A DNA stretch of 64,000 bases from NCBI GenBank assembly GCA_001604185.1, contig LVAV01000005.1, positions 1 through 64,000 of the forward strand, written 5' to 3'. Of the stretch, positions 1-64,000 are shown one piece after another; position 1 is the stretch's first letter; the number at the start of each line of letters is the position of its first letter. The notes beneath the pieces are model-generated. The model was given only the letters and a program-made list of their open reading frames with translations. It made no database searches and was not told the DNA's origin. A program made the position numbers and the translations under genes. This stretch comes from Clostridiales bacterium Firm_16 (GTDB lineage: Bacteria > Bacillota > Clostridia > Saccharofermentanales > Saccharofermentanaceae).

Positions 1-1
1 T

Positions 2-118
2 ACCGGCGTCTATATAAATGCAGATGTGAATGCGGCTTACCAGATAATCAAGTTTGGCTGCATACGAGAACTCCGGATCAAGGAAGGAGAGCAGATCTCC
101 AAACTACAAGTAGCCTGA
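2..118 (+). CDS. tnpB: TnpB (IS200/IS605 OrfB) C-terminal fragment
   Basis: Open frame entering from the window edge and ending at TGA 116-118. It encodes 38 residues that include INADVNAAYQI, the conserved C-terminal RuvC segment of IS605-type TnpB, where the Asp is a catalytic residue. TnpB is an RNA-guided DNA nuclease carried by IS200/IS605 and IS607 elements. Only the tail is visible, so whether the gene is intact cannot be judged. The family assignment rests on one motif and on the hairpin-rich 3' flank expected of such an element. Confidence 0.7.
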   Translation, partial: TGVYINADVNAAYQIIKFGCIRELRIKEGEQISKLQVA

Positions 119-215
119 ATTAGATCAGGTAGAGGCATCCGGCTAGTGCCATTAAATTTCCGATAGGCCTATGCTTATCGGTGATTTATAAATCTCAACT
201 ACCAAGTTGAAAATA
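119..215 (+). ncRNA. Candidate TnpB guide RNA (omega/reRNA) and element right end
   Basis: Three small hairpins follow the TnpB stop: GGCA/TGCC (134-150), CCGATA/TATCGG (160-181) and TCAACT-ACCA-AGTTGA (195-210). In IS605-family elements the guide RNA overlaps the end of tnpB and the element right end, which carries a subterminal hairpin. The exact right end and guide segment cannot be set without a second copy or an empty site. Confidence 0.3.
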
Positions 216-249
216 GCCAAATGCAATGATACAATTCTTACGACAATGT

Positions 250-340
250 AACAGAGGGGAGCTTGTGTAACAGGCTGAGAGGAAGGTTGAACCTTCGACC
301 CATAACCTGATTTGGATAATGCCAACGTAGGGATGCCTGA
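250..340 (+). promoter_or_regulatory. TPP riboswitch (THI element)
   Basis: Carries the conserved TPP core in order: ACAGAGGGGAGC, then GGCTGAGA, then ACCTGATTTGGATAATGCC followed by AACGTAGGGA. It is followed by an intrinsic terminator at 360-387 and then thiM-thiE-thiD-thiC. It is therefore expected to turn the operon off by termination when thiamine pyrophosphate is abundant. Confidence 0.97.
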
Positions 341-359
341 TTTTATATGGTATTTACGA

Positions 360-387
360 AAGCTGTCCGGTCCGGGGCAGCTTTTTT
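360..387 (+). terminator. Rho-independent terminator of the TPP riboswitch
   Basis: Nine-bp stem starting AAGCTG and closing CAGCTT, six-base loop, then a T run. It lies between the aptamer and the thiM start, as expected for the expression platform. Confidence 0.9.
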
Positions 388-465
388 GCTACTGCGGCGG
401 AACACAAATCACTCCTTGGTTTACAGAATACATTAGCCGGTCTATACGGCAAGAAAGAGGTATGT

Positions 466-1344
466 ATGAGTATTTTCGGAAACAAGAAGGAGCAGGAGAC
501 AAATGTAAGTCATGAGAGAAAATCTCTGGGCGAATGTCTTACGGCAGTGCGGGAGCAGACACCTTTGATCCACAACATCACGAATTATGTAACGGTCAAT
601 GATGTGGCCAATGCGCTTCTGGCCTGCGGTGCCAGCCCGATCATGAGCGACGAGCCGGCGGATGTATATGATATCACCACGATCTGCGGGGGACTGAATA
701 TCAATATCGGAACCCTGAATGAACGTTCAATAGAAGCCATGACCATTGCCGGTTCCCGAGCCAGATCCTTGCAGCACGTGATCCTTCTGGACCCGGTCGG
801 TGCGGGAGCAAGTACCCTTCGCACCAATACGGCGATCACCCTGATGCGTACCGCCCGTCCGGATGTCATCCGCGGGAACATTTCCGAGATCAAGACTCTG
901 GCTCTCGGATCGGGAACCACGAAGGGTGTGGATGCCGACGCGGCGGATACAGTAACGGAAGAGAACCTGGATGCCATGGTGAAATTCGTGAAAGATTTCG
1001 CGGCGAAGACGAATGCGGTCATTGCGATCACCGGTGCCATCGATCTGGTAGCGGACGCTGAAACCTGTTATGTGATCCGTAACGGTCGGCCGGAAATGAG
1101 CAAAATCACCGGAACAGGCTGCCAGCTTTCCGGTATTGCGACAGCCTATGCCGTAGCGAATCCGGAGAATAAAGTAGATGCCGTTGCGGCTGCGGTCTGC
1201 CTCATGGGCCTTGCAGGCGAGATCGGATGGTCCAGAATGCAGGAGGGAGACGGTAATTCCACATACAGAAACCGCATAATCGATGCCATCTTCAACATGG
1301 ACGCCAAGACCCTGGAAGAAGGTGCAAAGTATGAGATCCGATGA
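466..1344 (+). CDS. thiM: Hydroxyethylthiazole kinase ThiM
   Basis: 292-residue kinase that phosphorylates 4-methyl-5-(2-hydroxyethyl)thiazole with ATP, a thiazole salvage step of thiamine synthesis. ThiM hallmarks are visible: an N-terminal region TPLIHNITNYVTVNDVAN, substrate-binding MSDEPADV, and the C-terminal anion-hole and catalytic segment TGTGCQLSG. Start chosen at 466 because AAAGAGG lies five bases upstream; another ATG four bases earlier is out of frame. First gene after the TPP riboswitch; its stop overlaps the thiE start by 14 bases, implying translational coupling. Confidence 0.95.
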   Translation: MSIFGNKKEQETNVSHERKSLGECLTAVREQTPLIHNITNYVTVNDVANALLACGASPIMSDEPADVYDITTICGGLNINIGTLNERSIEAMTIAGSRARSLQHVILLDPVGAGASTLRTNTAITLMRTARPDVIRGNISEIKTLALGSGTTKGVDADAADTVTEENLDAMVKFVKDFAAKTNAVIAITGAIDLVADAETCYVIRNGRPEMSKITGTGCQLSGIATAYAVANPENKVDAVAAAVCLMGLAGEIGWSRMQEGDGNSTYRNRIIDAIFNMDAKTLEEGAKYEIR

Positions 1345-2020
1345 GAAAAAACTTCGTGAATCCCTTCTGCTTTATGCCGTCACGGATCGAAGATGGACAG
1401 GAGAAATGACGCTGGCACAACAAGTAGAAGAAGCGATCCTGGGCGGGGCGACCTTCATCCAGCTGCGTGAAAAGAACTTAGACGACAGTGCTTTTGAATC
1501 GGAAGCGCGAGAGATCGCTTCACTTTGCCGAAGATATAATGTTCCTTTCGTAGTAAACGATAACGTGGAGATCGCAAGAAGAATGGGTGCCGATGGTGTA
1601 CACGTGGGACAAAGCGACATGGAGGCCGGAGATGTGCGGGCGCTTCTGGGACCGGATGCGATCCTGGGCGTGTCGGCCCAGACTGTGGAACAGGCGCTTC
1701 TGGCGGAGAAACGTGGCGCCGATTACCTGGGCGTGGGGGCGGTATTTCCCACCGGCTCCAAAGACGATGCCGTGGAAGTACCTTTCGAGACCTTGAAGGC
1801 CATCTGTGAAGCGGTAGAGATCCCGGTCATCGCCATCGGCGGAATCGGTACATCGAATGTAAAAGAATTAGTGGGCAGCGGCATCTGCGGCGTGGCAGTG
1901 ATCAGTGCGATCTTCGGAGCGAAGGATATCCGTTCGGCAACAAGAGAACTGTTGGGTGAAACAGTCCGGATAGTCGGTGGTTCCGCGGTCTCCGCAGAGG
2001 GAAACGGAGGCAGACCATGA
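1331..2020 (+). CDS. thiE: Thiamine-phosphate synthase ThiE
   Basis: 229 residues, a TIM-barrel enzyme that joins HMP-pyrophosphate and thiazole phosphate to give thiamine phosphate. Typical motifs are [40 protein letters not shown], the phosphate-binding GAVFPTGSK and [10 protein letters not shown]. An upstream in-frame ATG at 1283 lies inside thiM; the ATG at 1331, preceded by GAAGAAGG, matches the family N-terminus. ThiE overlaps thiD by four bases (ATGA). Confidence 0.95.
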
Positions 2021-2811
2021 GGACAACTTTGACGATTGCGGGCAGTGACTGTTCCGGCGGTGCAGGTATCCAGGCGGACATCAAGACCATGACCATGAAT
2101 GGTGTGTATGCCATGAGTGTCATCACGTCTTTGACGGCACAGAACACTCTCGGTGTCACGGGAATCTACGATGTGACGCCGGCCTTTCTGGCCAAACAAC
2201 TGGATGCAGTGTTTTCGGATATTTTTCCGGATGCCGTAAAGATCGGTATGGTATCGGCGCCGGGCCTGATCGATGTTATCACGGATAAACTTGCTTTCTA
2301 CGAGGCAGGGAATATCGTACTGGACCCGGTGATGGTGGCTACCAGCGGTGCACGGCTGATCACATACGAAGCGCAGGAGATACTGGTGGAGAAACTTCTT
2401 CCCAGCGCAGATGTGGTCACGCCGAATATTCCCGAAGCCGAGATCCTGGCGGGTATTACGATCTCCAATAAAGCAGACATGGAAACTGCGGCAAAGACGA
2501 TCGGGGAGAAGATGCAGGGAGGCGCGGTCCTTCTGAAGGGCGGTCACAGCATCTGCGATGCCGACGATTTTCTGTGGGACGGAGAAAAAGGCCGATGGTT
2601 CCGTGGGAAGCGGATCGCCAATTCCAATACCCATGGAACCGGGTGCACGTTATCCTCAGCCATCGCGTCCCAACTCGCGATGGGTAAAGCACTCCATGAA
2701 GCAGTGTTTTTGGCAAAGAATTATATATCCGATTGCCTCGAAGCGAATCAGGATCTGGGACACGGAAGCGGGCCCCTGATGCATAACTACATTTTGTTTA
2801 AGGAAGGATAA
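2017..2811 (+). CDS. thiD: Hydroxymethylpyrimidine/phosphomethylpyrimidine kinase ThiD
   Basis: 264 residues, ribokinase fold. It phosphorylates HMP and HMP-P to HMP-PP for ThiE. Family motifs: [19 protein letters not shown] at the N-terminus, [13 protein letters not shown] in the middle, LLKGGH, and the catalytic [15 protein letters not shown] near residue 210. Start overlaps the thiE stop. Five bases separate it from thiC. Confidence 0.96.
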
Positions 2812-2815
2812 GAGA

Positions 2816-4120
2816 ATGAGAGAGTATAAGACACAGATGGAAGCGGCGCGTAAGGGGATCGTGACCCCGGAGATGGCCGCGGTAGCGAAGAAGGAATACC
2901 GGACGGAAGAAGAGATCAGAAACTGGGTCGCGGAGGGGAAAGTGGCGATCTGCTGCAACCGTCTGCACACCTGTATCGATCCCAACGGTGTGGGTTCGAT
3001 GCTACGGACAAAGATCAACGTGAACCTGGGCGTGTCGAAGGATTGCAAAGATTACGATATCGAGATGCAGAAAGTCATGGCGGCGGTGGATATGGGCGCA
3101 GAAGCGATCATGGACCTGTCGTCCCACGGCAATACCCAGCCTTTCCGAAGAAAACTTACCAGTGAATGTCCGGCCATAATCGGTACAGTTCCGGTGTATG
3201 ACTCGGTGATCCATTACCAGAGAGATCTGGCCACGCTGACAGCGCAGGACTTCATCGATGTGGTCCGCCTTCACGCGGAAGACGGCGTTGATTTTGTGAC
3301 GTTGCATTGCGGTATCACCAGAAAAACGATCGAGCAGATCCGGAAAGTGGGAAGAAAGATGAATATCGTGTCCCGCGGAGGATCTCTTGTTTTCGCATGG
3401 ATGTGTATGACCGGAGAGGAGAATCCTTTCTACGAGCACTATGATGAGATCCTGGAGATCTGCCGGGAATACGATGTGACCATCTCTTTAGGCGATGCAT
3501 GTCGTCCCGGATGCCTGGCGGATTCTTCGGATGTATGCCAGATCGAGGAACTGGTGCGTCTGGGTGAACTGACCCGCCGTGCCTGGGCAAAAGATGTGCA
3601 GGTCATGGTGGAAGGTCCGGGTCATATGGCGATGGATGAAATCGAAGCCAACATGAAGATCCAGCAGCGGATCTGTAACGGAGCACCTTTCTATGTTCTG
3701 GGGCCGCTGGTCACGGACATTGCTCCGGGTTATGACCATATTACTTCTGCCATCGGTGGTGCCATTGCTGCCAAAGCCGGTGCGGCATTCCTCTGTTATG
3801 TGACGCCGGCGGAGCATCTGGCACTTCCGAATGTGGATGACGTGAAGCAGGGTATTATTGCGTCCCGCATTGCGGCCCATGCAGCGGATATTGCGAAGAA
3901 TGTGCCTCATGCTCGAGATATCGATGACCGTATGGCCGATGCCAGAAGAAATTTCGACTGGGAGGAGCAGTGGAATTGTGCGATCGATCCGGACACGGCA
4001 AGAAAGATTCGTGAAGACCGTTCTCCGGAGATTGAAGAAAGCTGCTCCATGTGCGGTAAGTTCTGCGCAGTTAGAAGCATGAACAAGGCGTTGGCCGGAG
4101 AATATATCGATATTCTGTAA
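2816..4120 (+). CDS. thiC: Phosphomethylpyrimidine synthase ThiC
   Basis: 434 residues, the radical-SAM-like enzyme that rearranges aminoimidazole ribotide to HMP-phosphate. It shows CNRLHTCIDPNGVGSML near the N-terminus, EGPGHMAMDEI, and a C-terminal CSMCGKFC cluster-binding motif. It lacks the long N-terminal extension of proteobacterial ThiC, consistent with the shorter anaerobe form. Last gene of the TPP-controlled operon. No thiazole-forming gene (thiG/H/S) is present here, so within this locus the thiazole comes by salvage through ThiM. Confidence 0.96.
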   Translation: MREYKTQMEAARKGIVTPEMAAVAKKEYRTEEEIRNWVAEGKVAICCNRLHTCIDPNGVGSMLRTKINVNLGVSKDCKDYDIEMQKVMAAVDMGAEAIMDLSSHGNTQPFRRKLTSECPAIIGTVPVYDSVIHYQRDLATLTAQDFIDVVRLHAEDGVDFVTLHCGITRKTIEQIRKVGRKMNIVSRGGSLVFAWMCMTGEENPFYEHYDEILEICREYDVTISLGDACRPGCLADSSDVCQIEELVRLGELTRRAWAKDVQVMVEGPGHMAMDEIEANMKIQQRICNGAPFYVLGPLVTDIAPGYDHITSAIGGAIAAKAGAAFLCYVTPAEHLALPNVDDVKQGIIASRIAAHAADIAKNVPHARDIDDRMADARRNFDWEEQWNCAIDPDTARKIREDRSPEIEESCSMCGKFCAVRSMNKALAGEYIDIL

Positions 4121-4133
4121 GATAAGGCATATT

Positions 4134-4185
4134 GAGTCAGTCGCAGGACCGCTTTCGTGCGGCTTCGACTGACTCTCTCTTTTTC
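4134..4185 (+). terminator. Terminator of the thi operon
   Basis: Perfect ten-bp outer stem GAGTCAGTCG/CGACTGACTC enclosing a second small hairpin, followed by a pyrimidine run CTCTTTTTC. It lies 13 bases after the thiC stop. Confidence 0.85.
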
Positions 4186-4274
4186 TTTACTCAAAATGAC
4201 AGAATAGCCACATACTTTCTCTTCTCCTGCGCTACACTTAGGTGGGAGTTGAGAAAACGAGGTGTGTCACTTAT

Positions 4275-5435
4275 ATGAATAAGAGGATCGTAACGAAATT
4301 ACTGGCCTTATCTCTGGCATGTACATTTATATCTTCGGGCTGCGCCCATTCCAGGGCAACGCAGGATACCCGAACCACAAGAGAAAGCACAACATCGCAG
4401 ACTACGGATAACACGACCGTGCCGACTATAGAATCTACGACAGAAAGCACAACCGAGTTTACGACTGTTGAGACATCCGAACCGACAACAGAATCTACTA
4501 CGGAATATACAACGGAAACCACTACGGAGGAAACATCTGAATCGACCACGGAGCCGACTACGGAAGAGACGACAGAACCGACCACGGAAGAGACGACTGA
4601 ACCGACCACGGAAGAGACGACAACGTTGGAACCTACCCGCGGCACGACATCAGACGTTAGCACAAGTGGGGATGTATTAGAAAAGCTTCGTACCCTTCGA
4701 AACAACATCATTTCGAATGCGCCCTACTATGATTCCCTGGACAACGAAGCCAAGGAGTCCTGGTGCTTCAAGCGCATGACCGACCATTCCCGGTCCGGAT
4801 CCTATGAGTTTTTTCCAATCGGGGAGTACAACGGTGTATATGTTAATAAGAACGTGACCGAAGACGATAAGGTGATCTATCTGACCTTCGACTGTGGTTA
4901 TCCGTCAGATAAGACGGTATCGCTTCTGGATACCCTGGCCAAGCACAACGCCAAGGCCAGCTTCTTTGTCACGAAGATGTATCTGGAGAAGTGCTCGGAC
5001 TATGCCAAGCGCATGAAGGAGGAAGGTCATATGGTGTGCAACCATACCGTGACCCACACGGATCTTGTTCCGAAGAGCGTAGAAGAAATTGCCGGCGAGA
5101 TCTTCGACGTGGCAGAGTTTTTCTATGAGAAAACAGGATACGAACTGGATCCTTATTTCCGTACGCCAAAAGGTACCTACACCAAGAGGCTGATGACGGT
5201 CATTAACGATGCGGGCTATAAGACCGTGTTCTGGAGCATTGCTTATGTGGACTATAACCCCGGCGCCCAGCCCGAACCCGGATATGTGACGGAGCATTTT
5301 GCTACGTATCACCATAACGGAGCCATCGCGCTGATGCATAACGATTCCCAGTCCAATGTAGATGAACTGGATGCCGTGCTGACTCTTCTGGAGAACGAAG
5401 GATACCGGTTCGGACTTCTGGATGAACTGGACTGA
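4275..5435 (+). CDS. PdaA-like polysaccharide deacetylase lipoprotein
   Basis: 386 residues. N-terminal lipoprotein signal with Cys23 (FISSGC), then a roughly 95-residue Thr/Glu-rich linker, then a NodB-type deacetylase domain from about 195 to 380. Deacetylase motifs: TFDCGY (Asp206, second Asp replaced by Cys), NHTVTH (His257, His261), FRTPKG (Arg296) and LMHND (His355). The altered first motif TFD-x-GY is typical of PdaA, the muramic-lactam peptidoglycan deacetylase, rather than chitin deacetylases. Start moved from 4242 to 4275, where GAGGTG precedes and the signal peptide begins. Likely anchored to the membrane outer face and acting on wall glycans. Confidence 0.85.
   Translation: MNKRIVTKLLALSLACTFISSGCAHSRATQDTRTTRESTTSQTTDNTTVPTIESTTESTTEFTTVETSEPTTESTTEYTTETTTEETSESTTEPTTEETTEPTTEETTEPTTEETTTLEPTRGTTSDVSTSGDVLEKLRTLRNNIISNAPYYDSLDNEAKESWCFKRMTDHSRSGSYEFFPIGEYNGVYVNKNVTEDDKVIYLTFDCGYPSDKTVSLLDTLAKHNAKASFFVTKMYLEKCSDYAKRMKEEGHMVCNHTVTHTDLVPKSVEEIAGEIFDVAEFFYEKTGYELDPYFRTPKGTYTKRLMTVINDAGYKTVFWSIAYVDYNPGAQPEPGYVTEHFATYHHNGAIALMHNDSQSNVDELDAVLTLLENEGYRFGLLDELD
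4378..4632 (+). repeat. Low-complexity Thr/Glu linker-coding repeat
   Basis: Imperfect repeats of ACGACGGAA/ACCACGGAAGAG-type units encode (E)TTE/PTTEET stretches in the deacetylase lipoprotein. Exact copies of CCGACCACGGAAGAGACGA occur tandemly near 4578-4622, so length variation by slippage is plausible. A similar linker is encoded near 53870-54010. Confidence 0.8.
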
Positions 5436-5524
5436 AAGAAATTTATTCTTTCTTTAGACTTTCCGAAGGACTTGTTTATACATGCTCGGTAGAATAGAAT
5501 CATCACAAGGAAAGCGAGGACGCA

Positions 5525-6436
5525 ATGATGAGTTCTGTTCTACAAACCCATGACCTGACCAAGGTCTATAAGCATGTTGCCGTGGTGGATCACGTATCGA
5601 TCCATCTGGATCAGGGCGATATCTACGGATTGATCGGCAGAAACGGTGCAGGTAAGACCACTTTAATGAGAATGATCGGAGGCGTGGCCAGACCCACTTC
5701 CGGCACATATGAGTTTTTCGGAGAAAAAGATAACACAAAGACCATCACCAGGATCGGATGCCTGATCGAGAATCCGTCTCTTTTCCCGGACATGAACGTG
5801 CAGGATAATATGAAGTTCTATAACAAGCTTCTGGGGATCCCGGACAATAAGAATATCGACGAAATCCTGGAAATGGTGGATCTGGCTTCCGCGAGAAAAA
5901 AGAAGACAAAGCAGTTGTCCTTGGGTATGAAGCAGCGTCTGGGCATCGCGATCGCTCTTATCGGATATCCGGACATGCTGATCTTGGATGAACCGATCAA
6001 CGGATTGGATCCGACGGGTATCGTAGAGATCCGAAATCTCCTTCTGAAACTGAATCAAGAACGCGGGGTCACCTTGATGATCTCGTCCCATATCCTGGGA
6101 GAACTGCAGAGACTGGCTACCAAGTACGGCATCATCGAGAAAGGTGTGCTGGTGGAAGAAATGACCCACGAGGCTCTTCTGGAGAAGACCCGTCAGGCGA
6201 TCCAGATCGAAGCGCAGGACGCCAGAGGTGTAACGGTAGTTCTGGAGGAGTTGGGGCTCAAGGACTATAAAGTCATGCCGGACCAGAAAGTCCAGGTATA
6301 TTGCGACACATCCTTAAGCGGCAAGATCAATGCCGCACTCGGATCCAAGGGGATCTATGCGGACAGCATCGGTGTGGTCGGACAAGACCTTGAATCGTAC
6401 TTTGTTGAGAAGATGGGAGGTGCAGATCATGAATAA
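5525..6436 (+). CDS. ABC transporter ATP-binding protein
   Basis: 303 residues. Walker A GRNGAGKTTLM, signature LSLGMKQRLGIA, Walker B LILDEPINGLDP, H-loop SSHILGEL. The sequence type matches the ATPases of bacitracin/lantibiotic-resistance and related ABC-2 exporters. GCGAGGA lies before ATG 5525. Overlaps the following permease by eight bases and is followed by an OmpR-type two-component pair, the usual layout of peptide-antibiotic sensing and detoxification modules. A TAGAAT -10-like box is at 5490-5495. Confidence 0.9.
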   Translation: MMSSVLQTHDLTKVYKHVAVVDHVSIHLDQGDIYGLIGRNGAGKTTLMRMIGGVARPTSGTYEFFGEKDNTKTITRIGCLIENPSLFPDMNVQDNMKFYNKLLGIPDNKNIDEILEMVDLASARKKKTKQLSLGMKQRLGIAIALIGYPDMLILDEPINGLDPTGIVEIRNLLLKLNQERGVTLMISSHILGELQRLATKYGIIEKGVLVEEMTHEALLEKTRQAIQIEAQDARGVTVVLEELGLKDYKVMPDQKVQVYCDTSLSGKINAALGSKGIYADSIGVVGQDLESYFVEKMGGADHE

Positions 6437-7163
6437 TGTGATTTCCTGTCAGAAGTTTAAGTTTCTCAAGAGTTCTGCCTTCTTCGTCATGATGGTTCTT
6501 GCACCGTTTATCGCCGGTTTCTTGTATGCAGCTTACCGACTTGCGAATCCGGACTTGCCCGGTGCGGACTACTACGCACTTGATGTTATGCTGACATCAA
6601 TGGACGGAGACATCATCTTCCTGATCGTCGGCATTCTAGGTGCACTGTTGATCTCCATGGACTTCTCATCTACCAGTATCCGGCAGATCATCGGTAAAGG
6701 AACCAAGCGGCTGAACTATACGCTCGGAACGGTACTTACTTCCTTTATGGTTTCCATCCTTCCGGTCTTTCTCATGTGCTTAAGCCTTTTCGTGATCGGC
6801 CTGATTGCCTTCGGACAGGTAGGTTCTACTGACACGATGACGATCGTATGGGTCATTCTGGGACTACTCGTATCTTCCTTCTGGTTTACATCCTTCAATA
6901 TGTTTATCGGAAGCCTTACCAAGAAGACCAGCCTCACGGTTATCTTCGCCATTCTGACACCGACACTCATCCGTATATTCGTTGCATTAGCGGAGAAGGC
7001 GGCGAAAAGAGAACTTCCGATCGATCCCATCACGGCATTAAACAACATTGTTTATCAGGATGTCTGCACGTCGACGAAGATCTGCTCCGTGATTGGATTT
7101 GTAGTTGCTGGACTGGTATTCACGATCTTGAGTATAATAGTCGTAAAGAAAAAAGAGTATTGA
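6429..7163 (+). CDS. ABC-2 type permease subunit
   Basis: 244 residues with about six hydrophobic segments, for example FFVMMVLAPFIAGFLYAAY and IIFLIVGILGALLISM, and a basic C-terminus VVKKKEY. It is the membrane partner of the preceding ATPase. The upstream in-frame ATG at 6330 lies inside the ATPase gene; the start at 6429 follows GGGAGGTG and gives a hydrophobic N-terminus. Substrate unknown; the neighbouring sensor kinase suggests peptide or antibiotic export. Confidence 0.85.
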   Translation: MNNVISCQKFKFLKSSAFFVMMVLAPFIAGFLYAAYRLANPDLPGADYYALDVMLTSMDGDIIFLIVGILGALLISMDFSSTSIRQIIGKGTKRLNYTLGTVLTSFMVSILPVFLMCLSLFVIGLIAFGQVGSTDTMTIVWVILGLLVSSFWFTSFNMFIGSLTKKTSLTVIFAILTPTLIRIFVALAEKAAKRELPIDPITALNNIVYQDVCTSTKICSVIGFVVAGLVFTILSIIVVKKKEY

Positions 7164-7187
7164 TGGGTATGTCCGGACGGGGGGACT

Positions 7188-7892
7188 ATGGCGAGAATAC
7201 TGATCATTGAAGATAATATGGAGATCCACCAGATGGAGAAGGATCTCCTTCAGAAGAGCGGATACGAGACAGTATCCGCCTTTTCTGGTACAGAATCATT
7301 ATTCTATGTGGAACGGGAGGACTTCGATCTGATCGTTCTTGACCTGATGCTGCCGGGACTTCCGGGAGATGAGGTACTAAAGAAGATCCGGGAAGAGAAG
7401 CGGACGGCGATCCTTTGTGTGACGGCGGTGGACTCCGTGGAATCCAAAGTCAAACTCATGAAACTGGGCGCCGATGATTATCTGGTGAAACCTTTCCACT
7501 ACGATGAGTTCCTGGTGCGGGTCGAAGCGCTGCTTCGCCGTACGGCGATTACTGCCGAGGAAAAGAACTCGTTCAGAGCTGTGCAGGCTCTGTCTTTCCG
7601 GGATATCACCATTGAGCCGGAAAGCCGAGAGGTGAAAGTCTCGGGGACCCCGGTTGATCTGACGAGAAAAGAATTTGAGATCCTGGAACTGATGGTGCGC
7701 TATCCCCAGAAGGTGTTTACCAAAGAGAATCTTTTCGAGACCGTATGGGGTGAGAACTATATTCCGGAGGACAATTCCGTGAATGTACATGTAAGCAATA
7801 TCCGGAAGAAGCTTGCTGCCGCCGGAGGTGCCGAGGACTATATCAAGACGGTCTGGGGCATCGGATTTAAGTTGTCGGAGGAAGGGAAATGA
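7188..7892 (+). CDS. OmpR-family response regulator
   Basis: 234 residues. Receiver domain 1-120 with acidic pocket IIEDN, phospho-acceptor in DLIVLDLMLPGLPGDE and Lys in VKPFHYDE. C-terminal winged helix with VDLTRKEFEILELM and NVHVSNIRKKL. Preceded by GGGGGGA. Overlaps the kinase gene by four bases, so both are co-translated. It probably controls the ABC genes just upstream. Confidence 0.95.
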   Translation: MARILIIEDNMEIHQMEKDLLQKSGYETVSAFSGTESLFYVEREDFDLIVLDLMLPGLPGDEVLKKIREEKRTAILCVTAVDSVESKVKLMKLGADDYLVKPFHYDEFLVRVEALLRRTAITAEEKNSFRAVQALSFRDITIEPESREVKVSGTPVDLTRKEFEILELMVRYPQKVFTKENLFETVWGENYIPEDNSVNVHVSNIRKKLAAAGGAEDYIKTVWGIGFKLSEEGK

Positions 7893-8794
7893 TCTATCTC
7901 GTGATCGGACTTTCTATCCTGGTCCTGGCGTTGGTGGTCTATCTGATCCGCCTTCGCGTTTCGTTGCGGAATCTTTCACAGCAGATCAAGGAAATGTCCC
8001 ACGAGAACACCAATCAGCTGGTCCGTAACACCAGCGGGCAGAAGATGCTGAATCCTCTGATCAATTCCGTGAACGATGAGCTTCGAAGCCTTCGTGAGAA
8101 GGTGGTGCGCAGTAACCGTACCAATCAGGAGATCCGAGAGACCCTCACGGAGATCTCCCATGACCTGCGTACACCGCTGACTGCTGCCAGTGGATATACC
8201 GGGATGCTGAAGGATATGGAGCTGACCGAGGAGGAGAAGATTCGCTATATCGGTGTCATCGAAGAACGCTTCGAGACATCCCGTACGCTGGTGGATCAGC
8301 TGTTCTACTATACCCGACTGGAATCGGGTTCCCTCGGATGGAATGAGGAGAAGGTCGACATCCGTAAGGTCCTGACCACGGTGCTTGCCATGTACTATGG
8401 CGATTTCGAAAAGAAAAATTACGAGATGGATGTCGATATCGAGGAGAAGGTCATGGAGGTCCTCGGAGATGCCGATGCTGTGAAACGGGTTTTCTCCAAT
8501 ATTATTTCTAATGGATTATCTCACGGAGAAGGCGACTTTCGGATCTCCCTGAAGACCGAGGAGAAGTCGCGGATGTATCGCTTTACCTTCTCCAACCGTG
8601 CTACCAATATCAGTAAGGAAGATGCACCCCATCTGTTCGAGAAATACTTCACGAAGGATAAGGTACGTAGCAGCAGTAATACCGGTCTGGGTCTGGCCAT
8701 TGCCAAGAACCTGACGGAGAAGATGCACGGAACCTGCGGTGCAGAGCTCTCGGACAACATCCTGACGATCCATGTGGAGCTTCCGATGGCCTGA
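7889..8794 (+). CDS. Sensor histidine kinase with minimal sensor
   Basis: 301 residues. One N-terminal transmembrane segment (about 2-22), then HisKA with EISHDLRTPLTAASGY and an ATPase domain with N box FSNIISNGLSHGEG and G2 box NTGLGLAIAKNL. The G1 DxGxG segment is not clear, since FSNRATNISKED stands in its place, so the ATP lid may be degenerate. There is no extracellular domain, so signal detection probably relies on the transporter or membrane. Partner of the overlapping regulator. Confidence 0.92.
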   Translation: MIYLVIGLSILVLALVVYLIRLRVSLRNLSQQIKEMSHENTNQLVRNTSGQKMLNPLINSVNDELRSLREKVVRSNRTNQEIRETLTEISHDLRTPLTAASGYTGMLKDMELTEEEKIRYIGVIEERFETSRTLVDQLFYYTRLESGSLGWNEEKVDIRKVLTTVLAMYYGDFEKKNYEMDVDIEEKVMEVLGDADAVKRVFSNIISNGLSHGEGDFRISLKTEEKSRMYRFTFSNRATNISKEDAPHLFEKYFTKDKVRSSSNTGLGLAIAKNLTEKMHGTCGAELSDNILTIHVELPMA

Positions 8795-8804
8795 TCTATC
8801 ACGC

Positions 8805-8833
8805 GCGCCGTGACCGCCGTCACGGCACTTTTT
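8805..8833 (+). terminator. Terminator after the first ABC/two-component operon
   Basis: Perfect hairpin GCCGTGAC-CGCC-GTCACGGC followed by ACTTTTTG, ten bases after the kinase stop. Confidence 0.9.
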
Positions 8834-8841
8834 GCCAAGAC

Positions 8842-8855
8842 ATGACGAAAGTCAT
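8842..8855 (+). promoter_or_regulatory. Palindromic operator ATGAC-N4-GTCAT (copy 1)
   Basis: ATGAC-GAAA-GTCAT lies about 56 bases upstream of a TAGAAT -10-like box (8902-8907) that has no good -35. The same palindrome occurs at 47729-47742 at about the same distance from the start of the second NarL-linked ABC operon. Likely the binding site of the NarL-type regulator encoded in the operon. Confidence 0.6.
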
Positions 8856-8937
8856 ATCGGATTCCTGTCTTTCGACATTAGGAAACCATCCGGTGTTTCG
8901 GTAGAATCATAATCGAAAACACACGGAGGTACGAAAA

Positions 8938-9705
8938 ATGGAAAAGACAGTCGTGAAACTGGATGGACTCATCAAGAAATACGATAATAAAGCAGTCGTG
9001 GATGCCCTTTCCCTGGAGATAAGGGAAGGCGAGATCTTCGGCCTTCTGGGACCGAACGGTGCCGGAAAATCCACTACCATGAACATGATCTGCTCTCTGC
9101 TGAAACCCACAGCCGGAGAGATCGAACTGTTCGGATACAATACCAAGAAAGATCTTAACAAGATCAAGCCCCTGATCGGATATATCCCGCAGGACCTGGC
9201 CATTTATGAGAATCTGAAGGCCTGGGAGAACGTGGAACTCTTTACCTCTCTTTACGATATTAAGGGAAAAGAACTGAAGACAGCCATCGACTCGGCTCTG
9301 GATTTTGTAGAGCTCTCCGATAAGAGAAATGCCTTTGCCAAGACCTTTTCAGGCGGCATGAAGAGACGCCTGAACATCGCCTGTGCCCTAGGTCATCAGC
9401 CAAAGCTGCTGATCTTCGATGAACCTACAGTGGGTATCGATCCGCAGTCCAGAAACTTTATCCTGGAGAGGATCAAGGCCTGCAACGCTAACGGTACCAC
9501 GGTCATCTACACCAGTCATTACATGGAAGAAGTGGAAGCCATCTGCACCAGAGTGGCCATCATGGACAACGGAAAGATCGTGGCCTGCGGTACGAAAGAA
9601 GAGCTTAAGAACATGGTCAGAAAGAATCCGGATGAGGAGATCTCTCTGGAGCAGGTGTTCCTGACCATGACCGGCAAGAAACTGCGTGACTTCGTGGAAG
9701 GTTGA
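8938..9705 (+). CDS. ABC transporter ATP-binding protein (NarL-linked module 1)
   Basis: 255 residues. Walker A GPNGAGKSTTM, signature FSGGMKRRLNIACAL, Walker B LLIFDEPTVGIDPQSR, H-loop TSHYMEE. Same subfamily as the ATPase at 47866-48804. GGAGG lies before the ATG. First gene of a five-gene operon with two ABC-2 permeases, a LiaS/DesK-like kinase and a NarL-like regulator, preceded by the ATGAC-N4-GTCAT site. Confidence 0.92.
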   Translation: MEKTVVKLDGLIKKYDNKAVVDALSLEIREGEIFGLLGPNGAGKSTTMNMICSLLKPTAGEIELFGYNTKKDLNKIKPLIGYIPQDLAIYENLKAWENVELFTSLYDIKGKELKTAIDSALDFVELSDKRNAFAKTFSGGMKRRLNIACALGHQPKLLIFDEPTVGIDPQSRNFILERIKACNANGTTVIYTSHYMEEVEAICTRVAIMDNGKIVACGTKEELKNMVRKNPDEEISLEQVFLTMTGKKLRDFVEG

Positions 9706-9716
9706 GGTGCATTTAG

Positions 9717-10793
9717 ATGAACAAGATCTGGATCGTAACCAAAAACTACATGAAGCTTATCTGCAGGAGTAAAGCGATGCTCATCATCACCTGCCTGGGC
9801 ATGATCCTCACGGTAGGTGCCGTGGCCAGCGGTTTCCATACATTGCTGGACAGTGCCAGCCGTTCGGAGGAGATAAGGCTTGGATATGAGATGCAGGAAG
9901 GTTCTTCCTACTCGTTTCTGGAAGGAACCTGGGAATCGGAACTGGAAAAAGAAAAGATCATTGCCCAGAAGTTTACCGGAGCGGATCCGGAAAGTGTCGT
10001 GAAGTCCGGGGATGCAGATGTATTCGTAAATTTCACGAAAGACGGATTCTATGTGACCGGCAGCAGTAAGAAAGAACTGGAAACCCGTATCGTTAAGTAC
10101 ATTCTTTTCCAGATGGAGCAGACTATGCTCGCCATGAAGGCGGATCCTGCCGCGCAGATCAAGATCGATGCTTCGTCCTTACCGACGAAGAAGGTATCGG
10201 AAGCGGAGAACTACTATGGCATTGCCCAGCCCGTCTATTTCATTACGATCTGTTCGATCTTCCTGACCATGATCTACTGGACAGAGCGGAAGAACCGTCT
10301 TCTGATCCGGTACCGTATCGGTAAGAACGGTGCAGTCAGCAGCTACTTCGGAAAACTGATCTCCGGTTCGCTGATCTCTTTCCTGGTGCTGGGATGTATC
10401 GGATTCGGCCTTGTGAATATGGTCTTCGATGTGCATATCGGAAATCCCGTGATCACTATGGGTGTCCTGTTCCTGATGACCATCGCTTTTACGGCATTCG
10501 GAATGCTTTTCTTCCAGCTTTTCAAGCAGATGGCCGTGTCCATCGGACTGATGTTCATGGTGCTGTGGTTTGCCGGCTATTTCGGCGGCTCTTTCGAGAC
10601 ATATATGTATTCTTCCTTCTCAGAAAGCCTCAAGAGACTTTCACCCGTCTACTACATCAACCGCTCTCTCATCGAACTGTCGGTGGAAGGTCAGACGGAT
10701 TTCATCCTGCCATGCATCCTTTACCTTTCGACCATTGCTCTGGTAAGTATTGCACTTGGCGTATTCATTACGGCGAAGAAGAAAGAGGTATAA
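9717..10793 (+). CDS. ABC-2 permease
   Basis: 358 residues. An N-terminal membrane segment (about 17-42), a roughly 130-residue extracytoplasmic stretch, then five C-terminal membrane segments (for example YFITICSIFLTMIYW, GVLFLMTIAFTAFGMLFFQ), the usual ABC-2 export topology. Ends with a basic AKKKEV tail. GAGGTG precedes the start. Four bases separate it from a second permease, so the two probably form a heterodimer. Confidence 0.87.
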   Translation: MNKIWIVTKNYMKLICRSKAMLIITCLGMILTVGAVASGFHTLLDSASRSEEIRLGYEMQEGSSYSFLEGTWESELEKEKIIAQKFTGADPESVVKSGDADVFVNFTKDGFYVTGSSKKELETRIVKYILFQMEQTMLAMKADPAAQIKIDASSLPTKKVSEAENYYGIAQPVYFITICSIFLTMIYWTERKNRLLIRYRIGKNGAVSSYFGKLISGSLISFLVLGCIGFGLVNMVFDVHIGNPVITMGVLFLMTIAFTAFGMLFFQLFKQMAVSIGLMFMVLWFAGYFGGSFETYMYSSFSESLKRLSPVYYINRSLIELSVEGQTDFILPCILYLSTIALVSIALGVFITAKKKEV

Positions 10794-10797
10794 GAAC

Positions 10798-11982
10798 ATG
10801 ATAAAGAATGCATTACGTATGGCAAAATCGTCTGCCAAGCTGATCCTTCGGAACAAGGCGTTCCTGGTGATCGGTATCCTGATCCCCTTTCTTGCAACTA
10901 TGTTGATGCAGATCTGGTATCGGATGCCGAGCACAGAAATATTCACCCAGTATGCCAATCTGGAGACCATGGACACACAGATGGCCTATAACATCGACTT
11001 CAACTGTTTCCCTGTAAAGGTCTACGATACCATATGCGACGAGTCTTCCGAGAAATTCTGTCAGGCACTCGGAGAAGCGGGGATCTTCCAGATTTTCCGC
11101 GCTCCCTGCAAGGACGCATCGGAAGAGCAGATCAAGGCCAGCTACGAAGAGTCGGCCATGGTGGACCGGGTCGGAGCCATCGTAGTACTGCGTGAAAAGA
11201 AAGAGCAGTGCCAGCTCTTTTCCGTAGGTGAGGATGCCCGCTTCGAATTGTTCGAGAAGTCCTTCAACCAGCTTCTTTCAAATCCGGCCGGGGTAGAGGC
11301 GGCCGTTGCGAACGGTAAAGCGCAGGGACGAACCTCTGACATGACTCTGGTATCCGTGGATGACCAGGACTCCATTGAGTTCAGCCAAGTGCGGGAATTC
11401 AGCTATTGTCTGGCCATTGCTTCTCTGGCGTTTATCTTCGGTGGTGTCATGATCCTCAACACAGTCCTCACCGAGAAACGGGACAATGTGTATTCCCGTA
11501 TCCTTCTGAGCCGGGCCAGCAAGAAGAGTTATCTGCTGTCGAAGCTGATATTGTCTATTGGGATCACGCTCCTTCAGACGATCGTCATGACTCTTTCCTT
11601 CGCATTCGTCATCCAGGTGGATGTACACCTGACAATATGGGAGTTCTTCCTGGTATTCTTCCTGGACGGCCTGGTCTTCAACCTCCTGAGCATGGCGGCG
11701 GGTCTGTTCTACAACTCCCTTGCCGCGTCAAGCGTCATCTCCTTTACCATCTGGAGTATCTCGGCCTTGATCTCCGGTACGTACTTTGATATCAGTGGCG
11801 CCAGTGATTTCTTTCAGAAACTGTCACTGCTGATGCCCCAGCGCTGGGCCATGTTCTCGGTGTCGAGATTCATGAACGGAAATTCTTCCGGCTACACCCT
11901 GATCCTTTGCGCAACAGCAGCGTATTTGGTTATAATATTCGTGATGGGGCTTCTCGGACTGAAACTGGGAGAAGAAGAGTAA
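10798..11982 (+). CDS. ABC-2 permease
   Basis: 394 residues, same topology as the preceding permease: membrane segment near 22-40, long external region with several Cys (for example DTICDESSEKFCQ), then a five- to six-helix C-terminal domain. Start taken at 10798 after AAAGAGG; the longer in-frame option at 10750 lies inside the previous gene. Paralogous in layout to the permease pair at 48821-51206. Confidence 0.87.
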   Translation: MIKNALRMAKSSAKLILRNKAFLVIGILIPFLATMLMQIWYRMPSTEIFTQYANLETMDTQMAYNIDFNCFPVKVYDTICDESSEKFCQALGEAGIFQIFRAPCKDASEEQIKASYEESAMVDRVGAIVVLREKKEQCQLFSVGEDARFELFEKSFNQLLSNPAGVEAAVANGKAQGRTSDMTLVSVDDQDSIEFSQVREFSYCLAIASLAFIFGGVMILNTVLTEKRDNVYSRILLSRASKKSYLLSKLILSIGITLLQTIVMTLSFAFVIQVDVHLTIWEFFLVFFLDGLVFNLLSMAAGLFYNSLAASSVISFTIWSISALISGTYFDISGASDFFQKLSLLMPQRWAMFSVSRFMNGNSSGYTLILCATAAYLVIIFVMGLLGLKLGEEE

Positions 11983-11995
11983 AAGGGGCAAGAAA

Positions 11996-13162
11996 TTGGA
12001 AAGACATCTGCGTAACAACTATTTTCTGTTGATCAAGATAGTAGGTATCGTTGCGCTTATCGGCAGAAGTGTCATACGGTTTCGAACCCATGTATCCAAG
12101 GCAGGGCTCGCCGCATTTGTCGGCGCCCTGTTTCTGCTTTTTGCCGTAGCAAGAGAGCAATACCCCGATACGAAGAAAAGGGTGGTCTGGTTCCTGGGAG
12201 AACTTATAACCGCAGCGGTCGGTACGTTCCTGATCCCGGAACTGGGGGTGTACCTTCTGGCGATCATGTTTCTCGATCTGGTAGGGGAGTATCAGACGGC
12301 ATACTACCTCGGCGCATACGCGGTCCTGCTCGTAGCCTATAAGATGAACCTGGACCTGGGATTCGTGTTCGTGGTGGTGACGTTACTTATGGTGATCTAC
12401 TATCAGCACTATAAAGTGATCTCCTGGTACAGGAAGACCAGTCAGGAGAACGCGTTGGCGGAATCCCGACTGAAATCGGATATCGAGCATAGTAATCTTG
12501 CCCACAAGGATGAGATGAAACAGTCCCGTCTTCGTCACGAGAATGAACTTCTGGAAGAGAAGGGGCGTATTTCCCAGGCACTTCACGATAAACTGGGACA
12601 CAGTATCAACGGATCTCTTTATAAGCTTGAAGCCGTAAAAGTCCTGATGAATAAGGATCCGGAGCAAAGTGAGAAGATCCTGCAGGAAGTGATCGATAAT
12701 CTGCGGGGAAGCATGGATGAGATCCGTGTTATTATCCGTAATGAAAGACCAGACAAGAAGCGCATGGCTATGAAGTCGCTGCAGGCACTCTGTGCCGAAT
12801 GCGAGGAGCAGTATAACATCAAGACCGAGCTTCAGATCGAAGCGGAGAATAAGGTGATCCCGGAGAATATCTGGGAGATCATACTGGACAATACTTTTGA
12901 AGCCGTGACTAATGCCTTGAAGTATAGTGGATGCACGCAGATCACGATCACCATCCAGGCTTTGGGAGAAGTGGTTCGTGCCACCATAATGGATAACGGA
13001 AAAGGCGCCAAGACCATCGATGAAGGCATGGGGATTTCCGGCATGAAGGCCCGTGTCCGCAAGGTCAAGGGCTATATCGATATCGAATCCGAGAACGGGT
13101 TTCGGATCAACATGATCCTGCCCATCGGGAAGAAGATGGAGGAAAAAGATGGAACCGATTAA
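11996..13162 (+). CDS. Membrane histidine kinase (HisKA_3, LiaS/DesK/NarX-type)
   Basis: 388 residues starting at TTG 11996; no ATG lies near the N-terminus and AAAAGGGG precedes it. About four to five membrane segments in residues 10-140, a coiled-coil stretch, the phospho-acceptor box GRISQALHDKLGHSINGSLY, and an ATPase domain with DNTFEAVTNALKYSG and DNGKGAKTIDEGMGISGMKARV. Overlaps the regulator gene by 14 bases. Confidence 0.92.
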   Translation: MERHLRNNYFLLIKIVGIVALIGRSVIRFRTHVSKAGLAAFVGALFLLFAVAREQYPDTKKRVVWFLGELITAAVGTFLIPELGVYLLAIMFLDLVGEYQTAYYLGAYAVLLVAYKMNLDLGFVFVVVTLLMVIYYQHYKVISWYRKTSQENALAESRLKSDIEHSNLAHKDEMKQSRLRHENELLEEKGRISQALHDKLGHSINGSLYKLEAVKVLMNKDPEQSEKILQEVIDNLRGSMDEIRVIIRNERPDKKRMAMKSLQALCAECEEQYNIKTELQIEAENKVIPENIWEIILDNTFEAVTNALKYSGCTQITITIQALGEVVRATIMDNGKGAKTIDEGMGISGMKARVRKVKGYIDIESENGFRINMILPIGKKMEEKDGTD

Positions 13163-13778
13163 AGTGATCATTGCAGACGATAGTGATTTTGTAAGAGACG
13201 GCATGAAGATCATCCTGGACATAGATGATTCTTTCGACGTGGTGGGACTTGCCGCTAATGGAAAAGAGGCGGTGGAACTGGCAAGAAAGAATCCTTGTGA
13301 CGTGGTTCTGATGGATATCCAGATGCCGGTAATGGATGGCATCGAGGCCACGAAGATCTTCGTAGAGGAGAACCTCGGCAAGGTCATGATCCTTACGACT
13401 TTTGATGATGACCAGCTGGTGGAGCAGGCTGTGAAGAACGGCGCCAAAGGATACTTCATCAAGAACCATAAGCCGGAGGACCTTAAGCAGATGATTCGAT
13501 CTATCCACCAGGGTGCGCGGGTCATGGACGAGCAGATCTTCGATAAGTTCGTCGATGCGGGCATCCGCCCGAACAATAACTTTAATAAGGACAACTTTAC
13601 CGCAAGAGAGATCGAGATCATCGAAGCCGTCGCATCCGGGCTATCCAATAAGGAGATCGCCGAGAAACTTTTCATCTCTGAGGGTACGGTGAAGAACTAC
13701 ATCAGTCAGATCCTTCTTAAGGAAGGATTAGCCCACAGAACCCAGCTGGCTGTCTATTATCTCACAGGGAATAAATAA
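13149..13778 (+). CDS. NarL/LuxR-family response regulator
   Basis: 209 residues. Receiver domain with IIADDSDFVRDGM, phospho-acceptor in DVVLMDIQMPVMDG and FIKNHKPED; C-terminal LuxR-type helix-turn-helix FTAREIEIIEAVASGLSNKE followed by IAEKLFISEGTVKNYIS. Preceded by GGAGGAA inside the kinase gene. Likely target: the palindrome at 8842-8855 and possibly its twin at 47729-47742. Confidence 0.95.
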   Translation: MEPIKVIIADDSDFVRDGMKIILDIDDSFDVVGLAANGKEAVELARKNPCDVVLMDIQMPVMDGIEATKIFVEENLGKVMILTTFDDDQLVEQAVKNGAKGYFIKNHKPEDLKQMIRSIHQGARVMDEQIFDKFVDAGIRPNNNFNKDNFTAREIEIIEAVASGLSNKEIAEKLFISEGTVKNYISQILLKEGLAHRTQLAVYYLTGNK

Positions 13779-13846
13779 GAGTGTTCTGCCTCCCGATTCA
13801 TCTCTTAAGCAAAGAGTTAAGGAGAGAACGATGCTGGTTAACTGTA

Positions 13847-13875
13847 TTGTTGAATATGACATAATGATGTATAAT
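13847..13875 (+). promoter_or_regulatory. Sigma-A-type promoter for the 13.9 kb secreted-protein block
   Basis: TTGTTG, 17-base spacer, TATAAT, about 28 bases before the first gene of an AT-rich block. A TCTTAA...TTAAGGAGA inverted repeat (about 13801-13825) lies just upstream. Confidence 0.6.
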
Positions 13876-13903
13876 TTTCATAAATAGTTTGGAGGTGTGA
13901 GTT

Positions 13904-14341
13904 ATGTGCTATCGTAAAACTGTTTTTTTATCTATATTGATTTGTACTGTTCTGTTTTTGTCATTTTCTGTTAGTGCGAACAATAGCACATTGACTGTGT
14001 ACGTGTCTAATGGTGATGCGTATACAAGTATTTACGATTACTCAACTATTTCTGGAGTGAACCATGGATCTGGTTATGTGCGTCTGGATGGATTTGTTTT
14101 TAATGGCTGGACACCTAATCAAATGCCATATGATGGTAATGGAAATTACTATGTGATTCATGCACGTCTTTACACTATGTCTTTAACGAAGGCGTCAAAT
14201 GTGGTCCATTTTACATCACAAGGAACGGGATTGTCATGTACTTATCTTTCAGGATATGGTGGAGTGGGAACGAGTTATAGATTAAAAACAAACAGTAGTT
14301 ATAGTGGTACATATTCAGCAGATTTTTATTGGTACGCGTGA
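13904..14341 (+). CDS. Small secreted protein of unknown function
   Basis: 145 residues with a clear Sec signal peptide (TVFLSILICTVLFLSFSVSA, cleavage near residue 26). The mature part of about 120 residues is rich in Tyr, Ser, Gly and Thr with few charges, suggesting a small beta-rich extracellular domain. I recognise no family. GGAGGTG precedes the start, and the stop overlaps the next start (TGATG). Base composition is clearly more AT-rich than the operon upstream, suggesting separate origin. A secreted bacteriocin-like or wall-associated role is possible but unsupported. Confidence 0.75.
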   Translation: MCYRKTVFLSILICTVLFLSFSVSANNSTLTVYVSNGDAYTSIYDYSTISGVNHGSGYVRLDGFVFNGWTPNQMPYDGNGNYYVIHARLYTMSLTKASNVVHFTSQGTGLSCTYLSGYGGVGTSYRLKTNSSYSGTYSADFYWYA

Positions 14342-15537
14342 TGAAAAACAATCCGATTCACCGAGGAATGAAATATAGTTTGGGGGCGATGTTGAGTCTT
14401 AGTATAGTTTTATCTTCATGCCAGCCTTCGAAAGATCAATCTGAATCGGAGCGCCCCGAAGCATATTCTTTTTCATCAGCGGAGGTATCGGATAACACAT
14501 TATTGTCATCGACTCAAGTATCGCAGCCAGATATCCAAGAGGATAATGACTCAATCTCCATTGATATAAAAGATGATATTCGGATCATCGATCACAATAG
14601 AGCTGAAGCCTCTGTCTTTCAGATTGAGGTGGGTGACGAAAAATTTCAATGGGATGGAGGCAGTCACTGGAAATTAAACTCAATTATTCTGAATTGGTGC
14701 AGAGGTGCAACAATTCATGAATCTGAAATACGGTTTGATGGCAATCCTTATCCAGAAGGCGAAGAGCCGGTAGACAAAAAGTGTCGAATTCCAAAGGAAA
14801 AAGCGCTTGAGAACATTTATAATACAAGTTTGATCCAGGCTTCAGACATCAATCATCTTGAAGAGATATCAAATTCATTATGTGACAGAACAACAGCAGA
14901 TGCATTTTTGAGCTGGAATCTCTCGTTAGAAGGATATCCTTGGGAGTTTTATGACGGCTTGGAGTGGTTTACGGTCCCCCAAAATGTTAATTCAGTTCAG
15001 TATATACGTCTTACACCGTTTATTGATGGAATTCCATTGGCAGATTATGGTACGTTGTCAAATTGTCCGACATTTGAATGGAAAGGGATACTGCAACCAT
15101 CCGGATATGGTAGGACTTTTGCGGATTATCCACTTACATATATTAACGAGAATAATCAATGCTTAGATGTGACACAGTATAGTTTTTCGATTAAGAAGAC
15201 AGTTATGTCTCAACAGCCAATCGTTCCGGCAGAGAAGTGCTATCAGGAGATAGAAAAAGCATTGTCTTACGATCCTACCTTTGTTAGAGATAAAAAAGTA
15301 ACTGTTTATTGCATGGAACTGACATATGGTGTCTTCGATGAATTTCCACTTATGTCTGAAGATAACGATCGTGATCAGCTTCTCATTCCGGTGTGGACGG
15401 TATATGTATCTTTAGTAGAAGATGAGAAGGTAACGTACGGAACAACAATGATAAATGCAATTACAGGGAAAAGTATGTTTTCTGATACGATACCTCCAAA
15501 TAGCGAAAAGTATTATGTTCATACCGGGGAAGGATAG
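14341..15537 (+). CDS. Lipoprotein of unknown function
   Basis: 398 residues. Signal peptide with lipobox LSSC, so anchored outside the membrane; a Ser/Asp-rich linker follows. The C-terminal part has LIPVWTVYVSLVEDEKVTYG then MINAITGKSMF, a pattern seen in clostridial lipoproteins related to DUF6034, an assignment I hold only weakly. Start at ATG 14341 overlaps the previous stop; the track-style upstream TTG (14329) is less likely. AT-rich like its two neighbours. Confidence 0.7.
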   Translation: MKNNPIHRGMKYSLGAMLSLSIVLSSCQPSKDQSESERPEAYSFSSAEVSDNTLLSSTQVSQPDIQEDNDSISIDIKDDIRIIDHNRAEASVFQIEVGDEKFQWDGGSHWKLNSIILNWCRGATIHESEIRFDGNPYPEGEEPVDKKCRIPKEKALENIYNTSLIQASDINHLEEISNSLCDRTTADAFLSWNLSLEGYPWEFYDGLEWFTVPQNVNSVQYIRLTPFIDGIPLADYGTLSNCPTFEWKGILQPSGYGRTFADYPLTYINENNQCLDVTQYSFSIKKTVMSQQPIVPAEKCYQEIEKALSYDPTFVRDKKVTVYCMELTYGVFDEFPLMSEDNDRDQLLIPVWTVYVSLVEDEKVTYGTTMINAITGKSMFSDTIPPNSEKYYVHTGEG

Positions 15538-15583
15538 ACACGATTGAAATATGCTCAAATTTCGATGTAATAGAGGAACCATT

Positions 15584-17773
15584 ATGCGGAAACCAACAGT
15601 AATCATTCTGTTGATTGCCATTGTTTTATCCAATATCATAATGAGTTGTTCTTCCAAACCAAAACAATATGTCGATAAGAGAGGTGCCTATTCGTGCCTG
15701 TTTTTCGACATTCCAAATAAGGATTCCTACGATGCTCATTTTTCAAAAGCTTTCCTGGATGGAGAAAAATATTGCGTTCCTGTAGCATATTCTCGGTACA
15801 ATGCAGAGAAAAATGATTTTGAAGTCATTACAGATATTTATACGTTGGATGAAAAGGGAAAGATTCTCTTTACACTTGAGTTGCAAGGAAACCAGCTTCC
15901 GACCGCAGTGTTTCCTGATGAATATGCTTTCATAGGTTTTGAGAACAGGGATCAACAGAACGTTGACTTAAAAGATGTAAACACAGTTGTAGTTTTCATT
16001 GACAAAAAGACCGGAGTTGTTACGAGAACAGTAGACCCTGGGTTTCGAGCTGAATTCATTTATCCTGTAAGTGACGGTTTTGTTCTCCTAGGACAAAATC
16101 AAGTTGCGAAATACCAATTTGCGGGAATGACATGTCAATTCGTTACAACAGATTTCTTGATTTCACTTGAACATCCGTTTTTTGCGGAAGACGATCGATA
16201 CTATGTTGTTGAAGAATCAAGTGAATCTGAATTAGTGTGTCATTCAATAGATTTTCAATCTGGAGTATGTACACGTATTGTCAGCACCAAGGAACTTGGT
16301 ATTTCGAGTTTTGGTTTTTTTGGACAATATTTCTACAGATATGATGGCGAGTATAAGATTGATATGGAGACGCGACAGGTTTCCAAAATCGTTGATTGGA
16401 ACACCATAGACATTCGGCCTAATAGAAAAAAACTGCGCAACAGTATTGATAATTACGCACCGCTTGATGATGTGCGGTTTTATAAAGTATATGAATACAC
16501 AGATGGTAAGATTGAATTGCTGCTATTTTACTGGGATGAGAAATTGCCTTGTTATAACAAAGAAACGATTACAATCGGAGGTAGTCAGGTGTTTAATGAT
16601 AAAACCTTACGATGGATCGTTTATAATTTTAATATATCGAATGATAAGTATCGTGTGGTTTTAGAAGATTATTCGCGTTTCTTTGCAGGAGATTCTTTAG
16701 AGGAGCTTCAACGTGCAAAGTTGAGTATGATTCAATATTTCAAAGACGGCAACACGCCGGATATTTTTTATGGAAATTCTTTTGATTATGAGCAGATGGG
16801 CAGGATGGGCATGGTAATGGATCTAAAACCCCTGATGGATGAGAATCCAACAATTCAGGAAACCCTGACTTTGCCAGCCAAGAAATTGATGGTCAATGCC
16901 GACAACCACTGCTATCAGTTTTTTTCGTCGTACTGGTTAAATGGTTATGTAGGTCTGGCGAAACACTTTCCGAATGGAAACAATATAGATGCTTTTAGTT
17001 TGAATGAGATTTCGCAAAAAACAGGGATTCCTTCTTATGGCGGTGTAGCAGGCGATGCCGGAGATATTGTGAACAATTCGTTATTCTACTCTTTTCCAAT
17101 GATTTGGGGTGGCTATCATCAAGAGAAGAAGCTTTCTACATCTTCTCTTGAACAGTTGATTGATTTGGCTGTTCAAAATATTAACTCTCGACCTATGAGT
17201 AATGATTCGTCTTCTAATGGCTTGGCAGATGATAGATTTCTATTGTCAATCGGAGCAATTGGATCTCCTTTGGCATTTGCAAGAAAGGAGACAGAGTTGC
17301 AAGAAAGAACTGTTTTCATTGGCTTTCCAAGTGTCGATGGATCTGTTCATTTGGCTGAGACATGCTGCTGTATGGCTATTTCTACGACTGCCAAGCAACC
17401 CCGGGTATGTTGGGAATTAATGTGCAGTTTGTTTTCTTATGAAACTCAGAGAATTGTAGTGACTAACGAAGAAATACCTGTAAATCAAGAAGCTTTAGAT
17501 ATGCTTGTAGAGACAGTCAAAAATCCGCAGAATTCCAAAGATGAGATTATGGGAAGCATCGTATATAATGCGCAACCAATGCCGGATTGGATAGTAGATG
17601 ATTATCTGGATGCAGTTAACTCCGTGGATACAATTGCAACGCATGATAGGGCTCTATATAAGCTTATACATGATGAAGTTACAAGTTATTACACGCAGAA
17701 TCGTTCTGTCAAACAAATAGCAAATTCGTTGGATCAAAGACTTGATTTGTATGCCAAAGAAAACTTTTCATGA
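15584..17773 (+). CDS. Large lipoprotein, propeller-like N-terminus plus solute-binding-like C-terminus
   Basis: 729 residues. Lipoprotein signal with Cys near residue 22 (IIMSCSS). About residues 35-330 are beta-strand rich with repeated aromatic/acidic patterns (for example YTLDEKGKILFTLELQGNQL), suggesting a propeller. Residues about 355-729 resemble family 1 extracellular solute-binding proteins: GNTPDIFYGNSFDYEQMGRM followed by GMVMDLKPLMDENP. AGAGGA precedes ATG 15584; the earlier ATG 15551 lacks a signal-peptide-like start. No ABC sugar permease is adjacent, so it may be a sensor or orphan binding protein. Confidence 0.7.
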   Translation: MRKPTVIILLIAIVLSNIIMSCSSKPKQYVDKRGAYSCLFFDIPNKDSYDAHFSKAFLDGEKYCVPVAYSRYNAEKNDFEVITDIYTLDEKGKILFTLELQGNQLPTAVFPDEYAFIGFENRDQQNVDLKDVNTVVVFIDKKTGVVTRTVDPGFRAEFIYPVSDGFVLLGQNQVAKYQFAGMTCQFVTTDFLISLEHPFFAEDDRYYVVEESSESELVCHSIDFQSGVCTRIVSTKELGISSFGFFGQYFYRYDGEYKIDMETRQVSKIVDWNTIDIRPNRKKLRNSIDNYAPLDDVRFYKVYEYTDGKIELLLFYWDEKLPCYNKETITIGGSQVFNDKTLRWIVYNFNISNDKYRVVLEDYSRFFAGDSLEELQRAKLSMIQYFKDGNTPDIFYGNSFDYEQMGRMGMVMDLKPLMDENPTIQETLTLPAKKLMVNADNHCYQFFSSYWLNGYVGLAKHFPNGNNIDAFSLNEISQKTGIPSYGGVAGDAGDIVNNSLFYSFPMIWGGYHQEKKLSTSSLEQLIDLAVQNINSRPMSNDSSSNGLADDRFLLSIGAIGSPLAFARKETELQERTVFIGFPSVDGSVHLAETCCCMAISTTAKQPRVCWELMCSLFSYETQRIVVTNEEIPVNQEALDMLVETVKNPQNSKDEIMGSIVYNAQPMPDWIVDDYLDAVNSVDTIATHDRALYKLIHDEVTSYYTQNRSVKQIANSLDQRLDLYAKENFS

Positions 17774-17861
17774 AAAATGACATTTCCGCATGGATATTAT
17801 AAAGAATGAATAAAGTAATCGCGAATTCTATTGAAGAATTCGATCTGTTTCGTTATGATAC

Positions 17862-20228
17862 TTGAAAAACTTAGAGACAGTCAGGTATTTACATTTGAAA
17901 ACAAAGAATACACAGAACGAAAGAATAAAGCATAAAGCAACTACGGTATCTCAGGATACTGTGTGGTCAATTATCAGAAAAAACGTATTCACGTATTTTA
18001 ACCTGGTATTTGCCATCATCGCAGTACTCCTGGTATTTGCGAGATCCTACCGCAGCCTGACCTTTGTTCCGGTCATTATCGCCAATACGGGAATCGGAAT
18101 TTTCCAGCAGTTGCGGTCCAAGAGAGTTCTGGACAAGCTGAATGTGCTGGCGCAGGCTTCTTACACTGTCGAGAGAAACGGTGTGGAGATGACGGTCCCC
18201 ATGGATGAGCTGGAGACCGACGATGTGATCTTTCTGGAAGGCGGACAGCAGATTCCGGCGGACGGTACTTTGTGTGAAGGTACACTGAATGTAAATGAAT
18301 CCCTGCTTACCGGAGAGGAAGACGAGATCGAGAAACTGGATGGAAGTCAGTTAATGTCCGGAAGTTTCGTGGTTTCCGGTAAAGGTAAGGCCAGATTGAC
18401 CGCCGTGGGCAGTGAATGTTATGCGGCCCGGCTCACGACCAAGGCCAAAGAGATCAAGAACAAGAAGTCGGAGATGATCAAGAACATCGAGTTGATCATC
18501 AAAGTGGCGGGTATCGCTATTATCCCGATCGCCATCGCACTCTTCGTGGAGGCAGTGACATTGAACGGCAAGACCACCAGTGAAGCGATCGTTTCCATGG
18601 TCGGTGCCGTGATCGGCATGATCCCGGAGGGATTATATCTTCTTTTGACAGTAGCCCTGGCTCTCGGCGCCATGTATCTTGCCAAGAAGAAAGTCCTGCT
18701 CCACGACATGAGAAGTATCGAGACGCTGGCGCGGGTAGATGTGCTCTGCGTAGATAAGACCGGTACTATCACATCCAATGAAATGAGTGTAACGGAAGTG
18801 GCTCTGCCGGGAACATCTCCGGAGGCGACGACGGAAGATCAGGATACTTCTGAGGCGAAAGCACTTCTTAGAAGATATATCCACACAGTGGATGATGGGA
18901 ATATCACGATGACGGCCCTGAAGGAATACTTCGGGGAGGGCGAGGCTTTCTCCGATGCCCAGGTGATCCCTTTTACTTCGAAACTGAAATATTCCCAGGT
19001 GAAAGTAAATGGCGAAATGTACCGCCTCGGTGCACCGGATATCCTTCTTTCAGAAGAAGATAAACAGGCAAGCCACGCTTTGATCGAGGACCGCTCGTCC
19101 AAAGGCCTTCGTGTACTGGTATTTACGAAGGTGGAGAAAACCGGATCCGAACGGAATGCGCCGGTGCTCTTTATTATCCTTAAGAACGGTATCCGTAAGA
19201 ACGCAGCGGAGACCTTCGAATACTTTAAGAAGCAGGGTGTAGAGGTCAAGGTCATTTCCGGAGATAACCCCATCACGGTTTCCAAGATCGCGGCTACGGT
19301 CGGTATTCCGAATGCGGAGAAGTATATCGATGCCAGCACCTTGGAGACAGAAGAACAGATCGAGGATGCGGTACTGAAGTATACGATTTTTGGCCGAGTG
19401 AAGCCGGAACAGAAGAAGAGTATCGTACTGGCTCTGAAGAAGAATAAACTGAAAGTAGCCATGACCGGTGACGGTGTGAATGATATCCTGGCCATGAAGG
19501 AAGCGGACTGCTCGATTGCCATGGGTACAGGAAGTGATGCAGCCAGACAGGCTGCCCAGGTGGTACTGCTGGATTCAGACTTTTCACGCATGAAGGACAT
19601 CGTTTCCCGAGGCAGACAGATCATCAACAACATTACACGTTCTTCAACACTTTTCCTGTTCAAGAATGTGTTCTCGGCATTGCTGGCGATCTTCTCCATT
19701 ATCGCGGTATTTAACTATCCGTTGGTGCCTTCTCAGATCTCTATCGTTACTTTGTTTAATACCGGTATCCCGGCATTCCTGATGTCTCTGGAACCCAATA
19801 CGAAGAAACAGCAGCAGAGCTTCTTTAAGAAGGTGCTTCTCAACTCGGGACCGGCAGCCTTGACGGCCTTTATATCGATCGCCGTCCTTGTTGCCATCAG
19901 TTCAAGCTTTAACCTGTCGCCTACAAGTATCGGCATGATCGCTACCTATATGCTGGAAGTGGCGGCCTTCATGATCCTGGTCCACATTGCACGCCCCTTC
20001 AATCTTTACCGCTCGATCGTAGTGGCGATCGCATTCGTCGGATTTATCCTTTTTAATATCATTCCGATTACGAGAAATCTGTACATGATCAGTGACATAA
20101 GTGCATATGAGTGGAAGATCTTTGCTGTCTTTGCTGTGGCGGAATTCATCATTATCCGCATCATCGAACTTCTCTTCGACAGAGTGAAGAAGCAGGTGAG
20201 AGTGCAGAGAAAGAAGAACGCTAACTAA
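17862..20228 (+). CDS. Cation-translocating P-type ATPase (HAD-IC family)
   Basis: 788 residues from TTG 17862. Actuator loop LTGEED (149-154), PEGL in the fourth core helix (255-258), phosphorylation motif CVDKTGT (Asp298), nucleotide domain, hinge MTGDGVNDILAMKEADCSIA, then a C-terminal helix bundle. The PEGL motif fits Ca2+/Mg2+-like transporters but the ion is not certain. The N-terminus is short: family members usually begin with a GL-x-x-x-EV...R...G segment before the I(I)R-x-N-(I/V)FT-x-FN block, which here begins at residue 38. No Shine-Dalgarno is obvious at the TTG, so the start is uncertain. A GAATTC...GAATTC inverted repeat lies just upstream. Confidence 0.88.
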   Translation: MKNLETVRYLHLKTKNTQNERIKHKATTVSQDTVWSIIRKNVFTYFNLVFAIIAVLLVFARSYRSLTFVPVIIANTGIGIFQQLRSKRVLDKLNVLAQASYTVERNGVEMTVPMDELETDDVIFLEGGQQIPADGTLCEGTLNVNESLLTGEEDEIEKLDGSQLMSGSFVVSGKGKARLTAVGSECYAARLTTKAKEIKNKKSEMIKNIELIIKVAGIAIIPIAIALFVEAVTLNGKTTSEAIVSMVGAVIGMIPEGLYLLLTVALALGAMYLAKKKVLLHDMRSIETLARVDVLCVDKTGTITSNEMSVTEVALPGTSPEATTEDQDTSEAKALLRRYIHTVDDGNITMTALKEYFGEGEAFSDAQVIPFTSKLKYSQVKVNGEMYRLGAPDILLSEEDKQASHALIEDRSSKGLRVLVFTKVEKTGSERNAPVLFIILKNGIRKNAAETFEYFKKQGVEVKVISGDNPITVSKIAATVGIPNAEKYIDASTLETEEQIEDAVLKYTIFGRVKPEQKKSIVLALKKNKLKVAMTGDGVNDILAMKEADCSIAMGTGSDAARQAAQVVLLDSDFSRMKDIVSRGRQIINNITRSSTLFLFKNVFSALLAIFSIIAVFNYPLVPSQISIVTLFNTGIPAFLMSLEPNTKKQQQSFFKKVLLNSGPAALTAFISIAVLVAISSSFNLSPTSIGMIATYMLEVAAFMILVHIARPFNLYRSIVVAIAFVGFILFNIIPITRNLYMISDISAYEWKIFAVFAVAEFIIIRIIELLFDRVKKQVRVQRKKNAN

Positions 20229-20242
20229 CTTTCGTAGTCCGG

Positions 20243-20268
20243 AAAGAGCCTGAATTTCAAGGGCTTTT
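20243..20268 (+). terminator. Probable terminator after the P-type ATPase
   Basis: Imperfect hairpin AAAGAGCC/GGGCTTTT with one bulge, about 15 bases after the stop, ending in a short T run. Confidence 0.55.
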
Positions 20269-20330
20269 GTATCTGTTTGCGCAGATTGGTTCTGTCGACT
20301 TTTCCAAATATCTGAAGATAATTTGAAATT

Positions 20331-20390
20331 ACCTATTGACATACTAGGTTGAATCGTGTAACATTCAACTAACCTACTTGCTGGGTAGGT
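20331..20390 (+). promoter_or_regulatory. metY promoter with two ACCTA-N9-TAGGT palindromes
   Basis: Promoter TTGACA (20336-20341), 17-base spacer, TAACAT (20359-20364). Two 19-base palindromes flank it: ACCTATTGACATACTAGGT (20331-20349) over the -35 box, and ACCTACTTGCTGGGTAGGT (20372-20390) around the expected start site. They are 41 bases apart, about four helical turns, as expected of a repressor that blocks the promoter. The binding protein is unknown; an Rrf2/CymR-type sulfur regulator is one guess. Confidence 0.65.
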
Positions 20391-20440
20391 GATTAAACAG
20401 TTCTACAGCGATTCAATATCAGTTTAGAGGATGGTCACAT

Positions 20441-20509
20441 ATGACAAAGCTTCTTATAAAACTGAATAGAGAGAATTACCGTTTCGGACGAATGTGTTGC
20501 TGTTGTTGA
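20441..20509 (+). CDS. Poly-cysteine leader peptide of metY (22 residues)
   Basis: Short ORF starting ATG with AGAGG ten bases upstream and ending RFGRM followed by four consecutive Cys codons (TGT TGC TGT TGT) and TGA. Runs of the codon for the regulated amino acid at the end of a leader are the hallmark of ribosome-mediated attenuation. The following gene, metY, is a sulfhydrylase of methionine/cysteine metabolism. Slow decoding of the Cys codons under cysteine shortage would change folding of the RNA immediately downstream. Confidence 0.75.
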   Translation: MTKLLIKLNRENYRFGRMCCCC

Positions 20510-20736
20510 CACGTGTATAAGACGTTGTGACGGGCGAGAAGAGAAGTGCCTTTTCAATCAGGAAGCACTTCCAGATACTAAGTTTTCCCACAATATAATG
20601 ACTTCCCATAAGTAAGTGCAGAGGCAGGTCTCTTCCTTCCGGGAACACAACGGGTCACGTGCTGTTTTCTTTTTTCACAAACCATAACTGAATAAATCTA
20701 TTTATCACACATTTGATTCGAAAGGAATGTATAACT
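20510..20736 (+). promoter_or_regulatory. Attenuator-like leader RNA of metY
   Basis: AAGTGC (20544-20549), GCACTT (20565-20570) and a second AAGTGC (20614-20619) allow two mutually exclusive hairpins. Longer-range partners also exist: CGTTGTG (20523-20529) with CACAACG (20646-20652), and GAAGAGA (20538-20544) with TCTCTTC (20629-20635). A T-rich tract TTTTCTTTTTT (20665-20675) follows the last partner. A simple strong terminator stem directly before the T tract was not found. No SAM-I riboswitch core or T-box motif was seen. Confidence 0.6.
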
Positions 20737-22017
20737 ATGTCTAACTATAAATTTGAAACTTTGCAGATCCACGTTGGCCAGGAGCAGGCCGATCCCACAA
20801 CCGACGCACGCGCAGTACCGATCTACGCGACCACTTCTTATGTATTTAAGGATGCAGCCCAGGCTGCCGGCCGTTTCGGTCTGACAGAAGGCGGTAACAT
20901 CTATACCCGTCTCATGAATCCGACCTCCGATGTATTTGAGAAGCGTATTGCTGCTCTTGAGGGTGGTGTAGCCGCTCTTGCCGTTGCGTCCGGTGCCGCC
21001 GCGATCACATACGCTTTGCAGAATATTGCCATTGCCGGTGACCACATCGTTGCTTCCAAGAACATCTACGGTGGTTCCTATAACCTCCTTGAGCATACAC
21101 TCCTTGAGCAGGGAATTACGACCACATTTGTTGATCCTGCTGATCCGGAGAATTTCGCGAAAGCCGTTCGTCCGAATACGAAACTGTTCTTCGCAGAAAC
21201 CCTCGGCAATCCAAACTCCGATGTTCTGGACATCGAAGCTGTTTCCGCTATCGCTCACAAGAACGGTGTTCCGCTTATCGTAGATAATACTTTCGCTACA
21301 CCTTATAATCTCCGTCCGATCGAGCATGGTGCCGATATCGTTGTTCACTCTGCTACCAAGTTTATCGGCGGTCACGGAACAACAATGGGTGGTGTGATCG
21401 TTGACGGCGGTAAGTTCGACTGGGCCCAGAACGATAAGTTCCCGGGACTTTCCAAGCCGAATCCGTCTTACCATGGCGTAGTATTTACAGACGCAGTGGG
21501 TAACCTTGCTTACATCATCAAGGCCAGAACGACCTTGCTCCGTGACCAGGGTGCTGCGATCTCTCCGTTTAATTCTTTCCTCCTTCTGCAGGGTCTGGAA
21601 ACACTTTCCCTCCGTGTGGAGCGCCACGTGGAGAATGCACTGAAGGTAGTGGAGTATCTGAAGAATCACCCGCAGGTCAAGAAAGTCAATCATCCGTCTG
21701 TCGATCCGACTCAGCGTGCTCTCTATGACCGCTATTTCCCGAAGGGTGCAGGTTCGATCTTTACCTTCGAACTGAATGGTACAGCTGAACAGGCAAAGAA
21801 GTTTACAGAAGAACTGGATTTGTTCTCCCTTCTGGCTAACGTGGCCGACGTAAAGTCTCTGGTCATCCATCCTGCTTCCACGACACACTCTCAGCTTTCT
21901 GAGGAAGAACTCCTTGATGCCGGCATCACACCGACCACGATCCGTCTTTCCATCGGTACTGAACATATCGATGACATCTTGGCCGATCTGGAATCAGGTT
22001 TTGCAAAAATAAAATAA
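20737..22017 (+). CDS. metY: O-acetylhomoserine sulfhydrylase (MetY-type)
   Basis: 426 residues, Cys/Met-metabolism PLP enzyme family. It adds sulfide to O-acetyl-L-homoserine, giving homocysteine. N-terminal [10 protein letters not shown], substrate region [17 protein letters not shown], and the PLP lysine in [17 protein letters not shown], the form with GGH typical of MetY rather than cystathionine synthases. C-terminal [10 protein letters not shown] is also conserved. Start ATG 20737 follows AAAGGA; an earlier TTG at 20713 is less likely. Monocistronic, controlled by the leader above. Confidence 0.93.
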
Positions 22018-22037
22018 GCGAAGAATAGATCAATTGA

Positions 22038-22090
22038 ACGGCGGCTTCAGACGGATCATCCGACAGGAGCCGCCGTTTCGCTTTTTCTTG
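22038..22090 (+). terminator. metY terminator
   Basis: Ten-bp stem AACGGCGGCT/AGCCGCCGTT with a partly paired loop, then a T-rich stretch CGCTTTTTCTT. Confidence 0.85.
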
Positions 22091-22139
22091 CCGATAAGTT
22101 GTATAATGGTACACATCTGAAAGAATGGCAGGAACAACT

Positions 22140-23084
22140 ATGGAAAAGAACCCGGATATCGTATGCGTCGGTATGGCACTTGTAGATTCGATCATTAAAG
22201 GCTTCGATCCGGAGCCGGTATCGGCATCCGGTTACCGTGCGCAGTCGGGATCCCTCAATGTCGGTGGCGAAGCCGTGAACGAAGCGGTGGCTGCGGCGCG
22301 TCTGGGAATGCATACATCCATTCTTTGCCATCTGGGAGCAGATGCCGCAGGGGATATGGTCCTTGCCTCTCTAGAGAAGAATGGAGTGGATACGGACCAC
22401 GTAGTTCGTTCTGTAGAACATCCGACGCCCGTCACGACTATGTTCGTCAGAGACGACGGAACCCGTAAATCCATCACGAATTCATCCCATCGCTATAACT
22501 TCCATCCGGAGAATGAGGTCTCCTTCCTGCGTGGTTCCCGTGCCGTGATCCTGGGATCTCTGTTCCGCGCCCCCTTTGATGATCCTCAGATCATATACAG
22601 CGTGATCTCCGAGTGCTCTCGGGCCGGAGTGAAGATCTTCGCCGACACGAAACTTCCGAACTTTCGGGTGCTGACCCTTTCTGATATCAGTGAAGCTCTG
22701 CCGTATGTAGATTTCATCACACCGAACGAAGATGAAGCCAGACATTTTTCCGGAAAGACAGAACCGGAAGAGATGGCAGATGTATTTCTTTCCTACGGCA
22801 TAAAGAACGTCGTGATCAAGCTGGGTGGAAGAGGATGCTTCTTCAAAAACTCTGAAACTAAGTTGTCCCTCCCGGCATTTCCGATCGACGCCGTGGATGC
22901 TACAGGCGCAGGGGACTGCTTCGTCGCCGGCCTTGCCTGTGAACTCCTTTCGGGAAGTGCTCCGGATGAGGCGCTTCTTTTCGCCAGTGCCTGCGGTGCC
23001 ATCTGCACGACGGCAGTCGGTGCCGGCACAGCTCTGAAAGACAAAGAACAGGTTCTCCGCTTTATTACAAAATATTCACTTTAA
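22140..23084 (+). CDS. PfkB-family carbohydrate/nucleoside kinase
   Basis: 314 residues. N-terminal DIVCVGMALVDSII, substrate region GGEAVNEAVAAARLG, and the C-terminal signature DATGAGDCFVAGLA whose Asp is the catalytic base. These identify a ribokinase/PfkB sugar kinase, but not its substrate. Start taken at 22140 because AGGAA is six bases upstream; the alternative ATG 22125 has no Shine-Dalgarno site. Monocistronic between a terminator and a surface-protein gene. Confidence 0.88.
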   Translation: MEKNPDIVCVGMALVDSIIKGFDPEPVSASGYRAQSGSLNVGGEAVNEAVAAARLGMHTSILCHLGADAAGDMVLASLEKNGVDTDHVVRSVEHPTPVTTMFVRDDGTRKSITNSSHRYNFHPENEVSFLRGSRAVILGSLFRAPFDDPQIIYSVISECSRAGVKIFADTKLPNFRVLTLSDISEALPYVDFITPNEDEARHFSGKTEPEEMADVFLSYGIKNVVIKLGGRGCFFKNSETKLSLPAFPIDAVDATGAGDCFVAGLACELLSGSAPDEALLFASACGAICTTAVGAGTALKDKEQVLRFITKYSL

Positions 23085-23168
23085 CCCCTAGAATGTCAAA
23101 GAATAGCTGTGTTATCATGGCGGTGTATTTGTTTTGACTGAACCATGTGGTTTAAAGGGAGAAGTATT

Positions 23169-26006
23169 ATGATTAGTAAGAAGATCGTAGCCGGCATTGC
23201 CGGTATTGTTGTTTTGTGTGCGTCCTTTGTGGCGCTGAATTCGGTCTTTAAGCCGGATGTGCTTCGGGCGGATGTGGTTTCGGAAGTGTCTCAGACAGGT
23301 GATGTGTCCCAACCCTTAGATGCTACTTTCTCACTTTCGGATTTTGATTATGAACTTCAGGATAACACCTGTATTCTGAAGAAGTATAAGGGTAATACGA
23401 AAGTGCACCTGAGAATTCCGTGCAAAGTTACGGTGAGCGGAAAGCAGTATTCCGTGCAGATCGCGGCAGGAACGACCACGACTGCAGACCTTTGTTTCTA
23501 CCGTAGCGGTATCAGCACATTGAGTTTCGAAGAAGGATTTACTTTTCAGAAAAACTGCGAAGACATGTTCTATGATTCGAAGATTTCCATTCTCTACCTG
23601 GATGGAGTGAATTTCAGCAATGTTGAGAACATGGCCGGAATGTTCAAGAAAAACAGCTTTCTGTCCCCGTTGGATCTGGGATTGCTGGATACGAGAAACG
23701 TACGTGATATGTCCAGTGCTTTCGCCTATACAGGCGGGTTCAAGAACTTCAATAAGCTAAATACCAGTAATGTAGAGACGGTATACAGACTTTTCTACTA
23801 CGGATATCCGGGCACGAATTTTTCTATTTCGGGAATGGATTTCAGTAAGTGTACAAGCATGACCGAAATGTTTGCGGACTGTCAGAGCATGAAGACGATC
23901 GATTTTACAAACGTCAAGATGGGCAACGTCACGTCAATGAAGAAGTTGTTCTATCACTGCCTGAACCTTCAGAGTGTCGATTTTACCGGGACAACGACCG
24001 GTAGTCGCATTGACACAGGTTACATGTTTTACGACTGCAGGGTTCTTACTAAACTTGACTTGACTGCGCTGTCATTCACAGCTGTTGGAGCGAATCTTGA
24101 TGCCATGTTTTTATCTTGTGATGTATTAAAAGAACTGGATCTTTCCACGTTGACGCTTGCACCGGAAAGCACGAGTTCCGCTAGTCGGGTGACAAATTAT
24201 TTCCTGTCTAGAATCAACGACAAGCTGGAGGTAGTTCGTACCCCGAAGAGTACTGTTGATCTGAATTTGTGCCCTGCGATGTGCACCGCGGATAAGAAAC
24301 TCTATGGAGTGGTTCCTGCTTCTTCTGCGAGCATGACGCTTTATAAAATCGAGTTTGTTCCTTTCCAGAATATAGAAGCCCCGTTCGATACGAATGCGGT
24401 GGTTACGGCGAAACTGGATGTAGATAAAGCCACCGGTTTTTCATATGAATGGGAATACTGGAATGATTCCGAATCTGTGTGGACGCCCTCCACGGACATT
24501 GGAGCGAACTCTGTGACCATTGCGATCAAAGTTGATGCAGAAAGCGACGGCAGATATTATCGTTGTAAAGCAACATATACAGATGCTTTGGGCGCCAAAA
24601 CCCAATACCCGCTCATTTCCAATGTGTTCCAACTTCGTGGATACACTCCTTCGGTCACCATCGTGACCCAGCCCAAGAGTGTCGGAGCGCACTATGGTAC
24701 TACCGCCACTTTCTCTGTAGAAGCAACAGGTAATCATCTGACCTACCAGTGGTCGTACAGTGCTGACGGAAAGAATTACTGGAACTACATGGACGGTTGT
24801 ACAGAACCATCCATTACAGTACCGGCAACGATGGATAGAAACGGATACTATTATCGCTGTTCCGTAAAAAGCGGCAGCAACGTGAAAACCAGTTCCGCTG
24901 CCAAGCTGACTGTTTTCCCGATGAAGATCTTGAAGCAGCCTGTCTCTACATCCGGATACTACGGTGATAAAGTGAAGTTCTCCATTTCCACGGAATCAGG
25001 TGTTTCGTTCCAGTGGCAGGTAAGCTCGAATGGCGGATCCACCTGGACCAACAGTGGCGCTCCCGGTAACAAGACATCTGAAATCACTGTCACAGTCGGT
25101 AAGTCCAACGATGGCGTCAAGTATCGTTGTGTCCTTACTAATTCCCTCGGTAGCCGTATTTCCTCGGCAGCAACGCTGACCAGCAAGGAGATCGTTCTCA
25201 AGCAGTCCGGCGATGTCAAGTGCTTTGATGGTGATACCGCGACTTTCACTGTAACTGCTCATGGCTCGAATCTTTCTTACCAGTGGCAATACAGCCGTAA
25301 TAACGGACAGACATGGACGAATTGTGCTGCTGACTGCGCCAAGACCAAGGCCTACTCGGTAACAGCGAAAGTGAAGAATTCCGGAACCCAGTATCGTTGT
25401 ATCGTGAAGAACGGAACGGCGTCAGAAACGACCGAGGCCGTTACGATGACAGTTGTGGAGCTTTCTTTCGTCAGCCACCCGGTGTCGAAGAGTTCCAATT
25501 ACGGAGATAAGATCAAGTTCTCCGTCTCAGTCAATGCAGAGTCTCCGGTTTATCAGTGGCAGTATAGTGACGACAACGGCAGTACATGGAAGAACAGTAC
25601 GGCTTCCGGCTATAAGACGGCAACGTTGACGGTTGTCAGCAGCAAGGCCGTAAATGGAAGAAAGTATCGCTGCCAGGTGACAAGCAATGGAAAGACAAAG
25701 TATTCCAATGCAGCGACTCTGACGGCTTCTCCGATCATCAGCGGCGGACCGGTATCCGGTACAGCGGTTGTGGGAGATAAGATCGTATTCACCGTAACGG
25801 CCAAGGGACAGTCTCTGACTTATCAGTGGCAGGCCAGTGCAGACGGTGGTAAGACATGGAAGAACAGCAGTGCTACAGGAAACAACACATCCAAGCTTAC
25901 TGTAACGGTTCGTGCTTCTTATTCCGGATATCGTTACCGCTGCATCGTAACCAACAACTCTACATCGGAAACTTCTTCTGCAGCAAGACTGATCGTGGAG
26001 CAATAA
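23169..26006 (+). CDS. Large surface protein: DUF285 repeats plus six Ig-like modules
   Basis: 945 residues. N-terminal signal peptide (IVAGIAGIVVLCASFVAL). Residues about 115-370 contain 25-26-residue repeats of the DUF285/BspA-like type (VENMAGMF, MSSAFAYT, CTSMTEMFADC, VTSMKKLFYHC). From about 395 to the end there are six Ig-like modules of about 85 residues, each with a YQWQYS-x-(D/N)NG-x-TW core and a later YRC. No LPxTG, membrane anchor or S-layer domain is visible, so retention on the cell is unexplained. GGGAGAAG precedes the start. Likely an adhesin. Confidence 0.85.
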   Translation: MISKKIVAGIAGIVVLCASFVALNSVFKPDVLRADVVSEVSQTGDVSQPLDATFSLSDFDYELQDNTCILKKYKGNTKVHLRIPCKVTVSGKQYSVQIAAGTTTTADLCFYRSGISTLSFEEGFTFQKNCEDMFYDSKISILYLDGVNFSNVENMAGMFKKNSFLSPLDLGLLDTRNVRDMSSAFAYTGGFKNFNKLNTSNVETVYRLFYYGYPGTNFSISGMDFSKCTSMTEMFADCQSMKTIDFTNVKMGNVTSMKKLFYHCLNLQSVDFTGTTTGSRIDTGYMFYDCRVLTKLDLTALSFTAVGANLDAMFLSCDVLKELDLSTLTLAPESTSSASRVTNYFLSRINDKLEVVRTPKSTVDLNLCPAMCTADKKLYGVVPASSASMTLYKIEFVPFQNIEAPFDTNAVVTAKLDVDKATGFSYEWEYWNDSESVWTPSTDIGANSVTIAIKVDAESDGRYYRCKATYTDALGAKTQYPLISNVFQLRGYTPSVTIVTQPKSVGAHYGTTATFSVEATGNHLTYQWSYSADGKNYWNYMDGCTEPSITVPATMDRNGYYYRCSVKSGSNVKTSSAAKLTVFPMKILKQPVSTSGYYGDKVKFSISTESGVSFQWQVSSNGGSTWTNSGAPGNKTSEITVTVGKSNDGVKYRCVLTNSLGSRISSAATLTSKEIVLKQSGDVKCFDGDTATFTVTAHGSNLSYQWQYSRNNGQTWTNCAADCAKTKAYSVTAKVKNSGTQYRCIVKNGTASETTEAVTMTVVELSFVSHPVSKSSNYGDKIKFSVSVNAESPVYQWQYSDDNGSTWKNSTASGYKTATLTVVSSKAVNGRKYRCQVTSNGKTKYSNAATLTASPIISGGPVSGTAVVGDKIVFTVTAKGQSLTYQWQASADGGKTWKNSSATGNNTSKLTVTVRASYSGYRYRCIVTNNSTSETSSAARLIVEQ
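24630..25999 (+). repeat. Tandem Ig-like module coding repeats
   Basis: About 250-base units recur with conserved stretches such as TATCAGTGGCA(G/A)TA and TATCGTTG/CGCTG near the end of each unit. Five clear copies plus a diverged first copy starting further upstream encode the Ig-like modules. Confidence 0.75.
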
Positions 26007-26056
26007 GACAAGACCGAAGAAGTATAATCCATCTTCGCCACAAAATTGTTCACATA

Positions 26057-26095
26057 AAAGCCGGGGACTTACAGTATGTGGGTCCCCGGTTTTTC
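26057..26095 (+). terminator. Terminator shared by convergent surface-protein and merR genes
   Basis: CCGGGGAC/GTCCCCGG stem with A run on the left and T run on the right, so usable in both directions. The stop codon of the minus-strand regulator lies within the hairpin. Confidence 0.8.
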
Positions 26096-26917
26096 TGTGG
26101 TACGAAGCATCAGGCGGAGGGTAGTATTTTCCATCTCCGGATTATTGCCGGCGAACACGTCCGGAAACCCTGCCAGACACACAGGACCGTCGTGAGTCAG
26201 TCCCAGCATCTCTGCCTCTTTCCAGATTTTCTCGAAGTATTTCCCGGATCGGCTGTAGTCGCACTGGCACACGGTGGTCAGCATGGTACAGGGCGGGATC
26301 TCGATAAAATCCGGACCGTTGGTCGGATGTTCGGTAGGAATGACGACACGGACGAGGTGCGGCTTATTGTCGAACTGGCCGTAACAGGTACGGTAATCAG
26401 CATCATCGATATAGATCTTCATAGTCTGCCGCGTGTTGCCCGGAACTTTGAGCGACAGAAAATCTTCCAGGACTTCGATGGCGTACTTGCGGACCTCGGA
26501 AGGGGAATAGGTGATCTTCTTGACACGGGTAAAGAATGTGCCGCCCATTGTCGGAAGGACACGGATGCGGATATCATCCGGGCGGGTATGTTCGGCGGAG
26601 ATGTCCTCGAGAGCCCGAAGCATGATCAGGTATTTCTTCTTCAGATCCTCGATACGGGAACTGAGGCTGTCCGGTTCATCCAGGACACTTCGGATCTCTT
26701 TCTTTGTGAAACCAAGATGCTGGAACTGCAGGATCTTAATGATCTGCGCCAGATTCTCGCAGTTATAGTAGCGGTAACCACTGTCCGGATCCTTGCGGGC
26801 AGGGGTGAGGAGGCCTTCCTCCTCGAAGCGGAGCAGCGTGGCCCGGCTTATGCCGCATGTAGTCACGATATGATTCATCGGGAAAAGAACTTGCCCCATT
26901 TCATCGGTCTTGTTCAT
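26069..26917 (-). CDS. MerR-family regulator with effector-binding domain
   Basis: 282 residues. MerR-type winged helix at the N-terminus (HIVTTCGISRATLLRFEEEG, then GYRYYNCENLAQIIKILQFQ and LGFTKKEIRSVL), a coiled coil SRIEDLKKKYLIML, then a GyrI/BmrR-like effector domain from about residue 120. AGGAGG lies seven bases before the ATG at 26917; the frame stays open upstream but lacks a better start. Divergent from the Trp T-box and trpB. A perfect TCCATGTATGGA palindrome (26941-26952) just upstream may be its own operator. Confidence 0.88.
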   Translation of the reverse strand: MNKTDEMGQVLFPMNHIVTTCGISRATLLRFEEEGLLTPARKDPDSGYRYYNCENLAQIIKILQFQHLGFTKKEIRSVLDEPDSLSSRIEDLKKKYLIMLRALEDISAEHTRPDDIRIRVLPTMGGTFFTRVKKITYSPSEVRKYAIEVLEDFLSLKVPGNTRQTMKIYIDDADYRTCYGQFDNKPHLVRVVIPTEHPTNGPDFIEIPPCTMLTTVCQCDYSRSGKYFEKIWKEAEMLGLTHDGPVCLAGFPDVFAGNNPEMENTTLRLMLRTTEKPGTHIL

Positions 26918-27021
26918 GCTGTGCCTCCTTTCCTGACTCGTCCATGTATGGACATGTATAAGTATAGCACACCCTGCAAGGCCGATGTTCCGCCATGAGA
27001 CAGCAGGTATAACAAACACTA

Positions 27022-27052
27022 TTGACAGATTCCTATGTATGCGTGATATAAT
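27022..27052 (+). promoter_or_regulatory. trpB promoter with 19-base spacer
   Basis: TTGACA, 19-base spacer, TATAAT with an extended -10 TG. A 19-base spacer is the length MerR proteins act on, and a merR gene is divergent. ATGTATG in the spacer also occurs in the palindrome at 26941-26952. Confidence 0.6.
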
Positions 27053-27074
27053 CATCTAAACCGTAGAAAAAGAG

Positions 27075-27368
27075 TGAGTAGGAACAGACACTTTTTCGTA
27101 CAGAGAGTTGCCGGTGGTGAGAATGCAACAAGGAAATCCTGTTCTGAATGGGCTTTTGAGGGCAAGGGGAAAGTTTCCCGGAGGTCATGACCGAAGGAAG
27201 ACAAGTATCTGCGCCGGGGTAAGATTCCCCGTCAAGAAAAATCTGCATATGTCGGTATGCGTAAAGTGGATCAGCAACACGGATGTGGAGTGGATCAAGC
27301 CGGGTGGCACCGCAGGAAAGAATATTGTTCCTGTCCCAGCAGAAGTTAGAAGCTGGGGCGGGATTTTT
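27075..27368 (+). promoter_or_regulatory. T-box leader, tryptophan-specific
   Basis: Contains the T-box GGGTGGCACCGC (about 27302-27313), which pairs with the tRNA acceptor end, and stem I elements ACAGAGAG and GGTGGTGAGAATGC. The specifier appears to be TGG (27149-27151) within CTGAATGGGC, calling for tRNA-Trp. It ends in a terminator, stem TCCTGTCCCAGC/GCTGGGGCGGGA then TTTTT (27329-27368). It predicts induction of trpB under tryptophan starvation. Confidence 0.93.
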
Positions 27369-27487
27369 GTTTTTCCGGCAGAAAAGAAGGATCAGCCCCA
27401 AAGACCGGCAAGTGGTAAGAGTTGCTGCCACACCATAGGTCAGATCAAGAAAATGGGCGAGGGCCCGATAACGAAAGGAGACAAATT

Positions 27488-28858
27488 ATGTCTGAGAAAA
27501 TTCCTTACAAAACATACCTTGACGAGAAGGAGATCCCAACCGCATGGTACAATGTCCGCGCGGACATGAAGAACAAGCCGGCTCCGCTGCTCAATCCGGG
27601 CACACATCAGCCGATGACAGCAGAAGAACTGAGCCCTGTATTTTGCGATGAACTCATTAAACAGGAACTCGATAACGATACTGCATTTTTCCCGATCCCG
27701 GAAGAGATCCTGAAATTCTACAAGATGTATCGTCCGTCCCCGCTGGTACGTGCTTACTTCCTCGAGAAGAAACTCGGTACACCGGCTAAGATCTACTACA
27801 AGTTCGAGGGTAACAACACCAGCGGATCCCATAAACTGAATTCCGCGATCGCACAGGCTTACTACGCTAAGAAGCAGGGCCTGAAGGGTGTTACCACAGA
27901 GACCGGTGCCGGTCAGTGGGGTACAGCACTTTCCATGGCGTGCTCTTACTTCGATCTCGACTGTAAGGTATTCATGGTTAAGGTTTCCTACGAACAGAAG
28001 CCGTTCCGTCGTGAAGTGATGAGAACATACGGCGCTTCCGTTACACCTTCTCCGTCCAATACGACTAACATCGGTAAGGCAATCCTCGAAAAGCACCCGG
28101 GTACAACAGGTTCTCTGGGCTGCGCGATCTCTGAGGCTGTTGAAGTAGCAGTAGGAACAGAGGGTTACCGTTATGTTCTCGGTTCCGTTCTGAACCAGGT
28201 TCTCCTGCATCAGTCCGTTATCGGTCTGGAGACAAAGGCTGCTCTTGATAAGCTCGGCGAAAAGGCTGACATCATCATCGGCTGCGCAGGCGGCGGATCC
28301 AACCTCGGTGGTCTTATCTCTCCGTTCATGGGTGAGAAGCTCCGTGGTGAAGCAGATTACAGAATCATCGCTGTTGAGCCGGCATCCTGCCCGAGCTTCA
28401 CTCGTGGTGTTTATGCATATGACTTCTGCGATACCGGTATGGTTTGCCCGCTGGCAAAAATGTACACACTGGGTTCTGACTTCATCCCGGCTCCGAACCA
28501 TGCAGGTGGCCTCCGTTACCACGGCATGAGCTCCATTCTGTCCCAGCTCTATGATGACGGTCTGATGGAAGCAAGATCCGTGAAGCAGACAGAAGTATTC
28601 GAAGCAGCTGAAATGTTCGCTCGTGTTGAGGGTATCCTCCCGGCACCGGAAAGCTCCCACGCTATCCGCGCTGCTATCGACGAAGCACTCAAGTGCAAGG
28701 AAACAGGCGAAGAGAAGACTATCGTATTCGGTCTTACCGGTACAGGTTATTTCGACCTCGTTGCTTACGAGAAGTTCCATAACGGCGAGATGGATGACTA
28801 CATCCCGACAGATGAGGAACTGGCTAAGTTTGCAGCTAATCTTCCGAAGGTCGACTAA
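27488..28858 (+). CDS. trpB: Tryptophan synthase beta subunit, TrpB2 type
   Basis: 456 residues, the long TrpB2 form of the PLP enzyme that makes tryptophan from indole and serine. PLP-lysine motif GNNTSGSHKLNSAIAQA, TTETGAGQWGTALSMAC, glycine-rich GCAGGGSNLGGL and a C-terminal GLTGTGYFDL. AAGGAGA precedes ATG 27488. No trpA or other trp genes adjoin, so it likely salvages indole. The Trp T-box in front argues for a true biosynthetic role. Confidence 0.93.
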   Translation: MSEKIPYKTYLDEKEIPTAWYNVRADMKNKPAPLLNPGTHQPMTAEELSPVFCDELIKQELDNDTAFFPIPEEILKFYKMYRPSPLVRAYFLEKKLGTPAKIYYKFEGNNTSGSHKLNSAIAQAYYAKKQGLKGVTTETGAGQWGTALSMACSYFDLDCKVFMVKVSYEQKPFRREVMRTYGASVTPSPSNTTNIGKAILEKHPGTTGSLGCAISEAVEVAVGTEGYRYVLGSVLNQVLLHQSVIGLETKAALDKLGEKADIIIGCAGGGSNLGGLISPFMGEKLRGEADYRIIAVEPASCPSFTRGVYAYDFCDTGMVCPLAKMYTLGSDFIPAPNHAGGLRYHGMSSILSQLYDDGLMEARSVKQTEVFEAAEMFARVEGILPAPESSHAIRAAIDEALKCKETGEEKTIVFGLTGTGYFDLVAYEKFHNGEMDDYIPTDEELAKFAANLPKVD

Positions 28859-28875
28859 GATATAACTGCTAATTA

Positions 28876-28954
28876 AATGACCCCCATTCTTGTCGCTGGT
28901 CCTCGGGCTGAAGCCCTGCGGAATCGCGACCTCGAATGGGGGTCATTAATTTTG
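28876..28954 (+). terminator. Large multi-tier terminator after trpB
   Basis: Perfect 14-bp outer stem AATGACCCCCATTC/GAATGGGGGTCATT, with an inner TCGC/GCGA pairing and a central GGGCT-GA-AGCCC hairpin. A/T-rich flanks on both sides allow use in both directions. It lies between convergent trpB and the transglutaminase operon. Confidence 0.8.
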
Positions 28955-29065
28955 CCTATATCTTTCTTGATCGAAAGTTTATCACCCGCTGTGTGGGGCG
29001 GGCGTTCCTCGAGGTTTCCAAAGGCTTTTCGCGATTCGGTGGATATGTATTGAACAGAAAAAAGA

Positions 29066-31552
29066 CTACAGTTCGATCTGCAAAACTTTGGAAAGCATTC
29101 TGCGCAGGATGTGCCGTCCCGGCGTCTGAATTTCCATGTTGTGCTGTCCGAATCGGATCAGTCGGGCGAGTTCTTCTTCGGTGATCTCATTGCGGCCGTA
29201 TTCGGCCTTGTCGACGATGGCGCGGACGACGCGGGAACGCGGGGCTTCCAGGATGTGCAGATGCATATTGAAGTAGCGATTATATTCGATTGCCCGCTTG
29301 TTCAGAGATCCATTCCTGAATCGCATTTTCCAGAAGAGAATATAGAGCAGACGCAGAAGTCCGATGAAGGCGGCGGTGCAGGCGAGGCAGGCCAGGACGA
29401 TATACACGGCCGGCGGGATCGTAATGGAGAAACCGGAAGACTTTTCCGAGACCGGAGTTGTAGTTGCCTGAACCTTCCTGGTGGGAGCGGCTGTGGTTTT
29501 TCTGGTCGGTTTCTTGGTAGGTGCGGGTGTGGGCGTCGAGGTCGGTTGTAAGATGTAGTTCTCATCTTCATATTCCGTGGCGATGGCCTGAGGATTGTAA
29601 TAGTTGGCAATAAGGGTCTTGCCGGGCGTTGCATCATCCAGGACCCAGCCGTAGGTCGGGTCAAAGTATTCAAACCAGGCATGGGCATCCTGCATGGAAA
29701 CTTCGTTTACGGAAATATAAGGATCACTGAAGGCCAGGTAGCCGGTCGCATAACGTGTCGGTACACCGATCAGACGAAGAAGAACGGCGGCAGTAGTGGC
29801 ATAGTGAACGCAGAAGCCTGTCTCACTTTCGGTGAGAAACCATGTTACGAAATCGGCTCCTTCCGGCGGGAAAGGTGTATTGATATCGTACGGATGAAGG
29901 CCTCTTACATATTCCACGACTGCGGTAACTTTCTCCCCTGTGGTCATGGTCCGGGTACCGTCGAGGACTTCCTTATACCAGGCGGGAAGCTTGTTACTGT
30001 TCAAGATACCGTTGCGGGTCTCTTCCGGAACTTCCAGGCAGGTTTTGTACACCTCGATGGCAAGATAATCCGGATCCCATTCGGGCTCTGCTTTCTGAGG
30101 AACCATGTTAAAGGCAAAGTCATACTCGGTCATTCCGTGGTTCGCAATGCTTTCATGAAGATTCCAGGTGGTTCTGGTTTCGATGTTGAGATCTGCGTAC
30201 TGGCTTGCCGATGAGACATAGAAATGGTCAGTATAGCTGGGGATCAGGTAGAAGTCGAAAGGAAAGTAGGTCCGGATGCGGATCACGAAGTCCGACTCGC
30301 GCTGAGGAGAAGCACTTTCTTCCGTATAGAAGTATGTGAGTTCTTTTTCCTCAGAAGAGGAGTGGGCACTCCAATGGTTCCCTTCGAAATACTCCATACT
30401 GGTGCTGCGAAGATAGATCAGGGGAGAAATACGCGTGACCTGGTGGTTCTCCGTATCGTTAAAGCGGCGCGAGATGGACAGGATCTTCCGGTCCGGCGCA
30501 TCGAAATACCCGACTTTGCTTAAGTCTTCGTCCAGAACGTTCATGAAGAACAGATCCTGCTCTTCGTCGAAGGTGATGCTGCCCTTGTATCCGTCATCGT
30601 GCTTTTCCTTCAGGTCCTCTTCGGTTTCGTCTCTTCCGCCGATCTTCAGACGACGTCCCATATCCTTGACCCATCCCTGCAGATCTTCGAAATGCGAAGC
30701 GGCCATTTTGTTATAGGAATAATCTTCTTCCGGGAAGAGTCCTCCGATAAGAAGGCACAGAAGCAGTATCGGTACCGTGATCAGGAGCATACGCTTATCG
30801 GTCTTCACGTCACCCAGCCGCCTTACGAACTGGAAGATCAGAAGAAGCAGGATACCCGCGACGGCGAACTGGCAGGGAAACGTGTCCGGCGTAGTCCGGG
30901 CGGTAACAGTGGCACAGAAAAGAAACGGGATATACCAGATGACGGACAGCAGGATATGCCGGCGTTTCTCGATAGTCATGGAGGTAAAGTAGGTCGGAAT
31001 GAAGTTGATCAGCAGCAGAAGCAGCGTGATGTCCCGCCGTTTCTCATTGAGTTCTTCTGCAGTCGTGAACATCGGTTTTAATCCGTGAAAAACTCTCTGC
31101 TGCAGTACCGAGTAGGCATAGCGTGTCTGTGTATTGATCTTCCCGAGATCTGTCATGAAGACACAGCGTACCACCAGTGCCAGCAGGATCGCCAGAAGGA
31201 TCGGTGACAGTTTCCCTTTCTGGGCATGACAGCATGACATACCCAGAGAGAGGAGCATAAGAGCCGGCAGGAAGATATAGGTGTTGACCGGAAGATCGTA
31301 GGTCGAGGTCAGCATCAGGGTGAAACCGCCGCCCAGGAACAGATTCAGGAGCGTGGAGAAGACCAGCGTCAGGTTTGTCGGCTCCGACTCCTTACGGATG
31401 GCCCGCACGACTTTCAAGGAACGGCTTTTCTGGCGCTTCCTGCTTTCCTCTCGGACACGCAGTGCCTCCAGCTCCGCAACGGTGCTGCGTTTCTTTTCCA
31501 GACGGTTTTCCGTAAACTGCTTTACTTTCTTTCTCGGAGGTCGCTTACTCAT
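29066..31552 (-). CDS. Membrane transglutaminase-like protein
   Basis: 828 residues. A basic N-terminus, about six membrane helices in residues 50-260, a large external part with a transglutaminase-like core: Cys in ETGFCVHYATTAAVLLR, His in MQDAHAWFEYF, Asp in YGWVLDDATPG. A Thr/Pro/Lys linker (PTSTPTPAPTKKPTRKTT) and a late membrane helix (VYIVLACLACTAAFIGLL) precede a cytosolic tail. This is the standard third partner of MoxR and DUF58; such sets are linked to assembly or proteolysis of extracytoplasmic proteins. Overlaps the DUF58 gene by eight bases. Confidence 0.9.
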   Translation of the reverse strand: MSKRPPRKKVKQFTENRLEKKRSTVAELEALRVREESRKRQKSRSLKVVRAIRKESEPTNLTLVFSTLLNLFLGGGFTLMLTSTYDLPVNTYIFLPALMLLSLGMSCCHAQKGKLSPILLAILLALVVRCVFMTDLGKINTQTRYAYSVLQQRVFHGLKPMFTTAEELNEKRRDITLLLLLINFIPTYFTSMTIEKRRHILLSVIWYIPFLFCATVTARTTPDTFPCQFAVAGILLLLIFQFVRRLGDVKTDKRMLLITVPILLLCLLIGGLFPEEDYSYNKMAASHFEDLQGWVKDMGRRLKIGGRDETEEDLKEKHDDGYKGSITFDEEQDLFFMNVLDEDLSKVGYFDAPDRKILSISRRFNDTENHQVTRISPLIYLRSTSMEYFEGNHWSAHSSSEEKELTYFYTEESASPQRESDFVIRIRTYFPFDFYLIPSYTDHFYVSSASQYADLNIETRTTWNLHESIANHGMTEYDFAFNMVPQKAEPEWDPDYLAIEVYKTCLEVPEETRNGILNSNKLPAWYKEVLDGTRTMTTGEKVTAVVEYVRGLHPYDINTPFPPEGADFVTWFLTESETGFCVHYATTAAVLLRLIGVPTRYATGYLAFSDPYISVNEVSMQDAHAWFEYFDPTYGWVLDDATPGKTLIANYYNPQAIATEYEDENYILQPTSTPTPAPTKKPTRKTTAAPTRKVQATTTPVSEKSSGFSITIPPAVYIVLACLACTAAFIGLLRLLYILFWKMRFRNGSLNKRAIEYNRYFNMHLHILEAPRSRVVRAIVDKAEYGRNEITEEELARLIRFGQHNMEIQTPGRHILRRMLSKVLQIEL

Positions 31553-32444
31553 CTTCGTTTTCCTCCGGGATCGGCATACGCAGGATCGAGGCCATGGCGC
31601 GGTCCAGATCCTCCTTCGACGCGATGTCGAAGCTGAGTTCTTTCTTCATGGGAGGCAGGACGCGGATCTTGTGTTCGATATCATGTGACAGAAAATAATT
31701 CGATGTAAAAAGCACTTCCCCAAGTATGCGGTCCATTTTCTCGCGATCGCGCGTCAGGGGGACGTAGAGACGAGAATGCCCGAAGGTTTCCTCCTGAGGA
31801 TCTTTGATCATGAGAGAATCTTTCTTGGCGGAAAGTTTCCAGTGGATCTTCTTAATGGGATCTCCCGGTACATAGTTTCGGATATCGTAGATCTCGGTAC
31901 TCGCGAAGTTCGACGAGCGAAGACCCTTGGCCATAAAGCCGTTCAGATCCGGTACCGCCTGAGGAATGATCGGTGTCGGCATGACGACGATCTCGCCGGC
32001 CAGTTCGATGGTCTTCGGAATAAAGACCAGTCCCAGCATGTCGTAGACACGGACTTTGGCGGAACTGAAGTGATAGCTGCCGCAATGTTTGGTATCGATG
32101 ATGACGCTGTCCGTCGTATCTCCTTGAGAAAAGAGGCGGATCAGACTCACGTCCCCGGTCATGGATTCCGTGAAGGGTATTTTTACCGAGTAAAGCGCGA
32201 AAGGAAAGAACTCCAGCCCGAATGACGTAAAGGAGATCTGGGCTTCGTCCCCCTTGAGGACTCTCCGGAAGGCATCGCACTCGAGTCCGAAGAAGAGAGA
32301 GGAGGCGAAACTGACCACAATGGCCAGCGGCAGGATCGAGATCGTCACGATAAGGACGAACCAGGAAAACCACATACGGTAGCACAGGAAAAATATGACG
32401 GCACCCACCAGTGCCAGAATATAGATCACCCAACTCCGAAGCAT
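31545..32444 (-). CDS. DUF58 membrane-associated protein
   Basis: 299 residues. Two membrane helices at the N-terminus (residues 5-50), then the DUF58 core with SSNFASTEIYDIRNYVPGDP followed by KKIHWKLSAKKDSLMIKDPQ, the conserved family segment. Acts with MoxR AAA+ ATPase and the transglutaminase in the same minus-strand operon. AAGGAAT lies before the ATG. Confidence 0.93.
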   Translation of the reverse strand: MLRSWVIYILALVGAVIFFLCYRMWFSWFVLIVTISILPLAIVVSFASSLFFGLECDAFRRVLKGDEAQISFTSFGLEFFPFALYSVKIPFTESMTGDVSLIRLFSQGDTTDSVIIDTKHCGSYHFSSAKVRVYDMLGLVFIPKTIELAGEIVVMPTPIIPQAVPDLNGFMAKGLRSSNFASTEIYDIRNYVPGDPIKKIHWKLSAKKDSLMIKDPQEETFGHSRLYVPLTRDREKMDRILGEVLFTSNYFLSHDIEHKIRVLPPMKKELSFDIASKEDLDRAMASILRMPIPEENEDE

Positions 32445-32447
32445 AAC

Positions 32448-33380
32448 TTATTCCTTCGGGATCGCGGTAGTCTTGACGATCTCCTTTGCAATATCCATGG
32501 TGCTGATCTCCTTGAACTCCGCTTCCGGTGTCAGAAGGAGACGATGGGACATCACGGCCGGGAAGACTTCCTTGACGTCATCCGGGATCACATAGTCCCG
32601 GTCCGTCATGTATGCGTGGGCCTTAGCCATGGCGGTCAGAGCCAGAGTGGCACGGGGACTGCCTCCGCGGGCCAGCATACGGTGGGTACGTGTTCTGTCC
32701 ATCAGGGCAACAATGTATTTGAGCACTCTCAACTTGACATACATCTTGCTGGTTTCTTCCTGCATCTGAAGGATGTCGTCGATGGTGCAGATCGGGTTTA
32801 ATTCAGTCAGCGGGTTGGCACCGTTCTGTCGGTTCAGAAGCATCTCGACTTCGTTATCCTGAGAAGGATAACCCATGGAGATACGGATGCCGAAACGGTC
32901 CATCTGGGAGTCGGGAAGAAGAGAGGTGCCGGAAGCACCGGAAGGATTCTGTGTGGCGATCACGATGAAGGGCTTCGGCAGGGGATAGGTCTTATCGTCT
33001 ACCGTGACCTGACCCTCTTCCATGGCTTCCAGAAGTGCAGACTGGGTACGCGCCGAGGCACGGTTTAATTCGTCTGCCAGGAAAAGGTTATGGAAGACAG
33101 CGCCCTGCTGGTACCGCATGGTGCGGGTCTCCTGATCCAGTAAGGAAAAACCGGTGATATCCGAAGGAAGAACATCCGGGGTGAACTGTACACGACCGAA
33201 ATCCAGACCCATGGTCCTGGCGAAAGAGACGGCCATGGTGGTCTTGCCTACACCGGGCACATCCTCCATGAGAACGTGGCCACCGGCCAGGACACTCTGC
33301 AGGACCAGACGGATGATCTCATCTTTTCCGCAGATAACTTTCTTGATTTCTTCGACGATCTGAGAAGTTTTTTCGCGCAT
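32448..33380 (-). CDS. MoxR-family AAA+ ATPase
   Basis: 310 residues. Walker A VPGVGKTTMA, Walker B LFLADELNRASARTQSALLE, sensor 1 IATQNPS and the MoxR-type ASPRATLALTAMAKAHA segment. Proposed chaperone-like remodeller for membrane or metalloprotein complexes. First gene of the MoxR-DUF58-transglutaminase operon, three bases from DUF58. Confidence 0.95.
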   Translation of the reverse strand: MREKTSQIVEEIKKVICGKDEIIRLVLQSVLAGGHVLMEDVPGVGKTTMAVSFARTMGLDFGRVQFTPDVLPSDITGFSLLDQETRTMRYQQGAVFHNLFLADELNRASARTQSALLEAMEEGQVTVDDKTYPLPKPFIVIATQNPSGASGTSLLPDSQMDRFGIRISMGYPSQDNEVEMLLNRQNGANPLTELNPICTIDDILQMQEETSKMYVKLRVLKYIVALMDRTRTHRMLARGGSPRATLALTAMAKAHAYMTDRDYVIPDDVKEVFPAVMSHRLLLTPEAEFKEISTMDIAKEIVKTTAIPKE

Positions 33381-33697
33381 GGTAAAGTCGACCTTTCTCT
33401 ACAGCCTTTGGCTAAATTCTTCTCCCCCTGGTTTTGATTTTATCATGTTGTTTCGGATAAAAACAGACCTTCTTCCCAGAGAGAAGCTGCGCCCGTACGG
33501 AGGTGCCGCTATCGTCACTTGATCACTGTATTTCTCTTCAAATCGATCCTTGAAGAGAAAAGGGGATACTATGTAAAAATACTGTTAAACCTTTCGGATT
33601 TTGTGGAAATCAAATTGCAGTGACATATAATAAAAATGTGGTGACGACAAATCATGGGGTTGACCGTCTGTTATCAATCGGACAGGAGGATGTCGGA
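33381..33697. other. Divergent intergenic region with a perfect inverted repeat
   Basis: 317 bases between divergent moxR and the GGDEF gene. Perfect CTCTTCAA-N8-TTGAAGAG palindrome at 33534-33557. A TATAAT-like box (TATAATAAA, near 33626-33631) lies about 65 bases before the ATG at 33698. No small gene seen. Confidence 0.6.
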
Positions 33698-35092
33698 ATG
33701 GATTTTGATGAAATGCTGAAGCACTACAGTTCTAAGACCTGTGTGCTTTCAATTGCGAAACTCGATGGGGACCGTTATGGCAACATCCGTGTCGTTGCGG
33801 GAAATCAGGCGCACTGCGAAGATATCCAGGCTATCACGGGTCATCCCTTTATTCCGGGTTGCCCTTATGAGATGTGTTTCCCGAAGGATATGAATTTCGA
33901 AGACTTCTGTTACCGGTGTGCCATCGGCGGTACTCCGATGCATACTTATGTCAATCTCTATGAGATGGGACTCTGGCTGAATATGTTCATGATTCCGCTG
34001 GTGTCTGAAGAAGAGAGTGTGGGTTATTGTATCTATTCTTATGAAGTGACCCCGCAGTTCAGTGCAGAGAAGATGTCGGATGTATCCAGCGATTCTCTGA
34101 ACAAAGTGCTCCAGACTTGTATCAAGCTCCGTGGTACCGGAGATTTCGATAAGACGATCGATGAAGTCATCAAGGATATCCGTGAGATCTGCGGCTCGGA
34201 TGAGTGCTGTATCCTGCTTATGGATGACGAGGCGAAAGAATGCTCCGTGCTGGCGGAAGCCAGAAAGGAAAACGCGCCGTATTCCGTGTATGATTTTGTG
34301 GACGCATCGTTCTATACTATGACCAGTAAATGGAAGCACACGCTTCAGGGAAGTACCTGCATCATTATCAAGGATAAGCAGGATATGGAAGAGATCCGCA
34401 GAAGAGATCCGGACTGGTATTCAGATCTCGAACGTGCCGAGATCGACAGTCTGGTGCTTTTCCCGATGAAACGCGGCGATCTGATCCTGGGATATATCTG
34501 GGCATTGAATTTCAATACCGAGAATGCCGTCAAGATCAAGGAGACACTGGAACTGACCACTTTCTTCCTGGCCGCGGAGATCGAGAATCACAGTCTCCTG
34601 AAGCGCCTGAAGATTTTGAGTACAGTGGATATGCTGACGGGAGTTTTTAACAGAAATGAGATGAATAACCGTATCGATGCCCTGCGTGTTCCGGATACTA
34701 ATGTGATCTACAACTTCGGAATCGTCTTTGCAGATATGAATGGTCTGAAGCGTATCAACGATACGGAAGGTCATAACGCCGGCGATCTGCTTCTTAAGAA
34801 CGGCGCCATAGCGCTGCAGAATGCTTTTGTCGGTCACGATGTCTATCGTGCCGGCGGTGATGAGTTCATGGTCTTTGTGACGGATACATCTGAGGAAGAG
34901 ATCCGGAAGATGTGTGACCGGACCAAGGAGAATGCCAAGTTGTATCCGAATGTTTCTTTCGCATTGGGTTATTGCTTCGCAGAAGATTCAAGAAATATCG
35001 TGGATGTCCTGAAGACCGCAGATATCCGTATGTATGAGGACAAGGAAAGATACTACATGGGCAATCCGGAGCTTAAGAGAAATAAAACATGA
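33698..35092 (+). CDS. GAF-type sensor diguanylate cyclase
   Basis: 464 residues, no membrane segment. N-terminal half (about 1-300) looks like PAS/GAF sensing modules with several Cys (GCPYEMCFPKD, FCYRCAIGG, SDECCILLMDD). C-terminal GGDEF domain begins STVDMLTGVFNRNEMNNR and carries intact RAGGDEFMVFV, so it should make c-di-GMP. No RxxD inhibitory site is visible upstream. AGGAGG precedes ATG 33698; an earlier GTG at 33620 is less likely. Confidence 0.9.
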   Translation: MDFDEMLKHYSSKTCVLSIAKLDGDRYGNIRVVAGNQAHCEDIQAITGHPFIPGCPYEMCFPKDMNFEDFCYRCAIGGTPMHTYVNLYEMGLWLNMFMIPLVSEEESVGYCIYSYEVTPQFSAEKMSDVSSDSLNKVLQTCIKLRGTGDFDKTIDEVIKDIREICGSDECCILLMDDEAKECSVLAEARKENAPYSVYDFVDASFYTMTSKWKHTLQGSTCIIIKDKQDMEEIRRRDPDWYSDLERAEIDSLVLFPMKRGDLILGYIWALNFNTENAVKIKETLELTTFFLAAEIENHSLLKRLKILSTVDMLTGVFNRNEMNNRIDALRVPDTNVIYNFGIVFADMNGLKRINDTEGHNAGDLLLKNGAIALQNAFVGHDVYRAGGDEFMVFVTDTSEEEIRKMCDRTKENAKLYPNVSFALGYCFAEDSRNIVDVLKTADIRMYEDKERYYMGNPELKRNKT

Positions 35093-35179
35093 GATGGATT
35101 GAGTCCCGGCGACGGATGTCGATGCAGCTTGGGTGAGCAGTCTGGTAAGAATGTGACGTAGAACATAAGTAAGGTGAAC

Positions 35180-37876
35180 ATGGTTAGAAAGAGGATCGCT
35201 GTCCTTCTGGGACAGCCGGAAGAATATAACTACGAACGGTTCCTTAAAGGGTTCTTGAAAGAGGCCTTCGACAGGGACTATGATGTCTGCGTTTTCTCTA
35301 TGTTCATCAAGTATCAGCTGACACCGGAACGCTGTGTCGGTGAGTCTGCGATCTTTAAGCTGGTGTCTTATGAGAAGTTTGACGCGGTAGTGGTCATGGC
35401 GGATACGATCCAGACCGAAGGTGTGGTACAGCGCATCGAGGAAGACCTGCAGAAGAGATGCCGTTGTCCGGTTCTTTTCGTGGATAAAGAAAGCAAGTAT
35501 TTTCCTTCCATTCACATCGATAATTACGGGCCGGAGAAGGCGATCATCTCGCATCTGATCGAGAAGCACGGTAAGCGGGACATTGCGTTTCTGACGGGTA
35601 AATCCTGGCATCCGCATTCCATCATGCGTCTGAATGCTTATAAGGATGCCTTGACCGAGCACGGGATCAAGGTGGATGAGAACAGGATCTTCTACGGGGA
35701 TTTCTGGTATACCAGCGGTGAGAGCCTGGTGGATACCCTTACCAGTGAAGACAACACACTTCCGGAGGCCGTGGCTTGTGCCAATGATTACATGGCTTTA
35801 GGTGTGGCAAAAAAACTTTCGCAGAAGGGTTTCTCGATTCCCCGTGACATTGCCGTCGTCGGATGTGATTGTAATGAAGAGGGGCGGCATGCCCCGATCC
35901 CGATCACGTCCTGCGCACTGGCATACTATAGCCTGGGCTGTAATACGGCTGTACAGATTGACGCCATGATTAAGGGAGAGGAGATCCCGCCGTTGGCCAT
36001 GGATGAAGAGTTGTTCGTGGGAGAGAGCTGCGGCTGCGACGGCGGCAGCATTAAGCCTCAATACTTCCGAAGAGATATGTGGGACACGGACCAGTCTCTC
36101 AGTTCCATGTTTTCACCACTGAATTATATGGATGAAGATCTGATGGCCCAGACCTCTTTTACCGGCCTGGTGACGAATATCTTCGCATCGGTTTATTACA
36201 TCAACGGTTTTGACAGTTTCAGTCTGTGCCTGAATCCGCTTCTGGGCGAGAAGGGGGCGGTCTTCGAAGATACGATCCTCGAGGTCATCCGCTGCGGTTC
36301 TGAGTATACTGACCGGATCCTGACAGATACCAGTTTCGATAAGAAGGATATGCTCCCCGGGCTATATAAGGATAGGGAGAAACCGGCGGCATTCTATTTT
36401 ATGCCTTTATATTTTGAGGAAAGTGTTTTTGGTTATGCGGCGATAAGCTACGGGGACAAACTGAAGGTGATTCCTCCGGAGTACCGGGCGTGGCTGCGTA
36501 GTGTCTCTCGTGGTATCGAGTGTTATCGAAGAACAGATGAACTGATCGGCAGTAATACCATTGCCAAGAAGGGTGTTACTACGGATAGTCTAACGGGTCT
36601 TTCCAATTATCTGGGATTCCTGGAGCAGTCTGAGACCCTGCTGCACCTGATGCGTAACAATGGCGGATATATGGGTGCTCTGGCGGTGGACATCAAGGGA
36701 CTGTCGAAGATCAATGAGACCTATGGCAGAAAAGAAGGTGACCGTGCGCTCATTGCGACGGCCGGCGCGCTGGAGAAGATCTTCTCTTCCAGAAACTGTA
36801 TGTGCATGCGTGTGGGTACCGATGAAATGATCGCCATCCGTATCACCAGCAGTCCGGACGATTCGGAGATGCTGGCGGAGAAGGATAAACTCATGAAGCG
36901 TATCCGGGAACTGGATAAGGATTCTGAATCCGGAAGACCTATCGAACTTTACTATGGTCTGCAGTGTGGCAGCCCCGCCAATTCCGAGGAACTGGAAAGA
37001 CTGGTCAACATGGCCATCAGCCGAAAGAATGAGGATAAGGCCAATGCCAAGAAACTGGTCGCCAAGCGGGATCTGACAGAAGAAGAGATGCGTGAGGCCC
37101 GTGTAGTAAGCTCCGTTCTCGACGATAATAAACTGTTCTATCACTTCCAGCCGATCGTGGAGGTGAACTCGGGCAGGATCTATGGTTATGAGGCCCTGAT
37201 GCGTGCAGATGTTACGCCGTATCTGTCGCCGCTTTCGATCCTGCGCTATGCAGAATATTACGATCGCCTCTACGATGTGGAGAAGGCGACGTTTACCAAT
37301 GTAATACGTACCATGAAGAAGAATGAGGGTACCCTGTCCGATGGCAGGAAGATCTTCATCAACTCCATTCCGGGATACCACTTAAAGGAAGAAGATATGA
37401 GTGTGCTTGCCGACTATGTTGCAGAGCATCCGGATTCCATCGTTGTGGAATTGACCGAGCACTCCGAGATCACCGATGAAGAACTTCGCAAAATGAAGGA
37501 CGCGTATGCCCGAATGGGCATCAAGACGGCCGTCGACGATTATGGTGCCGGCTATTCCAATGTATCCAATCTGCTTCGGTATTTCCCGGATTACGTGAAG
37601 ATCGACCGTTCGCTTCTGTCCCGTATTGAGGAGAGTCCGCAGAAACAGCATTTCGTCCGGGAGATCATCGAATTCTCCCACGATAACGGGATCCTGGCTC
37701 TGGCTGAAGGTGTAGAGACGGAAGAAGAGATGAAGACGGCGATCCTTCTGGGTATTGACCTGATCCAGGGTTACTATACTGCGCGTCCGGAGAAGGAGAT
37801 GGTCCAGTCCATCGGCGCGAGAGTCGTGGAATCTATCCGCCGTTACGCGGCTTTGAGATATCGGAACGTAGGCTGA
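35180..37876 (+). CDS. LacI-type sensor, degenerate GGDEF and EAL c-di-GMP phosphodiesterase
   Basis: 898 residues. About 1-280 is a LacI/PurR-like ligand-binding domain (IAVLLGQPEEYNYERFL, SIHIDNYGPEKAIISHL, VACANDYMALGVAKKL) without DNA-binding helices. Then a GAF-like stretch, a GGDEF domain whose active site reads MRVGTDEMIAI, hence probably not a cyclase, and an EAL domain with YGYEALMR, FINSIP, VELTEH, VDDYGAGYSN, VKIDRSLL and EGVET, which looks catalytic. It probably hydrolyses c-di-GMP in response to a small ligand, opposing the cyclase just upstream. Start at ATG 35180 after TAAGG. Confidence 0.9.
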   Translation: MVRKRIAVLLGQPEEYNYERFLKGFLKEAFDRDYDVCVFSMFIKYQLTPERCVGESAIFKLVSYEKFDAVVVMADTIQTEGVVQRIEEDLQKRCRCPVLFVDKESKYFPSIHIDNYGPEKAIISHLIEKHGKRDIAFLTGKSWHPHSIMRLNAYKDALTEHGIKVDENRIFYGDFWYTSGESLVDTLTSEDNTLPEAVACANDYMALGVAKKLSQKGFSIPRDIAVVGCDCNEEGRHAPIPITSCALAYYSLGCNTAVQIDAMIKGEEIPPLAMDEELFVGESCGCDGGSIKPQYFRRDMWDTDQSLSSMFSPLNYMDEDLMAQTSFTGLVTNIFASVYYINGFDSFSLCLNPLLGEKGAVFEDTILEVIRCGSEYTDRILTDTSFDKKDMLPGLYKDREKPAAFYFMPLYFEESVFGYAAISYGDKLKVIPPEYRAWLRSVSRGIECYRRTDELIGSNTIAKKGVTTDSLTGLSNYLGFLEQSETLLHLMRNNGGYMGALAVDIKGLSKINETYGRKEGDRALIATAGALEKIFSSRNCMCMRVGTDEMIAIRITSSPDDSEMLAEKDKLMKRIRELDKDSESGRPIELYYGLQCGSPANSEELERLVNMAISRKNEDKANAKKLVAKRDLTEEEMREARVVSSVLDDNKLFYHFQPIVEVNSGRIYGYEALMRADVTPYLSPLSILRYAEYYDRLYDVEKATFTNVIRTMKKNEGTLSDGRKIFINSIPGYHLKEEDMSVLADYVAEHPDSIVVELTEHSEITDEELRKMKDAYARMGIKTAVDDYGAGYSNVSNLLRYFPDYVKIDRSLLSRIEESPQKQHFVREIIEFSHDNGILALAEGVETEEEMKTAILLGIDLIQGYYTARPEKEMVQSIGARVVESIRRYAALRYRNVG

Positions 37877-37983
37877 ATGAGGCACTTCGGGCGAGAGTTT
37901 TTGCCATAGCGGGAAAATTCGATTTCCGTGATATCGACCAATTTCTTAATGGTTGCAAAAAATCCCTCATCAATGAAATCTTA

Positions 37984-38023
37984 CTTATTGACATAATCCT
38001 TATTAGGATGTAATATCAATAAG
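37984..38023 (+). promoter_or_regulatory. Promoter with nested palindromes in front of the Fur/PerR gene
   Basis: TTGACA (37988-37993), 17-base spacer, TAATAT (38011-38016). CTTATTGA (37984-37991) pairs with TCAATAAG (38016-38023) across the promoter, and ATCCT-TATT-AGGAT sits in the spacer. The AT-rich dyads over both boxes fit an autoregulatory PerR/Fur box, though not a perfect consensus match. Confidence 0.7.
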
Positions 38024-38087
38024 TGTAAGGCACTTGGATGAGATTCATCCGATAGAAGTGCATATACGAAATGAGGGAGTTGCAAAG

Positions 38088-38489
38088 ATGCAGGAAAGAA
38101 ACACTTTACAGAAAAGGATCGTGCATGAGACGTTGATCCGGATGTGTAATCACCCCACTGCCGATGAAGTTGTGGCTGTGGTGCAGAGTGCATATCCATC
38201 CATCAGCCGTGCGACGGTTTACCGCATTCTGAATAAGCTTGCGGATTCCGGTGAAGCGCTTCGTATCCGCATCAACAACGGCGCCGACCATTTCGATCAC
38301 CAGACGTTTCCCCATCACCACGTTCACTGCAGTCAGTGCGGGAAGGTGGCGGATGTGAAGATGCCGGTGGAGGAGCTGGTCGAGATGCTGTCGGATACTT
38401 CCGGCTACCGCATTTCGGGATATTCGCTTCAGTTTGACGGGTTGTGTCCGGAGTGCCAGAAGATGACTGAGGAGGAAGTCGGGGCCTGA
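38088..38489 (+). CDS. perR: Fur-family regulator, PerR-like
   Basis: 133 residues. Winged helix with TADEVVAVVQSAYPSISRAT and VYRILNKLADSG; regulatory metal region FDHQTFPHHHVHCSQCGKV and a C-terminal CPEC, giving the structural zinc CxxC pairs. Its position before reverse rubrerythrin and flavodiiron genes suggests peroxide sensing (PerR) rather than iron uptake control. GAGGGAG precedes ATG 38088. Confidence 0.85.
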   Translation: MQERNTLQKRIVHETLIRMCNHPTADEVVAVVQSAYPSISRATVYRILNKLADSGEALRIRINNGADHFDHQTFPHHHVHCSQCGKVADVKMPVEELVEMLSDTSGYRISGYSLQFDGLCPECQKMTEEEVGA

Positions 38490-38593
38490 CGCGGATGTGA
38501 AGGGCCGATACAGAATCTTTGGGAACAGGGACCGGGAAACCGGAATTATAAAGGATCAGGACAGATCCGAAACAGTTTAAAGGAGTATTGCTT

Positions 38594-39181
38594 ATGGAAA
38601 AGTTTGTTTGCACAGTATGTGGCTACGTGTATGAAGGTACTGAAGCACCGGAGGCTTGCCCGGTTTGTAAGGCACCGAAGTCTATGTTCAAGAAGATGGA
38701 GGCCGACGCTCAACTGGCTGCCGAGCATAAGTTCGGTGTATATGCCCAGACAGTAAAGAATAACCCGGATATCTCCGAGGAAGATAAGAAGTATATCTTT
38801 GAGCAGCTGAAGGCGAATTTCACCGGTGAGTGCAGCGAGGTCGGTATGTATCTTTGCATGGCTCGTATCGCTTATCGTGAGGGTTATCCGGAAGTCGGAC
38901 TGTACTGGGAGAAGGCAGCTTACGAAGAAGCTGAGCATGCTGCGAAGTTCGCAGAGCTCCTCGGTGAGGACCTGGAGCCGAACATGAAGGCATCCACAAA
39001 GGCAAATCTTGCTTGGCGCGTTGACTGTGAATTCGGTGCGACTGCCGGTAAGACAGAGCTGGCTACCTGCGCGAAGAAGAACAATCTGGATGCGATCCAC
39101 GATACTGTACACGAGATGGCACGTGACGAGGCTCGCCATGGAAAAGCACTGAAGGGCCTGCTTGACAGATACTTCGGCTGA
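38594..39181 (+). CDS. Reverse rubrerythrin
   Basis: 195 residues. Rubredoxin-like FeS4 site comes first (Cys6, Cys9, Cys22, Cys25), followed by a ferritin-like diiron domain with [15 protein letters not shown] and DEARHG motifs. This N-terminal rubredoxin order is that of reverse rubrerythrins, NADH-linked H2O2/O2 reductases induced by air in clostridia and repressed by PerR. AAAGGAG precedes the ATG at 38594. No clear promoter of its own, so probably co-transcribed with perR. Confidence 0.93.
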
Positions 39182-39204
39182 CGGCTGATTTGTGAATGAC
39201 CACA

Positions 39205-39240
39205 GACTGCCTCGCCGGTAAAAACGGGGAGGCAGTTTCT
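39205..39240 (+). terminator. Terminator after rubrerythrin
   Basis: ACTGCCTC/GAGGCAGT stem with a 14-base loop, then TTTCT. The T run is short. Confidence 0.65.
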
Positions 39241-39260
39241 ATTAGGAAAGGAAACCACTT

Positions 39261-41054
39261 ATGTTTATCAGTAACGACATTAAGTATATAGGTGTAAACG
39301 ACCATAAGATCGACCTGTTCGAGGGCCAGTATGTTGTGCCGAACGGTATGGCATATAACTCTTATGTGATCGCGGATTATAAGGTCGCGGTCATGGATAC
39401 GGTGGATAAGAATTTCACCCACGAGTGGCTGGATAACCTGGAGAAAGCCCTGGAGGGCAAAACTCCGGATTATCTCATCGTCCAGCACATGGAGCCGGAT
39501 CACTCGGCGAACATCGTCAATTTCATGAAGAATTATCCTCAGGCGCAGATCGTATCTTCTGCCAAGGCTTTCACCATGATGAAGAATTTCTTCGGAACGG
39601 AATTCGAAGACCGTCGCATCGTGGTTGGTGAGGGAGATACTCTTCCTCTCGGAAAGCATGTGCTGCACTTTGTGGCGGCACCGATGGTGCACTGGCCGGA
39701 AGTCATCATGACCTACGATGCTTTCGATAAAGTGCTTTTCAGTGCAGACGGATTCGGCAAGTTCGGCGCACTGGATGTGGAAGAGGACTGGGCCTGCGAG
39801 GCTCGCCGCTACTACATCGGTATCGTCGGAAAGTACGGTGCTCAGGTCCAGCAGGTCCTCAAGAAGGCGGCAGGTCTGGACATCGCCACCATCTGTCCGC
39901 TTCACGGACCGGTGCTCAAGGGCGATCTGGCTCCGTATCTCAAGCTTTATGACACCTGGTCTTCCTATGGCGTGGAGACGGAAGGCGTAGCGATCTTCTA
40001 TACTTCGGTATATGGCCATACCAAGGCGGCGGTAGAACTGCTGGCTGACAAGTTGAAGGCTAACGGATGTCCGAAGGTCGTAGTCAACGACCTGGCAAGA
40101 GAAGATATGGCGGAGTGTGTCGAGGATGCGTTCCGTTACGGACGTATCGTGCTGGCAACCACGACTTATAACGCCGATGTGTTCCCGTTTATGCGTGAAT
40201 TCATCCACCATCTGACAGAGCGTCAGTTCCAGAACAAGACCGTCGGTATGATCGAGAACGGTTCCTGGGCGCCGCAGGCGATCCGCACCATGAAGGCGAT
40301 GCTGGAGAAGTCCAAGAACATCACCTATACCGAGAACAACGTCAAGATCATGTCGGCGCTGAACGACGAGTCCCGTAGCCAGGTCGAGGCCATGGCTTCG
40401 GAACTGTGCCAGGATTATATGGCGCAGCGTGAAGAGACCGCCAACAAGAACGATCTGACCGCGCTCTTCAATATCGGATACGGCTTATATGTGGTCACTT
40501 CCAATGACGGGAAGAAGGACAACGGTCTAATCGTGAATACCGTTACCCAGGTGACCAATACACCGAACCGGATCGCCGTGACCATCAACAAGCAGAACTA
40601 TTCCCACCACGTCATCAAGCAGACCGGTGTCATGAATGTCAACTGCCTGTCGGTTGAAGCGCCTTTCAAGGTATTCGAGAATTTCGGCTTCCAGAGCGGA
40701 AGAAACGTGGACAAGTTCGCAGACTACGAGAATATTCTTCGTTCCGACAACGGTCTGGTGTTCCTGCCGAAGTACATTAATTCTTTCATGTCCCTGAAAG
40801 TGGAGGATTATGTGGATCTGGATACGCACGGCATGTTTATCTGCTCCGTAACCGAGGCCCGCGTCTTAAGTGACAAAGAGACCATGACGTACACGTATTA
40901 CCAGAAGAACGTCAAGCCGAAGCCGGAGACAGAGGGCAAGAAGGGCTGGGTCTGTAAGATCTGCGGCTATATCTACGAGGAAGAAGAGCTTCCGGATGAC
41001 TTTATCTGCCCGCTTTGTAAGCACGGAGTGGCGGATTTTGAGCGGATCACCTGA
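39261..41054 (+). CDS. Flavodiiron protein fused to flavin reductase and rubredoxin
   Basis: 597 residues. Metallo-beta-lactamase-like diiron domain (1-245) with ligands His76, Glu78, Asp80, His81, His144, Asp163 and His215; flavodoxin domain (250-395, IFYTSVYGHTKAA); flavin reductase-like domain (about 405-545, LFNIGYGLYVVTS); C-terminal rubredoxin (VCKICGYIYEE, CPLCKHG). It reduces O2 and/or NO to harmless products. The added modules could let one polypeptide pass electrons to the diiron site. Follows the reverse rubrerythrin and its regulator. Confidence 0.94.
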   Translation: MFISNDIKYIGVNDHKIDLFEGQYVVPNGMAYNSYVIADYKVAVMDTVDKNFTHEWLDNLEKALEGKTPDYLIVQHMEPDHSANIVNFMKNYPQAQIVSSAKAFTMMKNFFGTEFEDRRIVVGEGDTLPLGKHVLHFVAAPMVHWPEVIMTYDAFDKVLFSADGFGKFGALDVEEDWACEARRYYIGIVGKYGAQVQQVLKKAAGLDIATICPLHGPVLKGDLAPYLKLYDTWSSYGVETEGVAIFYTSVYGHTKAAVELLADKLKANGCPKVVVNDLAREDMAECVEDAFRYGRIVLATTTYNADVFPFMREFIHHLTERQFQNKTVGMIENGSWAPQAIRTMKAMLEKSKNITYTENNVKIMSALNDESRSQVEAMASELCQDYMAQREETANKNDLTALFNIGYGLYVVTSNDGKKDNGLIVNTVTQVTNTPNRIAVTINKQNYSHHVIKQTGVMNVNCLSVEAPFKVFENFGFQSGRNVDKFADYENILRSDNGLVFLPKYINSFMSLKVEDYVDLDTHGMFICSVTEARVLSDKETMTYTYYQKNVKPKPETEGKKGWVCKICGYIYEEEELPDDFICPLCKHGVADFERIT

Positions 41055-41081
41055 GACCGTTAAGAAAGCAGAAAAATGAAG

Positions 41082-41129
41082 AAAGGACCTGCTCCTGCAA
41101 GACACCTTGCGACTGGACGGGTCCTTTTT
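41082..41129 (+). terminator. Terminator after the flavodiiron gene
   Basis: AAAGGACC/GGTCCTTT stem around a loop of about 30 bases with CTTGCGAC-like inner pairing, then TTTTTGG. Confidence 0.75.
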
Positions 41130-41184
41130 GGATATTGTAACTAAAAAATAATGGTTTGAAATAGTAAAAAAATGTAAAATTGCA

Positions 41185-41213
41185 TTGTAAATTACTTCAC
41201 TCGCGTGTAGAAT
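41185..41213 (+). promoter_or_regulatory. Promoter of the DUF4214 surface-protein gene
   Basis: TTGTAA, 17-base spacer, TAGAAT, leaving a leader of about 100 bases that contains two GGAGG sites. The second (TTAAAGGAGG) is the ribosome binding site of the gene at 41324. Confidence 0.6.
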
Positions 41214-41323
41214 AGATGTATGTATCTATCGGGGAAGGAGGTTTCAGATACAGTGTCTGCATTGTGTATCAGGCAGGTACACAACACATTATTCGTTAAC
41301 CATGGTTAAAGGAGGAAACCATT

Positions 41324-43417
41324 ATGATATTTAAAAATTCGAAGAAAGGTCATCGACTTCTTTCTATCGCTTCGGGCGTAGTGTCGGTGGCTCTGTTCCT
41401 TGGTATTTTCGGAGCCTCGGGTACAGCTCGTGCCGCAGGTGACGTAGCCAAGATCGGTGACAAGACGTATTCGTCTGTCAGTGAGGCGATCTCCGCTGCG
41501 AAAGCCGGCGATACAGTAACATTGATCGCGAACAGCAGCTCTGATGTTCTTCCGAACATTGATAAGAGCATCTCTCTCGATCTCAACGGCTATACTTATG
41601 AGAGTAAGGCAAACAATATGTATGCCTTCGCTGTTGTAAGTCAGGCTACACTTACCATCAAGGATGCAACCGGCAAGGGCAAGCTGGTTCACCATGCACC
41701 GAACGGTATCTATGCTTCTGTAGGTAACATCGTTCTTGAAGGTGGTTCGATCGTAGGTCATGCTAACTATGTTCTTTCCGTAAATGTTGGCAGCATTACG
41801 GTTAAGGGTGGTAAGATCGTTGCGAACAGTGGCGATGGATATGGCATCTACGCTTACAATAAGAATCAGCCGAAGATCAACATCTCCGGTGGTGAGATCC
41901 AGTCTTCCGGTTACGGCGTCGCTCTGGCTGACTGTTCCGCTACATTCACAATGACCGGCGGTACCATCAAGGCCAGACAGTTCGCTGTTGCTACTAACGG
42001 CGGAAGCACCAAGGTCGGAACAATGAAGATCTCCGGCGGTACTCTCGAGAGTGAGTCCATCGCTGTATATCTCCCGTCCGGTAACATGACTATCTCCGGT
42101 GGTACGATCACTGGTGAGACAGCTGTTTACATGAAGTCCGGTAAGTTGGAGATCAAGGGCGGTTCCATCAACGGTGTCGGCCCGGCTACTCCTTATCAGT
42201 ATTACAACAACGGTGCTTATGCTACCGGTGATGCTCTGGTAGTTGATAACTGCGGATACCCGAACGGTGCTCCGGTCATCTCTATCACTGGCGGTACTTT
42301 CTCCAGCAAGAATGCCAATGACGTCGGAACATATGCTTACGGCGATGGCAACAAGCCGGTTGAGAAGTTTATCTCCGGCGGTATCTACTCCAAGGAAGTA
42401 GAAGCTGTTAATTGTGTAGAAGGTTATCGTTCTGTAAAGAATGACGACGGCACATTCACAGTAAGCAATATCTATACCGTATCTTTCGACGTAGAAGGCG
42501 TTCCTTCTCAGCAGGTCGTTTACGGTGAGAAGGCTACTAAGCCTGCAGATCCGGTTAAGGAAGGTTATAAGTTCGTATGCTGGATGTCCGGCGACGTAGA
42601 GTATGACTTCTCTATCCCGGTAACAATGGATCTCGAACTCACAGCTAAGTGGGAAGAGGATGAGACTCCTGCAACTCCTACATTCGCAGATTTCGTAGAG
42701 CGTCTCTACAACGTAGCACTTGGTCGTCCTTCCGAGAAGGAAGGTAAGGATTTCTGGGTTGAGAAAGTTACATCCGGTGAGTTCACTGGCGGTTACTGCG
42801 CACTGTTCTTCCTCACAAGCCCTGAGTTCCTGTCCAAGAACACAACAGACGAAGAGTTCCTGACAACTCTCTATAAGACATTCTTCGATCGTGAGCCTGA
42901 GGCTGAAGGCATGCAGTTCTGGATGGATTACCTCAAGGCAGGTAACTCCCGTCAGGCAGTTATCGAGAGATTCGTTGACTCCACTGAGTGGTGCAACCTC
43001 TGCGCTAGATATGGCGTGAACCCGGGTGCTCCGACAGCGAAGGCAACCATTCCTTCCAACGCAGCAGTTGCATTTGCAACCAGATTGTACACCAAGTGCC
43101 TTGGCCGTGAGCCGGAGCAGGGTGGTCTGAAGTACTGGGCTCTTGCACTCACCAACCGTGAGGTAACCGGTGCTTATGCTGGTAAGTTCTTCTTCGAGTC
43201 AGAAGAGTATGTTGGTAAGAACACATCCAACGAAGACTTCGTAACAGCTCTGTATAGAACATTCGTAGACAGAGAGCCTGATCAGGGCGGCTACAACTTC
43301 TGGGTTGGCAAGCTCAATGATGGTATCTCCAGAAGCGACGTTCTCCGCGCATTCGTAATGTGCCCAGAGTTCGGCGAGCTCTGCAGAACTTATGGATTTG
43401 ACAGAGGAGAAATCTGA
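41324..43417 (+). CDS. Secreted beta-helix, InlB-repeat and DUF4214 protein
   Basis: 697 residues. Signal peptide ending near AARA. Residues about 40-370 form a right-handed beta-helix-like region with repeated (T/I)ISGGTI/ITGGTF rungs. One Listeria/Bacteroides-type repeat follows (about 378-440: VSFDVEGVPSQQVVYGEKAT then YKFVCWMSG and LTAKWEE). The C-terminus has DUF4214 sequence in four half-repeats (LYNVALGRPSEKEGKDFW, TFFDREPEAEGMQFW, LYTKCLGREPEQGGLKYW, TFVDREPDQGGYNFW). DUF4214 occurs in large exported proteins. Strong AAAGGAGG site before the ATG suggests high expression. Confidence 0.88.
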   Translation: MIFKNSKKGHRLLSIASGVVSVALFLGIFGASGTARAAGDVAKIGDKTYSSVSEAISAAKAGDTVTLIANSSSDVLPNIDKSISLDLNGYTYESKANNMYAFAVVSQATLTIKDATGKGKLVHHAPNGIYASVGNIVLEGGSIVGHANYVLSVNVGSITVKGGKIVANSGDGYGIYAYNKNQPKINISGGEIQSSGYGVALADCSATFTMTGGTIKARQFAVATNGGSTKVGTMKISGGTLESESIAVYLPSGNMTISGGTITGETAVYMKSGKLEIKGGSINGVGPATPYQYYNNGAYATGDALVVDNCGYPNGAPVISITGGTFSSKNANDVGTYAYGDGNKPVEKFISGGIYSKEVEAVNCVEGYRSVKNDDGTFTVSNIYTVSFDVEGVPSQQVVYGEKATKPADPVKEGYKFVCWMSGDVEYDFSIPVTMDLELTAKWEEDETPATPTFADFVERLYNVALGRPSEKEGKDFWVEKVTSGEFTGGYCALFFLTSPEFLSKNTTDEEFLTTLYKTFFDREPEAEGMQFWMDYLKAGNSRQAVIERFVDSTEWCNLCARYGVNPGAPTAKATIPSNAAVAFATRLYTKCLGREPEQGGLKYWALALTNREVTGAYAGKFFFESEEYVGKNTSNEDFVTALYRTFVDREPDQGGYNFWVGKLNDGISRSDVLRAFVMCPEFGELCRTYGFDRGEI

Positions 43418-43451
43418 TCCTTCGTCAACTGCAAGAACATGAAGTGATTGC

Positions 43452-43488
43452 AAGGCGGTCTCAAGAAATTGAGACCGCCTTTTCTTTT
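43452..43488 (+). terminator. Terminator of the DUF4214 gene
   Basis: Perfect 11-bp stem AAGGCGGTCTC/GAGACCGCCTT, eight-base loop, then TTTCTTTT. Confidence 0.92.
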
Positions 43489-43626
43489 GCGGCATCTGAG
43501 GAATATCTAGAAGAATCCGAAAAAGATATGTCTGTTTTCACGGTGCGGAAGTTGCGATACAATAAGACGTACCTGAAAAAGACTTGTACTGTGGGTACGA
43601 AGAATCAAGAGAGGCAGGAACGCGCC

Positions 43627-44037
43627 ATGAACGCTTATGAGCATATTGTTCAATACTATGAGACAGACAAGATGGGGATCACACATCACTCTAACTATGT
43701 CAGATGGATGGAAGAGGCCAGGATCGATTTCCTTTCCCAGCTTGGATGGGACTATGCGAAGCTGGAAGACCTGGGCGTGATCTCGCCGGTGATCAGCGTG
43801 GATGTGAAGTATAAGGGCAGTACTACTTTCTCCGATAAGATCCGGATCGTGGTAAAAGTTCTGGAGTGGAAAGGTGTGCGTCTTAAGATCGGCTACCAGA
43901 TGACAGACGAGAAAGACAAGACCGTCTGCGAGGCGGTTTCGGAACACTGCTTCATCAATAAGGAAGGAAGACCGGTAAGACTTCACCAGGAGTTTCCGGA
44001 TTTTAACGCGGCCCTTCTGGAACAGGTAGCACAGTAA
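43627..44037 (+). CDS. 4HBT-type acyl-CoA thioesterase (YbgC-like)
   Basis: 136 residues, hotdog fold. The motif QYYETDKMGITHHSNYVRWM includes the catalytic Asp of the 4-hydroxybenzoyl-CoA thioesterase family, followed by EEARIDFL. Hydrolyses an acyl-CoA of unknown chain. AGGAAC precedes ATG 43627; the frame is open 180 bases upstream, but without a proper start. Its 3' end overlaps that of the convergent AraC-type gene by 35 bases. Confidence 0.9.
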   Translation: MNAYEHIVQYYETDKMGITHHSNYVRWMEEARIDFLSQLGWDYAKLEDLGVISPVISVDVKYKGSTTFSDKIRIVVKVLEWKGVRLKIGYQMTDEKDKTVCEAVSEHCFINKEGRPVRLHQEFPDFNAALLEQVAQ

Positions 44038-44779
44038 AATCTCCGCTGCGGCCGGCGTTGCGGTCGCGGTATTGTTTCGGAGTCAGACCGCAGTCTTTCT
44101 TCAAGACATTGGAAAAATAACTCTGACTGGGGAACGCCAGTGAGGCAGAGATCTCGGCGATGGAATAAGAAGAATCGGCGAGCATGGCCTTGGCGGTCTC
44201 CAGTTTTTTGTTAAGGATAAAGGTGCTGACGGCCATGCCGGTTTCTTTCTTAAACAGTCTGGACAGATAGGTTTCGGACAGATTAGAGACCCGGGCCAGG
44301 TGGGCAACAGTCATGCGGGTGTGCAGATGTTCGTATATATAGTCGATGCAGATCCGGATCGCCGGGGAGGGCACCGCATTTTTTCGGAAAGCCCGCATAC
44401 GCCGTGCGTAGTTCAGACACATCTCATCGTGGATCTCCGATACTTCTACCACTGTCTGCGCCTCGTCGGCCAGCCGTATGTAGTAATCACTGAGGCTGAA
44501 GGCTTCGGCCTGTCCCATGCCGCCGGAGATGCAGTAACGCGCCACCATGGCAGTGGTGATGGTGAAATGATATTTCAGGTTCTGAAGATTGTCCTGGGAT
44601 AGAATGCCCAATCCTTCTTTCTTGTGAAAAGGTTCCTTTAGCAGGTTCTGAAGTTTCCTGACATCGCCGTTCTTAATGGTTCCAAAGAAGTCTGTCTCCG
44701 ACTGATACGGCGCGTGGAACAGCTCGTATTCACGATGCAGGAACTCATGGTAGGAGATGTTGGTCTTGGTTCGGCTCAT
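44003..44779 (-). CDS. AraC-family transcriptional regulator
   Basis: 258 residues. C-terminal double helix-turn-helix: MTVAHLARVSNLSETYLSRL, ETGMAVSTFILNKKLETAKA, then SIAEISASLAFPSQSYFSNV and LTPKQYRDR. The N-terminal ~150 residues do not show a cupin pattern I recognise. Start at 44779 follows GGAG; longer in-frame starts give an unlikely hydrophobic extension. Divergent from the GH16 glucanase gene (162 bases apart), so it may control it. Confidence 0.9.
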   Translation of the reverse strand: MSRTKTNISYHEFLHREYELFHAPYQSETDFFGTIKNGDVRKLQNLLKEPFHKKEGLGILSQDNLQNLKYHFTITTAMVARYCISGGMGQAEAFSLSDYYIRLADEAQTVVEVSEIHDEMCLNYARRMRAFRKNAVPSPAIRICIDYIYEHLHTRMTVAHLARVSNLSETYLSRLFKKETGMAVSTFILNKKLETAKAMLADSSYSIAEISASLAFPSQSYFSNVLKKDCGLTPKQYRDRNAGRSGDFTVLPVPEGPR

Positions 44780-44941
44780 GGGATACTCCGTCAAAACGTA
44801 AAATAAAGGCGAGATTCGAGTGCTTTTCACTACACATAATAGCACGAAAACATAAAAAAAGATATGAAAAAGCAATAAGGCGGAAGGGATTTCTTGTTAT
44901 TTTGGAAACAACAGAAAACCCGTGAAAACGAGGAGGCAAAC

Positions 44942-46360
44942 ATGAAAAAGAGAGTTTTGAGTCAAATCATGACGGTGGCGATGGTTTTCTCTCTCTGCGC
45001 GTGCAGTAAGGGCGGTGGAGAGACTACAACTTCGGTAACAACGAGTGAGACGACTGTGTCGGAACCGACGCAGACAGAAGCCCAGATCCCGGAGCTTGAA
45101 GGGTACAAGCTTCTATGGAACGATGAGTTTGACGGCGATAAGATGGACGAGAGCAAGTGGAGCTACGATCCGCATGAGCCGGGCTGGACCAACAATGAGC
45201 TTCAGGAATATACCACTTCTACGGACAATGTATTCGTTAAAGACGGTAATATGGTGCTGAAGGCCATCAAGACCAAGAAGGACGGGAAGACCTATTATAC
45301 ATCCGGTAAGATCAAGGGACAGAATAAGTCTGACTTTATGTACGGTAAAGTCGTTGTGTCCGCCAAAGTTCCGGAAGGCCAGGGACTGTGGCCGGCTATC
45401 TGGATGATGCCTACCGATGAGGCTCACTATGGTCAGTGGCCGAAGTGCGGTGAGATCGACATCATGGAATCACTGGGTAACGATACCACGAAGTCCTATT
45501 CTACGATCCACTATGGTGAACCCCACGCTGAGCAGCAGGGAACTATCACGAAGACCGGTGCGGACAGTTTCTCCGCGAAATTCCACGAATATTCTGTGGA
45601 GTGGGAACCGGGCGAGATGCGCTTCTATACCGATAACGAGCTGGTACTGACCGTAAATGACTGGTTTACCGCAGTTCAGGGTGAAGACGACAAGCCGTAT
45701 CCGGCGCCTTTCGACCAGACATTCTACCTGCAGATGAATCTGGCAGTCGGCGGTGACTGGCCGGGTAATCCGAATGCAAGCACCGATTTCTCTAAGGCGG
45801 AATTCCTGATCGACTATGTACGTGTTTACCAGAAGCCTTCTTATGACACCAATGTCAAGAAGCCGGAGAAACCGTTCCGCGAAGCACTTCCGGATGGAAA
45901 CTTCATCCGTAACGGTAAGTTCGAAGAAACGGAAGACCTGACCGACGATGTAGACTGGAAGTTCCTGTTGTTCAACGGCGGTGAAGGTGAAGCCCAGATC
46001 AAGGATGGCGCAATCGTGATCACTTCCACCAACTGCGGAACCGAGGAATATTCCGTTCAGCTTGTGCATCCGGACCTTCCTATGAGAAAAGGACATAAGT
46101 ATAAAGTGACCTTCGATATTAAGGCTGACGCGAAGCGAAACTGCGTAGTCTGCGTTTCCGCTCCGAATGCCGGATGGATCCGTTATCTGAAAGATACAGC
46201 AATCTGGCTGTCTCCGGAATGGCAGACCTTCGAGTTCGAGTTCCTGATGAAGGACAAAGACGATAACAACGGACGTCTGGAATTCAATATGGGTAAGCTG
46301 GGATATACAGATACGATCTACATCACGAATGTACGTGTAGAAGAGATCCCCGCCGAATAA
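44942..46360 (+). CDS. GH16 beta-glucanase lipoprotein with carbohydrate-binding domain
   Basis: 472 residues. Lipobox LCAC with Cys21, a Thr-rich linker, then a GH16 domain (about 52-285) with catalytic EIDIME (Glu171, Asp173, Glu176). The C-terminal 150 residues (NGKFEETEDLTDDVDW onwards) look like a CBM4/9-type module. It probably cleaves beta-1,3 or mixed-linkage glucans at the cell surface. GAGGAGG precedes ATG 44942. Divergent AraC-type regulator upstream. Confidence 0.92.
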   Translation: MKKRVLSQIMTVAMVFSLCACSKGGGETTTSVTTSETTVSEPTQTEAQIPELEGYKLLWNDEFDGDKMDESKWSYDPHEPGWTNNELQEYTTSTDNVFVKDGNMVLKAIKTKKDGKTYYTSGKIKGQNKSDFMYGKVVVSAKVPEGQGLWPAIWMMPTDEAHYGQWPKCGEIDIMESLGNDTTKSYSTIHYGEPHAEQQGTITKTGADSFSAKFHEYSVEWEPGEMRFYTDNELVLTVNDWFTAVQGEDDKPYPAPFDQTFYLQMNLAVGGDWPGNPNASTDFSKAEFLIDYVRVYQKPSYDTNVKKPEKPFREALPDGNFIRNGKFEETEDLTDDVDWKFLLFNGGEGEAQIKDGAIVITSTNCGTEEYSVQLVHPDLPMRKGHKYKVTFDIKADAKRNCVVCVSAPNAGWIRYLKDTAIWLSPEWQTFEFEFLMKDKDDNNGRLEFNMGKLGYTDTIYITNVRVEEIPAE

Positions 46361-46430
46361 GGCCCCGAGCAGCAATGCTCGTAACATTAACAGGATACCG
46401 CCGCTCCCGCGACGTAATCTCTCCATAAAG

Positions 46431-46516
46431 AAACGGCAGGAAGAAACCACCTGATCATCGTCCCGGATTTACCTCCCTGGGGGATGACGCACCGGGTTTC
46501 AGACCTGCCGTTTTTC
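46431..46516 (+). terminator. Large structured terminator between GH16 and GGDEF genes
   Basis: Outer stem AAACGGCAGG/CCTGCCGTTT (10 bp), next GAAACC/GGTTTC, then an inner TCATC/GATGA stem, followed by a TTTTTCT run. It lies between convergent genes and resembles the multi-tier structures at 28876-28954 and 51211-51282. Confidence 0.75.
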
Positions 46517-46556
46517 TATTTTGTATTAACGATGAAATAGATGAAGAAGTGGATTC

Positions 46557-47588
46557 TCAGGATTCTGCTGTTTCAGAGACGACCCGGTTCTTGCCGTTCT
46601 TTTTGCCATAGTACAGCCTGTCATCTGCCACTTTGATCCATTCGTCTACAGATTGTCCGGATCGTAATGCGGCAATTCCGACGGTGATGGTTACCGGGAT
46701 CTTCTGTTCTTCGAAGAGGAATTCTGCCTGCTCGACTGTGGCTCGGAGTTTCTCAAGAAGCGGGCGCCCTTGTTCTGTGATATCGCCTTTCGACATGATC
46801 AGGAATTCTTCACCGCCCCATCTGGAGATGTCACATTCCGGGCAGGTCTCATTCATGATGCGGGAAAGGTTCGTCAGGACATAGTCACCGGCGTTGTGAC
46901 CGTATTGGTCATTGGTGAGTTTGAAGTTGTCGATATCGATCATGGCCAGGAAGAGAGGACGTTCATCGCTGACGGCTTCTTCCAGACGGGTCATCATGTA
47001 ATGCCGGTTATAAAGCCCTGTGAGACGGTCTTTGTGGGCGATGTCGGTGAGCTGCTTCTCGTATCCGCCGACCATGCCCAGCATGATGGAGGAATAGGAG
47101 ATCAGGAAGAAAAGAACGATCAGGGAATTGAAGATCCAGAACACACCGGCGATGGAATTGTCCACTGTATAGATCGGACCGACATATGCGGAATATCCGG
47201 TCGAGAGAAGGTAGCATACAACGATTATGCAACTGACCGCAATGGCGTTGATCTTTCTTTTGCCGAGCTTTTCAGCCATATATTCTGTGTAGAAGATTAT
47301 GGGGATCATGGACAAACAGTAAAGATGGAATCCGAGTTTGTAACCGAGACAGACGGAGGTGACACTCATATAGAATGTCAGCCACAGGTAAACGACTCGT
47401 ACATATATATCCAGGCGGTCTCGGAAGATCAGGGAATAGCCCAGTACATAGATCAGGGCTGTCGGTATACTGAACCAAAGAAGAAAGGTTGCATTACAGT
47501 ACCAGAAGAACCCGGCCAGGGCGAACACCAGTAAAAGGATCATGGTGTTGATCGTTAATGTGAGTTTCCGGATATCCTTCTGATTCAC
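46557..47588 (-). CDS. Membrane diguanylate cyclase
   Basis: 343 residues from a GTG start with GGGAGG seven bases upstream. Six hydrophobic segments in residues 10-180 and a C-terminal GGDEF domain (KDRLTGLYNRHYMM, MIDIDNFKLTNDQYGHNAGD, active site SRWGGEEFLIM). The intact GGEEF predicts c-di-GMP synthesis at the membrane. No I-site is evident. Monocistronic on the minus strand. Confidence 0.92.
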   Translation of the reverse strand: MNQKDIRKLTLTINTMILLLVFALAGFFWYCNATFLLWFSIPTALIYVLGYSLIFRDRLDIYVRVVYLWLTFYMSVTSVCLGYKLGFHLYCLSMIPIIFYTEYMAEKLGKRKINAIAVSCIIVVCYLLSTGYSAYVGPIYTVDNSIAGVFWIFNSLIVLFFLISYSSIMLGMVGGYEKQLTDIAHKDRLTGLYNRHYMMTRLEEAVSDERPLFLAMIDIDNFKLTNDQYGHNAGDYVLTNLSRIMNETCPECDISRWGGEEFLIMSKGDITEQGRPLLEKLRATVEQAEFLFEEQKIPVTITVGIAALRSGQSVDEWIKVADDRLYYGKKNGKNRVVSETAES

Positions 47589-47728
47589 AGCTATACCTCC
47601 CCCAACATACAGCTATTTTCATATATAAAGATTATACCATATGCCGACGGCCCTGAGGGAGATGACGGCCTCGAAAAGGGCAGAAAACAAGGGGAAAACG
47701 AGGTGAGAGGAGGATCGTCCCGGGTCAC

Positions 47729-47742
47729 ATGACATTTGTCAT
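47729..47742 (+). promoter_or_regulatory. Palindromic operator ATGAC-N4-GTCAT (copy 2)
   Basis: ATGAC-ATTT-GTCAT, within the longer palindrome ACATGACA/TGTCATGT, about 52-55 bases upstream of a TGGAATAAT -10-like box (47785-47793). Same half-sites and spacing as copy 1 at 8842-8855. Confidence 0.6.
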
Positions 47743-47865
47743 GTCCGAAAGTGATGGGCCTCACTTACGGCAAAAACACCGTTATGGAATAATGAAACCA
47801 TGAAAAGCGATGACGCGGGCGACGAGCTGCCTCGGATAAAGAAACACTAAAGTGAGGATAAAGAA

Positions 47866-48804
47866 ATGAATGAGATTATTCGTGTAGATGGATTAGTAAA
47901 GCGTTACAAAGAACTGATCGCTGTGGATAACTTCAGCATGACAGTGAATGAGGGAGAGATCCTGGCGCTGCTGGGACCCAATGGTTCGGGAAAATCTACG
48001 ACGATCAACTGTATTCTTTCCCTCCTGGAATTCGATAAAGGTTCCATCACGATCCACGGCAAAGAAATGTCTCCGAAAGCCTACGATCTGAAAAGCGAGA
48101 TTGGTGTCGTACCTCAGGAAGTCTCTGTTTTTGAAGAACTGACAGTATACGAAAACGTCGATTTCTTCTGCGGCCTCTACATCAAGGACAAAGAAGAGCG
48201 CAAGAAGAGAGTACAGGAAGCCATTGACTTCGTCGGTATCGATGAGTTCAAGAAGTTCCGTCCGAAGAAGCTCTCCGGCGGTCTGAAAAGAAGACTGAAC
48301 ATTGCCTGTGGTATAGCCCATAAGCCGAAGATCATCTTCTTCGATGAGCCGACCGTAGCAGTTGACCCCCAGAGCCGTAACAAGATCCTGGAAGGTATTG
48401 AGGAACTGAGAAAGCAGGGTGCAACGATCATCTACACTTCCCACTACATGGAAGAAGTCGAGCAGCTGGCTGACCGGATCATCATTATCGATAAGGGACA
48501 GCTGATCGCAGAGGGAACACTGGATGAACTCAAGGGCATGATCAAGAAGTGTGAGATGATCCGAATTGATGTAAAAGGTGTCGCTGATGAGGATCTGGAT
48601 AAGATCAGAAATCTGGAGAATGTTTTCACCGTGAATTACGACGGGAAAACCGTGAAGATCGAAGCCGGTAAGGGAAACAATGTGGTGGAGATCATCAAGA
48701 TCCTGGAAGACAAAGGATATCTCATGAAGAACGTGTATTCCGAGCAGCCGACCTTGAACGATGTGTTCCTGGAGCTGACGGGCAAAGAACTTCGTGATGA
48801 TTGA
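47866..48804 (+). CDS. ABC transporter ATP-binding protein (NarL-linked module 2)
   Basis: 312 residues. Walker A GPNGSGKSTTI, signature LSGGLKRRLNIACGI, Walker B IIFFDEPTVAVDPQSR, H-loop TSHYMEE. Close relative of the ATPase at 8938-9705 with a longer C-terminus. GTGAGGA precedes the ATG. First gene of ABC-permease-permease-kinase-regulator, repeating the order of module 1. Confidence 0.92.
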   Translation: MNEIIRVDGLVKRYKELIAVDNFSMTVNEGEILALLGPNGSGKSTTINCILSLLEFDKGSITIHGKEMSPKAYDLKSEIGVVPQEVSVFEELTVYENVDFFCGLYIKDKEERKKRVQEAIDFVGIDEFKKFRPKKLSGGLKRRLNIACGIAHKPKIIFFDEPTVAVDPQSRNKILEGIEELRKQGATIIYTSHYMEEVEQLADRIIIIDKGQLIAEGTLDELKGMIKKCEMIRIDVKGVADEDLDKIRNLENVFTVNYDGKTVKIEAGKGNNVVEIIKILEDKGYLMKNVYSEQPTLNDVFLELTGKELRDD

Positions 48805-48820
48805 TTAGGAGGATATGACA

Positions 48821-50011
48821 ATGATGTATACCTATTATCTGCGCAAAGCGCTCCGTGACAAAGGATTTATATTCTGGTCACTGGCTTTCCCGCTCCTCCT
48901 GATGCTCTGCTTTACCGTAACTTTTAAGAGTCCCTCTGAAAGTGAAGTGAATTTTTCACCGGTAAAGAGTGCCATCGTCATCGGAAGTGAAGGCGTGTAT
49001 TCGGAAGAATTCGAGAATGTGGTCAAGAACCTGGCGGACGCGGAATATGTGAAAAACAGCACCTTGGGATATAGCCACGAGATCCTGAATCTGATTCCGG
49101 TCAACTCGGTGGAAGAAGCAGAAAAAATGATCCTCGATAATAAACTGGACGTGCTTTTCATAGCGGACGGACAGAAAGAGAAAGTCGATGTCAAGGTCGG
49201 CGATGATCCGGCTACAACGACACTGATGGTCGCAAGAAGTGTAGTGGAATCTTACAGAAAGAACTATACCATCATGAAGGATGCGGCAATGACTGCACCG
49301 GAGAAGATGGAACAGGTCGTAAGAAGTATGTCGGATTCTATCTCGGTCATGAAGGCCAAGACTACATTACTGGATGAAGAAGGTAAATCTGCAAATGTGT
49401 ATACATGGTACTTTTATTCCACCATTGTTATGGGTATGTTCTTCAATGCAACATCCGGAGTAAATACAGTGTTCGAAATCCAGGGTGACCTGAGTGGGAC
49501 AGGAATGAGAACATCCATTTCTCCGAAGAAAAAGTGGAAGATCCTTCTTTCTGCATTCGGCGCAAGATACAGCGTATGCTGCGCCATCGCATTCTTCCAC
49601 CTGGTCATTCTCAACAAAGTCTATAATATCCCGATGAATAATCGAGTGTTTGAATTGGTGGTGTTCGTTCTTCTGGGAAATCTGTTCTCCATGAGCCTTG
49701 GCAGTCTGATCGGACTTTTTACCAAGGGCGAACAGAACCAGCGCGAAGGCAAGGCAACCGGTCTGATCATGCTCTCTGTATTCTTAAGCGGTGAGATGAT
49801 CATGGTGCTCCCGGGTCTGTTCGAGAAATACTGCCCGATCATTAATAAAGTCAATCCCGCTACCATCATGAACTTCGCGTTCTATCGTCTGGTAAATTAT
49901 CCGACCCTTACGGGTTTCTGGTTCAATATGATCAAGATCGCCGCGGCAACAGTTGTTTTCCTGACGATCGCGATACTGAAATTAAGGAGAGAAAAGTATG
50001 CAGCTGTATAA
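48821..50011 (+). CDS. ABC-2 permease
   Basis: 396 residues. N-terminal membrane helix (IFWSLAFPLLLMLCFTVTF), a roughly 170-residue external region, five to six C-terminal helices including FFNATSGVNTVFEIQGDL before ISPKKKWKILL. Of three possible ATGs, 48821 lies eight bases after AGGAGG; 48815 is too close. Overlaps the next permease by 14 bases. Confidence 0.87.
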   Translation: MMYTYYLRKALRDKGFIFWSLAFPLLLMLCFTVTFKSPSESEVNFSPVKSAIVIGSEGVYSEEFENVVKNLADAEYVKNSTLGYSHEILNLIPVNSVEEAEKMILDNKLDVLFIADGQKEKVDVKVGDDPATTTLMVARSVVESYRKNYTIMKDAAMTAPEKMEQVVRSMSDSISVMKAKTTLLDEEGKSANVYTWYFYSTIVMGMFFNATSGVNTVFEIQGDLSGTGMRTSISPKKKWKILLSAFGARYSVCCAIAFFHLVILNKVYNIPMNNRVFELVVFVLLGNLFSMSLGSLIGLFTKGEQNQREGKATGLIMLSVFLSGEMIMVLPGLFEKYCPIINKVNPATIMNFAFYRLVNYPTLTGFWFNMIKIAAATVVFLTIAILKLRREKYAAV

Positions 50012-51206
50012 GAATTTCTTTAAATTGATCAAGGCTAATCGATTTTCGATCATGCTGTACACCGGTATCATGATCATGTTTGCTCTCTGTATGATCTTCT
50101 CCGCCCCGTATCAGATCGATAAGAATGAAGAGAGTGCTACAGAGAAGAGTGCCGATTATAAGAATCTCGGCGTTATTTTCAGAGACAACGACAACAGCGA
50201 ATTGAGCAAAGGTATTCGAGCTATGCTGGCGTCCTACGGCGATGTGGAAGAGGATAATGATTCTTCTGAAGAGTCCATCAGCGATATTCTCTACTTCAGT
50301 ATCGCTGACTACTTCATCGAGGTGCCGGCCGGTTTCCAGTCGAAGATCGATGCAGGTGAAGAGACAGCTCTCAATTATAACTCGCACAGCCAGGTATCCG
50401 GCAAAACTTTTAGTTTCGTGAATGATGTTGACGGCTTCGTAAACGTGTATCGCAGCTATCGGGCGATGGGAATGGATGCCAAGACAGCCGTTGAAAAATC
50501 ACTGGAGATGTCTACTTCGGAAGTGAAGTTCGGCGTAGTAACAGAAAAGAAGGATGCGCTTCACACCAATGAAAATGAATATGCCCTCTATATGATCCTT
50601 CTGTACTTTACCTATTCCGCATTGTGCATCCTCTGCTGCACAGTCGGCGCCTCGATCATCTCGGGAAACAAGAAAGAGATCGCGAATCGTATCGGTGCCG
50701 CTCCGGTTAAACCGGGACAGCACACCTGGGTACAGATGGGAGGCCTGATGACCTTTGCTTCCGCTCTGGTTCTGTTCTTCATTATCTTCAGTTATCTGTA
50801 TGCCGGATCTTCTGACATGATGACGAAGTATGGTTGGGCTGTAGTACTGAACCTGATCACCACAGCGTTCTATCTCTGCGGATTCACCCTGTTGGTATCG
50901 AACTTCAACCTCTCTGTCAGTTCGCTGAACCTGATCTGCAACTCCATGGGTCTGTCCATGTGTTTTCTCTGTGGAATTTTCGTACCGTTCTATATCCTCA
51001 GCTCCTCTGTTCAGCAATTCGCACATATCCTGCCGTTCTTCTGGACAGGTAAAGTACTGAATACGATCTATGCCGGATCGGGAATGAACTATACCTGTAA
51101 TGCAGCGAATATCTTCTCTGCTTTGGGTATACAGGTACTCTACGGACTGGCCTTCGTAACGATCGCCATCGTAATCAAGAAAATCAAGCAAGGAAAAGCA
51201 GCATAA
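49998..51206 (+). CDS. ABC-2 permease
   Basis: 402 residues with an N-terminal helix (IMLYTGIMIMFALCMIFSA), an acidic external loop and five C-terminal helices. It ends KKIKQGKAA. AAGGAGA precedes the ATG. Partner of the overlapping permease. Followed by a terminator, so the kinase gene has its own promoter. Confidence 0.87.
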   Translation: MQLYKNFFKLIKANRFSIMLYTGIMIMFALCMIFSAPYQIDKNEESATEKSADYKNLGVIFRDNDNSELSKGIRAMLASYGDVEEDNDSSEESISDILYFSIADYFIEVPAGFQSKIDAGEETALNYNSHSQVSGKTFSFVNDVDGFVNVYRSYRAMGMDAKTAVEKSLEMSTSEVKFGVVTEKKDALHTNENEYALYMILLYFTYSALCILCCTVGASIISGNKKEIANRIGAAPVKPGQHTWVQMGGLMTFASALVLFFIIFSYLYAGSSDMMTKYGWAVVLNLITTAFYLCGFTLLVSNFNLSVSSLNLICNSMGLSMCFLCGIFVPFYILSSSVQQFAHILPFFWTGKVLNTIYAGSGMNYTCNAANIFSALGIQVLYGLAFVTIAIVIKKIKQGKAA

Positions 51207-51210
51207 GCAA

Positions 51211-51282
51211 AAAAACTGCATGTCGAGCAGCGATCCAGAAGACGCGTAGCGTCGAGGAACAGCAGCGAGATATGCAGTTTTT
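51211..51282 (+). terminator. Large terminator after the permease pair
   Basis: Outer stem AAAAACTGCAT/ATGCAGTTTTT (11 bp) with an inner GACGC-GTA-GCGTC hairpin, then TTCTTT. It separates the transporter genes from the kinase-regulator genes. Confidence 0.85.
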
Positions 51283-51298
51283 CTTTGCCTTTTTGCGA

Positions 51299-51311
51299 TA
51301 TAATAAACTCA
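51299..51311 (+). promoter_or_regulatory. -10 box placed for a leaderless kinase mRNA
   Basis: TATAAT at 51299-51304 is followed by AAACTC and then the ATG at 51311, so the expected transcription start coincides with the start codon. No Shine-Dalgarno sequence precedes it. The -35 region falls in the T tract of the preceding terminator and is not convincing. Confidence 0.5.
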
Positions 51312-52495
51312 TGATTTACCGATTGATCGACAAGTTAATAATCGTAGTGCTTTCGGTGGCTGTGCTTTTCGTGAGTTTTGATACCGGCGGGGCACGGGAA
51401 ATAAGAGCTGCATGGGTCGGTGCGGTCTTGGGGGCCGTGATCCTGGCAACGCTTACCGAAGTCGTGCGAAGTCATATTGCAAGTGTACTTTTGACGTTGA
51501 CCGCCGGTGTGCTTGCCTTTTTCCTGCCTGAAATGAGTATTCTTCTTCCTGTGAGTGTCTATGGACTTTTCTCGGACACCGGGACGGAGGCGGTCTTCGT
51601 CGATTACCACAACGAGAAACTCCTGCGTAAGGCGGTTTCCAAAGTGATGGAGAAGAAGATGCTGTGGCTCAAGCTCCTGATCCTGGCAGGATGCATCGTT
51701 CTTTCTTTACGGCATCTCGTGTTCCTGATCGTGATCGGAGCTGCGTTCCTGGCACTGAAGACCGTTTCTATGGCGCAGCATGACAAGCTGATCACGGATA
51801 AGTTCGATAATGTTCGTTACGATGCCCAGTTGTCCATGCGCAGACAGGATGAGCTTTCTCAGAATATGGATATGCAGATCCGTAACGCCACACTGGCTGA
51901 GAGAAACCGTATTGCCAGAGAGATCCACGATAATGTGGGACATATGTTGACTCGAGCGGTCGTACAGCTGCAGGCTATCTCCGTGATCAACCAGGATGAG
52001 AAAACCAAGCCGTATCTGGAATCAGTCAATAATACGGTGAATGAGGCCATGACCAATATTCGAAGAAGCGTACATGAATTGCACGATGACTCGATCGATC
52101 TGTCTATCGGTATTCACGAGATCGCGTCGGTACTGAAGGACCGCTTCGAAGTGTCGGTATCTACCTCTATCGAGTCTCCGGTTCCGAACGATGTGAAGAG
52201 CGGGATCCTAGGTATCTTGAAAGAGGGTGTGACCAATATATCCAAGCACAGTACGGGGAAAAACGTAAAGCTGGAAGTGGTGGAAAATGTGACTTTCTGG
52301 AGAGTCATGGTTTCGGACGATGGAAAGAGCCGTCCTATGGAACTGTCCCGTCAATCGGATTTTGCGGCACTGGAGGGAGAGCATGGTATCGGGTTATATA
52401 ACATAAATTCCCGGGCCACATCCCTGGGCGGTCGTACTTCTATCCGTGGCGGAGAAGAGGGGTTCCACATTACGGTGACGATCCCGAAACGATGA
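51311..52495 (+). CDS. Membrane histidine kinase (HisKA_3, NarX/DesK-type)
   Basis: 394 residues. About four to five membrane helices in residues 5-150, then phospho-acceptor box NRIAREIHDNVGHMLTRAVV and an ATPase domain (KEGVTNISKHSTG, SDDGKS, HGIGLYNINSRATSLGG). The longer reading from ATG 51272 begins inside the terminator stem, so ATG 51311 is preferred. Paired with the regulator at 52584. Confidence 0.9.
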   Translation: MIYRLIDKLIIVVLSVAVLFVSFDTGGAREIRAAWVGAVLGAVILATLTEVVRSHIASVLLTLTAGVLAFFLPEMSILLPVSVYGLFSDTGTEAVFVDYHNEKLLRKAVSKVMEKKMLWLKLLILAGCIVLSLRHLVFLIVIGAAFLALKTVSMAQHDKLITDKFDNVRYDAQLSMRRQDELSQNMDMQIRNATLAERNRIAREIHDNVGHMLTRAVVQLQAISVINQDEKTKPYLESVNNTVNEAMTNIRRSVHELHDDSIDLSIGIHEIASVLKDRFEVSVSTSIESPVPNDVKSGILGILKEGVTNISKHSTGKNVKLEVVENVTFWRVMVSDDGKSRPMELSRQSDFAALEGEHGIGLYNINSRATSLGGRTSIRGGEEGFHITVTIPKR

Positions 52496-52583
52496 TTTAT
52501 GTTAATATAGTACGCGGGTCAAACACAAGAATATAGACCTTGGGGCCTGCAAAAGGCGCGGAATACGCGCAAGGAGGATGCAG

Positions 52584-53210
52584 ATGAAGATCATGATCGT
52601 GGACGACGATCCACTGGTGAATCAGTCATTGAAGATCATCCTGGAACAGGATGAGAACATCGAAGTGGTGAAGATGTGCAGCAGCGGGAAAGAAGCCGTG
52701 GCGGCTTTCCCGGAATGTAAGCCGGATGTGGTGCTTTCGGACATCAGAATGGAGGATACGGACGGTTTGACGGCGACGGAAGAAATCCTGAAGATCGATC
52801 CCTCTGCTAAGGTGATCCTGCTGACCACTTTTCTGGACGATGAATATATCAACCGTGCGCTGAAAGTCGGTGCCAGGGGATATATCCTGAAGCAGGACTG
52901 TGCCTCCCTGGCTACGGCTGTGCAGGCTGTGTATAGCGGGCAGACCGTATTTGGCGGTAAGATCGTAGAAAGACTGCCGGATCTGCTGAACCGGAGCGAG
53001 TCTTTTTCCTGGGAAGAATACGACATTACACCGAAAGAGCGAGAAGTCGTGGAACTGGTGGCAGAGGGTCTTTCGAATAAGGAAATCGCCCAGAAGATGT
53101 TCCTGGGTGAGGGAACGGTGCGCAACATGATCAGCTCTGTTTTAAGCAAACTGGATCTTCGTGACCGGACGCAGCTGGCGTGTTTCTATTATCAGCGGAT
53201 CAAGATCTGA
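52584..53210 (+). CDS. NarL/LuxR-family response regulator
   Basis: 208 residues. Receiver with IVDDDPLVNQSLKIIL, phospho-acceptor in DVVLSDIRMEDTDGL, ILKQD, and a LuxR-type helix-turn-helix ITPKEREVVELVAEGLSNKE followed by IAQKMFLGEGTVRNMIS. AAGGAGG lies six bases before ATG 52584; ATG 52578 abuts the Shine-Dalgarno site. Likely to bind the palindrome at 47729-47742. Confidence 0.94.
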   Translation: MKIMIVDDDPLVNQSLKIILEQDENIEVVKMCSSGKEAVAAFPECKPDVVLSDIRMEDTDGLTATEEILKIDPSAKVILLTTFLDDEYINRALKVGARGYILKQDCASLATAVQAVYSGQTVFGGKIVERLPDLLNRSESFSWEEYDITPKEREVVELVAEGLSNKEIAQKMFLGEGTVRNMISSVLSKLDLRDRTQLACFYYQRIKI

Positions 53211-53248
53211 ATTGTGTTGAAGATTGGAGAGTACAACAGGAGGGAAAT

Positions 53249-53719
53249 ATGGCGGATTACGATATCGACGATTTGTTTTCGTGGCATTATGGTGAGACTG
53301 AGGATGAGGCGAATCAGATCGCTTCGGAGATCATGGACGGCAAGCGCACGGCGATCATTCAAGTATTCGTCGATGATTCTCCGGAAGTGATCAATACCAA
53401 CGATTATACTAACGAAGAATTACAGGAACTCCTTGCGGAGCATCGGGACATGTATCCGAAAGCAGGAGACATCAATATCCTGACTGACTGGGACGGGAAT
53501 CCGCAGTGCGTGATCCGTACTACTGGCTTTGGTCTGATGCACTTCGGAGATATCCCACTGGAAGTGGCAGAACTGGAGCGCGGAGATACGGATCTTGAAG
53601 TTTGGCAGGAGCGGAAAGCCGATGAACTGCTGCAGGTACTGCCGGAGGATGAAGTACACTCGAAGACGGTGCTGTCGATTGAGATCATCGAAGTGCTGGA
53701 GAAACTGGCATTTCATTGA
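53249..53719 (+). CDS. Acidic cytosolic protein of unknown function
   Basis: 156 residues, no signal or membrane segment, strongly acidic (opening ADYDIDDLFSWHYGETEDEA). I recognise no family. ACAGGAGG precedes ATG 53249. Fifteen bases separate it from the lipoprotein downstream, so both may be one unit. Confidence 0.75.
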   Translation: MADYDIDDLFSWHYGETEDEANQIASEIMDGKRTAIIQVFVDDSPEVINTNDYTNEELQELLAEHRDMYPKAGDINILTDWDGNPQCVIRTTGFGLMHFGDIPLEVAELERGDTDLEVWQERKADELLQVLPEDEVHSKTVLSIEIIEVLEKLAFH

Positions 53720-53733
53720 TATAGGAGGAGAGA

Positions 53734-54915
53734 ATGAAAAGAGAAATAATGGTTGCAGGAATCCTGGCCATGACGATCCTTGCCGGCGGATGCACGGGAA
53801 CGAAGGAGACGAGAACGAGCCGCGAAACGAAGAAGACGAAGGAAGTGACCGAGGAGACAACGGAGATGACTTCGGAAGAAACGACTACGGAATCTACGAC
53901 CGAATCCACTACGGAAGAAACTACAACTGAGGAAACAACGACAGAGACGATAGAAGAGACGACCACGGAAGAGACGACGGAGGAGACCACCGAGGAAGAA
54001 ACGACCACGCAGATCACGCTTCCGGAAGGCTTTCCGACATTTAATCTGGCAGATGATTACTATTCACTTTATGCGGATAATTCCTATAAGCTTCCCATGG
54101 TGTTCGAAGCCTATCTTAGTGCAGGAACGGCCAGCTGGGAGCAGTCTCTGACCTTTAACACGTCGGCCTGTACTTTCACCGGACAGTATGAGAGTCGGAC
54201 ATTAAATATCAACGAAGATCCGGAAACCTACGATGTGTATCTGTGCACTATGAAGGCGGAAGAGATCGTGTTTGAGAGGCGAAATGCATATTCTTTCGTA
54301 GCGACAGTCGGGAAACTCGAGGAGAAGAAGTTTAACGATTACGATGCACCGTATGGAGATTATCAGGCGCATTATCACTTCAGCCATGCCTATAAACTGG
54401 CCCAGAAGGACGAGCTGGTCGTCTTTCTGCCGAATACTCCTATGGGGGCCTTACCGGAGGAAGCTTTATCCTGGGTGGAACCGTTCCTGCCATATCCGGA
54501 TGGAGATTACCTTGGATCATTCGTTCTTTATGACTCAACGCAGCAGGTAGCCTATAACATTTTCAAAGACAGCATTCCGGAGACGGAAGAGGTGACCGGC
54601 AAGGATATGGACGGCTGGACGGGAACCTATACGTTCGATGGGGGCGAGTTCACTATCTATTACGATAAGAAATTCTCAGTCTACCGCATGGAACTGAACT
54701 TAGGTTCCGGCGAGGTGTTCAAGGATATGCTGATCAAGAAGAAGCTGGGAGATTCGTCGACACTGGTTGTGACGAAGAATTTTGAGTTCGATACGGATCT
54801 TCTGATCATTAAGATAGACGTGGCTGACGGAACCTGCGTCATGAGTGTATGTGAATCCGACATCGAAGCCCTGAACCCCGGTGCGATTATGACCGTACAG
54901 AAAAAGCCGTCCTGA
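53734..54915 (+). CDS. Lipoprotein with Thr/Glu repeat linker
   Basis: 393 residues. Lipobox LAGGC near residue 20, then about 75 residues of TTE/ETT/TEE repeats as a wall-spanning spacer, then an unrecognised beta-rich domain of about 290 residues (FNLADDYYSLYADNSYKLP onwards). The linker resembles that of the deacetylase at 4275-5435, but the globular domain does not. GGAGGAGA precedes the ATG. The stop lies inside the terminator hairpin. Confidence 0.82.
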   Translation: MKREIMVAGILAMTILAGGCTGTKETRTSRETKKTKEVTEETTEMTSEETTTESTTESTTEETTTEETTTETIEETTTEETTEETTEEETTTQITLPEGFPTFNLADDYYSLYADNSYKLPMVFEAYLSAGTASWEQSLTFNTSACTFTGQYESRTLNINEDPETYDVYLCTMKAEEIVFERRNAYSFVATVGKLEEKKFNDYDAPYGDYQAHYHFSHAYKLAQKDELVVFLPNTPMGALPEEALSWVEPFLPYPDGDYLGSFVLYDSTQQVAYNIFKDSIPETEEVTGKDMDGWTGTYTFDGGEFTIYYDKKFSVYRMELNLGSGEVFKDMLIKKKLGDSSTLVVTKNFEFDTDLLIIKIDVADGTCVMSVCESDIEALNPGAIMTVQKKPS

Positions 54916-54928
54916 GTAGACGGCTTTT
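54902..54928 (+). terminator. Terminator overlapping the lipoprotein stop codon
   Basis: AAAAGCCGTC/GACGGCTTTT perfect stem with a seven-base loop holding the TGA. Confidence 0.9.
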
Positions 54929-54990
54929 CGAATCTGTATGGATAGATCACCTGTGAGGTCAGAGGAGATCGCACAAGGCGACCGCAAAGA

Positions 54991-55557
54991 TTACTTCTTC
55001 TTCAGGAATTGCTCTGCCATGCTGGTGAGAGACTTGGTAAGAAGATCTGCAACATCCAGACCGCTATCCTTCTTGGAGGCGGTCTTCTTTGTTGTCGTTT
55101 TCTTAGTAGTGGATTTCTTGGAAGAGGTGCTTTTCTTGGCCGTGGAGGACTTCGAAGAGGAAGTCTTCTTGGCTGAAGTCGTTGTCTTCTTGGAAGATGA
55201 CTTGGATGTGGAGGCAGAAGCTCCGACTATGGAACGGAAAGAAGCGTATACCTTCACTTCTTTTGCGATCTTGGAAGGCAGTTTGTCCTTATCTTCGGTC
55301 ACGACATATACATCGTGTTTGGATGCGGTATGAACTCCGATAAGATAGGTCATGTTCAGCCATAACTCGGAAGCGGTGCCGACTTCGTAGTATTCGATAT
55401 CGGCGGAGATTTCGTTAAACTGTTCCTTCACCTTAGCGGGAACCGTCTTCTTGCCCTTGACGTAGAGAACGATCAGATGGTCAGATTTAGCAAGTTTATC
55501 TGCACCGGAGAAATCAAGCTTACTGCTTTCTGCTAAAGAGATAAGAACATATTTCAT
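54991..55557 (-). CDS. PIN-like domain protein with histone-H1-like Lys/Ser/Thr tail
   Basis: 188 residues. Residues 1-110 (YVLISLAESSKLDFSGADK..., LIVLYVKGKKTVPAKV, VYVVTEDKD) suggest a compact alpha/beta domain resembling PIN-like nuclease folds, though the usual first acidic motif is not clear. Residues about 113-165 are almost only Lys, Ser, Thr and Ala (KKTTTSAKKTSSSK, TTKKTTTKKT), like eukaryotic H1 tails and bacterial nucleic-acid-binding proteins. A short hydrophobic C-terminus (DVADLLTKSLTSMAEQFLKKK) follows. GGAGG precedes the ATG. Confidence 0.75.
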   Translation of the reverse strand: MKYVLISLAESSKLDFSGADKLAKSDHLIVLYVKGKKTVPAKVKEQFNEISADIEYYEVGTASELWLNMTYLIGVHTASKHDVYVVTEDKDKLPSKIAKEVKVYASFRSIVGASASTSKSSSKKTTTSAKKTSSSKSSTAKKSTSSKKSTTKKTTTKKTASKKDSGLDVADLLTKSLTSMAEQFLKKK

Positions 55558-55780
55558 GGAAACGCCTCCTTCAGGGCAGAGCGATTCTGCCTAAGATCAT
55601 TGATTTCTTTCATTATACCATTGCGAAGCCTCTTCGACATGTACAAAGATAAATGGTAAAGACGAGTAAATAGAGGGGGTTATTTCGGAAAGCAACAGCG
55701 TGTTATTTTCCATCGGAAAAACTACAATACCAATATACACCTATACACCTTAACCGTTCAGCAAAAGTGGAAGTGATTTT

Positions 55781-55945
55781 ATGGACATAATTGAAAGACG
55801 ACGTAAGACCCGCATCGTAGACGCCTGTATCCGGTACCCGGAGTTTAGCAAGAAACTTGGATTGATGAATCTTTCGACATTCCATGGAGTGCAGGTCGAT
55901 GACTTTGGAAATGATCCACTTTCGAACACGAAAAAGCCCGCATAG
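55781..55945 (+). CDS. Possible 54-residue small protein
   Basis: ATG to TAG, 54 codons, basic N-terminus (IIERRRKTRIVDACIRYPEF) and no known family. A weak GGAAG lies before the start. The stop codon falls inside a perfect terminator hairpin, as it does for the real lipoprotein gene at 53734-54915, which supports expression. Divergent from the PIN-like gene. Confidence 0.45.
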   Translation: MDIIERRRKTRIVDACIRYPEFSKKLGLMNLSTFHGVQVDDFGNDPLSNTKKPA

Positions 55946-55965
55946 TGAGAGTGCGGGCTTTTTCG
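55929..55965. terminator. Bidirectional terminator
   Basis: Perfect 14-bp stem CGAAAAAGCCCGCA/TGCGGGCTTTTTCG with a nine-base loop. Serves the small ORF on plus and the XRE regulator on minus. Confidence 0.92.
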
Positions 55966-56010
55966 GTTATTCGGAAGTGAAAACCTCGGAAGCGATCCTT
56001 CCGAAAAAGA

Positions 56011-56505
56011 TTATTTAAAATCTTCTTTCTTGATCTCGCCGGCAGCGATGGCGTTGTCGATCCAGAGTCTGAGAGAATCGATGGTGAGTGCCATCTTGTC
56101 CAGTTCGTTCTTGATCTCGACGAAGTCCGGCAGCTCGTCATCGGCAATCTTGCCGTCTACGGTGATCTCAATAAGACGATTCTTGTTCTTATCGATGGAG
56201 TTCAATGTGGCGATCATCTCCAGAGTGATCTGGGATAATTCCTTCGGAACAACTTCAGGTACATACTCCTGTCCGATCGGACACTCATGAGAGCAGAAGT
56301 AGTTGCAGAGAGAAGGATTCTTGTAGCAATCTGCCATTGCCAGGATCTCTTCCGGATGAGGAAGGGTCTTCTCATTCTCAATCTTCTCGATTCGGTCTGC
56401 GGAGATATACTGCAGACGCTCGGAAGCGGCATCTCGCGTAAGGTTCTGTGCCTCACGGCTCAACTGGTAAATGTTCTTGTTTTCTTTGATCGACTTTCTG
56501 CCCAT
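56011..56505 (-). CDS. XRE-type helix-turn-helix regulator with Cys-rich segment
   Basis: 164 residues. N-terminal HTH (NIYQLSREAQNLTRDAASER, YISADRIEKIENEK), then a cysteine-rich stretch CNYFCSHECPIGQ that could bind metal, then a helical C-terminus. GGAG lies eight bases before the ATG. Divergent from the DUF4230 gene (286 bases). Similar proteins occur in many clostridia; targets unknown. Confidence 0.85.
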   Translation of the reverse strand: MGRKSIKENKNIYQLSREAQNLTRDAASERLQYISADRIEKIENEKTLPHPEEILAMADCYKNPSLCNYFCSHECPIGQEYVPEVVPKELSQITLEMIATLNSIDKNKNRLIEITVDGKIADDELPDFVEIKNELDKMALTIDSLRLWIDNAIAAGEIKKEDFK

Positions 56506-56791
56506 AGTTCGGTCTCCGTCTTATATTTTGAAGTTCAAAGCAAATTAGAAGAAGTTAACACGCAGTTCCTTCTGTTTTTGTTTGACATAGTAGATTATAA
56601 ACTATAGTCAGAGTAAAAGAAACAAGACATTACAAATTGAGAGTTGGATATTGTGAATTTTTGAGAATTTTTCTCGGTTGAATCGTATATTATTAAACTG
56701 AGAGATAATGTGAAACATGTTTTTCGATTGGACCGCTTGAAGTGGTCGCGCCTATGGGGCGAGAACTTTTCAAGATGAAGGAGGGGAGCCC
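56506..56791. other. Divergent regulatory region
   Basis: 286 bases between xre and the DUF4230 gene. AT-rich; contains GAGAA-TTT-TTCTC (about 56662-56674) and two small hairpins near the plus-strand gene (GACCGCT/AGTGGTC near 56730-56748 and a GCGCC/GGGCG hairpin following). No gene seen. Confidence 0.5.
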
Positions 56792-57523
56792 ATGAGAAGA
56801 GAATATAAGGACGACAGACAGACAATTGTAGTAAGAGGTCCGGGTTTGATCCGCCGGATCGGAGGAGCTGTTGTAGTATTATTTGCTGTGATCGGCGTGA
56901 TCATGGTAGTCGGATGGATCAGCGGCTGGTCCGGATCTTCCGACAAGAAAGTGCAGCGTTCCGGTTCCAAGGAAGCAATCGTGGAGGAAGAAGAGAAGTT
57001 CCACGGTATCATCCTGACGGATAACACGGTCATGAGTGAACTGAAGGCGATTGCCGAATTGATGACCTATTCCCATCACTACGCGGGAACGGCAACCGTG
57101 GTGGATTCGGTCCAGATCCCTTACACAGATGTTAATATCTGGGGAACACAGCATACTATCGACATTATGTATAACGGAACCATCAAGGTCGGCTATGACC
57201 TCAAGGATATCCATATCAAGGTCAACGAGCTTAGAAAAGAGATCTACGTCATGATCCCGAAGGTTCCGACAGTGGTAGATAACAATATTCCGCAGGAGAG
57301 CGTCAGCGTGGTTCAGGACAACAATCCGTTTAACCCGATCCGTGCCAACGAAGTAAATGAGCGTCTGGCCGAGATCAAGGCTGACCGCCTGAATGAAGCA
57401 GTGAAGGACGGTATCTACGATCAGGCTGAGAATCATCTGCGCCAGATCATTATCGAGACCTTGGCTCAGCTTCATAACGACTACAAGGTCGTATTCTCGG
57501 ATATGCCGACGACCGCACAGTGA
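56792..57523 (+). CDS. DUF4230 membrane-anchored protein
   Basis: 243 residues. One N-terminal membrane helix (about 24-45), an acidic linker, then an external DUF4230 domain (ELMTYSHHYAGTATVVDS, NIWGTQHTIDIMYNGTIKVG, ADRLNEAVKDGIYDQAENHL). Function of the family is unknown. Strong AAGGAGGGG site before the ATG. Confidence 0.85.
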   Translation: MRREYKDDRQTIVVRGPGLIRRIGGAVVVLFAVIGVIMVVGWISGWSGSSDKKVQRSGSKEAIVEEEEKFHGIILTDNTVMSELKAIAELMTYSHHYAGTATVVDSVQIPYTDVNIWGTQHTIDIMYNGTIKVGYDLKDIHIKVNELRKEIYVMIPKVPTVVDNNIPQESVSVVQDNNPFNPIRANEVNERLAEIKADRLNEAVKDGIYDQAENHLRQIIIETLAQLHNDYKVVFSDMPTTAQ

Positions 57524-57593
57524 GGCAGCGTTGCGCGTGCTTCGCGACTGATTGATCGAATCTGAAATACCTCTAAATATCACCTCTCGTCTT

Positions 57594-57637
57594 GAGCGAA
57601 TGGAAGCCTCCTTTTCCATTCGCTCTTTTTATTTTTG
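57594..57637 (+). terminator. Terminator after the DUF4230 gene
   Basis: GAGCGAATGGAA/TTCCATTCGCTC stem (12 bp), then TTTTTATTTTT. It insulates the biosynthetic-like cluster that follows. Confidence 0.95.
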
Positions 57638-57645
57638 TGAACGCT

Positions 57646-57692
57646 TTGATAATTTAAATATCCTGATATATAATAAACTGGGTTTGGGGAAT
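57646..57692 (+). promoter_or_regulatory. Cluster promoter A
   Basis: TTGATA (57646-57651), 17-base spacer, TATAAT (57669-57674), then GGGTTTGGGGAAT. The stretch TGATATATAAT plus TTTGGGGAA is shared nearly base for base with promoter C (58623-58670) and partly with promoter B (63636-63682). Confidence 0.7.
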
Positions 57693-57813
57693 CGACTGGG
57701 AAAGGAACTCGTGATTCGTTAAGTGCTTGCAGATCAAGAAAGCCGAATTGAGTATTCCGGACTGTAGATGTAGGGGGCAGCCGGGAACCTTCGGATCACG
57801 TGTTTAGAATATT
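57681..57813 (+). promoter_or_regulatory. Unassigned structured leader RNA A
   Basis: CGTGAT (57710-57715) pairs with ATCACG (57795-57800), enclosing about 80 bases with further pairing TTCCGG/CCGG-GAA. Leader B at 63665-63907 has the same GTGAT...ATCAC pairing at nearly the same distance and the shared 3' end CTTC-CGGATCAC. The thioesterase gene follows with no Shine-Dalgarno site. It does not match TPP, cobalamin, ydaO, FMN or c-di-GMP cores. Confidence 0.5.
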
Positions 57814-58581
57814 ATGAGTATGCAGATGTTTGCGTTGCCTTATGCTGGGGGCAGTGCGAGTATTTACCGTGACTGGATCTCCAAACTGGAGCCGTCGATG
57901 GATGTTTGTCCGATCGAATACGCAGGACACGCGGGACGTTTCAGTGAGCCGTTCTTTGTAAGCATTGAAGAAGCGGCAGAAGACGTCAGCGAGCAGATTA
58001 TTCACCAACAGAAAAAAGATTACATAGTATACGGCCATAGCATGGGAAGCTTTGTGGCACTTGAGACGGCATTTATTTTGGAAAAGAAGAATGCTGTCTT
58101 GCCAAAGGCGGTTATTGTTGCGGCTTGCCGTCCACCACATCTTCGAGGCAGGGGGAAGCAACTTGGAGCCATGCCCAAGAAAGAGCTGATGGAGTATATG
58201 GTTTCTCGTGGCCAGTTTGACCCGGAGATCCTGGAATGCGAGGAACTCTTTGAGTTGTTGTCCGACATCATGTACGCGGATGTACAGATGTTCAGCAAAT
58301 ACAAACAAAACTTTGAATCAAGACAGATCCATGTTCCTTTGATTGCGTTGGCCGGACAGGAAGATGATGCGACTTCACTGGAAGATATGGAGGAATGGCA
58401 GAAATACACGAATCACGACTTCCGTTTCCATATGTGTAAGGGAAATCACTTTTTTGCATTCAACGAGAACAAAGAGTTTATGAAAGATTTGTTGATGTGG
58501 TGCAACCCATATCTTGAGAGAAGCAGGAGTAAAGCCGGTACGAAAGAGAAAGAGGACAGGTTCATACATTTGTGTACTTAA
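57814..58581 (+). CDS. Type II thioesterase (GrsT-like)
   Basis: 255 residues, alpha/beta hydrolase. N-terminal ALPYAGGSASIYRDW, nucleophile motif GHSMGS (Ser76), later Asp in AGQEDDATSLEDM and His in KGNHFFAF. These editing thioesterases normally clear misloaded carrier proteins of NRPS/PKS lines. Start at 57814 is supported by alignment with the paralogue at 60862 (MSMQMFALPYAGG against MSIQMFALPYAGG), although no Shine-Dalgarno is present. A short basic tail (ERSRSKAGTKEKEDR) is not in the paralogue. Confidence 0.9.
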   Translation: MSMQMFALPYAGGSASIYRDWISKLEPSMDVCPIEYAGHAGRFSEPFFVSIEEAAEDVSEQIIHQQKKDYIVYGHSMGSFVALETAFILEKKNAVLPKAVIVAACRPPHLRGRGKQLGAMPKKELMEYMVSRGQFDPEILECEELFELLSDIMYADVQMFSKYKQNFESRQIHVPLIALAGQEDDATSLEDMEEWQKYTNHDFRFHMCKGNHFFAFNENKEFMKDLLMWCNPYLERSRSKAGTKEKEDRFIHLCT

Positions 58582-58622
58582 GTTTTTAAACGCAAGAAGA
58601 AAATAGATTGATACAGATAAAT

Positions 58623-58670
58623 TTGTAAACCTCAATTCTGTGATATATAATTATTCTGGTTTTGGGGAAT
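58623..58670 (+). promoter_or_regulatory. Cluster promoter C
   Basis: TTGTAA (58623-58628), 17-base spacer, TATAAT (58646-58651), then GGTTTTGGGGAAT. Leader is short, about 35 bases to the glycosyltransferase ATG. Same core as promoter A. Confidence 0.7.
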
Positions 58671-58692
58671 AAAGGAAAAGCGGGAAGTAGAA

Positions 58693-60069
58693 ATGTCAAA
58701 TGTAGTAATAGTCACGCATTGGTTGGATGGTGATGTAGTACCTTATGTCAGAATCGGAAGCGAGCTGAAGCGAAGAGGACATGATGTGACTTTGGTTACG
58801 CACTGTCATTTTGCGGATATGGCAGCCAAAGCGGGTTTGGACTTCAGAGCTTGGGATACTCCGGAAGAGTATGCAAGACTAGTGGATCAGATGCAACAGA
58901 GCAAGGATGATCATTCTTTTCAAAGCAATAATTTCTCTTATGATTCCAATGTATTCCGACAAATCACGGAGAGTCTCGAAGTCAGACTAAAAGAGTATAG
59001 GATCGTTGATGAATGTAGCCAGAGACCGGATACGGTTTTTCTATGTAAGAGTAGATCTAGTGTTGGCGCTTATCTGGTAGCTGAAAAGCGTGGATTACCT
59101 TTAGCAACGGTTGTCGGGTATCCGTCAGAAGTAGCCAGCATGCTGATTTATGATGAATTGGAAGGTAAGAATGATCTTCCGAGACTGAACGAATTGCGTA
59201 ACGCATTGGGCTTGGATCCTATTGACTCGTGGTTGCAGTGGGAGAGTAGTGCTAAGATGACTTTGGCTTTGTGGCCGGAGTGGTATGACCATATAGATGA
59301 TCAATGGCCGACGAAAATTGACCCTGTTGGATTTCCTTTGGAGCAAGGCAAACAAGCATATAAGCGTGAGGTACCCAAAGATTTCGCTGAGTGGATGGAA
59401 AAGAATCCAAACCCAATCCTGATTACCGGTGGAACGACGAAATTGATTGATAAAAGCTTCTACACAAACAGTATTGAAGCCTGCGGGATTCTTGGTCAAC
59501 CCACCGTTCTTTTATGCCAATACGATGAATTTGTTCCTAAGAATCTCCCAAGCAATGTTGTCTGGTATAAGTACATTCCGTTGGATGAAATTATGCCGAA
59601 GCTCAGTGTTCTCATACATCATGGAGGCGTTGGGACAGTAACAGGCGGTCTGGCGACCGGAATACCGCAGTTGATTCTTCCCGGATATGTGGACAGACCA
59701 TATAATGCTACGTTGATCAAAGAACTTGGTGCCGGTGATTATTTGCTTCCGGGAAATTGGCAACCTGACAAAATTGCAGATATGGTCAAATCACTTCAGC
59801 AAGAGAAGGTAGTGGTGTCTTGCCGTCGATATATAGAGAAAATGAAAGCTAATCGCGGCATCTCTGTTGCTGCAGATCGGGTTGAACAGATGATTGGTAA
59901 TGATGCGTATGTGTATTCGATAAATAGAGGCTATAAGCAAGAAAGAAAATCAGGATCAGCAGAAGTATCTGACGAGAAGCGAATGAGCGATGGTAAAAAA
60001 CCGAAGCTTACCGAGGAGCAGAAAGCCCGGCTGAGATTGAGTTTAATGAAGAGAGAAAAATCTGAATAA
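58693..60069 (+). CDS. GT1-family (MGT-type) glycosyltransferase
   Basis: 458 residues, GT-B fold. N-terminal acceptor domain (IVTHWLDGDVVPYVRIGSEL) and C-terminal NDP-sugar site HHGGVGTVTGGLATGIPQLI, close to macrolide and other natural-product glycosyltransferases. GGGAAG precedes ATG 58693. The last 50 residues are a charged helix (KPKLTEEQKARLRLSLMKRE) outside the catalytic domain, which might be a docking element. Likely glycosylates the product of the cluster. Confidence 0.9.
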   Translation: MSNVVIVTHWLDGDVVPYVRIGSELKRRGHDVTLVTHCHFADMAAKAGLDFRAWDTPEEYARLVDQMQQSKDDHSFQSNNFSYDSNVFRQITESLEVRLKEYRIVDECSQRPDTVFLCKSRSSVGAYLVAEKRGLPLATVVGYPSEVASMLIYDELEGKNDLPRLNELRNALGLDPIDSWLQWESSAKMTLALWPEWYDHIDDQWPTKIDPVGFPLEQGKQAYKREVPKDFAEWMEKNPNPILITGGTTKLIDKSFYTNSIEACGILGQPTVLLCQYDEFVPKNLPSNVVWYKYIPLDEIMPKLSVLIHHGGVGTVTGGLATGIPQLILPGYVDRPYNATLIKELGAGDYLLPGNWQPDKIADMVKSLQQEKVVVSCRRYIEKMKANRGISVAADRVEQMIGNDAYVYSINRGYKQERKSGSAEVSDEKRMSDGKKPKLTEEQKARLRLSLMKREKSE

Positions 60070-60100
60070 TCTTTTTACTTGATAGTTTTTGGAGGAATAC

Positions 60101-60847
60101 ATGAAGAAAGCATACTTGACTATAGACGATGGTCCGTCAGTAGCTCGAAAGGAAAAAGTTGATATCTTGAATCAATTCGGAATACAGGCTGTTTGGTTCA
60201 GCGAAGGCAGATTTATGGAAATACGCCCCGACGAGTTGGTGTATACCATACAGAAAGGTCATATCGTAGGGAATCATGCTTTTTCACACTCGCATTTTTC
60301 TGAACTTACTTTAGAACAGTGTAGAAACGAGATAATTGAAACGGATCGTATGATCGAGCAGCTCTACGAGAAAGCCGGTGTCAAACGTCCTATAAAACTG
60401 TTCCGCTTTCCTTACGGAGATGAAGGAGTGACCCGAGGTTTTTATGAATTTGGTTATTCTGATGAGGAAAAGGAGCGTGTCTCACAAATACAATCGATCC
60501 TAAAGGAGTTGGGATATGTAATCTTCCCCTTCAAGAATATCACATACAAGTACTTTGATGCTTTTAGACATTCTGAACGAGTGGATTGGCTTTGGACATA
60601 TGATGCCATGGAGTGGTGTGTTTATCAGGAGAATCCTCCATTTGGAGTCAGAACACTAGATGATGTTTTGGAAATGATGGAATTGGATCTTCCGGAAAGA
60701 TGGATGGGTCTGAATTATCCTGATTCAGATGAGATCATTGTAGTTCATGATCATCCACAGACTTCGGATATTTTCGGGGCGATTATTAAAGGTTTTGTAG
60801 ACCTGGGGATTCAATTTGGATCATTCAATGATCTTATAACAGGCTAA
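60101..60847 (+). CDS. Polysaccharide deacetylase-family protein
   Basis: 248 residues, NodB fold, no signal peptide, hence cytosolic. Metal and catalytic motifs TIDDGPS, NHAFSHSHF and FRFPYGDEG are present, with a late VVHDH. Such enzymes remove N-acetyl or formyl groups from sugars. The cytosolic location and position between glycosyltransferase and thioesterase suggest a tailoring step on a glycosylated intermediate. GGAGGA precedes ATG 60101. Confidence 0.88.
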   Translation: MKKAYLTIDDGPSVARKEKVDILNQFGIQAVWFSEGRFMEIRPDELVYTIQKGHIVGNHAFSHSHFSELTLEQCRNEIIETDRMIEQLYEKAGVKRPIKLFRFPYGDEGVTRGFYEFGYSDEEKERVSQIQSILKELGYVIFPFKNITYKYFDAFRHSERVDWLWTYDAMEWCVYQENPPFGVRTLDDVLEMMELDLPERWMGLNYPDSDEIIVVHDHPQTSDIFGAIIKGFVDLGIQFGSFNDLITG

Positions 60848-60861
60848 GGAAGGAACACGAA

Positions 60862-61566
60862 ATGAGTATACAAATGTTTGCATTACCCTATGCGGGAGGA
60901 AGCGCAAGTACATATTCGGAGTGGGAGTCCAAACTGAAACCATGGGTAGAACTGTGCCCGATAGAATACGCAGGTCATGCAAGTCGCTTTTGTGATCCTT
61001 TCTATACGAGTATTGAAGAAGCTGCTGAAGATATTAGTGAAATAATACTCAAACAACAGAAGGGCGATTACGTAATCTATGGTCACAGTATGGGTTGCCT
61101 GGTTGCGCTGGAAACGGCATTCATTCTCGAGAAGAAAAATGCCAAGCTTCCCAAAGCGATTATTGTAGCAGCTACCCGACCACCCCATTTGCTATACAAG
61201 GATAAGCCTTTAGGAGATTTGTCAAAAGAAGAACTTATGAAGGAAATCGCCTCCCTGGGTCAGTTTGATCCTGAAGTCCTTGAATGTGAAGAACTCTATG
61301 AAATGATATCCGATATCATGTATGCGGATGTGCAGATGAACACGAGTTATAAAAGGAGCTTTGAAAGCGGAACGATTAGTATTCCGATACTCTCGTTGAC
61401 TGCAGATAAAGATGATGAAGCTCCGGTGGAAGATATGAAGGAATGGCAGAAATATACAAGCGGTGACTTTGAATTCCATCTGTTCGAAGGCGACCATTTC
61501 TTTGCTTTCGAAGATAACAAGGATTTCATTTCATTTCTTTTGAATTATATTCTGTCTATTAAGTAA
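60862..61566 (+). CDS. Type II thioesterase, paralogue of 57814
   Basis: 234 residues; ALPYAGGSASTYSEW, GHSMGC with the nucleophile Ser, and a C-terminal EGDHFFAFEDN holding the catalytic His. Clearly homologous along the whole length with the protein at 57814-58581, so a duplication within the cluster. AAGGAAGG precedes the ATG. Fourteen bases follow the deacetylase. Confidence 0.9.
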   Translation: MSIQMFALPYAGGSASTYSEWESKLKPWVELCPIEYAGHASRFCDPFYTSIEEAAEDISEIILKQQKGDYVIYGHSMGCLVALETAFILEKKNAKLPKAIIVAATRPPHLLYKDKPLGDLSKEELMKEIASLGQFDPEVLECEELYEMISDIMYADVQMNTSYKRSFESGTISIPILSLTADKDDEAPVEDMKEWQKYTSGDFEFHLFEGDHFFAFEDNKDFISFLLNYILSIK

Positions 61567-61588
61567 CTGTTTAGAGGAGACGATGATT

Positions 61589-63526
61589 ATGAATAAAGAT
61601 ACAATCGAGTTATTTGTTCCGGGTCGTCTGTGTCTGTTCGGTGAACATAGTGACTGGGCGGGAACAAGTAGAACGATCAATTCGGACATTGTTCCCGGGT
61701 GCGCAATTGTAACAGGAACACAACAGGGTATATATGCGCGTGCTCGTAAATCAGATATGTTTTCAGTTACAAGTCAGATCAAGGAATTGAAAGAAGGATC
61801 TTTTGAGTGTCCGATGGATCTTGAGTCTCTTAGTGCGACAGCGCATAATGGCGGATATTTCAGTTATGTAGCCGGTGTTGCCTCGTACATGTGTGAATGG
61901 TATAACGTAGGAGGGGTATCTATTGAGATCACGAAGAGAGATCTTCCTGTTAAGAAGGGACTATCCTCTTCTGCGGCGATTTGTGTACTGGTTGCACAAG
62001 CGTTTAATCAACTGTACAACTTGAACTTAAATACCCGGGGTATTATGAACATTGCATATTGGGGGGAACAAAGAACACCATCCAGGTGCGGTAGAGTAGA
62101 TCAAGCATGTGCATTTGGTCCTCATCCTGTTTCCATGGTTTTTGACGGGAATGAGATGCGCGTTGATCAGATTCCGGTAAAGAAACCTCTGTATTATGTA
62201 TTTGCCGACCTAATGGCAAAGAAGGATACAATCAAAATACTCGCTGACCTAAATAGTGGATATCCTTTCGCGAGAAACGAGAAGGAAAAAATACTTCACG
62301 AGGCACTTGGCGAGGATAATAGAAGAATAACGGCACGTGCTCGAGAATTGATAAAGATAGGAAATGCCCGTGAACTGGGGCAGTTGATGACTGAGGCGCA
62401 GGAAATCTTCGATACGAAGGTCGCGCCCATGTGTCCGGAAGAGTTACGAGCACCGGTACTTCATTCTGTTCTTAATAATTCTACGGTTAAAGATCTTACA
62501 TATGGTGGAAAAGGCGTAGGCTCACAAGGCGATGGTACAGTGCAATTCCTTGCAAAAGACCAGAAGAGCCAAGATGAATTGATTGATTTCCTTAGCCATT
62601 CATTGGGAATGTCGGCATATCCTTTGACTTTGAAGCCTCAGAAATCGATTAAAAAAGCGATAATACCTGTTGCCGGTTTTGGAACACGACTCTATCCTGA
62701 GACGAGATTTACGAAGAAAGAGTTGTGTCCCATTGTGGATCTGGATGGATTGGTGAAACCTATTCTTCTTGTCCTTCTTGAGCAACTAGATGCGATCGGG
62801 ATTGAGGAAATCTGCCTGATAATAAGCCCGGACGATGAAGAAATGTATAAGAATCTTCTTATGAAACCTCTTTCCAGGAAGCATTATGAAAAACTGCCTG
62901 AGAAGATGAAAGCGTATGAAGATAAGATGTCCAGAATCATGAAAAGACTCTCGTTTGTCACACAATTCGAGCCTAAAGGATTTGGCCATGCAGTATATCA
63001 AGCATCTTCATTTGCAGGAAAAGAACCAGTGTTGCTCCTGTTGGGTGACACGATTTATAAGAGTAATACTTCTACTCCCTGCTTAAAGCAACTTGTGGAC
63101 GAGTACGATATATATGGGAAAGCCATTGTTGCACTTCAAACGGTATCAACGGATAGTGTCTCATCGTTTGGGGTGTTTTCCGGAAAGTGGGATGACCCGG
63201 ATGAACGTATTCTTAATTGTACAAGCGTTGTGGAAAAGCCAACAACTGACTATGCGAGGGAGTATCTTGCAGTTTCAAGAAAAAAAGAACGAAATGTCTG
63301 TTGTGCGGCATTTGGTGCATATGTTCTGACGGACAAGATATTTGGTTATCTTGGTGATGCGGTTAGAGATGATCACGTGAATGAGAAAGGCGAGATCGAC
63401 CTTACTGAAGCGTTTAAGAAGGCAATTGAAGCACATGAACTGTTTGGTTTTCTGGTTGACGGGGAATCCTATGATTTGGGAAATGCAGTTGCTTATCAGG
63501 AGGCTTTTGCAAGTTATAACGTATGA
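61589..63526 (+). CDS. Sugar kinase (GHMP)-nucleotidyltransferase fusion
   Basis: 645 residues. Residues 1-345: GHMP kinase with LFVPGRLCLFGEHSDWAG, GLSSSAA (124-130) and a Gly-rich TYGGKGVGSQGDG near 305. Residues 355-645: nucleotidyltransferase of the GalU/RmlA type with VAGFGTRLYPETRFTKKELC and LLLLGDTIYKS. Together they would turn a free sugar into sugar-1-phosphate and then NDP-sugar, plausibly the donor for the glycosyltransferase. The order is kinase first; known L-fucokinase/GDP-fucose pyrophosphorylase fusions have the transferase first. ATG 61589 lies nine bases from GAGGAG; ATG 61583 is an alternative. Confidence 0.88.
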   Translation: MNKDTIELFVPGRLCLFGEHSDWAGTSRTINSDIVPGCAIVTGTQQGIYARARKSDMFSVTSQIKELKEGSFECPMDLESLSATAHNGGYFSYVAGVASYMCEWYNVGGVSIEITKRDLPVKKGLSSSAAICVLVAQAFNQLYNLNLNTRGIMNIAYWGEQRTPSRCGRVDQACAFGPHPVSMVFDGNEMRVDQIPVKKPLYYVFADLMAKKDTIKILADLNSGYPFARNEKEKILHEALGEDNRRITARARELIKIGNARELGQLMTEAQEIFDTKVAPMCPEELRAPVLHSVLNNSTVKDLTYGGKGVGSQGDGTVQFLAKDQKSQDELIDFLSHSLGMSAYPLTLKPQKSIKKAIIPVAGFGTRLYPETRFTKKELCPIVDLDGLVKPILLVLLEQLDAIGIEEICLIISPDDEEMYKNLLMKPLSRKHYEKLPEKMKAYEDKMSRIMKRLSFVTQFEPKGFGHAVYQASSFAGKEPVLLLLGDTIYKSNTSTPCLKQLVDEYDIYGKAIVALQTVSTDSVSSFGVFSGKWDDPDERILNCTSVVEKPTTDYAREYLAVSRKKERNVCCAAFGAYVLTDKIFGYLGDAVRDDHVNEKGEIDLTEAFKKAIEAHELFGFLVDGESYDLGNAVAYQEAFASYNV

Positions 63527-63624
63527 ACTGAAACAAAAGTGCAACATGAATGTAAGTTCCCGTTGTATGACTGAATTATCAGGGAATAGAGACATGGTTT
63601 GATGTATTCATTATTATCAAAACA

Positions 63625-63682
63625 GATAAAAAACGTTGGATTTTGATAAAAAACGTTGTATAATATGTAAAGTTTTGGGGGA
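63625..63682 (+). promoter_or_regulatory. Cluster promoter B with perfect 14-bp direct repeats
   Basis: TTGGAT (63636-63641), 17-base spacer, TATAAT (63659-63664), then AGTTTTGGGGGAA. GATAAAAAACGTTG occurs at 63625-63638 and again at 63645-63658, a 20-base period placing both on one helix face across the -35 region. Confidence 0.65.
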
Positions 63683-63907
63683 AACTATAGAAAGGATAAG
63701 GGAGTGGTTCGTTTGGTGATAGCAGGTAAAGAATGTATCTCCCGTAAGCTAGGGAATTTATTCGGTTGAGATGCGTGGCTAGGTAGCCTTCCGGATCACA
63801 AGGAATGAAAAAGAATAAGGAATGGACGTTCTGGTGTTTTTGCTTCCTGTTGCGGAGGAAGTTCGAGTGTCTGATGGATTGAGGGTTCACGAATGGAACC
63901 CTTCTTT
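63665..63907 (+). promoter_or_regulatory. Unassigned structured leader RNA B with terminator
   Basis: GGGAG (63700-63704) pairs with CTCCC (63739-63743 region), GTGAT (63716-63720) with ATCAC (63795-63799), matching leader A. A hairpin AGGGTTC/GAACCCT (63882-63902) followed by TCTTT closes it, so transcription attenuation is likely. The controlled gene would lie beyond the window. Confidence 0.5.
63805..63882 (+). CDS. Possible 25-residue leader peptide
   Basis: ATG to TGA inside leader B, with aromatic/cysteine-rich segment WTFWCFCFLLRR and AAGGA immediately before the ATG, which is closer than usual for a ribosome site. The stop abuts the terminator hairpin at 63882. It may instead be chance within a structured RNA. 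Confidence 0.3.
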   Translation: MKKNKEWTFWCFCFLLRRKFECLMD

Positions 63908-64000
63908 GAGTTCACCGGAGTATATAAACAGGGAATTACTGATTAGAAAATAATTTGCAGTATCATATCGATCGATTACTGGGTTGGTCGAGTGTATTTT
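63908..64000. other. Window end without a gene
   Basis: 93 AT-rich bases after leader B. No start codon with a ribosome site seen. Confidence 0.6.

Follow-up and report, generated by a model that had tools for sequence, protein, structure and literature searches.

In Firmicutes, control of the genes for cysteine and methionine is generally attributed to T-boxes, SAM riboswitches, and CymR. For the mycobacteria, Canestrari and collaborators (2020) reportedly described polycysteine uORF attenuators, leaderless ORFs according to the title. Leaders with runs of Cys codons occur in mycobacteria (PMC1262725), and translational attenuation is stated for the cysteine genes of M. smegmatis in the available part of another account (PMC13236596). 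In the Rhodobacterales, the uORFC-8-2 motif is described, in the portion of the source at hand, as a Cys-codon terminator-attenuator located before cysS (PMC8632094). Histidine leader peptides of bacilli, situated before hisZ/hisS, were found by a terminator search (PMC2965389, in extract), and leader genes and reinitiation are treated in the accessible part of PMC4833913.

The leader described here lies upstream of metY in a window of 64,000 nucleotides (the whole stretch of DNA that was analysed) from a Clostridia genome. Going by the available parts of the mycobacterial accounts, it resembles the polycysteine uORFs in that a short ORF in front of sulfur genes carries Cys codons close to its stop, and in its putative translational attenuation, those parts reporting no conserved terminator. 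Unlike the leaderless mycobacterial ORFs, the Clostridia leader has its own Shine-Dalgarno sequence, a conserved 18-residue peptide, and an invariant CGA-ATG; the host, the existence of stop-type members, and metY as the main target also differ. The uORFC-8-2 motif shares a uORF with tandem Cys codons and an inferred sensing of cysteinyl-tRNA, but in the excerpted description its Cys codons stand at positions 14-15 and a terminator follows, whereas none was found for the metY leader in the scan reported below. The bacilli leaders are likewise codon-run leader peptides in Firmicutes, although they concern histidine and, as extracted, owe their discovery to terminators. The arrest peptides TnaC (PMC8429421) and CliM of Clostridia (PMC13183943) are, in the portions available, conserved nascent chains in regulatory upstream ORFs as well, but their sequences and target genes differ, and arrest of the metY leader is a candidate property. 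No description of the metY leader was found in the literature searched, which included a search with the peptide letters and covered few subscription papers.

The features of the locus are collected in Table 1. The 22-codon ORF with four terminal Cys codons and TGA, which the initial annotation had proposed, was read in the sequence, its stop lying 227 bases before the metY ATG. The leader peptide matched no protein family in NCBIfam (five leaders) or Pfam (three leaders). No Rfam element was found near the leader in the window, and loci of 18 relatives gave 0 matches; the one element detected in the window was a TPP riboswitch aptamer (RF00059, 61.5 bits) at positions 246-352.

Table 1. Features of the metY leader locus, in positions of the window.
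Feature	Position	Strand	Basis
Sigma-70-like promoter TTGACA-17-TAACAT	20336-20364	+	10/12 positions matched
CCTA-N9-TAGG palindrome spanning the -35 box	20332-20348	+	sequence and counts in relatives
Second CCTA-N9-TAGG palindrome, 3' of the -10 box	20373-20389	+	sequence and counts in relatives
Leader Shine-Dalgarno AGAGGA	20426-20431	+	sequence
Leader ORF MTKLLIKLNRENYRFGRMCCCC, 22 codons, ATG 20441 to TGA 20507-20509	20441-20509	+	sequence, profile matches, comparative set
Met18 20492-20494; Cys19-22 20495-20506; stop TGA 20507-20509	leader ORF	+	
CGA-ATG, codons Arg17-Met18	20489-20494	+	CGA retained in relatives
5' arm of predicted long-range helix, codons 14-19	20482-20497	+	fold prediction, comparative tests
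AAGTGC/GCACTT/AAGTGC segments	20544-20619	+	private to source genome; unlikely to belong to the element
3' arm of predicted helix, extending into the metY Shine-Dalgarno	20707-20723	+	fold prediction, genus conservation
metY Shine-Dalgarno AAAGGA	20721-20726	+	sequence; predicted largely paired
metY, Cys/Met metabolism PLP-dependent enzyme, 426 aa	20737-22017	+	PF01053 Cys_Met_Meta_PP, E 4.2e-134

When a profile built from seven leaders was run on 115 family genomes, the leader was identified in 20 of the 23 same-genus genomes (E < 1e-8), in all 20 upstream of metY. Two of the three remaining genomes had no fetched metY upstream region, and the contig of the third starts 83 bases before metY. 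At the family level, the leader was present in 49 of 89 metY upstream regions; these 89 genomes correspond to 30 loci plus 60 regions with one genome included twice, the other 26 of the 115 being left out. The source assembly itself is 3.7 Mb in size with 5.4% contamination, the same-genus genomes ranging from 2.2 to 3.2 Mb, and its other contigs may be foreign.

A scan of a public genome collection with AAYTWYMGNNNNGGACGAATGTG matched at least 119 stretches. Among those listed, 80 titles corresponded mostly to Clostridia or its families, with exceptions including Treponema, Listeria, Lentisphaerae, and Acidobacteria. In the 120 matches listed, metY was located within 700 bases in 93 and was absent from that distance in 27, some of whose contigs stop too early. 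Six non-metY downstream proteins were assigned by Pfam to two NlpA lipoproteins, an ABC ATPase with a NIL domain (MetN type), an ABC permease, URO-D, and ThiF, and several of the 27 listed matches were set aside as chance (L131 of Lentisphaerae, L135 of Acidobacteria, L172, L183 of Listeria, L217, and L224). At the order level, 47 of 188 genomes matched, with 0 for the reversed control pattern. A looser pattern, leaving the codons of Gly16 and Arg17 both unconstrained, matched 32 of 391 genomes of the class at 35 places, versus 19 reversed-control matches; the 30 class loci that were read had metY downstream in 22 and a lipoprotein gene in 2, the other 6 being chance-like. In the phylum, 8 of 398 genomes matched, apparently by chance except for the source genome, and the context of the sole other CGA-ATG match (G827) was also chance-like. 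The leader thus looks confined to the class among the genomes sampled.

The comparative set consisted of 164 leaders before metY, clustered to 111 nonredundant ones. It revealed more than a Cys run: the consensus reads M-x9-R-x-N-[F/Y]-R-x-G-R-M, and, counted back from the end of Met18, the ATG falls precisely on the first of the 18 codons in 90/111 leaders. A Cys-containing tail comes after Met18 in 87 of the 111; the 18-residue conserved peptide, the invariant CGA, and the 24 leaders without a Cys tail, in which the stop follows immediately, had not been foreseen. Arg10, which the scan pattern left unconstrained, was Arg in 73/73 scan loci among the matches listed and in 110/111 of the whole set, and its codons in those 73 loci were AGA 39, CGG 11, CGC 10, AGG 5, CGA 4, and CGT 4. 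All six codons being used, it is therefore the amino acid that is selected. Arg17 was CGA in 111/111, a figure to be read with the fact that the scan pattern imposed CGA on many of them. Free of that bias, CGA was found in all family leaders collected with Arg17 open to every Arg codon (a set into which G046 was entered manually), as well as in 24/24 real class loci versus 0/6 chance ones, so the codon or its nucleotides are selected too. Codon 19 in the 24 class loci was Cys in 15, TGA in 6, TAA in 1, Arg in 1, and Gln in 1. At tail residues 2-5 after Met18, Cys accounted for 86 of 271 codons in frame versus 6/439 and 7/420 in the other frames (111 leaders), which makes the sensing of cysteinyl-tRNA a sound inference for Cys-tailed leaders.

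Two other accounts of the conserved end were considered. The idea of an RNA-polymerase pause site explaining GGACGAATGTG was weakened by the finding that codon 19 may be CGC, TAA, or CAA, and selenocysteine at TGA was dropped, since TGG, CAA, and TAA are also found there. In G068 (L084, L185), a unit NFRCGRMCCSCSNS is tandemly duplicated in the leader, so that the GGACGAATGTG core is present twice.

Regarding the interval between leader and gene, fold prediction for the source genome placed the leader end and the metY start region in a long-range helix of 16 pairs, 15 of them at a probability of at least 0.88 and the end pair at 0.78-0.79. Most of the genus keeps the leader end together with an ACACATTTGATTCGAAAGG-like sequence at the metY Shine-Dalgarno, across an intervening stretch of 95-265 bases, and G101, G109, and G110 bear looser versions. 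Close to the metY start, the pentamer ACATT, complement of AAUGU, was the most frequent of 30 5-mers sharing its composition (33/111, mean 9.6), a count that takes in the genus, compared with 6 of 40 leaderless metY regions. Outside the genus, leaders paired better with their own than with permuted partners (z -8.2, n = 96), also in a stricter set (z -7.5, n = 86) and within codon-15 and Shine-Dalgarno classes (z -7.4), all three scores being without descent correction. Equally uncorrected for descent are the ACATT ranking, the value for sense-type leaders (z -7.2, n = 70), and that for the variable bases flanking ACATT, paired in 39/69 versus 27.3 permuted (23 loci preselected for ACATT). For sense-type leaders, these comparisons together support a pairing of leader codons 14-19 with the metY start region.

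The signal was not uniform, as seen in further tests that likewise take no account of common descent. Leaders without Phe15 showed weak own-partner pairing (z -1.9, n = 29), no pairing specific to the species was seen for stop-type leaders (z 0.0, n = 16), and before non-metY genes the pairing was not better than shuffled in the 14 loci tested (13 of the 27 listed scan matches plus one class locus), 8 of which lay below the shuffles. The local shuffle was beaten in 61 of 96 loci, and the duplex score across the whole interval had a mean z of -0.38, with 22/142 below -1.5. Over 104 loci, a computed block on the core raised the accessibility of the Shine-Dalgarno on average from 0.33 to 0.50, compared with 0.36 for a control block; accessibility rose by more than 0.1 in 53 of the 104 and fell as much in 9. 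In the source genome the computed effect was ambiguous because the freed Shine-Dalgarno pairs elsewhere: accessibility went from 0.22 to 0.07 in one computation and from 0.19-0.23 to 0.21-0.55 in a second, depending on footprint and fold window. CGA was kept where leader-RBS pairing is weak, and pairing is therefore not the sole reason for it.

Our main reading, to which we give a probability of roughly one half, is that the leader works in Clostridia as a ribosome-mediated translational attenuator for sulfur amino-acid genes. According to the fold model, when no ribosome occupies the leader end, codons 14-19 would pair upstream of metY and mask its Shine-Dalgarno, and this helix would presumably block initiation. 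Scarce cysteinyl-tRNA would be the signal: a ribosome waiting at codon 19 or at the next Cys codons would cover the 5' arm, the helix would open, and metY would be translated. With plentiful cysteine, the ribosome would complete the leader and depart, the helix would form, and metY expression would go down. The ribosome is probably slowed at codon 19 by the conserved peptide encoded ahead of it, and transcription is probably gated as well, by a repressor acting at the two paired CCTA-N9-TAGG palindromes. Confidence in this attenuator was lowered slightly because of the stop-type leaders and the non-metY loci without a pairing signal. Moreover, Cys codons by themselves account neither for the existence of stop-type leaders nor for the constraint on the peptide and the invariance of CGA. 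Conservation of the peptide suggests nascent-chain arrest at Met18 as a natural addition, and as the bolder reading. We tentatively entertain, short of believing it, that these leaders form a new Clostridia family of arrest peptides (M-x9-R-x-N-[F/Y]-R-x-G-R-M, usually 18 residues, with an obligatory CGA before Met18) that would sense the sulfur amino-acid state, act at a Cys or stop codon, and uncover the starts of metY and of methionine/sulfur uptake genes. Such a leader-peptide switch, if at work in many Clostridia of gut and rumen, would give sulfur control a further layer; the conserved peptide with its invariant CGA offers a concrete, testable case of a nascent chain acting together with a codon.

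Attenuation at the level of transcription, either by an intrinsic terminator, as the initial annotation proposed, or by Rho-dependent termination, appears improbable. The hairpin segments are exactly where they had been placed (AAGTGC at 20544-20549 and 20614-20619, GCACTT at 20565-20570) and the T tract said to follow them is recognizable as a T-rich stretch at 20665-20675; Rho has also been suggested for cys leaders of Mycobacterium in the available part of PMC1262725. The proposed alternative pairing did not hold up among relatives, GCACTT being present in 0/19 and AAGTGC in 1/19 of the other genus leader regions. A scan of 20229-20760 for terminators, with loops of 3-8 bases only, returned 0 sites, and the core is separated from metY by only about 60 bases in many relatives. 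Of the earlier proposal of attenuation sensing cysteinyl-tRNA, the conserved leader and its Cys codons were supported; the hairpin switch and the terminator were not. The long-range helix at the metY Shine-Dalgarno is the structure with comparative support, and it points to control of translation.

Control of translation could also mean plain coupling or reinitiation, in which ribosomes translating the leader would open the metY start or feed it, and nothing is sensed. One clade has its leader stop 19-27 bases ahead of metY, and PMC4833913, in the part available, proposes in general terms that reinitiation follows leader ORFs. In the source genome, however, 227 bases separate the stop from metY, and coupling explains neither the Cys enrichment nor the conserved peptide; we consider it very improbable. 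The leader could instead be chiefly an arrest peptide, whose nascent chain R-x-N-[F/Y]-R-x-G-R-M, its Arg17 encoded by CGA, would halt the ribosome with codon 19, Cys or stop, in the A site; a small sulfur metabolite or slow decoding would be the trigger, and the Cys codons would do no more than tune. The six-codon constancy of Arg10, the fixed 18-codon length, CGA in the 24 unbiased class loci, and a stop right behind Met18 in 24/111 leaders (7/24 in the class loci) all agree with it. It requires a separate reason for the enrichment of Cys past codon 19, however, and we regard it as rather unlikely.

Upstream of the leader, promoter-like sites at the 10/12 level numbered 2 in the region versus 1.3 expected from shuffles, and TTGAC was found in 75 of 111 relatives. 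CCTA-N7..11-TAGG-like sites, counted in the 120 bases that precede the leader core, were present in 42/111 relatives versus 1/111 in reversed sequences and a mean of 1.2 in shuffled ones; the CCTA-N9-TAGG palindromes resemble Rrf2/CymR operators. At locus L189, the leader is followed by a lipoprotein gene, NlpA-like by its resemblance to the two Pfam-tested lipoproteins, and then by an Rrf2 regulator gene (5516-5950; PF02082, E 9e-40), whose product is a candidate repressor of the CCTA-N-TAGG sites. In seven loci (L133, L147, L160, L179, L182, L216, and L236), a hairpin resembling a terminator and bearing a T run was seen by eye just 5' of the leader, where the promoter usually lies; Rfam gave no match in these seven. 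Finally, MetY of L148, L165, and L196 is, by coordinates, apparently extended N-terminally by some 46-57 residues, in frame before the usual start motif, with the sequences MSIFGKKKKD, MGLFGRKKKD, and MGFFDRFKLKK.
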